Shown here one piece after another: positions 1 to 33,166 of a DNA stretch of 33,166 bases. Each line of letters starts with the position of its first letter. Position 1 is the first letter of the stretch. Below the pieces are notes generated by a model, which was given only the letters and a program-made list of their open reading frames with translations, was not told where the DNA came from and made no database searches. The stretch lies in contig CALWDJ010000026.1 of the NCBI GenBank assembly GCA_944376655.1, positions 1-33,166 of the forward strand, given 5' to 3'. Source of the DNA: an uncultured Clostridia bacterium. GTDB lineage: Bacteria > Bacillota > Clostridia > Oscillospirales > Acutalibacteraceae. The position numbers were made by a program, and so were the translations under genes.

Positions 1-92
1 TCTTTTTTAACATTGCGGTTAAAAATTTGGATTTCCGCCCGCACTCTGTTTTTACTGCGGACTTTTACAATTGCCTAAATAATCTTATTATA

Positions 93-422
93 TTAACCTT
101 GATTATCAGCCTGTTCGCCGGTTTTTTCGGCGGAGCCGTCCTTTCTGGCGTTTGAGCCGTACTTTCCGGCGGAATAGGGATTTTTATTCTCACGGTAGGG
201 CGCAGGCTCGCTGCCGCATTTCGCAGCCGCTCCGATAACAAGCATCCATAAAAGAATAAAAACGATCCACAGCGCAAGCGCCGCGACAAACCACCAGATC
301 GACAGGCCGATTACAAAATGCAGTATCAGCAGTATCCATGCCGGCAAAGACCACTCTATATTTATCAGTATGTTAAAGAGCAGCATTATAAAAAAGCTGC
401 CGGTGTATTTTGTCCGTCTCAC
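93..422 (-). CDS. Small two-helix membrane protein, unknown function
   Basis: I do not recognise a family. The product is about 109 residues: a short basic N-terminus (RRTKY), two hydrophobic stretches of about 20-25 residues each forming a probable helical hairpin, and a hydrophilic, glycine- and lysine-rich C-terminal tail of about 45 residues that is probably disordered. I prefer the GTG at 422 because AGGTGG lies 8 bases upstream; the in-frame GTG at 431 would sit inside that Shine-Dalgarno sequence. It lies downstream of, and on the same strand as, the spermidine-synthase-like gene with a gap of about 130 bases, so cotranscription is possible. A run of about 12 A residues precedes its ribosome binding site. 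The coding call rests on an intact frame, a ribosome site and coherent membrane topology. Confidence 0.6.
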   Translation of the reverse strand: MRRTKYTGSFFIMLLFNILINIEWSLPAWILLILHFVIGLSIWWFVAALALWIVFILLWMLVIGAAAKCGSEPAPYRENKNPYSAGKYGSNARKDGSAEKTGEQADNQG

Positions 423-549
423 CTGCGCCACCTCATTTTTTTTTTTGCAAAGCCGCCAAAAAATACTTTCCGCTATTTACGCCGGCGGTTTTATACATTA
501 TACACCGAAACGGCAGTGCATTTCAACGATTTATTGTACTTTATTAAAA

Positions 550-2157
550 TTACTGAAGCTCCGATATAAGACCGGATATTCCCTTTTCTTTGAAAATATC
601 CCTGTAAAAACCTATTTCGTTATCGATAAGCCCGTCTATGACCGACATTCCGAGCAGCTCGACCGGAGCCTTGTCATCGGTAAGTATATTTTCTCCGGCG
701 GAATATTCCGTGATATTCGCGGCTATTCTTTTGTATAGCTTTTTAAGCGCCGGATCCGAAGCGTTTCCGGCCGCGCGCTCAAGAGCCCCGGTATCGACGC
801 TTCCCGAGGCGCAGGCAAACATTTCCCGGTTGGTGCTCTGGGGAACGTCCGCCGTAGCTATTTCCCCGAAGACCGAAGCGGCGGTATCGCAGAGATAGGA
901 ATTTATGTCGCCCGCCTGCGAAGAGCGCATATTGAGATTTACAACCATTACCCCGTTGTCCCTCAGATGCTCCTTTACAAGAGAGAAAAACTCGGCGGAC
1001 GACATCTGAAACGGTATCGTGATATCCTGATAAGCGTCAACCATTATAACATCGTATTTTTCTTTGTCCGCCTGCAGGAACGCCCTGCCGTCATAGGTGG
1101 TGACCTTTATTTTGCTGTCCAGCTCAAAATATTTCCTCGCGAGCGCTGTTATTTTATCGTCTATTTCGACCCCCTGCACATTAAAGCCGGGATAATACTC
1201 AAGAAGCTGAGAGGCGTATGTGCCAGTGCCCATACCGAGTATCAGTATATCCGCGCTGTCCTCCTCTGCGAGGCCCGCGAGCGCGGGCGCTGCCATGGCG
1301 TAATCGTAATACATGCCCGTAAGCTCCCCGTCCTTCATTTTTACCGACTGGACGCCGAAAAGCACGTTGGTCGCGAGCAGCACCGAATCGTCGGTTTCCT
1401 TTACCTGAAGATAGTTGTAGACCGATTCGCCCTCGTAGGTAAGGCTGTTGTCCCAGAACGCGAAGCTGCTGCCCGCCCCCGCCGCCGAAAGAACGGCAAA
1501 CGCGACGGCGCAGGCGGTTATTTTTACCGCCTTTTCCCTTTTGCTCAGAAAATACACCGCAGACAAAACGAAAAGTATACCTGAAAAAATAAGGAAAGTC
1601 ACCGACGTGCCCACCGCCGGAATAGTTACGAAGGTCGGCAGAAAGGTGCCGATTATGCTCCCTACGGTATTGAAGGCTCCGAGCGTGCCGACTGTTTTGC
1701 CGCTTTCGTCAAGGCTTTCGACCGTATATCTCGCAAGGCTCGGCGTAACCGTGCCGAGCAGGAAAAGCGGAAAAACGAAAATAATCATACACGCCGCAAA
1801 TGCCGCGATTATCAGGAAATTGTTATTTACCGCGACTATAAGCAGCGCCGATATCCCGACGATTATATATTTTCCGGCGAACGGGATTGCCGCTATCCAT
1901 AAAGCGGCGATAAGCATTCTTATATAAAGCCGGTCAGGATTCGGGTTTTTGTCCGCGCTCTTTCCTCCGTAGATATTGCCCAGCGCCATAGCTATCATAA
2001 TTGTGCCGATTATGATAGTCCAGACTATCTGTGACGAGCTGAAATAAGGCGCGAGCAGACGGCTCGCCCCGAGCTCTACCGCCATTACCGACATACCGGC
2101 AAAAAATTCGGTAAGGTAAAGATACAGTTTGTTTTTCAGAATATTACGTTTCTGCAA
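550..2157 (-). CDS. Membrane-fused spermidine synthase-like methyltransferase-fold protein
   Basis: Residues 1-230 hold about seven to eight hydrophobic helices in an MFS-like arrangement. Residues 235-510 form a spermidine/spermine synthase (SpeE-like) Rossmann domain: ILGMGTG at 306-312 is the cofactor glycine loop, E331 is the acidic ribose-binding position, and D356-G-R and D374-A-Y are the later acidic motifs. This matches the 'fused MFS/spermidine synthase' family of about 500 residues. True spermidine synthases transfer aminopropyl from decarboxylated SAM to putrescine; whether this membrane-tethered form does so is unknown, and no speD, speA or speB lies nearby. The start is TTG at 2157, with a purine-rich GAGGGGAAGAAAGAG upstream and a promoter at 2209-2237. 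Confidence 0.88.
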   Translation of the reverse strand: MQKRNILKNKLYLYLTEFFAGMSVMAVELGASRLLAPYFSSSQIVWTIIIGTIMIAMALGNIYGGKSADKNPNPDRLYIRMLIAALWIAAIPFAGKYIIVGISALLIVAVNNNFLIIAAFAACMIIFVFPLFLLGTVTPSLARYTVESLDESGKTVGTLGAFNTVGSIIGTFLPTFVTIPAVGTSVTFLIFSGILFVLSAVYFLSKREKAVKITACAVAFAVLSAAGAGSSFAFWDNSLTYEGESVYNYLQVKETDDSVLLATNVLFGVQSVKMKDGELTGMYYDYAMAAPALAGLAEEDSADILILGMGTGTYASQLLEYYPGFNVQGVEIDDKITALARKYFELDSKIKVTTYDGRAFLQADKEKYDVIMVDAYQDITIPFQMSSAEFFSLVKEHLRDNGVMVVNLNMRSSQAGDINSYLCDTAASVFGEIATADVPQSTNREMFACASGSVDTGALERAAGNASDPALKKLYKRIAANITEYSAGENILTDDKAPVELLGMSVIDGLIDNEIGFYRDIFKEKGISGLISELQ

Positions 2158-2208
2158 AGCTCTTTCTTCCCCTCTTTAATATACGCCTCCGCGCTCCGAT
2201 TTATATTT

Positions 2209-2237
2209 AATATAAACCATATTACATTAAAAATCAA
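2209..2237 (-). promoter_or_regulatory. Sigma-A-type promoter for the spermidine-synthase-like gene
   Basis: On the minus strand TTGATT (2232-2237) and TATATT (2209-2214) are separated by 17 bases. They lie about 50 bases upstream of the TTG start at 2157 and downstream of the degV terminator, so this gene probably forms its own transcription unit. Confidence 0.6.
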
Positions 2238-2251
2238 CAACGGTATTTGCA

Positions 2252-2279
2252 CAAAAAAACCGCGGCTTAAAAGCCGCGG
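2252..2279 (-). terminator. Intrinsic terminator of degV
   Basis: CCGCGGCTT (2260-2268) and AAGCCGCGG (2271-2279) form a 9-bp stem. On the minus strand the stem is followed by seven T residues (2253-2259). It lies 18 bases past the degV stop codon. Confidence 0.85.
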
Positions 2280-2296
2280 AACAAAAGTAGCATACA

Positions 2297-3166
2297 TTAT
2301 CTTTTTTCGCCCATAAAAAACACCGAGAGTGTTCCCGGACCCGAATGGGCGGCTATTACCGGATCAACGTAATTATAAAGAGTGCTTTTTACCTTATAGC
2401 GCTTCTTTATCTCCCTTTCAACATATTTGGCGTCTTCCTCGCAGTCGCCGTGGACTATGAAAATATCCTGCTCTTCCGGCTTTACCGCCTTTTCCCCGAC
2501 CGATTTTATCAGATGCTCCATAGCCGCCTTGCGCCCTCTTACCTTTCCGGTCACATACAGCTTTCCGTCATCCGCGGTATATAAAAGCGGCTTTATCCCA
2601 AGAAGCGTTCCCACTATCGCGCCGCCGCCTGACAGTCTGCCGCCGCGCTTTAAGAAAAACAAATCGTCTATCGTAAATATATGGCATATTTTCAGCTTGT
2701 TTTTTTCCACCCAGTCGGCAACCTCGTCCATGCTTTTGCCTTCATTTTTCAGCTTTACGGCATAATGCACCGCCATTCCCTCGCCGAGCGAGGCGCAGAG
2801 AGTATCAATTACCGTTATTTTTCTTTCTGGGAAACGCTCGCGGTAATCCTCCGCCGCGTTCACTATATTCTGGTATGTTCCTGAAAGTCCCGACGAAAAA
2901 GCCAGCACCAGCACGTCCTCACCCTTTTCAAGTATCGGGAGAATAACGCTGTCGCAGGCCTCCCTTGTCACAAGCGAGGTCGTTATATTCGCCTTTTCCC
3001 TTAAAAGCCGGTAGGTCTCTGCATAGTCGGTCGGCACGCCCTTTATATAGCTGTCATATTCCTTTCCGTTAATATAATATTTAAGCGAAAGTATTTCGAC
3101 GCCGTAATCGGAAATCTGTTTGTCTGTCAGATTGGCGCTTGAATCGGTAACTATCCTGTAACTCAT
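2297..3166 (-). CDS. DegV family fatty-acid-binding protein (FakB-like)
   Basis: DegV proteins bind a fatty acid in a deep pocket; FakB members present it to the kinase FakA for phosphorylation and entry into phospholipid synthesis. The family signatures are clear: DSSANLT near the N-terminus (usual DSxADL), SSGLSGTYQ in the middle, and [14 protein letters not shown] with GIKPLL in the C-terminal half. Length is 289 residues, normal for the family. I choose ATG at 3166 because AGGTGAG lies just upstream; the in-frame GTG at 3175 is part of that ribosome site. No fakA is visible, so the protein presumably works with a kinase encoded elsewhere. An operator-like repeat cluster lies upstream of its promoter. 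Confidence 0.93.
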
Positions 3167-3200
3167 AAATCTCACCTGTCCCGCGTATTTCTTTTATATT

Positions 3201-3229
3201 ATTATATTTACATACAGTCTTTTTTTCAC
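3201..3229 (-). promoter_or_regulatory. Probable promoter of degV
   Basis: On the minus strand a consensus TATAAT (3201-3206) is preceded at 17 bases by GTGAAA (3224-3229), a 4/6 match to the -35 box. It lies 35 bases from the degV start. The weak -35 suggests help from, or control by, the repeats at 3250-3301. Confidence 0.45.
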
Positions 3230-3249
3230 TCTAATTCTGATTTTTAACA

Positions 3250-3301
3250 TTCTACCGTATAAAAATACACGATAGAATAAAAAAATACGCTCTACCGTGA
3301 T
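3250..3301. promoter_or_regulatory. Operator-like cluster of TCTACCGT half-sites upstream of degV
   Basis: TTCTACCGTAT (3250-3260) faces an inverted partner ATACACGATAGAA (3265-3277), and a third copy, CTCTACCGTGAT (3290-3301), repeats the first orientation exactly 40 bases on, about four helical turns. The cluster sits just upstream of the degV -35 region. I do not recognise the binding protein; this is inference from symmetry and position. Confidence 0.4.
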
Positions 3302-3311
3302 TAGAAAACGC

Positions 3312-3405
3312 TGTGTTTATACGGTCCGGACAGACGGAAAAACAGAATGCGGCTTTTCGCCGCGAAAAAATTATATTTCAGGTTTCCCGACAGACGGAAA
3401 AACAG
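3312..3405. repeat. Terminator-associated intergenic repeat, copy A
   Basis: A 17-base direct repeat, GACAGACGGAAAAACAG, occurs at 3329-3345 and 3389-3405, 60 bases apart. Between them are a GCGGC/GCCGC hairpin (3350-3364) and TTTCAGGTTTCCCGACAGAC. The latter matches TTTCAGGTTTATCGGTAGAC in copy B (about 10.95 kb, opposite strand) and GGTTTACCGACAGAC in copy C (about 11.57 kb). All copies abut transcription terminators. Confidence 0.6.
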
Positions 3406-3432
3406 TCCTGACGCTTCACATCAGGACTGTTT
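3395..3432 (-). terminator. Strong intrinsic terminator ending the orphan RNA
   Basis: ACAGTCCTGA (3402-3411) and TCAGGACTGT (3421-3430) form a perfect 10-bp stem with a 9-base loop. On the minus strand it runs into five T residues. Flanking A/T bases let it act on the plus strand too, but the minus-strand promoter at 3865-3893 makes minus the likely direction. Confidence 0.88.
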
Positions 3433-3858
3433 AAATTTTTTTACGTATTCAGTTTAAATGTTTGCTCTGAATTAAATCTTTATTCGTAACCGTTAATTCG
3501 GTATCATTTAATATAAATTGAAACTGTCGGGATTGCTTTACGCATTGCAAAAACAATTTACTATCATATAAGAAGAATGCAATTTAACCGAGCGCTGAAT
3601 TTGAACTGTACATTGGAATCACCCATAACAATTTATTTGAAAGCGATTTTCCTCACAATCATATAAATCACCTGTTAAGGTTTTAATATGTGAATCCCCG
3701 TAAGGGAATTGAAAACTTTAGTGCATTGGACTCACCGTTAAATTATTTTGTTCGCGTTGTCGCTTCTTACTTCATTGGAATCACCACTTTCATTTTATTC
3801 TGACAATGAGCCGGTGGAGTATCCTCTCTCAATGTTTTCAACTCCTTTCCCTTTGTCT
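3395..3858 (-). ncRNA. Candidate orphan structured RNA, about 460 nt, no known class recognised
   Basis: A consensus promoter and a strong terminator bracket this stretch, which has no reading frame longer than about 25 codons. Paired segments visible on the minus strand: a 12-bp long-range helix GGAGUUGAAAAC (3834-3845) with GUUUUCAAUUCC (3705-3716); an enclosed hairpin CCAC/GUGG plus UCAUU/AAUGA (3784-3817); UCACA/UGUGA (3653-3693) enclosing ACCU-UAAC-AGGU (3670-3681); ACCG/CGGU (3489-3502); AUUCAG/CUGAAU (3447-3472). A hairpin AUUCCC-UUAC-GGGGAU (3694-3709) competes with the long helix. Three copies of GGUGADUCCAAUG occur inside. I see no tmRNA, RNase P, SRP or 6S hallmarks. ROOL, GOLLD, OLE and raiA RNAs remain possible because I cannot run covariance models. 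degV has its own promoter downstream, so a leader role is unlikely. Confidence 0.72.
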
Positions 3859-3864
3859 GGCCTT

Positions 3865-3893
3865 ATTATAAAGCATAATTTATAGTTTGTCAA
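3865..3893 (-). promoter_or_regulatory. Perfect sigma-A promoter driving the orphan RNA
   Basis: On the minus strand TTGACA (3888-3893) and TATAAT (3865-3870) are separated by 17 bases, an exact consensus promoter. The predicted start is near 3858. No long reading frame follows, so the product should be an abundant untranslated or barely translated RNA. Confidence 0.88.
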
Positions 3894-3939
3894 GTACTTT
3901 TTAAAAACTTTTATATAAATTAACAATTTATTAAAAATT

Positions 3940-3968
3940 ATGGCAAGTTTCCGAAAATGTGTTAAAAT
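3940..3968 (+). promoter_or_regulatory. Extended -10 promoter of the ABC exporter
   Basis: ATGGCA (3940-3945) lies 17 bases before TAAAAT (3963-3968), which is preceded by an extended -10 TG (TGTTAAAAT). The start codon is 42 bases on. It is back to back with the orphan RNA promoter, with about 46 bases between the -35 boxes. Confidence 0.55.
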
Positions 3969-4009
3969 ATTATATAACTGAAGAAATTATTGAAACAGGG
4001 AAATGAATA

Positions 4010-5905
4010 ATGAGACCAATGAATCCTCCTCCCGCGGGAATGAGAGGCCCGAACCGCATCGGCGGCGGTCCGCGCGGTTATCTTACTGAAGATGAGAAAA
4101 AGAACAAACCGAAAATAACAAAAGCGCTGCTGCTGCGTATACTCGGTTATCTGAAGCCTTACAAATGGCAGTTTTTCGCCGTGTTTGCCGCGATATTCGT
4201 ATCCGCTGTGCTTGGGCTTTTCCCCTCAATTATAACCGGAAAAATAGTGGACGCGATTGTGGACGACAGCCGGGAAATCAAAATACTCGTACAGCTTGTC
4301 GTTCTCGCCTTCGTGGTGCTTGCCGCGGCGCAGGTGATAAGCGTGCTTGAGCAGTACATAAACTCCTGGATATCCCAGAAAATCATTTACGATATGCGCA
4401 ACCAGATGTATGACCATCTCCAGCATATGCCGCACGCCTTCTTTACCGGTGAAAAGCAGGGCGACATCATAACAAGAATGAACAGCGATATCAACGGCGT
4501 AAGCTCGATAATATCGGTAATGCTCACCTCACTTGTCAGCAATGTGCTCACGGTAGCGACCTCTGTTTTTTATCTGTTCTACACCGACTGGCGGCTGGCG
4601 ATAGTAGGGCTCGTGGTGCTTCCGCTGCTCATTCTTCCGACAAAGGCGGTCGGAAAAAAGCGCTGGGAGCTTGTAAGCGAGGCGCAGGGCAAGCAGGACG
4701 AGCTTAACCAGCACGTTGACGAGACCCTTTCTGTCAGCGGCTCGATGCTCGTAAAGCTGTTCACCAAGGAAAAGGTGGAATACGAGAAATTCCGCGCCAT
4801 CAACAACGAGGCGACAAAAATAACGATAAAGGAGCAGCGCGCCGGAAGCTGGTTCCACGTCTTCCTCGGAATGTTTATCCAGATAGCGCCGCTGCTTATA
4901 TATTTTGTCGGTGGATTTCTTATAATCAGCCGCTTTGACGCGGGTCTTACCGTCGGCGACATATCGGTGGTGGTATCTCTCGTCAACAGGCTTTATCAGC
5001 CGGTGCGACAGCTGCTTGACCTTCAGGTGAATTTTGTGCGCTCGCTCGCACTTTTCACCAGATTATTCGAGTACTACGACCGTAAAATAGAAATCGACAA
5101 TCCGGAAAATCCGGTAAAGCCCCCGCTTGACGACTGCAGCGTCGAGTTCTGCGACGTGCATTTCTCATATGAGAAGGAGCACGAGATTCTGAAAGGCATC
5201 AGCTTTTTTGTGCCCGACGGGAAAATGTACGCGATAGTCGGCACGTCAGGAGCCGGAAAGTCCACCATTATAGGTATGATACCGAGGCTTTATGACGTCA
5301 CCTCCGGCTGCGTGAAGGTCGCCGGCACCGACGTAAGGGATTATGACCTTTCCTATCTCAGGACACATATCGGAATCGTAACGCAGGACACATATCTTTT
5401 CAACGGCACTATACTTGAAAACCTGCTTTACGCAAAGCCTGACGCCACAAGGGAGGAAATAGAAAACGCCTGCCGCGTAGCCAACATTTACGACTTTATA
5501 AACGGTCTGCCCGACAAATTCGATACGGTTGTGGGAAACCGCGGACTAAAGCTGTCAGGCGGTGAAAAGCAGCGTGTATCTATCGCGCGCGTAGTGCTTA
5601 AAGACCCGAAAATCCTGATACTCGACGAAGCGACCTCGTCGCTTGACTCGATTTCCGAAAGCCTTATACAGTCAGCTCTCAGCGCCGTAATGAAAGGACG
5701 CACAAGCATAGTCATCGCACACAGGCTGTCAACCGTTATAGCCGCCGATAAAATAATGGTGATAGAAAACGGCGTAATAACCGAAACCGGCTCGCACGAG
5801 GAGCTTATAGAAACAAGCAGGAAATACCGCGAGCTTTACGAGACCCAGTTTAAAAAGGTGATTGAATACGAAAAACAGCACAGTGAAAAACATTTGAGCA
5901 AATAA
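4010..5905 (+). CDS. ABC exporter, fused membrane and ATPase domains
   Basis: This 631-residue half-transporter is of the MsbA/BmrA type and probably acts as a homodimer exporting lipids, drugs or peptides. A proline- and glycine-rich cytoplasmic N-terminus (about 1-40) precedes six membrane helices (about 45-330). The ATPase domain has Walker A GTSGAGKST at about 411-419, a Q-loop (IVTQDTYLF), the signature LSGGEKQR at about 515, Walker B ILILDEATSSLD and the H-loop IAHRLST. All catalytic residues are present. A short basic tail follows. There is no partner half-transporter, so a heterodimer is not suggested. It is a single gene divergent from the orphan RNA. Substrate cannot be inferred. 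Confidence 0.93.
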   Translation: MRPMNPPPAGMRGPNRIGGGPRGYLTEDEKKNKPKITKALLLRILGYLKPYKWQFFAVFAAIFVSAVLGLFPSIITGKIVDAIVDDSREIKILVQLVVLAFVVLAAAQVISVLEQYINSWISQKIIYDMRNQMYDHLQHMPHAFFTGEKQGDIITRMNSDINGVSSIISVMLTSLVSNVLTVATSVFYLFYTDWRLAIVGLVVLPLLILPTKAVGKKRWELVSEAQGKQDELNQHVDETLSVSGSMLVKLFTKEKVEYEKFRAINNEATKITIKEQRAGSWFHVFLGMFIQIAPLLIYFVGGFLIISRFDAGLTVGDISVVVSLVNRLYQPVRQLLDLQVNFVRSLALFTRLFEYYDRKIEIDNPENPVKPPLDDCSVEFCDVHFSYEKEHEILKGISFFVPDGKMYAIVGTSGAGKSTIIGMIPRLYDVTSGCVKVAGTDVRDYDLSYLRTHIGIVTQDTYLFNGTILENLLYAKPDATREEIENACRVANIYDFINGLPDKFDTVVGNRGLKLSGGEKQRVSIARVVLKDPKILILDEATSSLDSISESLIQSALSAVMKGRTSIVIAHRLSTVIAADKIMVIENGVITETGSHEELIETSRKYRELYETQFKKVIEYEKQHSEKHLSK

Positions 5906-5925
5906 AAAAATTTATGCTGTTATCA

Positions 5926-5954
5926 TTGACTAAATCGTAAAATAAGGTTACAAT
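5926..5954 (+). promoter_or_regulatory. Promoter of the DUF1292 gene
   Basis: TTGACT (5926-5931) and TACAAT (5949-5954) are spaced by 17 bases, a near-consensus sigma-A promoter 33 bases before the ATG at 5988. It lies just after the ABC gene, with no clear terminator between. Confidence 0.75.
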
Positions 5955-5987
5955 ATAAAGGAAAAAGACTTCTTTTCGGAGGACATT

Positions 5988-6302
5988 ATGGACGAGATAA
6001 AAAACAAAGACGAATACAATCCCGACATCGTAACCCTTTCGGACGACGACGGGAAAGAATATACCTTTGAGGTGCTTGACGCTATCGAGACTGACACGGG
6101 GCGCTATCTGGCAATGCTTCCGATATATGACGACCCCAAGGATCAGCTCAATGACAGCGGTGAGCTTGTCATAGTCAAGGTCGGTGAGGAAGAGGACGGC
6201 GACGAGTATTATTACGAGATAGAGGACGACGACGAGTACGAAACAATCGCCGATGCGTTTGTGGAAAGACTTGAGGATTTCTTTGAGATAGACGATAAAT
6301 AA
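5988..6302 (+). CDS. DUF1292 domain protein (YrzB-like)
   Basis: This acidic protein of 104 residues has the DUF1292 pattern: the VTLSDDDGKEYTFEVLDAI strand pair, RYLAMLPIYDD, then a second acidic strand pair ending in a helix (ADAFVERLEDFFEI). Function is unknown for the family; in many Firmicutes it sits near alaS and the Holliday junction resolvase gene ruvX, which are not here. CGGAGG six bases before the ATG supports the start. The promoter for 6S RNA overlaps its last ten codons. Confidence 0.9.
   Translation: MDEIKNKDEYNPDIVTLSDDDGKEYTFEVLDAIETDTGRYLAMLPIYDDPKDQLNDSGELVIVKVGEEEDGDEYYYEIEDDDEYETIADAFVERLEDFFEIDDK
6271..6299 (+). promoter_or_regulatory. Candidate promoter of 6S RNA, inside the DUF1292 gene end
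   Basis: TTGAGG (6271-6276) and GATAAA (6294-6299) are 17 bases apart. Transcription would begin near 6306, just before the closing stem of the 6S fold. The overlap with the DUF1292 coding end is inferred from spacing only. Confidence 0.5.
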
Positions 6303-6305
6303 ATT

Positions 6306-6511
6306 TTGCTGTATGTCCTGCGCTGTTCGCGGACCGCGTCTTATATAACCCTACAACTTTTATTTTCGGGGCCAAAGCTCGTACGGCGGGTTTGCAGACC
6401 TCCCGCGGCTGTGCCGAGTTCGGAAGAAGGGAGCGCGAAACCGTGCGGCCGGCACCCACCTGCTTTACGCAGGTTATCTTAAGCGCATTACGGCAGGGCG
6501 GGACAATTCAG
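6306..6511 (+). ncRNA. ssrS: 6S RNA
   Basis: 6S RNA binds sigma-A RNA polymerase by mimicking an open promoter and dampens transcription in stationary phase. The ends pair: TGTCCTGCGCTG (6314-6325) with CAGGGCGGGACA (6494-6505), 11 of 12 pairs including one G-U, and CTG/CAG outside it. Next to the 5' arm is the TGTTCGC segment typical of 6S, followed by an AT-rich strand (TTATATAACCC) that suits the central bubble, and then a long GC-rich terminal arm. Length near 200 nt fits. A GGAA-capped hairpin inside briefly suggests SRP RNA, but the conserved SRP loop is missing. Confidence 0.82.
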
Positions 6512-6528
6512 TTTTGTTTAAGCGAAGC

Positions 6529-6569
6529 GGACAGCAGCTGCGGAAACGTACACTGCTGTCCGTTTTTTT
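6529..6569 (+). terminator. Terminator after 6S RNA
   Basis: GGACAGCAG (6529-6537) and CTGCTGTCC (6553-6561) form a 9-bp stem followed by a run of seven T residues. It ends the 6S unit and separates it from the deacetylase promoter. Confidence 0.9.
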
Positions 6570-6613
6570 ATATCCGGATTTAAAAAAATAGAAGCTCCGC
6601 TTTGCCGTTTGTC

Positions 6614-6642
6614 TTGAAAATACGGCTGTTATTGTGTAAAAT
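6614..6642 (+). promoter_or_regulatory. Promoter of the polysaccharide deacetylase gene
   Basis: TTGAAA (6614-6619) and TAAAAT (6637-6642) with a 17-base gap. The predicted start near 6649 excludes the earlier in-frame start at 6602 and supports the ATG at 6683. Confidence 0.72.
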
Positions 6643-6682
6643 ATATTTAAGAATAAAAGCGGTTAAAAAAGGAAGGAATATT

Positions 6683-7501
6683 ATGAGTATTTATTTCCGT
6701 TTTCCGGGATTCAGGACAAAAGCGCTGACCTTAAGCTACGACGACGGCACTACCGATGACCGTAAACTTGTAGAGACCATCAACAGATACGGTATCAAAT
6801 GTACCTTCAACCTGAACAGCGGCACATTCGGCAATAACGGGAGACTGAGCGGCGAAGAAGCGGCGGCGCTCTACAAAGGTCACGAAATCGCAGTTCACAC
6901 GCTCACCCACGAGCACCTTGACCAGATTACTCCCGCGGAATGCGCGCGTCAGATTCTCGAGGACAGAAAAAATCTTGAGGCGGTCACGGGCGGAATAGTA
7001 GACGGTATGGCTTATCCGTTCGGACTTGCCGATACTGCGGGGGAGCCTGAAACCGCCGCGGTATGCGGAATAAGCTACTCACGCACCACCGTTTCGACCC
7101 ACGGCTTTGATTTACCCAAGGATTTTCTGCGCTGGCACCCGACCTGCCACCATGCCGACAAGGCTTTTGACGGGCTCGCGGCGCGCTTTCTTGCTCCCGA
7201 CGATAAAGAGCCGCTCTGGCGCGTATCGCCCAAGCTGTTTTATTTATGGGGTCACAGCTTTGAGTTTACGGCTAACGGCAACTGGGAGCTGCTTGAACAC
7301 ATATGCGGAACTCTCGGAAACAAAGACAGCGTATGGTACGCGACAAACAGTGAGATATACAGATATATAACGGCGTTCCGCCGCATAGTGAAAAGCTATG
7401 ACGGGAAAACGCTCTACAATCCGACGGCGGAAACACTTTACGCGGTTTATGACGGCGGAAAGATTACAATCACTCCGGGAAGCACGGTAAAGCTCCTGTA
7501 A
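6683..7501 (+). CDS. Polysaccharide deacetylase family protein (NodB-like)
   Basis: NodB-type enzymes remove acetyl groups from glycans using a metal bound by an Asp and two His. Here motif 1 is SYDDG at residues 18-22 (usual TFDDG), motif 2 HTLTHEHL starts at about 72, and motif 3 is MAYPFG near 108. A C-terminal domain of about 100 residues follows, with aromatic-rich strands (LFYLWGHSFEF). No signal peptide is visible, so the enzyme appears cytoplasmic, which would suit a soluble amide or sugar substrate better than cell-wall peptidoglycan. Start at ATG 6683 follows AGGAAGGA at good spacing. Length of 272 residues is ordinary. The substrate is not known. Confidence 0.88.
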   Translation: MSIYFRFPGFRTKALTLSYDDGTTDDRKLVETINRYGIKCTFNLNSGTFGNNGRLSGEEAAALYKGHEIAVHTLTHEHLDQITPAECARQILEDRKNLEAVTGGIVDGMAYPFGLADTAGEPETAAVCGISYSRTTVSTHGFDLPKDFLRWHPTCHHADKAFDGLAARFLAPDDKEPLWRVSPKLFYLWGHSFEFTANGNWELLEHICGTLGNKDSVWYATNSEIYRYITAFRRIVKSYDGKTLYNPTAETLYAVYDGGKITITPGSTVKLL

Positions 7502-7524
7502 TTTTTACAAAAGGTGGTATTCAT

Positions 7525-7923
7525 ATGACCGACCGGGAACTTGTTGAGACGGCAGCAGATACAATGAAAAACGCATACGCCCCCTACTCCGGCTTTAAGG
7601 TCGGGGCGGCGCTGCTTGCCGAAAGCGGAGCCGTCTATTCCGGCTGCAACACCGAGAACGCCTCATATCCGGCGGGAATATGCGCCGAAAGAGCCGCTCT
7701 CGCGGCTGCGGTTACCGCAGGCGAGAGGAAATTCCTGAAATTAGCAGTAGTCGGCGGAAAATCAGGCGTAATAACAGATTTCTGCACGCCCTGCGGAATA
7801 TGCCGCCAGGCGCTGATCGAGTTCGGCGGCGATACGGAAATACTGCTTTTTAACGGAAGCATGATAAAAAGGCTCCGTCTTTCAGACCTTCTGCCTGATA
7901 GCTTCGGGAGGGATTCATTATGA
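7525..7923 (+). CDS. cdd: Cytidine deaminase
   Basis: This converts cytidine and deoxycytidine to uridine and deoxyuridine in pyrimidine salvage. The zinc site is complete: C53-A-E55 with E55 as proton shuttle, and C87-T-P-C90. The substrate-binding N-terminal segment YAPYSGFKVGAAL and CNTENASYPAG are canonical. At 132 residues it is the homotetrameric short form. A ribosome site AAAGGTGG precedes the ATG. The stop overlaps the next start (ATGA at 7920-7923), so it is translationally coupled to the nucleoside phosphorylase that uses its product. Confidence 0.97.
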   Translation: MTDRELVETAADTMKNAYAPYSGFKVGAALLAESGAVYSGCNTENASYPAGICAERAALAAAVTAGERKFLKLAVVGGKSGVITDFCTPCGICRQALIEFGGDTEILLFNGSMIKRLRLSDLLPDSFGRDSL

Positions 7924-9215
7924 GAATGACCGATATTATAGAAAAAAAGCGTGACAGGCTGCCGCTTAATAAGAACGAAATAAAATTTTTTGTTTCCGGC
8001 GTTACCGACGGCAGCATACCCGATTATCAGATCTCTGCGCTTTTAATGGCGATACTCCTGAACGGAATGAACCGTGAGGAAACGCTCATGCTTACAAACG
8101 AAATGGCGAAAAGCGGCGATATGCTCGACCTCTCCGCGCTTCCCCATACTGCCGACAAGCACAGCACCGGAGGGGTGGGAGATAAAACTACGCTTATCGC
8201 CGCGCCGGCAGCGGCGGCAATGGGCTGCACCGTAGCCAAAATGTCGGGCAGGGGGCTCGGCTTTACAGGCGGCACGGTAGATAAGCTCGAATCTATAACC
8301 GGCTATAATACGGCGGTCACAACAGAAGTATTTATGCGAACCGCCCGCAGGGAGGGCATATGCCTTGTCGGTCAGAGCGGCAATTTCGCGCCGGCGGATA
8401 AACGGCTTTACGCCATAAGGGACGTTACCGCAACGGTGAACAGCATACCGCTTATAGCCTCAAGCATTATGAGCAAAAAGCTGGCGGCGGGCGCCGAGAC
8501 AATAGTGCTTGACGTAAAATTCGGCAGCGGCGCGTTTATGAAAACCGCGGCTGACGCCGTGCGACTCGCCGAGGAAATGGTAAGCATAGGCAGGGGCGTC
8601 GGCAGAAAAACCGCCGCCGTGATAACCGATATGGACTCACCGTTAGGCAGAGCCGTTGGCAACGCGCTTGAGGTAAAAGAGGCGGTATCAGTGCTAAAGG
8701 GCAGAGGACCGGACGACCTTAAAGAGCTTTCGGTACTGCTTGCCGCGCATATGTATAAGCTAAGCTTCGGTGCTTCGGAAAAAGAAAGCCTTGAAAAAGC
8801 TAACCGTGTAATATCCGACGGCTCCGCATTTACAAAGCTCAAAAACGCGGCTGCCGCTATGGGCGGGGACGCAGGTCTGCTTACAGGCGAAAGAGAATTT
8901 CCGGCGGCGGGCGGCTCAAAGGAAATATATGCCGCCGAATCAGGCTATATAACCTCGCTTGACAGCGAGACGGTCGGAAAGGCATCGGGAATGACCGGTG
9001 CCGGACGAGAGACCTTAAAGGACGAAATAGATTATTCCGCCGGCATTCTGCTTGACAAAAAATACGGCGACAGGGTCGAAAAAGGCGAGAGACTCGCTAC
9101 GCTTTACGGCAGTCCCGAGCGCCTTGAGGACGCCGCGGCAGCGCTTTCATCGGCGTATTCCTACGGAAGTGAAAAGCCGCCCGAAAAGCCGCTTGTCTAC
9201 AAAATAATTTCATAA
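7920..9215 (+). CDS. pdp: Pyrimidine-nucleoside phosphorylase
   Basis: It cleaves uridine, deoxyuridine or thymidine with phosphate to give the free base and (deoxy)ribose 1-phosphate. The N-terminal helical domain, the phosphate-binding KHSTGGVGDKTTL and the family signature SGRGLGFTGGTVDKLES are intact, followed by LDVKFGSGAFMK and the C-terminal domain. The 431-residue length is normal. GGGAGGG precedes the ATG at 7920 and the gene overlaps cdd by four bases. The broad-specificity Firmicute enzyme (Pdp) is more likely than a strict thymidine phosphorylase (DeoA), though sequence alone does not settle this. Confidence 0.95.
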   Translation: MRMTDIIEKKRDRLPLNKNEIKFFVSGVTDGSIPDYQISALLMAILLNGMNREETLMLTNEMAKSGDMLDLSALPHTADKHSTGGVGDKTTLIAAPAAAAMGCTVAKMSGRGLGFTGGTVDKLESITGYNTAVTTEVFMRTARREGICLVGQSGNFAPADKRLYAIRDVTATVNSIPLIASSIMSKKLAAGAETIVLDVKFGSGAFMKTAADAVRLAEEMVSIGRGVGRKTAAVITDMDSPLGRAVGNALEVKEAVSVLKGRGPDDLKELSVLLAAHMYKLSFGASEKESLEKANRVISDGSAFTKLKNAAAAMGGDAGLLTGEREFPAAGGSKEIYAAESGYITSLDSETVGKASGMTGAGRETLKDEIDYSAGILLDKKYGDRVEKGERLATLYGSPERLEDAAAALSSAYSYGSEKPPEKPLVYKIIS

Positions 9216-9230
9216 AAACGGAGGATAAAA

Positions 9231-9602
9231 ATGCCCCTTTGCTATAACCCAGTATACATTCACGAGCCGACGCCGCTCCAGTGCGGTCAGGCGGTGCTCG
9301 CCATGCTCACCGGAAAAACGGCTGAGGAAATAGTGACTCTTACCGGCACCGAGCGCGAAACAACGCTTAAGGATATGTTTTCTCTGCTCGAAAAGGAAAA
9401 AATTGCTTTCAGCCGGGAAAGACGGCAGGCGGAAACAAAATCCGACCTGCCCGAAATCTGCGTTTTAAGCCTTGAGACGCCGAGGTGCTGGCACTGGTCT
9501 CTTTATTACAAAGGAAAATTTCTCGACCCCGAGCACGGTGTGCTGGACGATTTTCCGGTATGCGACAGAAAGTATTTCTGGGAGATAAAGACAGACGGCT
9601 GA
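9231..9602 (+). CDS. Small C39-like cysteine peptidase domain protein
   Basis: The 123-residue protein reads as a stand-alone C39/papain-like fold. Q17-C18-G-Q-A matches the oxyanion-hole glutamine and nucleophile cysteine, H88 lies in CWHWSLYYKGKFLDP, and D99 completes a plausible Cys-His-Asp triad; the LDP after a strand is typical of C39. C39 domains usually remove leader peptides during bacteriocin export, but here there is no ABC transporter fusion, signal peptide or membrane helix, so the protein should be cytoplasmic. It starts 15 bases after the phosphorylase stop with a perfect GGAGG, so it belongs to the pyrimidine salvage operon. Its substrate is unknown; an inactive binding role is possible. 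Confidence 0.75.
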   Translation: MPLCYNPVYIHEPTPLQCGQAVLAMLTGKTAEEIVTLTGTERETTLKDMFSLLEKEKIAFSRERRQAETKSDLPEICVLSLETPRCWHWSLYYKGKFLDPEHGVLDDFPVCDRKYFWEIKTDG

Positions 9603-9640
9603 AAAACAGATACATAAATTTCCTCTAATAATTTAATAAT

Positions 9641-9663
9641 CCCCGTTCAAACTAAACGAGGGG
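9641..9663 (+). promoter_or_regulatory. Hairpin that can mask the ribosome site of the 59-codon frame
   Basis: CCCCGTT (9641-9647) can pair with AAC-GA-GGGG (9655-9663), leaving two bulged bases. The right arm is the GAGGGG ribosome site of the small frame at 9671, so the hairpin could reduce its translation. Confidence 0.35.
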
Positions 9664-9670
9664 TGAAAAA

Positions 9671-9850
9671 ATGCAGATTCAAGGCAGCAAAAACCGCGGA
9701 CGCACGCAGGATTTCCGAAACGCAGGCGGCTTTTTCAGAATGCATTACCCCCTTGAAGAGGAAGACTGCACTTTAACCGCTGTTCCGTCCGCGGACGCGG
9801 AACGCGCCGCAGTGGATAAACGGAATAACCGGACAGAAAAAGGTCTTTGA
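9671..9850 (+). CDS. Possible 59-residue small protein, unknown
   Basis: An ATG frame of 59 codons follows GAGGGGTG by seven bases and ends at TGA just before a terminator. The product is hydrophilic: a basic N-terminus (SKNRGRTQDFR), a central FFRMHYPLEEEDC and a charged tail. There is no signal peptide or membrane segment and I recognise no family. Good ribosome site and position before a terminator support translation; short length and lack of a known relative argue caution. Confidence 0.45.
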   Translation: MQIQGSKNRGRTQDFRNAGGFFRMHYPLEEEDCTLTAVPSADAERAAVDKRNNRTEKGL

Positions 9851-9853
9851 AAA

Positions 9854-9890
9854 AGGCTGACACGCTTTTTAAAACGTGTCAGCCTTTCAT
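9854..9890. terminator. Bidirectional terminator between convergent units
   Basis: AGGCTGACACG (9854-9864) and CGTGTCAGCCT (9875-9885) make a perfect 11-bp stem. T-rich tails exist on both strands (plus: TTCATTTTTG; minus: TTTTTC), so it can end the pyrimidine operon from the left and the oxidoreductase gene from the right. Confidence 0.88.
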
Positions 9891-9897
9891 TTTTGAT

Positions 9898-10860
9898 TTA
9901 AAGCTCATATGACCTTATCTTATCAAATACCGCCGCGCAGGCTCTGGTCTTTTCAAGCGTCATTATATCGCTCACGGTTTTTCCTTCCCTCACGAGCCTG
10001 TTGAAATGCCTGATTTCATATATGAATCGGTTTTCCTCAGGGTCAGTATAGCTTTCCTTAAGCCTTCCTTCCTCGCCGTAAAGCTCGCATCTTCCGCCGC
10101 TCCAGAATTCAGGCACAAATATCCTGCCGTTATCTCCGTAAATATAAGCGTCACCGCCCGCGTAAAAACCTACTCCGTACTTGCAGTCCGCTATGATATC
10201 GCCGGGGAAACGCATAAGCAGCACGCCGTATTCGTCAACACCGTTTTGGGGCGCCGATATGCTCTCGCACCGGACGGGATACGCTCCGGTAAGCTCCATC
10301 GCGTACTCTATGCAGTATACTCCGACATCGTACATACCGCCGCCGGCGAGCTTCTTTTCATAAAGCCGCCTGCTTGACCTGTCCCCCTTAAAGGCGAAAG
10401 AAAGGCTCATTCCCTTAAGGTTTCCTATCCTGCCGTCCGCTATCCATTTTTTTACGGTAAAAGTAGCGGGCAGAAACGCCGTCCACATAGCCTCCATAAT
10501 TAGCGTTCCGCTGCTTTCGGAAAGTGCCTGAAGCTCGGCGGCATCAGCCTCTGTAAGCACGCAGGGCTTTTCGCACAGCACCGGTTTTCCCGCCGCCGCG
10601 CACTTTTTTATAAGCTCCTTATGCGTGGTGTTTACCGTCGCTATATAAACCGCCTGAACGTTTTTATCCTCTAACAGCCGATCATAATTTCCGAAGGCGT
10701 GTTCCGCGCCGAATTCTTTTGCGAAAGCCGCCGCGCGCTCCGGATCAGACGCGGAAGCCACCGCGTAAAGCTCCGCGTCCTCACAGCGTAAAAGCGCGTC
10801 AGCAAATCTGCGCGCTATATTTCCGGGACCAAGTATTCCCCATTTGATTTTTCTGTCCAA
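9898..10860 (-). CDS. Gfo/Idh/MocA family oxidoreductase
   Basis: These enzymes are NAD(P)-dependent dehydrogenases acting on sugars, inositols or related polyols. The N-terminal Rossmann fold begins with KWGILGPGNIARRFADAL, and the family motif EKPCVLTEADA carries the catalytic-region lysine. The C-terminal half (Pfam GFO_IDH_MocA_C type) contains GGGMYDVGVYCIEY. The 320-residue length fits. The start is TTG at 10860 with AGAGGTG seven bases upstream. It has its own promoter and shares a terminator with the convergent pyrimidine operon, so no pathway partner is suggested. Substrate unknown. Confidence 0.92.
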   Translation of the reverse strand: MDRKIKWGILGPGNIARRFADALLRCEDAELYAVASASDPERAAAFAKEFGAEHAFGNYDRLLEDKNVQAVYIATVNTTHKELIKKCAAAGKPVLCEKPCVLTEADAAELQALSESSGTLIMEAMWTAFLPATFTVKKWIADGRIGNLKGMSLSFAFKGDRSSRRLYEKKLAGGGMYDVGVYCIEYAMELTGAYPVRCESISAPQNGVDEYGVLLMRFPGDIIADCKYGVGFYAGGDAYIYGDNGRIFVPEFWSGGRCELYGEEGRLKESYTDPEENRFIYEIRHFNRLVREGKTVSDIMTLEKTRACAAVFDKIRSYEL

Positions 10861-10894
10861 TTAAAAACACCTCTTTTTAAGGCTTTGCATTACG

Positions 10895-10923
10895 ATTATA
10901 CCAAAATCGCCCCTTAAAATCAA
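10895..10923 (-). promoter_or_regulatory. Promoter of the Gfo/Idh/MocA gene
   Basis: Minus-strand TTGATT (10918-10923), 17 bases, then TATAAT (10895-10900) preceded by an extended TGG. A strong sigma-A promoter 35 bases before the TTG start. Confidence 0.8.
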
Positions 10924-10929
10924 CCGCGC

Positions 10930-11020
10930 GCAAAAAGCCGCGCCTTAATAAAGGTGCGGCTCAGTCTACCGATAAACCTGAAATTTGATTTTTCCTGCAG
11001 TAAAAGGCAAGTCAGACATC
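10930..11020 (-). repeat. Terminator-associated repeat, copy B, including the cupin terminator
   Basis: Read on the minus strand, GTCTGACTTGCC and TTTCAGGTTTATCGGTAGAC lead into a hairpin AGCCGC-A-CCTT/AAGG-C-GCGGCT (10936-10961) followed by TTTT. The hairpin should terminate the cupin gene. The upstream conserved part matches copies A and C. Confidence 0.65.
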
Positions 11021-11030
11021 TTACGGAATA

Positions 11031-11453
11031 TTATATATCCGCTTCCCGCTTTGTTTTCTGGAGCGTCCCGAAGGGATGCTTGGGCGGAGCGTAAACCGAA
11101 TACAGCTTTAACGGTACGCGGCAGGCGTTTTTGATATTATGCCATGTTCCGGCGGGTATCATCACGGCGTATCCGCTTCTGATCCGCTGTTTTTTCATAT
11201 TTCCGGGACAGTCGCCTGTTTCAAGCCACGCGCACCCCTGCTCGATTTTAATAAACTGCTCGACATCGTCGTGCATTTCAAGTCCTATCTCGCCGCCTAC
11301 GGGTATCGACATCAGCGTAACCTGCAGCATATCGCCTGTCCATACCGCTTTTCTGTAAAAACTGTTTTCCGCCGCAGCCTGAGCTATATTGAAAGCGAAA
11401 GGCATTCCGCCCCTGTCGTAATCGCCGCTTCCACGGCGTCTCTCATTTATCAC
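11031..11453 (-). CDS. Cupin domain protein
   Basis: A single-domain cupin of about 140 residues. Cupin motif 1 appears as EIGLEMHDDVEQFIKIEQG and motif 2 as GYAVMIPAGTWHNI, giving two His and one Glu as likely metal ligands; H64-type and final H are visible in MHDDVEQ and TWHN. Related small cupins are sugar isomerase-like or binding proteins of unknown substrate. I choose the GTG at 11453, eight bases after GGAGG; the GTG at 11462 overlaps that site. An 18-bp inverted repeat sits immediately upstream, and a repeat-associated terminator follows. It appears monocistronic. Confidence 0.85.
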   Translation of the reverse strand: MINERRRGSGDYDRGGMPFAFNIAQAAAENSFYRKAVWTGDMLQVTLMSIPVGGEIGLEMHDDVEQFIKIEQGCAWLETGDCPGNMKKQRIRSGYAVMIPAGTWHNIKNACRVPLKLYSVYAPPKHPFGTLQKTKREADI

Positions 11454-11467
11454 GGTAATCACCTCCA

Positions 11468-11485
11468 GTCATATCAGTATATGAC
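11468..11485. promoter_or_regulatory. Inverted repeat upstream of the cupin gene
   Basis: GTCATAT (11468-11474) and ATATGAC (11479-11485) form a perfect 7-bp inverted repeat with a 4-base centre, directly against the ribosome site. On the minus strand TTGACG (11492-11497) with a 17-base gap to TATGAC places it over the candidate -10 region. It could be an operator or an RNA hairpin. Confidence 0.4.
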
Positions 11486-11529
11486 CGGCGCGTCAAAGCC
11501 GTGAATTATATAAGAACACACCTTCCGCC

Positions 11530-11668
11530 GAAAAAAAGCGCGGCTTTCCGCCGCGAAAATAAAACCGGGGTTTACCGACAGACTTAAGCGCTCCGCGTGA
11601 AATTTCCGCGCGGAGCGACTCAAAATAACCGATAAACTGAAAATCAGGTTTACAGGACGTCAGACCGT
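11530..11668 (-). repeat. Terminator-associated repeat, copy C, with two hairpins
   Basis: On the minus strand GTCTGACGTCCTG, then TTTTCAGTTTATCGGTTA, lead into a 9-bp hairpin CGCTCCGCG/CGCGGAGCG (11588-11618), then the inverted core (CTGTCGGTAAACC on this strand), then CGCGGC/GCCGCG followed by seven T residues (a terminator, near 11530-11556). The outer cores are roughly mirror images, giving the element a large imperfect palindrome. It follows the zinc-ribbon gene. Confidence 0.62.
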
Positions 11669-11670
11669 AT

Positions 11671-12117
11671 TTATTTTTTCTTTTTATCTTCCTTTATCCA
11701 GCGGCTTACCTTCTTTTTCTCATAAGGGCTTTTTGTGGGGTTTACCCACGGAGAGTACTCCGCCCTGCAGTTTGAGCAGAAAGAGGTTCCCTCTTTATTT
11801 ACCGTGCCGCATTTTACGCATTCCCATGTGCCGAGGGCGGTTTCCTTATATTCGGCAGAGGGGTTTGAAGAATAATCACCGCGCGGGTTCTCGCGGTCCC
11901 CGAGCTTTTTCAGCATATACCTCAGCTCCGATATTTCCCCGGAAAGCAGCTCGGTTCTGTCAAGACAGACAAGCACCGCCACGGTTATAACCGCCGGCAA
12001 AAGCGCCAGCAGACCGTTTATGACAGCCAGTGCCGGCTGCGTGCCTATCTGCGAAAAAAAAGTAAGTAAAGCGCCCGAAATCTGAAGAACAAGTATAACT
12101 ATCAGCAGCTTTTTCAT
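11671..12117 (-). CDS. Membrane-anchored zinc-ribbon protein
   Basis: I recognise domains but no named family. Two hydrophobic segments (about residues 4-21 and 30-52) anchor the 148-residue protein. A likely coiled segment follows (about 55-75, SGEISELRYMLKKL), and then a zinc ribbon WECVKCGTVNKEG plus SFCSNCRAEY near 98-120, giving a C-X2-C...C-X2-C metal site of the RanBP2/double-ribbon style. A lysine-rich tail ends the protein. It lies 36 bases downstream of the ABC-2 permease gene on the same strand, so it may be cotranscribed. Role unknown. Confidence 0.7.
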   Translation of the reverse strand: MKKLLIVILVLQISGALLTFFSQIGTQPALAVINGLLALLPAVITVAVLVCLDRTELLSGEISELRYMLKKLGDRENPRGDYSSNPSAEYKETALGTWECVKCGTVNKEGTSFCSNCRAEYSPWVNPTKSPYEKKKVSRWIKEDKKKK

Positions 12118-12153
12118 TATATACTCCTCCGTTTTCCATGATATTTCACCGCA

Positions 12154-13050
12154 TTAAGCTCTTTTTCCTTTAAAAATATTCATTATCACATATATTGCCG
12201 CTATTGCCGCCGCGGAGCCGCCGAGCACCGCGTACATCGTCCCTGTCCCGACCTTTTCTCCCGAAAAATAAAGGTTCAGATCCACCGTATCGGCTATGGT
12301 TTTTATAACTCCGTCCGGAAAGCCGGAGCTTTCGAGCTCTGAAAGCGCGCCGCCGAGCGCATGGTTTCTGAGTAGCGAGGTTCCGTAGGTCCCCGGCAGA
12401 AACATAATCGCTTTTCTTATTCCCTCCGAGAACTGTGAAACCGGCATATAAGCACCGCAGATAAAGCCGTAGCCGGCGCTTATTATCGCCCCGACCGCTG
12501 AAATCTGCCCCTGTGTTGAAAGAAAAAAGGTTATTACAGAGGAGAGCGAGGTGCCGAAAAACGTAAGCAGCAGCACATCAAGCAGAATATAAAGAACATC
12601 TGCCGCCGAAAGGTACCAGCCGACCGCCGCGAGATACAAAAGGCATACAAGTGCTGCTGTTACACAGATTATCAGGGTGGAAAAAAACGCCGAAAAATAA
12701 TATCCCACCGACAGCGTCCACGGCTTTACGGGCGACATACGCAGATCCTTTGCCGTACCGTTCGCTTTGTCCTGCACCAAAATGAAATTTGAGCAGAAGG
12801 CTACCGTGACACAGGAAACAGCAAGTATTGACGATACAAGCTGCCCTCCCACAAGCGCGTCCATAATGTCTTCTTTCACAGCAAAGCCCTGCGGTATGGC
12901 CGCCGAAAAGCTCTGCTTATACACATTGCCGAGAAACGTAGAGTAAAGCACGAGCAGTATTACAGGTGTGACAAGCGATGTAAAAAACATACCCTTATCT
13001 TTGAAAAACAGCTTTATGTTTCTTTTTATAAGTATGGCGGCGGTTATCAC
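12154..13050 (-). CDS. ABC-2 type exporter permease
   Basis: A 298-residue integral membrane protein with about six helices in the ABC-2 pattern: a short amphipathic N-terminus (IKRNIKLFFKDKG), a first helix, a large loop, and four packed helices followed by a C-terminal helix. It pairs with the ATPase encoded just upstream. The start is GTG at 13050, nine bases after GGAGG, and overlaps the ATPase stop by four bases (GTGA), indicating translational coupling. Drug, antibiotic or polysaccharide export is typical for this class; nothing here fixes the substrate. Confidence 0.9.
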   Translation of the reverse strand: MITAAILIKRNIKLFFKDKGMFFTSLVTPVILLVLYSTFLGNVYKQSFSAAIPQGFAVKEDIMDALVGGQLVSSILAVSCVTVAFCSNFILVQDKANGTAKDLRMSPVKPWTLSVGYYFSAFFSTLIICVTAALVCLLYLAAVGWYLSAADVLYILLDVLLLTFFGTSLSSVITFFLSTQGQISAVGAIISAGYGFICGAYMPVSQFSEGIRKAIMFLPGTYGTSLLRNHALGGALSELESSGFPDGVIKTIADTVDLNLYFSGEKVGTGTMYAVLGGSAAAIAAIYVIMNIFKGKRA

Positions 13051-13958
13051 ATTTCATCGCCTCCGGTTAATTTTTTACCCGTGACCGAAAGAAAAACCTC
13101 GTCCATTTTTCCCTTGGTTATTTCATAATCGTTAAAAATTTCCGGATATTTAAGAATCAGGGCGGTTGCCGCGGCGGTATCCGGAACCGAGACACGGTAA
13201 GCGTCCCTTATAGTATCATATTTACAGCCAAGTTTTTGCACTTGAGTCTCGCTTATGCCGTAAATTGTTATAAAATCTCCTGTATATTTGTTTTTAAGCT
13301 CAAGAGGCGTACCCTTCGCGGAAATCTCTCCGGCGTCTATTATCACCACATAGTCGGCGTCGGCAGCCTCCTCCATATAATGAGTGGTAAGAAAAACCGT
13401 AAGATTTTCATCTTTTCTCAGCTTTGACACAACGCTCCAGAGTATGCTTCGCGTCTGCGGGTCAAGTCCTGTGGTAGGTTCGTCGAGCACAAGTATTTCC
13501 GGACGGTGCAACAGCGCCCTCGCTATGTCTATGCGTCTGCGCTGTCCTCCCGACAGCTTTCCTACCGTATGCTTTAAAAGATCCTCGAATTTTAGCAGAA
13601 TGCTTAGCTCTTTGAGCCTTTTTTTAAATTTTTTTCCGGTAATGCCGTAAAGCGCGGCGCGGCACTCAAGATTGTCATAAACCGTAAGCGCCGAATCAAG
13701 CACCGAGCTTTGAAAAACCACCCCGAGGCGCGTTTTCACTTCTTCTGCGCGGCGTATATCATTGCCGCATATAAGTACGCTGCCCGAATCCGCCGCAAGC
13801 TGACCGCACATAATGTTTATAGTGGTGGATTTGCCGGCGCCGTTGACCCCCAGAAAAGCAAACAGCTCGCCTTTTTTAACACGGAAGCTTAGATCCCTGA
13901 CCGCCTGCGCATCACCGAAACGCTTGTTGAGTCCGTTTATTTCTATTATGTTTTCCAT
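13047..13958 (-). CDS. ABC exporter ATPase (DrrA-like)
   Basis: Partner of the adjacent ABC-2 permease. Walker A is GVNGAGKSTT, the Q-loop VVFQSSVLD, the signature LSGGQRRRIDIARALL, Walker B ILVLDEPTTGLD and the H-loop TTHYMEEA. A C-terminal extension of about 90 residues follows the ATPase core, as in daunorubicin-resistance DrrA-type proteins. The 303-residue length is usual. It starts 19 bases after the Na/Pi cotransporter stop, so the three may share a transcript. No resistance or biosynthesis genes flank it. Confidence 0.93.
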   Translation of the reverse strand: MENIIEINGLNKRFGDAQAVRDLSFRVKKGELFAFLGVNGAGKSTTINIMCGQLAADSGSVLICGNDIRRAEEVKTRLGVVFQSSVLDSALTVYDNLECRAALYGITGKKFKKRLKELSILLKFEDLLKHTVGKLSGGQRRRIDIARALLHRPEILVLDEPTTGLDPQTRSILWSVVSKLRKDENLTVFLTTHYMEEAADADYVVIIDAGEISAKGTPLELKNKYTGDFITIYGISETQVQKLGCKYDTIRDAYRVSVPDTAAATALILKYPEIFNDYEITKGKMDEVFLSVTGKKLTGGDEM

Positions 13959-13977
13959 AAATACTACCGCTTAAAGC

Positions 13978-15726
13978 TCATTGCTTACCGAGATACTTTT
14001 CGGCAAAACCGGCGTACTTCTCGTCAAAAAACGCGTTGCCCTTTTTCATATCCCTCAGCGACTGGTGTACGTTCATATTATGCTCCGACGCATCGATAAC
14101 GCATATAGCTATGTTGGAGCAGTGGTCGGCGGTTCTTTCGAGGTTTGTAAGCAGATCCGCCCAGACAAAGCCCATTTCAATCGAACATTCTCCGTTTTTA
14201 AGCCGCTCGATATGACCGTTGCGTATTTTCTCACGCAGTTCATCGACCACCTCTTCAAGCGGTTCGACACCTTTCGCCTCATCGGTATCGTTACGCGCAA
14301 AAGCGTCATATGATATATCAAGTATCTCTGAAACCGCGCAGCAGAGATTATCGAGTTCTTTTTGTGCCTTTTCGGTAGGCTTTATTTCTTTGTCGCGCAT
14401 TTCTTCAGCCGATTCAAGTATATTTATACTGTGGTCGGATATTCTCTCATAATCGCCTATAACTTTAAGCAGCTTTGATATTTCAGCGCTGTCGCTGTCG
14501 TTTATCTGATAACCGCTTAGCTTTACAAGATACGAGCCGAGTATATCCTCGTAATGGTCGACCTTTTCCTCAGATTTTCTGATTTCCTCAGCGACGGCAG
14601 CATCATATTTTTTAAGCATACAAAAGCTCTTTTTCATAGACGCAACCGAAAGCTCCGCCATTTCGCGCACAACGCTTTCACAGTGCTCGAGCGCCACCGG
14701 AGGGGTAGCGAGTAATCTCTCGTCAAGCTCTGCCACGACTACCTTTTTATTACCGTCCGGCACTACCCTTATCGCTATCTTCTCGAGAATAAACGATATC
14801 GGGAAGAGCAGTATAGTGCATGCGATATTAAATGACGAATGTGCCACCGCTATGCCCAAATGCGTAGCGGGAGCATCGAGAATTGCCGGTTTGATCGTGA
14901 CAGATACTATGCTGAATACCGAAAGCCATATTATAGTGCCTATAATATTAAAGGAGAGATGCACCACAGCCGCGCGCTTCGCGTTCTTATTGGTGCCGAA
15001 GGAGGAAAGTATCGCCGTGATACAGGTGCCTATATTCTGTCCCATTATTATCGGAATGGCAGCGCCGTATGACACCTGTCCGGTAGCGGAAAGCGCCTGA
15101 AGTATACCCACCGACGCCGAGCTTGACTGAATTATCGCGGTAAGCACTGCTCCGACAAGCATACCGAGTATGGGATTTTTGAACATAACAAACAGATTTC
15201 TGAAGGCCGGAACATCGGCAAGACCCGAAACGGCGGAGGACATTGTATCCATTCCGAACATAAGGGTTGCAAAGCCTAAAAGTATTGTTCCGGTATCCTT
15301 TTTCTTGCTTGATTTGCCGAACATAAGAAGTCCTGTGCCTATAAGTGCCAGAACAGGGGTAAAAGAAGAGGGCTTTAAAAGCTGCATGAAAATGTTATCG
15401 CTTGAAATTCCGCCGAGGCTTAAAATCCACGCGGTAACGGTAGTACCGATGTTGGCGCCCATTATAACGCCTATCGACTGCCTAAGCGTCATCATTCCCG
15501 AGTTTACGAAGCCTACAACCATTACGGTAGTGGCCGACGAGCTTTGTATTACCGAGGTAACTACAAGTCCCGTAAGAAAACCGGTAATCTTGCTTTTTGT
15601 GAGTCTGGCAAGTATCTTTTTGAGACTTCCGCCGGCTCTGCGCTCCAGCGCGTCGCCCATTACGCTCATTCCGAAAAGGAACAGGCATAAGCCGCCGATA
15701 AGGGTTAATGCGTTGAAAATATCCAT
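13978..15726 (-). CDS. Na/Pi cotransporter family protein with PhoU-like tail
   Basis: The membrane half (about 1-320) carries the duplicated family motif: VIQSSSATTVMVVGFVNSG near 60 and IIQSSSASVGILQALS near 200. The C-terminal half (about 350-560) is a helical PhoU-like domain (repeated helices with ISDHSINI and ERTADHCSNI metal-binding-type signatures). Together this is the NptA/YjbB architecture of 540-580 residues, which imports or exports phosphate with sodium. No pst or pho genes are nearby. AGGAG precedes the ATG. Confidence 0.93.
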   Translation of the reverse strand: MDIFNALTLIGGLCLFLFGMSVMGDALERRAGGSLKKILARLTKSKITGFLTGLVVTSVIQSSSATTVMVVGFVNSGMMTLRQSIGVIMGANIGTTVTAWILSLGGISSDNIFMQLLKPSSFTPVLALIGTGLLMFGKSSKKKDTGTILLGFATLMFGMDTMSSAVSGLADVPAFRNLFVMFKNPILGMLVGAVLTAIIQSSSASVGILQALSATGQVSYGAAIPIIMGQNIGTCITAILSSFGTNKNAKRAAVVHLSFNIIGTIIWLSVFSIVSVTIKPAILDAPATHLGIAVAHSSFNIACTILLFPISFILEKIAIRVVPDGNKKVVVAELDERLLATPPVALEHCESVVREMAELSVASMKKSFCMLKKYDAAVAEEIRKSEEKVDHYEDILGSYLVKLSGYQINDSDSAEISKLLKVIGDYERISDHSINILESAEEMRDKEIKPTEKAQKELDNLCCAVSEILDISYDAFARNDTDEAKGVEPLEEVVDELREKIRNGHIERLKNGECSIEMGFVWADLLTNLERTADHCSNIAICVIDASEHNMNVHQSLRDMKKGNAFFDEKYAGFAEKYLGKQ

Positions 15727-15821
15727 TTTTTTGCTCCTGTTTTTTTATTCTTTTGTTATATGATTATCCGCCGCGGCGGTTTAATCCGGTTTTATTTTTC
15801 TTGTCTTCCGGTTTCAGGCGC

Positions 15822-16490
15822 TTAAATCAGATAAAGTCCCGAATCAAGCACCACAAAGCGGTTCTCCCCCACCTTGACATAGCTGTGCACCGGTTCCTCA
15901 AAATCCTCGTAATCAAACACGGCATAGCTGTTTAAATCTATTTCGGTCAGCTTTTTTGAGGCCGCGTTGCAGACCATGGCGGTATCGCCCTCAATAAAAA
16001 GCCCCTCCGGTTTTGAAAACGGCGATTTGCTGCCGCCTATACGAAGCTCCTCGCGCATGGCTGTAAGGTTATAACGAAGCAGTACGTTACATTCGGGGAA
16101 GCTCGCCCACAGCGCATTTTTGTGCAGCGCTATGTCGCCCGCCGCGCAGCCGCGGTATTTAAGCTCGCCCGTCCATATCTGGGATGCGTCCGCGTCAAGC
16201 AGCTGCGCCGAGCCGTCGTCCGACAGAAGAAACAGCTTTCCGCCCGGCAGTATTATCGACCTTACCGTAATATAATTTCCGCTAAGCGCGGCGGCTGCCT
16301 TGTAGTTGTTGCCGAACTTCGTAAGCTGGTATATATTTTTGGCTATATCCGTAAATCTGCCGTTGTCAAAGGTTATCATCTTGTACGCCACAACGGTATT
16401 GTTCTCTATTATATCCTTGCAGTAGGAGAAAATTATGCCGTTTGAAACCGGCAGCACCTCATAAACGGTGCCCGAAAAAACCTTTTTCAT
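15822..16490 (-). CDS. Propeller-like protein of unknown function
   Basis: I recognise no family. The 222 residues consist almost wholly of short strands with repeated patterns such as VRSIILPGGKLFLLSDDG, DIALHKNALWASF and EGLFIEGDTAMVCN, spaced about 40-45 residues apart, which suggests five or so beta-propeller blades. There is no signal peptide, so it is probably cytoplasmic. It is the last gene of the murD-led operon, 21 bases after the methionine gamma-lyase-family gene. CGGAGG precedes the ATG at 16490. Confidence 0.72.
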   Translation of the reverse strand: MKKVFSGTVYEVLPVSNGIIFSYCKDIIENNTVVAYKMITFDNGRFTDIAKNIYQLTKFGNNYKAAAALSGNYITVRSIILPGGKLFLLSDDGSAQLLDADASQIWTGELKYRGCAAGDIALHKNALWASFPECNVLLRYNLTAMREELRIGGSKSPFSKPEGLFIEGDTAMVCNAASKKLTEIDLNSYAVFDYEDFEEPVHSYVKVGENRFVVLDSGLYLI

Positions 16491-16511
16491 TTACATCCTC
16501 CGTTGTTTACT

Positions 16512-17798
16512 TCAAAGTAAAATCTCGCCCTTTTCAAGCATTTTTTGCGCTGCAAGCAGCACTCCCGCGCGGGCGCTGTGAAAATTAAGACCGCCCTGCA
16601 TCCAAGCGGCGAATGGCTCCCTTAAAGGCCCGTCCGCCGACAGCTCTATCGACGCTCCGAGAGTAAACGCTCCCGCCGCCATTATGACCGGATCGTCATA
16701 GCCCGGCATATCCCACGGCTCGGGCACCACGAACGAATCGACCGGCGCCCCGCTCTGCATTCCCTGACAGAACGCCACCAGTCCTTCTTTTGTGCCTAAG
16801 GTAACACACTGTATTATATCTCCGCGTTTTTCATCTGATTTCGGTGAAACCTCAAATCCGAGATTCTCAAAGAGCGCGGCAGCGTAGACAGCTGTTTTCA
16901 TTGCCTCGCCCACAACGTGCGGCGCGGCGAAAAGCCCCATATAAAGCTCCCTGCTGTGCCCGAGCGTCGCCCCGACCTCTCTGCCCACGCCGGGGCAGGT
17001 AAGCCTTGCCGCGCATTTCTCGACAAGATCGTGCCGTCCGGCTATATATCCGCCCGTAGGCGCTATTCCGCCGCCCGGATTCTTTATAAGCGAGCCGGCG
17101 ACTATATCCGCTCCCACCTCGCAGGGCTCTTTTTTCTCGGTAAACTCGCCGTAGCAGTTGTCAACCATTATAATACTGTCGGGCGATACCTCTCTTACCG
17201 CACGGCATAGCTTTTCTATATCATCTACCGTAAGGCTCGGTCTTGTGCTGTATCCGCGTGAGCGCTGGATATAAGCCATTTTATATTTATCCGCCTTAAG
17301 CATTTCCTTTATTCTTGCGATATCCGGCGTGCCGTCGGGCAAAAGCTCCGCCTGACGGTATTCAACGCCGAAGTCGGCAAGCGAGCCGTCGCTCTTACCG
17401 TCAATCCCGAAAACCCCGATTATTGTATCATAAGGTCTTCCGGTGAGCGAAAGAATTTTATCCCCCGGTCTTAAAATTCCGAAAAGCGCCACCGTAAGGG
17501 TGTGCGTGCCCGAAACGAAGTTATGGCGCATAAGCGCGTCCTCCGCTCCCATAGCCTGAGCCATTACCCTTTCTAAAATCTCCCTGCCGCGGTCATCGTA
17601 GCCGTAGCCGGTAGAGCCTGCCATAGCCGCCTCGCTGACACCGTTTTTTATAAACGCCGAAAGCACCTTGAGCTGGCAGTATTCCGTTATGTCGTCTATC
17701 TCGGAAAATCTTTTTCTGCATTTCTCGAGTATCAGCGCGTCTTTTTCAAGAAGCGGCTTATCTATATTAAAAAAACTGTTTATGTTTGAGTTTTCCAC
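16512..17798 (-). CDS. Methionine gamma-lyase family PLP enzyme (aluminium-resistance type)
   Basis: The protein belongs to the PLP-dependent family once named 'aluminum resistance protein' (Pfam Met_gamma_lyase). Visible marks are GSTGYGYDDRGRE near the N-terminus, FVSGTHTLTVALFG, the MVDNCYGEF aspartate that contacts the pyridine nitrogen, and SLIKNPGGGIAPTGGY with the Schiff-base lysine. Length of 428 residues is typical. The real reaction for this family is poorly defined. GTG at 17798 is the start; it overlaps the upstream GNAT-like gene by 19 bases, so translation is probably coupled because the local ribosome site is weak. Confidence 0.9.
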   Translation of the reverse strand: MENSNINSFFNIDKPLLEKDALILEKCRKRFSEIDDITEYCQLKVLSAFIKNGVSEAAMAGSTGYGYDDRGREILERVMAQAMGAEDALMRHNFVSGTHTLTVALFGILRPGDKILSLTGRPYDTIIGVFGIDGKSDGSLADFGVEYRQAELLPDGTPDIARIKEMLKADKYKMAYIQRSRGYSTRPSLTVDDIEKLCRAVREVSPDSIIMVDNCYGEFTEKKEPCEVGADIVAGSLIKNPGGGIAPTGGYIAGRHDLVEKCAARLTCPGVGREVGATLGHSRELYMGLFAAPHVVGEAMKTAVYAAALFENLGFEVSPKSDEKRGDIIQCVTLGTKEGLVAFCQGMQSGAPVDSFVVPEPWDMPGYDDPVIMAAGAFTLGASIELSADGPLREPFAAWMQGGLNFHSARAGVLLAAQKMLEKGEILL

Positions 17799-18466
17799 CA
17801 GTATCCCGCCCTGTAAAGTATGTAAAATCCGTATTTTCCGTAAAATCCTGTTATATTGTCCTCACAGCAGGCAAGCACCGTCCTGCCCGTGTTTTTCCCC
17901 AATATCGCGGTAAGCGCCGCGCCGCCCATTCCTTTTTCAAGGCTTACTATGCCGTTTATCAAGGCGTAATTCCCCGAATGAAAGGAAACCGCCGCGCATT
18001 TGTCGCTTAAAGCAAAATAATCCGCGTATCCGCGGTTCAGCCGCCTGCAAAAATCCACCGCGAAAAAAGGATAATCCGGCATATCGAAGCCGCAGGCGCT
18101 TAAAATGCCGTAAAGCTCCCTGCTTGAAAGGCTGTCCCCCGCCGTTTCTTCCTGTATGTCCGATAAGCGGCACATAACATTCACTGTCTTTACCGGAGCA
18201 ATTCCGACCGCTTTAAATGTATCAAGCGACGTAAAAACACTGCGGGGCGACATCATTTTTATAAATTCCGTAAGCTCGTCCGCGTCTCCGCCGATCCTGT
18301 AAACCGTCATATCGCCGTCCGCCAGAGAAATTACCGCCTTTCCACCGTCCTGCATCCAGAAATAAGTGTCCTTATCGTCCTTATAGGAGTCAAAAAGACA
18401 CTTTATTCTTAAATATTCCGCTTCGGGCGACGTTATTTCCGGAAGCCTGTCCGACAACGCTATCAT
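17780..18466 (-). CDS. GNAT-like acetyltransferase, probable
   Basis: The C-terminal 90 residues look like a GNAT core: a strand (NYALINGIVS), an acetyl-CoA loop region LEKGMGGAALTAILGKN, then TVLACCEDNITGFYGKYGF, where N-x-x-G-F-Y-x-x-x-G-F is the usual late GNAT motif. The N-terminal 130 residues are less conserved. The pyrophosphate loop is not a classic Q/R-x-x-G-x-G/A, so catalysis is uncertain. The gene overlaps its neighbours on both sides (four bases with the M42 gene, 19 with the PLP gene). Confidence 0.68.
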   Translation of the reverse strand: MIALSDRLPEITSPEAEYLRIKCLFDSYKDDKDTYFWMQDGGKAVISLADGDMTVYRIGGDADELTEFIKMMSPRSVFTSLDTFKAVGIAPVKTVNVMCRLSDIQEETAGDSLSSRELYGILSACGFDMPDYPFFAVDFCRRLNRGYADYFALSDKCAAVSFHSGNYALINGIVSLEKGMGGAALTAILGKNTGRTVLACCEDNITGFYGKYGFYILYRAGYWWKTQT

Positions 18467-19470
18467 TTAATATTACCCGAGCAGATACCGTTTATCATAT
18501 AAGCGGCGAGCTTCGCGGCGTTTTCTATATCCTCCCTGTCGGCAACGCAGGAGGGCGAATGAATATACCTGCACGGCACCGATATGGCAAGTGTTCTTAC
18601 TCCGCCCCTGCTTAAATGCAGGCTGCCGGAATTGTTGCCGCCGGCGACCGCCGCTTTAGGCTGGCATTTAATACCGCTTTCAAGCGCCGCGCTGTAATAT
18701 GCCCTGTCATAAACCGTCGCCCTGTCCATAAACGACACGGCGGGTCCATCCCCGAGCCGGCAAACCTTTTGAGACTCGGCGGCTCCGGCGATATCCGCGG
18801 CGGTGGTAGCCTCAAGCGCTATCGCGGAATCGGGCGCCACGGTAAACGCCGCCGCTTTGGCACCTCTTAATCCTACTTCCTCCTGAACCGTAAAGGAAGC
18901 GTAAAAGTCGTACTCGCTCTCGCTTCTTATAAGTGAAATCAGTATGGCGCAGCCGGCACGGTCGTCTATCGCCTTTGCCTTTATCCTGCCGCCCATTTCG
19001 GTGTATCCTCCGGTTATAACCGCCCTGTCTCCGGGACGCACCAAACCGAGCGCCTCTTCCCTTGACGACGCTCCTATATCTATATAAAGGCTGTCCGCCT
19101 TCGGCAGCTTTTTCTTTTCATCGCCTGATAGAAGATGTACAGGTTTCCCCGAAATAACGCCGTTTATTTTACCTATTCTCACCCGTCTGAACATAAGCAC
19201 AGAGGTATCTATTCCCCCGACCGCGGAAAATTTCAGAAAACCGTCCGCCGTGACGGAGGTTATTATAAGCCCCACCTCGTCGGTATGAGCGTCAACCAGC
19301 AGTTTTTTGACTGAGCGGTTTCTGCCCTTTTTAAAGGCGATTATATTTCCGAGCGGGTCGGTTTTATATTCGCAGAAGCCCTCTATTTTTGAGATTATAT
19401 AATCGCTTACCGCCTTTTCATCGCCCGACACGCCGTCAAGCTCTGTCAGCTCCCTTAAAATATCAAACAT
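18463..19470 (-). CDS. M42 family metallopeptidase (first of tandem pair)
   Basis: M42 enzymes are large dodecameric cytosolic aminopeptidases with two metal ions. Motifs here: DAHTDEVGLI (ligand His), AIDDRAGCAIL (bridging Asp), TVQEEVGLRGA (catalytic Glu and ligand Glu), ALEATTAAD and a late IHSPSCVAD histidine. The position usually Asp in A-I/L-D appears as Glu (ALEAT), a conservative change in a metal ligand region. I choose ATG at 19470, eight bases after GGGAGG, giving 335 residues; the longer frame to 19524 overlaps the upstream gene heavily. It overlaps the second M42 gene by eight bases (ATGTTTGA). Confidence 0.92.
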   Translation of the reverse strand: MFDILRELTELDGVSGDEKAVSDYIISKIEGFCEYKTDPLGNIIAFKKGRNRSVKKLLVDAHTDEVGLIITSVTADGFLKFSAVGGIDTSVLMFRRVRIGKINGVISGKPVHLLSGDEKKKLPKADSLYIDIGASSREEALGLVRPGDRAVITGGYTEMGGRIKAKAIDDRAGCAILISLIRSESEYDFYASFTVQEEVGLRGAKAAAFTVAPDSAIALEATTAADIAGAAESQKVCRLGDGPAVSFMDRATVYDRAYYSAALESGIKCQPKAAVAGGNNSGSLHLSRGGVRTLAISVPCRYIHSPSCVADREDIENAAKLAAYMINGICSGNIK

Positions 19471-20476
19471 CGGCAAGCCCTCCCGACAAAGCGTATTTTT
19501 CGAGCAGATCACACACCGACTCAAGGTCGCAAAGTCTTAATACTTCGGTTTCTGTGTGCATATTGCGAAGCGGCACAGATACGGTGCAGGTCTTCACCCC
19601 GCCGCGCGATACGGCTATTACATCGGCATTCGTGCCGGTTCTGCCGCCCATTACCTCGGTCTGGTACATTATACCGTTTTCTTCCGCGGTATTTATAAGT
19701 TTGTCCGACATTGCGCGGTCAAGCACGGGAGATATTCCTATCATGGCGCCGCCGCCTAAGTTTCCGCATTCCTCGTCTGATATTCCGGGTCCGTCCCCGA
19801 AGCTGACGTCAACCGCAACCGCCTCGTCGGGCGACAGCTCAAACGCCGCCGTAACAGCTCCGCGCATACCGAGCTCCTCAGCGTCACTTAAAAGTATTAT
19901 TACATTACAGGGTAAATCCTTGCCGCTAAACCTGCCCGCAAGCTCTATAAGGCAGGCGGCTCCGGCGCGGTCGTCAAACGACCTGCCCGTAACCGTATCG
20001 CCTGTAAGCTCCGCGGGTTCGGCGCTGAAGGTCACATAATCGCCGACCGAAACAATTTCCGCCGCTTTTTCGCCGAGTCCCGTATCCAGCTTGATTTTTG
20101 ATATATCGCTGTATTCTGTCTCCCCTGCCGACAGATGCGGCGGCGTAGCGCAGAAGACAGCCGGTATTTTTTCCTTTCCGTGCACCGTTACCGCGCGCGC
20201 CGGAAGCGACCTTATATCTATACCGCCGGAATTGGCGACGGTCAGAAAGCCCTCGCTGTCAACATCGGTCACTATCATACCTATCTGGTCGATATGTGCG
20301 TCAAAAAGCAGGGTGTAATCGCTTTTGCCGTTAAAAGCCGCCGCAACGCTCATATTGCCGAGCTTTTTTATTTCCGCAAAGCGGCTTAACAGCTCACCGG
20401 CGTAAACCGCCGCGTCATTTATGCTGCCGAGCGCGTCTCTGCGCGACAGCTCAAATAAAATTTCCTTTATATCCAT
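19463..20476 (-). CDS. M42 family metallopeptidase (second of tandem pair)
   Basis: A paralogue of the adjacent gene with DAHIDQIGMI, SFDDRAGAACL, SDAEELGMRGA, AVDVSFGDG and a late RNMHTETEV histidine, so all five metal or catalytic positions are present. It differs in the residue after the second Asp (Q instead of E) and in the residues before the catalytic Glu pair. 337 residues. Its ATG overlaps the murD stop by one base (TAATG). The pair probably arose by duplication; each could form its own dodecamer or a mixed one. Confidence 0.92.
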   Translation of the reverse strand: MDIKEILFELSRRDALGSINDAAVYAGELLSRFAEIKKLGNMSVAAAFNGKSDYTLLFDAHIDQIGMIVTDVDSEGFLTVANSGGIDIRSLPARAVTVHGKEKIPAVFCATPPHLSAGETEYSDISKIKLDTGLGEKAAEIVSVGDYVTFSAEPAELTGDTVTGRSFDDRAGAACLIELAGRFSGKDLPCNVIILLSDAEELGMRGAVTAAFELSPDEAVAVDVSFGDGPGISDEECGNLGGGAMIGISPVLDRAMSDKLINTAEENGIMYQTEVMGGRTGTNADVIAVSRGGVKTCTVSVPLRNMHTETEVLRLCDLESVCDLLEKYALSGGLADV

Positions 20477-21855
20477 TACAGCTTATTTACCAGTTCCTTA
20501 AAATAATTTCCGCGCGCCACGAAATTCGGGAAAGCGTCAAAGCTCGCGCAGGCGGGGCTTAAGGTGACTATATCGCCCGAAACAGCGTCCTTATGAGCGG
20601 CGGCTACCGCCTCGTCAATATTTTTCACCCTTACTATTTCAGGCTCGCCCTTATAATCCTTATACGCCTTTAGGCAATCCTCTATCTTCTGGGCGGTATC
20701 GCCGCAGAGGTACAGCCTTTTAACCTTATCAACTATATAAGGCATAAGCGGCTCAAACGGAATATGCTTGTCATAGCCTCCGGCTATAAGCAGCACCTTT
20801 TTATCAAACGCTTTAAGTCCGGCAATCGTCCTTGTCGGGCTTGAAGCTATCGAATCGTTATAGTATTTGACCCCGTCAAGCTCCCTTACAAACTCTATTC
20901 TGTGCTCAACGCCCTTGAACTCGCGCGCGACCTGTCTTATCGCGTCCATTCCGACATAGCCCCACACAGCGGCTATCGCGGCGAGGTAGTTTTCCACGTT
21001 ATGGTCGCCCAAAACAGCAATTTCGCTCCGGTGCATAATGGGCGCGTCTATGCCGCGGTACGCCATATGGATATACCCGTCGGTATCGTACCACGCGCCG
21101 TTTTTAAGCGGAGTTTCCATACTGAAGGAAAGCGCCTGACCCCTTACGTATTTCCTGAAGCCTCTTGTTATCTCGTTGTCGCGGTTAAGCACCGTGCGTG
21201 AAAAGGCGTTCTGGTGGAGAAGTATGTTTTTCTTCGCCTCAACGTATTCGTCCATATCCTTGTGTATATCAAGGTGATTGGGCGCGACATTTGTAACCAC
21301 CGCCACGTCGGGGCTTTTTCTCATTGAGATAAGCTGGAAGGACGAAAGCTCCGCCACCACAAAATCGTCCGCCGTGATTTTTTCTATTTCGGGCAGCAGC
21401 GGCTTGCCGATATTTCCGCCGAGGTATACGTTCTTGCCCTCCGCCTCAAGCATTTTGGCTATAAGGGTGGTCGTGGTGGTCTTGCCGTCAGAGCCGGTCA
21501 CCGCGAAAATGGTCGCCGGGCAGAGGTCGAAAAACACCTCCATCTCGCTTGTAACGGCTATTCCCTTTTTGCGCGCCGCCTCAAGCTCCGGCAGATTAAA
21601 GTTCATGCCCGGCGTGCGGAATATGATATCAACCTCTAAATTGTCAAGATATCCGTCGCCCAGCCGCAGCTCCGCTCCCGCCGCCTCAAGCTCGTCGGCT
21701 ATATTTCCTATCTGCGCGCGGCTTCTGCGGTCGCAGGCGTAAACATAGGCGCCCTTGCCGAGAAAATTCTTTATAAGCGGAGTATTGCTTACCCCTATTC
21801 CGCACATCGCTATTTTCTTTCCCTTTATCTGTTCAAAAAACTGTTTGCAGTCCAA
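20476..21855 (-). CDS. murD: UDP-N-acetylmuramoyl-L-alanine--D-glutamate ligase
   Basis: MurD adds D-glutamate to UDP-MurNAc-L-Ala in peptidoglycan synthesis. The N-terminal UDP-binding Rossmann region begins KIAMCGIGVSNTPLI, the ATP P-loop VTGSDGKTTTTT spans 119-130, then AELSSFQL and NVAPNHLDIH give the Mur-ligase core, and ASFDAFPNFVARGNYF is the C-terminal signature. 459 residues, normal. The start is TTG at 21855 with GGAGG eight bases before it. It is not in a dcw cluster but leads an operon of peptidases and a PLP enzyme. Confidence 0.95.
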   Translation of the reverse strand: MDCKQFFEQIKGKKIAMCGIGVSNTPLIKNFLGKGAYVYACDRRSRAQIGNIADELEAAGAELRLGDGYLDNLEVDIIFRTPGMNFNLPELEAARKKGIAVTSEMEVFFDLCPATIFAVTGSDGKTTTTTLIAKMLEAEGKNVYLGGNIGKPLLPEIEKITADDFVVAELSSFQLISMRKSPDVAVVTNVAPNHLDIHKDMDEYVEAKKNILLHQNAFSRTVLNRDNEITRGFRKYVRGQALSFSMETPLKNGAWYDTDGYIHMAYRGIDAPIMHRSEIAVLGDHNVENYLAAIAAVWGYVGMDAIRQVAREFKGVEHRIEFVRELDGVKYYNDSIASSPTRTIAGLKAFDKKVLLIAGGYDKHIPFEPLMPYIVDKVKRLYLCGDTAQKIEDCLKAYKDYKGEPEIVRVKNIDEAVAAAHKDAVSGDIVTLSPACASFDAFPNFVARGNYFKELVNKL

Positions 21856-21941
21856 TTTTATTGCCTCCTGTCATATCAGGCGGCGGAATATTCCGGATAT
21901 TTCCGCCGGCTTTAGCGCTGAGCGCGCAGTCTGTCTATTTT

Positions 21942-21970
21942 ATTATACTTAAAGCCGCATAAAATATCAA
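21942..21970 (-). promoter_or_regulatory. Promoter of the murD-led operon
   Basis: Minus-strand TTGATA (21965-21970), 17 bases, TATAAT (21942-21947). The leader of about 80 bases contains an imperfect hairpin, GGCGGAA-ATAT/AATATT-CCGCC, at about 21880-21907. Confidence 0.82.
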
Positions 21971-22007
21971 CAATTATAATGCTTCGCGGCAAATTTTTTT
22001 AAACGGC

Positions 22008-22044
22008 AAAAGGACCGCGCCGCATTACGCGGCACGGCCCTTTT
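22008..22044. terminator. Terminator between noc and the murD operon
   Basis: AAAAGG-A-CCG-C-GCCGC (22008-22023) and GCGGC-A-CGG-C-CCTTTT (22029-22044) form a long stem with a 5-base loop and two mismatches. T-rich ends on both strands make it bidirectional; the local genes need it on the minus strand. Confidence 0.75.
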
Positions 22045-22083
22045 GCGTATGGGGATGAATATGGTGGTTATTTAAAAACCGTC

Positions 22084-22127
22084 AGACAGGGCCGTTTGCA
22101 CAGGGGAGGCACAAAATATCCCTGTCT
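22084..22127 (-). terminator. Probable noc terminator whose stem contains the noc stop codon
   Basis: AGACAGGG (22084-22091) and CCCTGTCT (22120-22127) are a perfect 8-bp inverted repeat with a 28-base loop. On the minus strand GACGGTTTTTAAAT follows. The noc TAG (22126-22128) lies in the first arm. Confidence 0.5.
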
Positions 22128-22959
22128 AACAGATTTTTAACTGTGTGCAGCGGTCAGGCTCCGAATCCTTTTTCGGTATCCTGACCTTGTATTCGATATA
22201 CTTTTCAGTCTCGTATTTTCTGGAGCTTGCCTTTATTCCGGCGTTCTGCAGAGTGGTAAGCAGCTTTGAGAGACTGTTTGAAAAAAGTCTCAGGTCGCCT
22301 ATTACCACCTTTCTTACCGGTTCCTCCGGCTCTGTCTGCGGCTGCTCTTCGGGCGGATTGAGAAGCGACGTAATATACTCCTCTGTCTGGGCAAGGGTAA
22401 GCCCCTCGGCGATTATGCGGTCGAGCGCCTCACCGCGCAGACGCTCTGGCAGCCTTAAAAGCGCGCGGGCGTGCCGTTCGGTAAGCCTCGCGGAAACTAT
22501 GCGCGCCTGTATTTCGCTGTCCAGCTTTAAAAGCCTTAATTTGTTGGATAGTGTGGACTGCGCTATCCCGAGCCGCGCCGCCGCCTCAGCCTGCGACATA
22601 CCGTATTCGGTTATAAGGCGGTTTATTCCCTCTGATTCCTCAAACACGGTAAGGTTACTGCGCTGAAGATTCTCTATTACCGAATAAAGCGCCGATGTCT
22701 CATCGTCGGTTTTATGTATAACGCAGGGGACGCGCCTTAATCCCGCCATCACCGCCGCTCTGAGTCTGCGCTCTCCGGCTATCAGCTCAAACCTGCCGTC
22801 TGGCAGCTTTCTCACCGCGAGCGGCTGTATAATGCCGTTCGCCTGTATGCTGTCCGCAAGCAGCTTGAGCTCATATTCGTCAAAGCTCTTACGGGGCTGA
22901 TTGGGCGACATTTTTATGTCGGACGGCTTGAGCATTATAAGTTTTTTGTCGGCTATCAT
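22126..22959 (-). CDS. noc: Nucleoid occlusion protein / ParB-like DNA-binding protein
   Basis: Noc is a ParB-like CTP-switch protein that loads on DNA sites and blocks division over the nucleoid. The CTP-binding motifs are visible: SPNQPRKSFDE near 18-29 and GERRLRA at 62-68, followed by ENLQRSNL. A helix-turn-helix lies in GMSQAEAAARLGIAQSTLSNKLRLL (about 120-145). The C-terminal dimer region follows a proline- and glutamate-rich linker. The assignment to Noc rather than chromosomal ParB rests on the neighbour rsmG, as in Bacillus; no parA is present. 277 residues. GGAGG precedes the ATG. Confidence 0.85.
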   Translation of the reverse strand: MIADKKLIMLKPSDIKMSPNQPRKSFDEYELKLLADSIQANGIIQPLAVRKLPDGRFELIAGERRLRAAVMAGLRRVPCVIHKTDDETSALYSVIENLQRSNLTVFEESEGINRLITEYGMSQAEAAARLGIAQSTLSNKLRLLKLDSEIQARIVSARLTERHARALLRLPERLRGEALDRIIAEGLTLAQTEEYITSLLNPPEEQPQTEPEEPVRKVVIGDLRLFSNSLSKLLTTLQNAGIKASSRKYETEKYIEYKVRIPKKDSEPDRCTQLKIC

Positions 22960-22994
22960 CTGCGCTCCTCCTTATACTACCGGCTACGATTATA

Positions 22995-23022
22995 ATATTA
23001 CACCTTTACCGCCGTTTGTAAA
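22995..23022 (-). promoter_or_regulatory. Candidate promoter of noc
   Basis: Minus-strand TTTACA (23017-23022), 16 bases, TAATAT (22995-23000). Because a strong terminator ends rsmG just upstream, noc needs its own start, which supports this moderate match. Confidence 0.5.
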
Positions 23023-23057
23023 GAAAAACCGCTCGTGCGTTTTCGCCATTAAATTAC

Positions 23058-23084
23058 AAAAACAGCCGCATTAAAGCGACTGTT
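23058..23084 (-). terminator. Terminator overlapping the rsmG stop codon
   Basis: AACAGCCGC (23061-23069) and GCGACTGTT (23076-23084) pair over 9 bp (one G-U in the RNA) with a 6-base loop, and T residues follow on the minus strand. The rsmG TAA (23071-23073) lies in the loop. Confidence 0.82.
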
Positions 23085-23790
23085 TTGATATATCTGCCGG
23101 TTTTCTCGGATATTTTGTCGGGGTTTGCGATATTTTTTTTACGATTACAAAGGCTCTCTGCTCATTTCCGGTAAGGGTTTCGCATATAATATCAGGTTTG
23201 CCCCCTCCGAGCACCTTAAGCGCGTTTACGGAGGCTGCCGCCTCATCTGCCGCCGATGGCCCCTTCATCGCGGCGAAAACTCCGTTCTTTTTAACAAAAG
23301 GCATACAGTATTCAAGCAGAACCGGAAGCGACGCCACCGCCCTCGCGCAGGCAGCATCATATTTCTCACGGTAAAGCGGATTTTTGCCGGCGTCCTCCGC
23401 CCTCATATGCAGTGTAACCACATTTTCCATTCCCGTAAGACGTATAACCTCATTCAGAAACACAAGCCTTTTATTAAGACTGTCAAGCAAAGTCACGCAG
23501 ATATCCGGACGAACGATTTTAAGCACCATTCCCGGGAATCCGGCTCCCGTACCGACATCGATAAGCGACGCGTTTTCCGGCAGCTTCACATTTTTGAGAA
23601 AGAGAATACAATCGTAAAAATGCTTGTAAAGCACCTCTTCCGGCTCCTTTATGGCGGTAAGGTTCATTTTTTGGTTCCATTCAAGCAGCAGATTGCCGTA
23701 TGTATTCAGCTTCTCGGTTTTTTCACGGTCAAGCACAACTCCGAAGCCGGCGCATTTATCCGCGATTTTTTCAAAATGAAAATCAGTCAC
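23071..23790 (-). CDS. rsmG: 16S rRNA (guanine-527-N7)-methyltransferase
   Basis: RsmG (GidB) methylates G527 in the 530 loop of 16S rRNA with SAM. The family signature NLTAIKEPEEVLYKHFYDC is followed by the SAM loop LIDVGTGAGFPGMVLKI, then TLLDSLNKRLVFLNEV and the RAVASLPVLLEY strand-helix. I choose GTG at 23790 (AAGGAG seven bases upstream), giving 239 residues, instead of the longer frame to 23862, which would run deep into trmB. It overlaps the trmB stop by eight bases. Loss of this gene gives low-level streptomycin resistance in other bacteria. Confidence 0.95.
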   Translation of the reverse strand: MTDFHFEKIADKCAGFGVVLDREKTEKLNTYGNLLLEWNQKMNLTAIKEPEEVLYKHFYDCILFLKNVKLPENASLIDVGTGAGFPGMVLKIVRPDICVTLLDSLNKRLVFLNEVIRLTGMENVVTLHMRAEDAGKNPLYREKYDAACARAVASLPVLLEYCMPFVKKNGVFAAMKGPSAADEAAASVNALKVLGGGKPDIICETLTGNEQRAFVIVKKISQTPTKYPRKPADISKQSL

Positions 23791-24472
23791 TCTCCCGCTC
23801 CTTCCGCGTATATGCCTCAAGCCGGTAAATCGGCAGTCCCTGCGAGGCAAACCTGCGCTCATATTCGGTTTCTATATTGCCCTCAAATCCGCTCGCGTGC
23901 AGGTCAAGCGAAACATTTTTAAGCGCGAAGCCGAAGCCGGTCAGCTGCTCTATCGAAAACTCGAAAAACTTGGCGTTATCCGTTTTCTGATGTATTTCCG
24001 CTCCCGGCGTCATAAGCGCTTTGTAAATCTCAAGAAAACGCCTGTGGGTAAGTCTGTGGGAAGCGTACTTGTTTTTCGGGAACGGGCAGGAAAAATTCAG
24101 AAATATCCGCTCTATAACGCCGTCGCTTATGTATTTCGGCAGGTATTCGGCATTTGACTTTATAAAACGCAGGTTTTTTATGCCCGCAAGTCTCGCGGTC
24201 TCGCAGGCGGAAACAATGACATTCGCGTCCTTTTCGACCGCGATAAGGTTAATATCGGGATTTTTAAGCGCAAATTCCGCCGCGAACCCGCCCTTGCCGC
24301 AGCCGATTTCAAGCATATACGGCGCTTTTCTGCCGAACCAGCTGTCAAAATCTATATATTCCTTACTGAGCACGGCGGTTTTGAAATTCCTGTCCGCCGT
24401 TTCTGCAGTAAAAAGTATATCCGATACATTGTTCAGTCGTTCCTCAAGGTATTTCTTTTTCCTCATTCTCAT
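23783..24472 (-). CDS. trmB: tRNA (guanine-46-N7)-methyltransferase
   Basis: TrmB forms m7G46 in the tRNA variable loop. The SAM site LEIGCGKGGFAAEFA and VEKDANVIVSA are clear, and HRLTHRRFLEIY plus QKTDNAKFFEFS match the family. The usual NFSDPWPK motif reads NFSCPFPK here: the Asp regarded as important for catalysis in E. coli TrmB is replaced by Cys and Trp by Phe. The rest of the fold is intact and the 229-residue length is normal. The start overlaps the upstream membrane gene stop by four bases. Confidence 0.92.
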   Translation of the reverse strand: MRMRKKKYLEERLNNVSDILFTAETADRNFKTAVLSKEYIDFDSWFGRKAPYMLEIGCGKGGFAAEFALKNPDINLIAVEKDANVIVSACETARLAGIKNLRFIKSNAEYLPKYISDGVIERIFLNFSCPFPKNKYASHRLTHRRFLEIYKALMTPGAEIHQKTDNAKFFEFSIEQLTGFGFALKNVSLDLHASGFEGNIETEYERRFASQGLPIYRLEAYTRKERESD

Positions 24473-25287
24473 TTTTGCTCGGCGCGCTCACTTTCCGATT
24501 CTTCGGCGCAATTTGATACTGAAAAATGCGAGAGTATGAAAACGGCTATAAACACTCCGGTTATGAACAGAGCGTAATTCGCCGCGTTGGAGGTGTGCTG
24601 GTAGCCGTTTGAGGTGGCAATATTAACTATTATATGCGGTACCGACTGCGTAAAGCAGAGTATCGCTGCGACGGTTCCCGAAGCGAACAGCTTGCGGAAG
24701 CTGTTATCGGTCACTATTCCGTTATACAGCTTTCCGAAGCAGAGAAAGAAGACAAGCGAAACGCAGTATGCGGCGATAAGGAAAATATTATCGGTTATAA
24801 GCGCGAGCGAGGATATTGAGGTAAACGAACAAATAATCCTCATTATAAAATAAACCGCGGGCAGCACCGCCAGAAGCTGCGGCATCTTAATATCGGCAAA
24901 CGCGGTAAATCCGAAAACTATAAAATAAACCGCCGCTGCTATTCCGGTAAGGACAAGCAGAGTGTTCTGCCATACCATTACCGTGCCGGAAAAGGATTCG
25001 GCGTAAAGCTCAATAAATATGGCCGGCACCATCAGGAAGGACGCCGCCGACATAAAAGCATTGGTGCGCGGCGGACGCGCGGGCGAACGGTGCGAGGTAA
25101 AGCATATGAACGCCGTGGCGGCGCAGATAACCGCCGTCATCACCATAAGATAGTATCCCGCTGCGGTATATTCGGTTTTGAAAAATCCCGTGGAGGTGTC
25201 CACTGTAAAAATTATCTGGAGCAGTCTCATAACAAGACTTACCGCCAGAGCTATTCCGGAAAAAAGCATTATTTTGCCGTAATTCAT
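24469..25287 (-). CDS. Polytopic membrane protein, unknown
   Basis: I recognise no family. The 272-residue protein has about seven to eight hydrophobic helices, short loops, and an acidic C-terminus (CAEESESERAEQK). It leads the operon that continues into trmB and rsmG with overlapping ends, so its expression is tied to those RNA-modification genes, but no functional link is evident. The promoter at 25400-25428 carries a palindrome in its spacer. The ribosome site is weak (GGAGACC, nine bases from the ATG). Confidence 0.75.
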   Translation of the reverse strand: MNYGKIMLFSGIALAVSLVMRLLQIIFTVDTSTGFFKTEYTAAGYYLMVMTAVICAATAFICFTSHRSPARPPRTNAFMSAASFLMVPAIFIELYAESFSGTVMVWQNTLLVLTGIAAAVYFIVFGFTAFADIKMPQLLAVLPAVYFIMRIICSFTSISSLALITDNIFLIAAYCVSLVFFLCFGKLYNGIVTDNSFRKLFASGTVAAILCFTQSVPHIIVNIATSNGYQHTSNAANYALFITGVFIAVFILSHFSVSNCAEESESERAEQK

Positions 25288-25399
25288 TTCAGGTCTCCGT
25301 TCCGCCGGTAAAACGCGTGCCGCCGGACAAATTTATAAGTTCCGACGCAAAGATACATTAAACCGGATACAAGCTCATAAAATATTATAGATACATTTA

Positions 25400-25428
25400 A
25401 TTTTATAACCTTAAAGGTTAAAAGTCAA
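25400..25428 (-). promoter_or_regulatory. Promoter with a 13-bp palindrome in its spacer
   Basis: Minus-strand TTGACT (25423-25428) and TAAAAT (25400-25405) are 17 bases apart. The spacer contains AACCTT-T-AAGGTT (25407-25419), a perfect palindrome that could hold a repressor. The promoter reads into the membrane protein-trmB-rsmG operon with a long leader of over 100 bases. Confidence 0.6.
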
Positions 25429-25471
25429 CAGCAAGATATTAAAAACCGTTTAAAAAAGAAGGAGCAAAAAA

Positions 25472-26437
25472 ATGAAAAAAATACTTTTTTCCGGTCTTAT
25501 AATACTGGCGGTAATGCTGCTTATGCCTCTGGCGGTGCTTGAAAGACCGGAGCAGGTCTCGGCGTGGACCGGCGGTTACGCGGAAATACCCGACGCGCCC
25601 CTCGCAGCGTCGGACAGCTTCAGGATTCTCGACACGACAAGCGGAGAGGTCACTGAAATGACGGCGGAGGAGTATATTTTCGGGGTCGTGGCGGCGGAAA
25701 TGCCTGCGCTGTACGACACCGAAGCGCTTAAGGCGCAGGCGGTCGCCGCCTACACCTTTGCCTGCTATCGCAGAGCCGAGAACACCGGTAAAAGCTACGA
25801 CCTTACCACCGACCACACCACCGACCAGAGCTTTACCACCGAGGAGGCAGTGCGCGAAAAATGGGGCGACGGCGCCGATGAGTACTGCGAGAAAATCAAA
25901 AAAGCCATTGAGGAAACAAAAGGCTGTATGATAACCTTCGACGGCAAGCCGATACTCGCGGTTTATCACGCAATATCGTCCGGAATGACCGAGGCGTGCG
26001 AGGATATATGGGGCGGAAAGCTCGAATATCTGACTCCGGTGTCAAGTCTCTGCGACAAGCTGTCCCCTGATTACATATCCACTGTTTCGGTAACCGTGGA
26101 CGAGTTTAAAAAAGCGCTCTCCGAAGAATGTGAGCTTTCAGGCAGCGAATCGGATTACTTCGGTAGGGAAGAACGCACCGAATCGGGCAGCGTAAAAACC
26201 GTGGAAATCTGCGGCACCGAAATAAACGGCTCCCGCATACGCAGCCTGTTTTCCCTCCGTTCCTCGAATTTTGAGGTCGAATACTCCGGCGGCAATTTTG
26301 TGTTTACGGTTTACGGCTACGGCCACGGCGTAGGAATGAGCCAGTACGGCGCAGATTATATGGCGAAGCAAGGCAGCGATTACAGGGAAATTTTGACCCA
26401 CTATTACAGCGGCTGTAAGGTTGAAAAGGTGTTCTGA
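25472..26437 (+). CDS. spoIID: SpoIID/LytB domain lytic transglycosylase
   Basis: SpoIID cleaves peptidoglycan glycan strands during forespore engulfment, with SpoIIM and SpoIIP. An N-terminal membrane anchor (about 4-23) places the domain outside the membrane. The conserved block EYIFGVVAAEMPALYDTEALKAQAVAAYT contains the catalytic Glu at position 76, and the late GYGHGVGMSQYGADYMA and YREILTHYYSG blocks are typical. 321 residues, as in true SpoIID. AAGGAG precedes the ATG. A sporulation (sigma-E) promoter is expected, but I could not identify one with confidence. The presence of this gene supports a spore-forming host. Confidence 0.9.
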   Translation: MKKILFSGLIILAVMLLMPLAVLERPEQVSAWTGGYAEIPDAPLAASDSFRILDTTSGEVTEMTAEEYIFGVVAAEMPALYDTEALKAQAVAAYTFACYRRAENTGKSYDLTTDHTTDQSFTTEEAVREKWGDGADEYCEKIKKAIEETKGCMITFDGKPILAVYHAISSGMTEACEDIWGGKLEYLTPVSSLCDKLSPDYISTVSVTVDEFKKALSEECELSGSESDYFGREERTESGSVKTVEICGTEINGSRIRSLFSLRSSNFEVEYSGGNFVFTVYGYGHGVGMSQYGADYMAKQGSDYREILTHYYSGCKVEKVF

Positions 26438-26439
26438 GC

Positions 26440-26500
26440 CTGACAATTTACAAATTCTTAATAAAATCTATAAATATTTATTTTATAGTTAAATTAAGAA
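26440..26500 (+). promoter_or_regulatory. Promoter and long palindrome before the two-component system
   Basis: CTGACA (26440-26445), 16 bases, TAAAAT (26462-26467) make a good promoter that begins three bases after the spoIID stop. Over its -10 and start lies a palindrome: TTCTTAAT (26455-26462) ... CTATAAA (26468-26474), 7-base centre, TTTATAG (26482-26488) ... ATTAAGAA (26493-26500). Both pairs of arms are perfect. It may be an operator or a hairpin in the leader. Confidence 0.6.
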
Positions 26501-26524
26501 ATATAAGGCTTGGAGGAAGAGAAA

Positions 26525-27202
26525 ATGGAACGTAAAAAAATACTTGTCGCCGATGATGAAGAACGCATTGTCAAGCTGGTAAGTGATTTTCTTACCGCCT
26601 CCGGCTACGAGATCATACCTGCTTCGGACGGAAAAGAAGCGCTCGACCGTTTCAACGCCGACAGTGACATAAGTCTTGCGGTAATCGATATAATGATGCC
26701 CGAAATCGACGGCTGGGCTGTTACAAGGGAAATTCGCAAGAAAAGCGATATTCCGATAATAATGCTCTCGGCGCGCGCCGAGGAGTTTGATCTGCTCACC
26801 GGCTTTGAGTCGGGTATAGACGAATACGTTACCAAGCCGTTCTCCCCCGCCGTGCTTGTAAAGCGTATAGAGGCGCTCTTAAAGCGCAGCTCGGGACAGC
26901 CGCTCTCGGGCGAGGAAGTCAAAAAAGGCCTTGTGATAGACGACAGCGCCTTTGTCGCCTATATCGACGGTACGCCGCTTGAGCTGACGCTCAAGGAATT
27001 CGAGCTTTTATCCTACCTTTATCAGAATTCGGGCAGGGTGCTTACCCGCGACCAGCTGCTGAACGCCATCTGGGGATACGATTATCTCGGCGACTCAAGA
27101 ACGGTCGATTCACATATAGCAAGGCTCCGCACCAAGCTCGGCGACTACGGTGCGGCACATCTGAAGACCATCTACGGAATGGGGTATAAGCTTGAAGTTT
27201 AA
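26525..27202 (+). CDS. OmpR/PhoB-type response regulator
   Basis: The receiver domain (about 1-120) has acidic residues D10 and D11, phosphoacceptor D55 (VIDIMMPE), the conserved Ser in MLSARAEE and the TKPF lysine. The C-terminal winged helix (about 130-225) ends with TRDQLLNAIWGYDYLGDSRTVDSH-type recognition and a wing IYGMGYKLEV. I choose ATG at 26525 because GGAGG lies eight bases upstream; the in-frame TTG at 26510 is part of that site. It overlaps the kinase gene by 11 bases. Its own upstream palindrome suggests autoregulation. The signal is unknown. Confidence 0.95.
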   Translation: MERKKILVADDEERIVKLVSDFLTASGYEIIPASDGKEALDRFNADSDISLAVIDIMMPEIDGWAVTREIRKKSDIPIIMLSARAEEFDLLTGFESGIDEYVTKPFSPAVLVKRIEALLKRSSGQPLSGEEVKKGLVIDDSAFVAYIDGTPLELTLKEFELLSYLYQNSGRVLTRDQLLNAIWGYDYLGDSRTVDSHIARLRTKLGDYGAAHLKTIYGMGYKLEV

Positions 27203-28712
27203 ACAGCTTAAGGACAGGCTGTGGTTCAATATATTTATCCGCATAGCCGCCATTTTCGCGGTTTTTGTGCTGGTTCTCTGCCTTTCAAACGTTTCGTTTC
27301 TTGTCAGCTTCTTCAGCTTAAAGGAAAAAAACTTGCTGCGCGAGCAGCTTGAGAATGTAAGCTCACTTGACTTTGACGATACGGACACGGTAATTACAAG
27401 GCTCTCGGAAATAAACGAAAAATATAATTTCGATATAGAAATATACAATTCGTCCGGTATGATACTCTACACCACCCACGGCAGCCAGATGATGGATTAT
27501 TTCTCGCTTAAAAACGACAAGTTTGTAATGACCCATGAGGAAATGACCCCCACGAGAACCGAAAATCTGCCTGACGGCGTGGTCTTCCAGACCGCCGTGA
27601 GGAAATTCGACCAGACCGAATATCTGCTTTGCCGGAAGCAGGTAAATTCAAATATTTTCGCCGAGGTGCGGGTGCAAAAGCAGCTTATCTCAAATTCGGC
27701 GTCGATAGCCAATGAGTTTATTATAATAATATCGTCGGTATGCTTTGTTATTTCAATAATCTGGGTGTTCGTATTTGCGCGGCAGTTCTCAAAGCCGATT
27801 ACCGAAATGAACGATACCACAAAGGACATGGCGAAGCTCAATTTTGAGCGCAAGCTGTATGTAACGAGAACCGACGAGATAGGTCAGCTTGCCGGCTCGG
27901 TAAACGAGCTTTCGTCCTCGCTTAAAACAGCGCTTGACGACCTTAAGGAAACAAACGCCCGTCTGCGCTCCGAAATTGAGATGGAGCGTCAGCTTGACGT
28001 TATGCGCAGAGGCTTTGTGGCAAATGTTTCCCACGAGCTCAAAACCCCGATTTCGATAATCAGCGGCTACGCCGAGGGGCTTAAGCTCAACGTGAACGCC
28101 GAATCGAAAGAGGAATACTGCAACACCATTATAGAGGAAAGCCGGAGAATGAACCGTCTGGTTTTAAGTATTCTGGAGCTTTCGCGCTACGAGTCAGGAC
28201 AGATTCCGCTCAACCGCTCTGATTTCGATATATCGGCGATGTGCGGAGAAAGCCTCAGGCGAATTTTTGCCGGAAAGGATATTGAAACCGAGAACTGCGT
28301 TCCGGAGGGCACATTTATAAACGCCGATCCGGTACAGACAGAGCAGGTGCTCAAATCATATCTTGAAAACGCCGCCTCGCATACTCCCGAGGGCGGCAAG
28401 GTCTGGACGGAATCTTCTTTGAGCGACGACGGTACGGTAAGAATATCGGTATTCAATACCGGCAGCCACGTCGATGAGGAAATAATGCCCCAGATATGGC
28501 AAAGCTTTTTCAGGGGAGATAAGTCTCACAAGCGCGAAAGCAGCCGTTTCGGGCTGGGGCTTTCAATAGTTACGGCTATTATGAAGCTGCACGGAAAAAA
28601 ATGCGGAGTATACAACACCGACTGCGGCGTATGCTTCTGGTTTGAGACAGACAAAGCAAATCCTCAGGAGCCTGACAGCACGGACAGCGGCGCCGTCGGG
28701 CAGAACGGTTAA
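27192..28712 (+). CDS. Sensor histidine kinase, HAMP-HisKA-HATPase
   Basis: Partner of the response regulator. TM1 spans about 13-37 and TM2 about 174-197, leaving an extracellular sensor of about 135 residues. A HAMP domain (about 195-247) and a short coiled segment lead to HisKA with VSHELKTPISIISG, phosphoacceptor H281. The ATPase domain has an N-box ENAASHTPEGG and FRGDKSHKRESSRFGLGLS for the G2 region. The tail is rich in Asp and Ser. The start is TTG at 27192 with GGGG upstream. Length of 506 residues is normal. Confidence 0.94.
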   Translation: MKFKQLKDRLWFNIFIRIAAIFAVFVLVLCLSNVSFLVSFFSLKEKNLLREQLENVSSLDFDDTDTVITRLSEINEKYNFDIEIYNSSGMILYTTHGSQMMDYFSLKNDKFVMTHEEMTPTRTENLPDGVVFQTAVRKFDQTEYLLCRKQVNSNIFAEVRVQKQLISNSASIANEFIIIISSVCFVISIIWVFVFARQFSKPITEMNDTTKDMAKLNFERKLYVTRTDEIGQLAGSVNELSSSLKTALDDLKETNARLRSEIEMERQLDVMRRGFVANVSHELKTPISIISGYAEGLKLNVNAESKEEYCNTIIEESRRMNRLVLSILELSRYESGQIPLNRSDFDISAMCGESLRRIFAGKDIETENCVPEGTFINADPVQTEQVLKSYLENAASHTPEGGKVWTESSLSDDGTVRISVFNTGSHVDEEIMPQIWQSFFRGDKSHKRESSRFGLGLSIVTAIMKLHGKKCGVYNTDCGVCFWFETDKANPQEPDSTDSGAVGQNG

Positions 28713-28805
28713 TGCGTCTGTTTATCTTCCGTTCGCCGTATTAAAAAACGTGATAACCGTTTATTTGTAATATGATTATTTAAAACCAAAAGCCGCCTAT
28801 AAATA

Positions 28806-28863
28806 AAACTGCACCCCGTTTGTTTTTCAGTATACATACTGTCTGAAAAACGGGGTGCAGTTT
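28806..28863. repeat. Long inverted repeat, probable terminator of the two-component operon
   Basis: AAACTGCACCCCG (28805-28817) pairs with CGGGGTGCAGTTT (28851-28863), and TTTTTCAG (28823-28830) with CTGAAAAA (28843-28850), separated by a 12-base loop; four extra bases bulge in the left arm. A stem of about 21 pairs with palindromic ends is longer than most terminators and resembles a dispersed intergenic palindrome or small inverted-repeat element. The T tract after it is weak. Confidence 0.55.
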
Positions 28864-28927
28864 ACGTTTGGCTGCAAGACTTGCTTGTTAGTGTTTATTT
28901 ACAGGTCAATTTGCGAAGCAAAAGGCT

Positions 28928-29065
28928 GAAAAAAGCCTCAACTACGCGTTTGCGTGTCGAGGCTCTCGACTACAAAAATGGACTGAAAAAGATGCCGGCT
29001 TAAAACGCGGGCATCTCCCGCAAAAATAAGAAAAGGCCCGGAGCGCAGATCGGCTCCAGGCCCTT
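28928..29065 (-). terminator. Three tandem terminators downstream of tRNA-Arg
   Basis: Read on the minus strand: first AAGGGCC-T-GGAGC / GCTCC-G-GGCCTT (29033-29065) then TTTTC; second AGATGCC/GGCATCT (28990-29016) then TTTTTC; third AGCCTCGA/TTGAGGCT (28934-28964) with an inner ACGC/GCGT, then six T residues. Three such signals in 140 bases after one tRNA is unusual insulation. No gene lies in 28713-29068 otherwise. Confidence 0.78.
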
Positions 29066-29068
29066 GCC

Positions 29069-29145
29069 TGGCCCGCCTGGAGGGATTCGAACCCCCGTTC
29101 TTCAGAATCGGAATCTGCTGCGTTATCCAGCTGCGCCACAGGCGG
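29069..29145 (-). tRNA. tRNA-Arg (anticodon CCG, decodes CGG), CCA encoded
   Basis: The cloverleaf is complete. The acceptor CCGCCTG (29139-29145) pairs with CAGGCGG (29073-29079), discriminator G at 29072 and encoded CCA at 29069-29071. The D arm is GCGC-AGCTGGATA-ACGC, the anticodon loop TTCCGAT (29107-29113) carries CCG at 29109-29111, and the T arm is GGGGG-TTCGAAT-CCCTC. The first pair of the anticodon stem is a G-A mismatch and one D-stem pair is C-A. It lies about 30 bases past galE on the same strand. Confidence 0.96.
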
Positions 29146-29152
29146 ATATTCA

Positions 29153-29177
29153 GGGCGGCAAAGCCGCCCGTTTTTTT
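29153..29177 (+). terminator. Plus-strand terminator at the galE/tRNA junction
   Basis: GGGCGGC (29153-29159) and GCCGCCC (29163-29169) with a 3-base loop are followed on the plus strand by seven T residues (29171-29177). It faces against galE and the tRNA, so it would stop transcription entering galE antisense. On the minus strand the hairpin has no T tail. Confidence 0.7.
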
Positions 29178-30189
29178 ATTTTTCGTAACCATTCGGATTG
29201 TTTTTCTGCCAGCGCCAGGTATCCTCGCACATCTCGTCAATACCGTACTTTGCTGTCCAGCCGAGAACATTTTTCGCCTTGTCCGCGTTGGCGTACACCT
29301 CATCCGGGTCGCCGGGACGGCGCGGGTCGATAACATACGGTATTTCTATTCCGGAGGCTTTCTGGAACGCGTCCTTAAGCTGGAGCACGCTGGTGCCGTT
29401 GCCGGTGCCCAGATTGAACGCCTCGCAGCCCTTGTTGGCAAGCGCCCATTCTATCGCCTTGACATGCCCCACCGCAAGGTCCACAACGTGAATATAATCG
29501 CGCACGCCGGTGCCGTCAACCGTGTTGTAATCGTTTCCGAAAACATGGAGCTTTTCGAGCTTTCCGACCGCCACCTGCGAAATATACGGCATAAGATTGT
29601 TCGGAATGCCCTTCGGGTCCTCGCCTATAAGACCGCTTTTGTGCGCGCCGATAGGATTGAAATAACGCAGAAGCGCCACGCACCAGTCATTGTCGGCATT
29701 GTAAAGGTCTGTAAGTATCTGCTCGATAAACAGCTTTGTTCTTCCGTAGGGATTTATGGCTCCGAGCGGCATACCCTCGACAAGGGGCATTTCCTTTGCC
29801 ACGCCGTAAACCGTTGCAGAAGATGAGAAAACTATCTTTTTAACATTAAACTCATTCATAACCTCTATCAAAGCGATAGTGTTGATAAGGTTATTGTCGT
29901 AATACATAACCGGCTCACGAACCGATTCGCCTACCGCCTTGAGACCGGCGAAGTGAATGACTGCCTCAATTTTATTTTCCGTGAAAATCCTGCGAAGCGC
30001 CTCTTTGTCTCTTACGTCTTCCTTGTAAAATTTAACCTTTTTCCCTGTAATGCTCTCTACCCGTTTAAGGGATTCGCTGCTGCTGTTGTCGAGATTGTCT
30101 ATAACCGCGACATCATATCCCGCGTCAAGCATTTCAATGCAGGTATGGCTGCCTATGTAACCGGCGCCGCCCGTTATAAGTATGGACAT
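29176..30189 (-). CDS. galE: UDP-glucose 4-epimerase
   Basis: GalE interconverts UDP-galactose and UDP-glucose with tightly bound NAD. The Rossmann motif GGAGYIGSHT begins at residue 7, FSSSATVYG gives the catalytic Ser/Thr, YGRTK the Tyr and Lys, and GDGTGVRDYIHV-type sequence (VDGTGVRDYIHVVDLA here) plus FNLGTGNGTSVLQL are family marks. ATG at 30189 follows GGAGG by seven bases and gives 337 residues; the longer frame to 30264 starts upstream of the mapped promoter. No galK or galT lies here, so it may serve cell-surface glycan synthesis. Confidence 0.96.
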   Translation of the reverse strand: MSILITGGAGYIGSHTCIEMLDAGYDVAVIDNLDNSSSESLKRVESITGKKVKFYKEDVRDKEALRRIFTENKIEAVIHFAGLKAVGESVREPVMYYDNNLINTIALIEVMNEFNVKKIVFSSSATVYGVAKEMPLVEGMPLGAINPYGRTKLFIEQILTDLYNADNDWCVALLRYFNPIGAHKSGLIGEDPKGIPNNLMPYISQVAVGKLEKLHVFGNDYNTVDGTGVRDYIHVVDLAVGHVKAIEWALANKGCEAFNLGTGNGTSVLQLKDAFQKASGIEIPYVIDPRRPGDPDEVYANADKAKNVLGWTAKYGIDEMCEDTWRWQKNNPNGYEK

Positions 30190-30235
30190 AAAGATTCCTC
30201 CGTTCAGAATTTCTAAAGTCAGTCCGCTACTGTCT

Positions 30236-30264
30236 ATGATATAACAAAACCGTTTCTTTGTCAA
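30236..30264 (-). promoter_or_regulatory. Promoter of galE
   Basis: Minus-strand TTGACA (30259-30264), 17 bases, TATCAT (30236-30241). One mismatch from full consensus; transcription starts about 40 bases before the ATG. Confidence 0.85.
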
Positions 30265-30301
30265 CCCGTATAGTCTTTCATTGATAAAAAAATAACATAT
30301 C

Positions 30302-30330
30302 TTGCAATGCGCGCGTCAAAATGGTATCAT
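30302..30330 (+). promoter_or_regulatory. Promoter of the lipoprotein gene
   Basis: TTGCAA (30302-30307), 17 bases, TATCAT (30325-30330), then AAGGAGAG six bases before the ATG at 30361. Divergent from the galE promoter. Confidence 0.7.
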
Positions 30331-30360
30331 TCACTTATAATTTTATAAGGAGAGAAGCAT

Positions 30361-31203
30361 ATGCTCAAAAAAATTACGGCATTCATTATTGCGGCGGCAA
30401 TTACACTGACATTTACCGCATGTGCAGGCAAGGAGACCTCAAGCGGAAAAACGCCGGCCGAAAAAACACTGACGGCGGAAGAAATTTACAAAACAGCGGC
30501 GAAAAAGAATCAGGACGCAACAACCACGGATATGAGCATTGATATGAAAATGGATATGACGGCAGACGGGGAAAGCCTCTCCATGAATATGTCCATGCGT
30601 GCAATGGCTGATATGACCGATGAAAACAATATAAAATTAGGAGCTTCATCTGTAACCAGTATTCCCGAAATGGGTGACACCGAGGTCAATTATGCCTATA
30701 TAAAGGACACTATTTATGTTGACGCGGCGGGAATAAAATATAAATCCGCCGTAACACCAGAAGTGGCTGAATCTATCATGGGCAACGCGACCGCAAACGA
30801 GATGCTTGACGCCGATGTAATCAAGGACGCCGAGCTTACCAAAGACGGCGACGATAATATCATTACTTTCAAATTTGACAACAGCATTTATAACGACATT
30901 TTGAGTGAAAGCATGGGCGATATGACCGAAGTTTCCGGTATCAGCTACGAATTAAAAGACATGACCGGCACCGCAGTGATAGACAGTGATTATAACCTTA
31001 AATCCATCAAAGTCACAATGAGCGCTGTAATGACAAATTCCGAGGCAGGTGCTGAAACCGGCGGAGCCCAGTCGATGGAAATGACTCTTGAAATGAATAT
31101 TACCATAAACTCAATCGGTGAGCCGGTTTCTATATCCGCCCCGTCAGATATAGAGAGCTATACCGATATTTCGGCGGATATGCTTACAGGCGGAGCCGCC
31201 TGA
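30361..31203 (+). CDS. Methionine-rich secreted lipoprotein (DUF6612/LolA-like, tentative)
   Basis: A type II signal peptide of about 20 residues ends in a lipobox (LTFTAC), so the mature protein of about 260 residues is lipid-anchored outside the membrane. After a short linker (GKETSSGKTPAEK) it begins TAEEIYKTAAKKNQDA and continues as repeated long amphipathic strands, typical of LolA/LppX-type half-barrels such as DUF6612. Methionine is very abundant, clustered in the first strands (DMSIDMKMDM, MNMSMRAMADM). Family assignment is by pattern only. Monocistronic. Confidence 0.78.
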   Translation: MLKKITAFIIAAAITLTFTACAGKETSSGKTPAEKTLTAEEIYKTAAKKNQDATTTDMSIDMKMDMTADGESLSMNMSMRAMADMTDENNIKLGASSVTSIPEMGDTEVNYAYIKDTIYVDAAGIKYKSAVTPEVAESIMGNATANEMLDADVIKDAELTKDGDDNIITFKFDNSIYNDILSESMGDMTEVSGISYELKDMTGTAVIDSDYNLKSIKVTMSAVMTNSEAGAETGGAQSMEMTLEMNITINSIGEPVSISAPSDIESYTDISADMLTGGAA

Positions 31204-31254
31204 ATTTCAGAATAAATATTTATTTCTGTAATTTTTTACAAGTGTATATTATAA

Positions 31255-31295
31255 TTCAAAACCGGAAATGCAGCAACTGCGTTTCCGGTTTTGAA
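31255..31295. terminator. Hairpin after the lipoprotein gene
   Basis: TTCAAAACCGGAAA (31255-31268) and TTTCCGGTTTTGAA (31282-31295) form a perfect 14-bp stem, with GCAG/CTGC inside. The T tract is poor; it likely works together with the next hairpin. Confidence 0.65.
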
Positions 31296-31318
31296 TATAA
31301 AAATTTTAGAAAGTATAA

Positions 31319-31365
31319 AAAAGCACACGTTGTAAAGAATTTTTCATTTCCCGTGTGCTTTTAAA
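31319..31365. terminator. Bidirectional terminator
   Basis: AAAAGCACACG (31319-31329) and CGTGTGCTTTT (31352-31362) form an 11-bp stem with a 22-base loop, with A/T ends on both sides. It lies between the convergent lipoprotein gene and the glycoside hydrolase remnant. Confidence 0.7.
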
Positions 31366-31435
31366 AATAATATATTGGATATCTGCTTACTGTCCGTAAT
31401 AGGCATTTTTACCGTGTTTACGAAGAAAGTGGATA

Positions 31436-32432
31436 TCAAGCAGCTCTTGCTGAATTGGATTGGTTTTTACAAGGTTCTCGGCATAGTACTCCATTATAAA
31501 GCCGTTTCTTCAAGCGCAACGGCTTTATACATCGCCTCCTCCGTCCGCGCTTTTTTCCCTCCCTTATTTGCTCTGTAATCCAAGCCTGCGCGGTAAAGTC
31601 TTTATCTGCTCTGCCGAACATCTCGATTATTTTCACACCGTTTAAAAATCCGGTGTTTATATCTTCCGAGTTTTCAAATCTGTGTGCCACAATAAGCTGT
31701 CTGCCGTCGTATTCGGTAATTACAATCTGCTGTCCTTCCGGTTTTGTGTTTGTTCTGACATTGTTTCCTATATAGACTGTATGTCCGTTTTTAATGATTT
31801 CAGCCGCTTTTTTATAAAAACCGACGGCGTTTTCAACTGTTTCCCACTGCTTTTCGCTCAAATCGTAAATATCTCCGCTCAAACACATTCTGCCTAAAAA
31901 TGTACTTGCAAGCGTATAATTAAGCCTGTCTTCATCATCACTTTTACGGAGAACCGCCCAAATCTGTTCCTGACAGGGCTTCATTACCCTGTGCAGATTC
32001 GCCGCTATTACCGGTATTGACTTTGTTTCGTGAGCGTCCGAAAAGCTCGCCTGCGAGCATAGCTCCAGCATAGACGGCTCAAGATAAAGTTCCGTAAGCA
32101 TTTCGGTACGCTGTTTCCCCTCTGCGCTCCAGAAGGTCTGAAGCCTGTGTACCTTATTGCATTTTATATTTTAAAAGGCAAAGCTGCTTAAAAGCTCAAG
32201 CACCGCCGTTTTATCCGAATTATTGACGAACGTAACGGAGTATTCTGTCAAACGGGCATCATCACGGACTTTCCCGTTAATATCAGACGTGTACCCCCCG
32301 TTCGTCTTCAATAGTATTTTCTGCCGTTTCCATGAATATATGCGCTGTCTGACTTCAGGTAAGCGTAAGTCCTCCTGAAAAATCAGACGGATAAGCATCC
32401 CCCTCAAGTTTAATCTTAATATATTTTTCCAT
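31436..32432 (-). pseudogene. Decayed GH36-like alpha-galactosidase family gene
   Basis: Pieces of one glycoside hydrolase are recognisable on this strand. From ATG 32432, MEKYIKIKLEGDAYPSDF runs into an internal stop; the frame at 32407-32174 gives TEYSVTFVNNSDKTAVLELL from the N-terminal beta-sandwich domain and ends at TAA (32171-32173). The same frame resumes with NKVHRLQTFWSAEG, then jumps from YLEPS directly to MLELCSQASFSDAHETKSIP, which belongs to the C-terminal part of the catalytic domain. The central catalytic region is therefore deleted. Near 31550 an A-run frameshift changes the end to a basic tail; the other frame gives EAMYKAVALEETAL and a stop at 31494. The nonsense codons, deletion and frameshift mean no active enzyme. 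Confidence 0.78.
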
Positions 32433-32464
32433 ATTGTTCCATCATTAAAGCTTAATAAATTTTT

Positions 32465-32998
32465 TTATTCAGCCGTTTTTCTGAATTCACCAGGCGTTTT
32501 CCCCGTAAAACGCCTGAAAACCTCATAAAAATATTTTATATCGTTATATCCGGCGTTTTGAGCAATGCAACTTATTTTACTGTCGGTAGTGACAAGCTCC
32601 CTGCAGGCTTCCTCCATTCTGACCGTTTGCAGATATTCCGATATATTCATTCCGGTATACTCCCTGAATTTTCTCCGGAAATCGGTATAGCTTCTTGATG
32701 ACATTTTCGCAAGCTCAGACACGGTTATTGTTTTTGAGCAGCTGCGCCTTATATACTCGCAAATTTTCTGCATTTCATTGTTTCCGGTGTCTGTGTCATC
32801 ATTCAGCCGCAGGATATTTACTAAAAGCTCCGATATATATCCCGATATAATTTCAGCGTAAAATTTCCTGTGAGAAAAATATTCCTCCCACATCTTTTCA
32901 AAAATACGGCAAACCTCCAATTTATCTCCGCCGTACGCACGTACGCAAACGCATTTGTACTTTTTTCTCAATGTATCAAAAATTTCAAAGATTGACAC
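32465..32998 (-). CDS. AraC-family regulator, N-terminally truncated
   Basis: The C-terminal 100 residues are a complete AraC double helix-turn-helix: ICEYIRRSCSKTITVSELAKMSS, then FRREFREYTG-type FRRKFREYTGMNISEYLQTVRMEEA, then ISCIAQNAGYNDIKYFYEVFRRFTGKTPGEFR. Upstream is a helical linker of about 70 residues, but the N-terminal sensing domain of about 120 residues expected for this type is missing. The frame stays open to about 33055 without a good start, where a transposase fragment begins on the other strand. It was probably cut by insertion or deletion. It would have controlled the adjacent glycoside hydrolase gene. Confidence 0.72.
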   Translation of the reverse strand: MSIFEIFDTLRKKYKCVCVRAYGGDKLEVCRIFEKMWEEYFSHRKFYAEIISGYISELLVNILRLNDDTDTGNNEMQKICEYIRRSCSKTITVSELAKMSSRSYTDFRRKFREYTGMNISEYLQTVRMEEACRELVTTDSKISCIAQNAGYNDIKYFYEVFRRFTGKTPGEFRKTAE

Positions 32999-33009
32999 AT
33001 CATATCTCT

Positions 33010-33166
33010 TATTTAACCTGCGCCGAACAAAACCGTCTTACAGTGATACAAAAGGTTTATGAGCAACAAAAATTCATGTATGATAACCGTACTCATAGTG
33101 TTCCCGACAGAATCGTAAGTCTTTCGCAGCCTTGGGTTCGCCCGATTGTGAGAGGAAAAGCCGGGA
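33010..33166 (+). mobile_element. IS5/IS1182-type transposase fragment, runs off the window
   Basis: The plus-strand frame translates to EQNRLTVIQKVYEQQKFMYD, then NRTHSVPDRIVSLSQP and WVRPIVRGKAG, matching the central part of DDE transposases of the IS5/IS1182 type, in which SISQPxVRPIVRGK is strongly conserved. No start codon or terminal inverted repeat is visible at its left side, so the 5' part is absent here. The 3' part would lie beyond the window. Confidence 0.7.

Follow-up and report, generated by a model that had tools for sequence, protein, structure and literature searches.

What is transcribed from a strong promoter when no conventional gene follows it? This question is raised by a locus in a 33,166-nucleotide stretch of DNA (the window) from an uncultured Clostridia bacterium of the family Acutalibacteraceae. 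The initial annotation placed there, on the minus strand and between degV and an ABC exporter, an exact consensus promoter, 460 bases without a conventional gene and a terminator hairpin, and proposed a big ornate orphan RNA. Here we describe what the transcript contains, where it occurs and what it may do.

The transcript and its boundaries

The promoter, at 3893-3865 on the minus strand, matches the consensus TTGACA-17-TATAAT at 12/12 positions, as annotated. It is conserved in the genus. Across 60 homologous loci (window included), TTGACA is kept in 58, the 17-nt spacer in 58 and TATAAT in 53. The terminator hairpin with its T tract on the minus strand was also correctly recognized; its stem is a perfect 12-bp inverted repeat (3400-3411 with 3421-3432). 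The claim that no conventional gene is present stands in that 3395-3858 contains no ORF of 50 aa or more, but five short ORFs with Shine-Dalgarno sequences inside the same interval had been overlooked. The boundaries are as follows.

3865-3893, minus strand: sigma-70 type promoter TTGACA-17-TATAAT, read from the sequence and conserved in the genus
3399-3858, minus strand: the RNA, start estimated at about 3858 from the position of the -10 box, end at the terminator T tract; homologues found
3399-3432, minus strand: intrinsic terminator, inverted repeat and T tract

The stretch 3325-3405 contains two 21-nt direct repeats (95% alike, spacing 60). Just behind the terminator, at 3363-3349 (minus strand), there is also another small hairpin with a run of T. 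The repeats and this hairpin may represent a duplication of the terminator region. Farther on, in the interval that separates the RNA from degV, a perfect 10-bp inverted repeat, ACCGTATAAA/TTTATACGGT, is located at 3254-3325. It could be an operator or a part of the degV promoter region.

Known RNA classes and predicted fold

Rfam (release 15) gave no match at gathering score in 3395-3858, and the sub-threshold matches on 3180-4020 were far under their gathering scores. No known large RNA (ROOL, GOLLD, OLE, raiA or the rest of Rfam 15) was found on the RNA in 14, 18 and 20 related loci scanned. The 6S RNA model (RF00013) matches only 6312-6508 in the window, not the RNA. The tmRNA model (RF00023) located the tmRNA of the genome at G000:C10 and nothing else over the cut-off, the RNA locus included. 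A CRISPR repeat was considered for the CRISPR-like stretch at 3691-3715 and rejected, as this stretch is present once in 3180-4010 and has no spaced copies there. The RNA is an orphan, strongly promoted and of a class absent from Rfam, in agreement with the initial annotation, which had recognized none of the known classes.

The fold of the whole window transcript has a z-score of -3.16, which is driven by the terminator hairpin. Without the terminator the z-score is -0.87, and 17 of 100 shuffled sequences fold as well (window RNA only). A long-range 12-bp helix proposed earlier can indeed be drawn and is paired in predicted folds of the window RNA, but it is not clearly kept in the relatives (four sequences, read by eye). 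The conserved blocks correspond to the repeated elements described below, not to helices. Thus an ornate structure is unsupported in the window's species, whereas the orphan status, the strong promoter and the place outside Rfam remain from the original description.

Micro-ORFs and tandem ribosome-binding elements

Tandem ribosome-binding elements of the form GGUGA-K-UCC-R are arranged along the RNA, with a mean of 2.98 per RNA (60 loci). Most are directly followed by AUG and by an in-frame stop one or two codons later; in the others AAG or AAA replaces the AUG. Among 204 TGANTCC sites in all RNAs, AUG comes next in 134 and AAG/AAA in 58. The window RNA is organized as follows, all on the minus strand.

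3767-3832, minus strand: micro-ORF A, TTG start, MREDTPPAHCQNKMKVVIPMK and stop, AAAGGAG upstream, from ORF reading; in relatives usually about 12 codons with PP
3776-3791, minus strand: element B, GAAAGTGGTGATTCCA, extended complement of the 16S 3' end, from the sequence
3767-3775, minus strand: micro-ORF B, ATG-AAG-TAA (M-K-stop); in the window's species it shares its frame with the end of A
3727-3736, minus strand: element C, GGTGAGTCCA, from the sequence
3718-3726, minus strand: micro-ORF C, ATG-CAC-TAA (M-H-stop), from ORF reading
3693-3710, minus strand: small hairpin AATTCCC-TTAC-GGGGATT between C and D; part of the genus has hairpins of this kind when read by eye
3663-3672, minus strand: ribosome-binding site of D, GGTGATTTAT, no CCR, from the sequence
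3633-3662, minus strand: micro-ORF D, MIVRKIAFK and stop, 9 codons, end AAA-TAA, from ORF reading
3614-3623, minus strand: element E, GGTGATTCCA, from the sequence
3584-3613, minus strand: micro-ORF E, MYSSNSALG and stop; MY[NSR] and stop in many relatives

In the genus, micro-ORF B is usually ATG-AAG-TAA, and C and E begin with ATG-TAC, ATG-CAC or similar, mostly with an early stop. The second codons (101 in the genus) are TAC in 48 and AAG in 28, followed by AAC, TAT, AAA, CAC and others; ACT, GTT and AGA are found elsewhere. The stop codons vary as well (TAA 87, TAG 10 and TGA 4 of 101).

The stops are concentrated in the frame of the AUG. Among the 129 AUG elements with distinct downstream sequence in the 60 loci, 99 have a stop within three codons in the frame of the AUG (frame 0), compared to 22 for frame +1 and 12 for frame +2, counts taken over related rows that are not independent and mostly from metagenome-assembled genomes (MAGs). 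An earlier count over 57 loci gave 100, 21 and 12 of 132 for the same frames. Loci L080 and L096 are included in the 60-locus counts. The same trend is observed outside the genus, with 13, 6 and 4 of 23 and 12, 4 and 2 of 21. For the AAG/AAA elements the frame signal is weak, with stops at 13/18 and 17/21 in frame 0 and at 12/18 and 11/21 in frame +1.

The AAG/AAA elements, in which the frame is kept and GTG, ATG or TTG stands at the place of the GTG in GGTGAGTCC, prompted the idea that this GTG is the sole start. We did not adopt it as a general rule, on two grounds: one-base insertions between GGTGA and ATG break the frame in some relatives, and the spacing to the upstream Shine-Dalgarno sequence would be too short.

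The two longer micro-ORFs behave differently from the start-stop units. ORF A contains PP or QPA in 48 of 60 genus loci, and E-x-x-P type sequences are found in other genera. In 44 aligned cases, which had been chosen by PP, the first proline codon is CCA in 32 and CCG in 12, and the second is CCT in 21, CCG in 11, CCA in 10 and CCC in 2. Around PP the pN/pS ratio is 0.61, not clearly low, with 43 of 343 column shuffles as low. ORF A may be selected for its peptide. ORF D is present in 29 of 57 parsed loci, about half of the genus. The search for it gave 37 matches, one of which (L097) is ORF A, leaving 36 cases. Exactly 9 codons are found in 31 of these 36 (search range 7-10), TAA is the end in all, and indels are multiples of three. 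Conservation of the D peptide, checked by pN/pS, is absent: its amino acids are not conserved beyond chance (pN/pS 0.88; 34 of 168 shuffles as low). An alignment of the hairpin ahead of D was weak and was set aside.

Predicted extended pairing with the 16S rRNA 3' end

The elements are complementary to the 16S 3' end, 5'-CUGGAUCACCUCC, to either side of a single bulged base. In the predicted duplex GGUGA forms the usual Shine-Dalgarno pairs with UCACC, UCC-R pairs with UGGA, and the one mRNA base between them is bulged. The predicted 16S complement of an element is therefore longer than a normal Shine-Dalgarno site. In the genus the 16S 3' end reads GGTGCGGCTGGATCACCTCCTTT (L198; seen in 1 of 70 genomes). 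It was not found in the window's own genome; rRNA is often missing from MAGs, and the 16S tail hardly varies.

Several comparisons set the elements apart from ordinary initiation sites. All 99 micro-ORFs with 5-nt spacing, taken from all RNAs and picked regardless of CC, have CC at -3/-2. The base after CC is A in 57, G in 38, C in 4 and T in none, as expected since pairing with U is predicted at this position. The CC and purine are thus explained by UCC-R pairing with UGGA, and we do not favor the idea that CCR is present only as a proline codon. At position -4, A is found in 24 of 99, which costs one pair. Among automatically called ordinary starts in the fetched loci, for which a Shine-Dalgarno sequence was required, CC precedes ATG in 2 of 129 and the full element context in 0 of 129. 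Among longer ORFs (8-12 codons) that share the binding-site pattern, 18 of 52 have CC. The string GGTGA[GT]TCC occurs 93 times in 60 RNAs, compared to a mean of 0.02 in 50 first-order resamplings. Beyond the first 450 nt it occurs six times in 839 kb, and at least five of these look like later copies of the same RNA.

The predicted duplex energy averages -12.1 kcal/mol over 136 AUG elements and -12.2 over 41 AAG/AAA elements, whereas 128 ordinary starts average -9.8. The CUGG part contributes 3.85 and 4.11 in the two classes of element and 0.61 in the ordinary starts. The gain in the elements is partly by construction because the element pattern contains CC; the 99/99 CC count is the independent test. 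The bulged base is kept in all elements. The unbulged complement, GGTGATCC, has zero occurrences, and pairing alone does not explain this absence.

Distribution

The homologue search suggested with the initial annotation was successful. BLAST over 99 genomes (the window's own included) matched 33, all in the same genus and mostly over the first 275 bases. A model of the 5' part (R1, 27 rows) matched 61 of 70 genus genomes at E<=0.01, and 38 of 39 high-quality ones. We accepted 60 of the 70, namely 59 with E <1e-8 and the truncated G035; G053 (L113) is doubtful and was left out of the count.

Within the family, 23 of 250 genomes (17 of 135 genera) match R1, and 65 of 398 genomes (32 of 135 genera) match R3, a broader model, at E<=1e-4, own genus included in both cases; the weakest of these matches may be chance. 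Twenty family loci were fetched, and on reading elements were seen in 17 and absent in 3 (L140, L144 and L145), which were dropped. An order-wide search with model R2 matched 15 of 394 genomes, mostly weakly. Four of 12 order loci, weak R2 matches (L118, L121, L123 and L125), were dropped on reading. A search of 391 genomes of the class with a narrow pattern, GGTGAKTCCRATGTAC, matched 8, and the matches outside the order lie in ordinary-looking sequence.

Loci centered on DUF1292, a gene that recurs beside the RNA (see below), extend the range to a second family, f26. With a loose pattern and no shuffled control, all 9 f26 loci with a placed DUF1292 have at least one motif match upstream on the divergent strand, two of them only one, and 6 of 9 DUF1292-centered loci in the home family have a match, plus L195. 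Transcripts in f26 and in these home-family loci would measure about 0.5-1.4 kb by a crude terminator search, which found a terminator-like stem in 74 of 86 regions. The 30 best-scoring DUF1292 loci of a 147-genome survey were scanned within 1.5 kb; 27 of them come from other families and have at most two scattered motif matches each. The 23 named carrier records are MAGs, many from herbivore guts.

A single element behind a promoter is found in a third family, f14 (L202, genome G073). In L202 the promoter is followed by GGTGAGTCCGATGTACTAA and, about 400 nt on, by a strong hairpin without a clear T run; the element region is located upstream of what looks like mreB. L202 is a possible third-family member. 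In yet another family, f20, L117 contains a promoter-like stretch, a 9-codon ORF ending in AAA-TAA, a short gap and GAGTGAGTCCATTG, an arrangement that resembles the D/E pair. The element context is rare ahead of a long ORF, but in L118 it is found at the start of an ordinary gene, presumably a phosphoglucomutase, as GAGGTGAGTCCAATG. Locus L126 (G628:C54) is typical of the window's genus and includes the ABC exporter, DUF1292 and 6S RNA, yet its genome belongs to a different genus; this reflects either contig contamination or transfer.

Gene neighborhood

Two features recur on the divergent side of the RNA.

5988-6302, plus strand: DUF1292 gene, recurrent divergent neighbor; here the ABC exporter (4010-5905) is in between
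6312-6508, plus strand: 6S RNA (RF00013), recurrent in the cluster, from the Rfam match

DUF1292 is nearby in 43 of 59 genus loci and divergent from the RNA in 43 of 43. The distance from the DUF1292 start to the RNA promoter has a median of 173 nt and a range of 127-2270, the long distances reflecting an ABC exporter in between. In the window, 6S RNA follows DUF1292 closely. Among related loci scanned, the fetched stretch also contains 6S RNA in 6 of 14, 14 of 18 and 6 of 20, the second family included. In the window it is overlapped by short mechanical ORFs. Another RNA, Gut-1 (RF01706), is found in L090 at 5177-5253, near 6S RNA and a tRNA. In the literature we found no paper joining DUF1292 and 6S RNA.

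On the other side, no conserved gene was seen downstream of the terminator (DegV counted, other genes read by eye). DegV is downstream in 2 of 59 fetched genus loci; in other genera a DegV homologue is found on the DUF1292 side in 5 of 9 DUF1292-centered loci. The ABC exporter adjoins the RNA in part of the genus, and degV is not a recurrent neighbor on its downstream side. The judgment that the context is not leader-like agrees with these counts. We rejected a cis leader or attenuator, as no conserved same-strand gene was seen downstream in the DegV count or in the reading of other genes by eye.

A candidate 30S decoy and its alternatives

At the level of sequence we find a conserved locus, a repeated extended complement of 16S rRNA, in-frame start-stop ORFs and a cluster with 6S RNA; the trapping of ribosomes is what we infer from them. 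6S RNA sequesters RNA polymerase. Our preferred reading, to which we give a probability of about 0.4, is that the RNA engages ribosomes without yielding a protein. It would act as a 30S decoy or buffer through which free ribosomes are metered, and would be to translation what the neighboring 6S RNA is to transcription.

In such a mechanism, the long duplex with the 16S tail would capture a 30S subunit. With UCCR (the E-site and the adjoining -4 position) paired to 16S rRNA, the AUG would be kept from its proper seat in the P site and the complex would be held; it is expected to be slow because UCCR pairing competes with AUG placement in the P site. When initiation wins, a two- or three-residue peptide would be made, followed by stop and release near the next element. 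The AUG-stop micro-ORFs would therefore act as slow exits for captured subunits, and the AAG/AAA elements as pure traps that hold 30S longer. In effect, 6S RNA buffers RNA polymerase, and the present RNA would do the same for free 30S subunits.

Some observations count against the decoy reading, among them the A at -4 in about a quarter of the micro-ORFs, the absence of the unbulged form, the presence of CC in some of the ORFs of 8-12 codons and the weak frame signal of the AAG/AAA elements. In addition, predicted openness across 48 RNAs is 0.40 for GGTGA (n=88), 0.25 for the D site (n=21) and 0.42 for the A site (n=24), compared to 0.48 for the background. The ribosome-binding sites are predicted to be no more open than background, and accessibility gives the decoy reading no support. 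Possible selection on the ORF A peptide argues against a pure decoy, which would not need it.

Lambda bar RNA contains AUG-NNN-stop ORFs with strong sites that release dipeptidyl-tRNA. By analogy, the RNA could be a minigene array in which drop-off of peptidyl-tRNA ties up tRNAs or peptidyl-tRNA hydrolase and lowers translation. Its two- and three-codon micro-ORFs have the features of bar-like minigenes, namely a strong site, an AUG and a stop after one or two codons. AAG (Lys), the second commonest second codon in the genus, also counts for this reading because fMet-Lys, like fMet-Phe, is reported to be fast in drop-off (PMC10192219). However, the second codons vary, so that no single tRNA would be the target, and the UCCR context and AUG-less elements are left unexplained; we consider the minigene array unlikely. 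Similar doubts apply to the idea that GGUGAKUCCR is the binding site of an unknown protein, with its likeness to a ribosome-binding site being secondary. The AAG/AAA elements, which keep the motif without a start codon in the usual place, and the bulged base kept in every element would suit a protein site. Such a site gives no reason for the AUG after 134 of the 204 TGANTCC sites or for the in-frame stops, which makes it improbable.

Other alternatives place the function in the longer ORFs or in the fold. ORF A, with acidic residues and prolines near its N terminus, could abort or pause ribosomes, and the RNA would report the state of translation through its folding, stability or termination. 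PP or QPA in most genus loci, synonymous variation at both proline codons in the 44 aligned cases and the E-x-x-P type sequences of other genera are consistent with such a sensor, and in Salmonella the acidic residues of the short ORF mgtQ impede its translation (PMC8092293). Yet by pattern such an ORF A is missing from 12 of the 60 genus loci (that of L083 is too long for the pattern), the pN/pS around PP is not clearly low in cases that were chosen by PP, no conserved gene was seen downstream of the terminator, and the repeated elements are left without a reason. This reading is rather unlikely. The frame-keeping length changes in D and the synonymous change at PP in A would also fit a polycistronic mRNA that encodes A and D as real micropeptides, perhaps for export through the ABC transporter that adjoins the RNA in part of the genus. 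But the residues of D evolve freely, peptides of two or three residues are hardly products, and more than half of the 43 loci have no ABC gene between DUF1292 and the RNA because the median distance between DUF1292 and the promoter is 173 nt. We regard it as very unlikely. The ornate structured RNA first proposed, in which the micro-ORFs would be incidental, gains from the versions of about 0.5-1.4 kb in the second family and in relatives with larger genomes, where hairpins are visible by eye. In the window's species the fold without the terminator is ordinary, and conservation sits in elements rather than helices. We consider an ornate RNA quite improbable.

Comparison with known systems

6S RNA mimics a promoter for RNA polymerase via its secondary structure. 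The RNA described here resembles it in being free-standing and encoded in the same small cluster, and by analogy it would titrate a central machine of gene expression by substrate mimicry. It differs in offering ribosome-binding sites with little structure. The lambda bar minigenes are also two-codon ORFs with strong ribosome-binding sites, whereas our RNA is a chromosomal tandem array with varied second codons, UCCR pairing to 16S rRNA and AUG-less elements.

MgtL is a short leader ORF with acidic residues and a proline near its start. ORF A shares these features with MgtL and with the mgtQ leader ORF (PMC8092293), but those are located upstream of a gene they control and no conserved downstream gene was seen for our RNA. 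OLE RNA is a large bacterial RNA likewise tied to translation initiation via an SD/anti-SD duplex (PMC12054373). OLE has a mimic of the 16S tail and binds bS21, while our RNA has the complementary side, repeated; OLE gave no Rfam match in the window or in the 14, 18 and 20 related loci scanned. ROOL, GOLLD and raiA (ModT) are also orphan bacterial RNAs of hundreds of bases (PMC12286853). Unlike them, our RNA has no Rfam match and no strong structure in its species. In a literature search on sponge or decoy RNAs with Shine-Dalgarno sequences, minigenes and large noncoding RNAs, with subscription journals mostly outside its scope, this RNA was not described in the titles or abstracts of the matches listed.

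Implications

Our analysis tentatively points to a wider claim, which we regard as possible but doubtful. Gut Clostridia of at least two families in one order may encode an undescribed class of translation-decoy RNA beside 6S RNA, in which a bulged duplex that reaches 16S nucleotides past the anti-Shine-Dalgarno core would capture the 30S subunit and AUG-stop exits would open at a rate set by initiation factors or fMet-tRNA. Function aside, it is unexpected that a conserved transcript should consist in large part of two- and three-codon ORFs, which gene callers that set a minimum length would overlook. If the 30S subunit is held, bacterial start-stop ORFs would have a use, and pairing with 16S rRNA would have a mode that reaches past the Shine-Dalgarno core. 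The RNA would then meter ribosome supply via base-pairing with rRNA and would be genomically paired with the meter of RNA polymerase. If the decoy class is real, the supplies of RNA polymerase and of ribosomes would be buffered in these bacteria by two neighboring RNAs.
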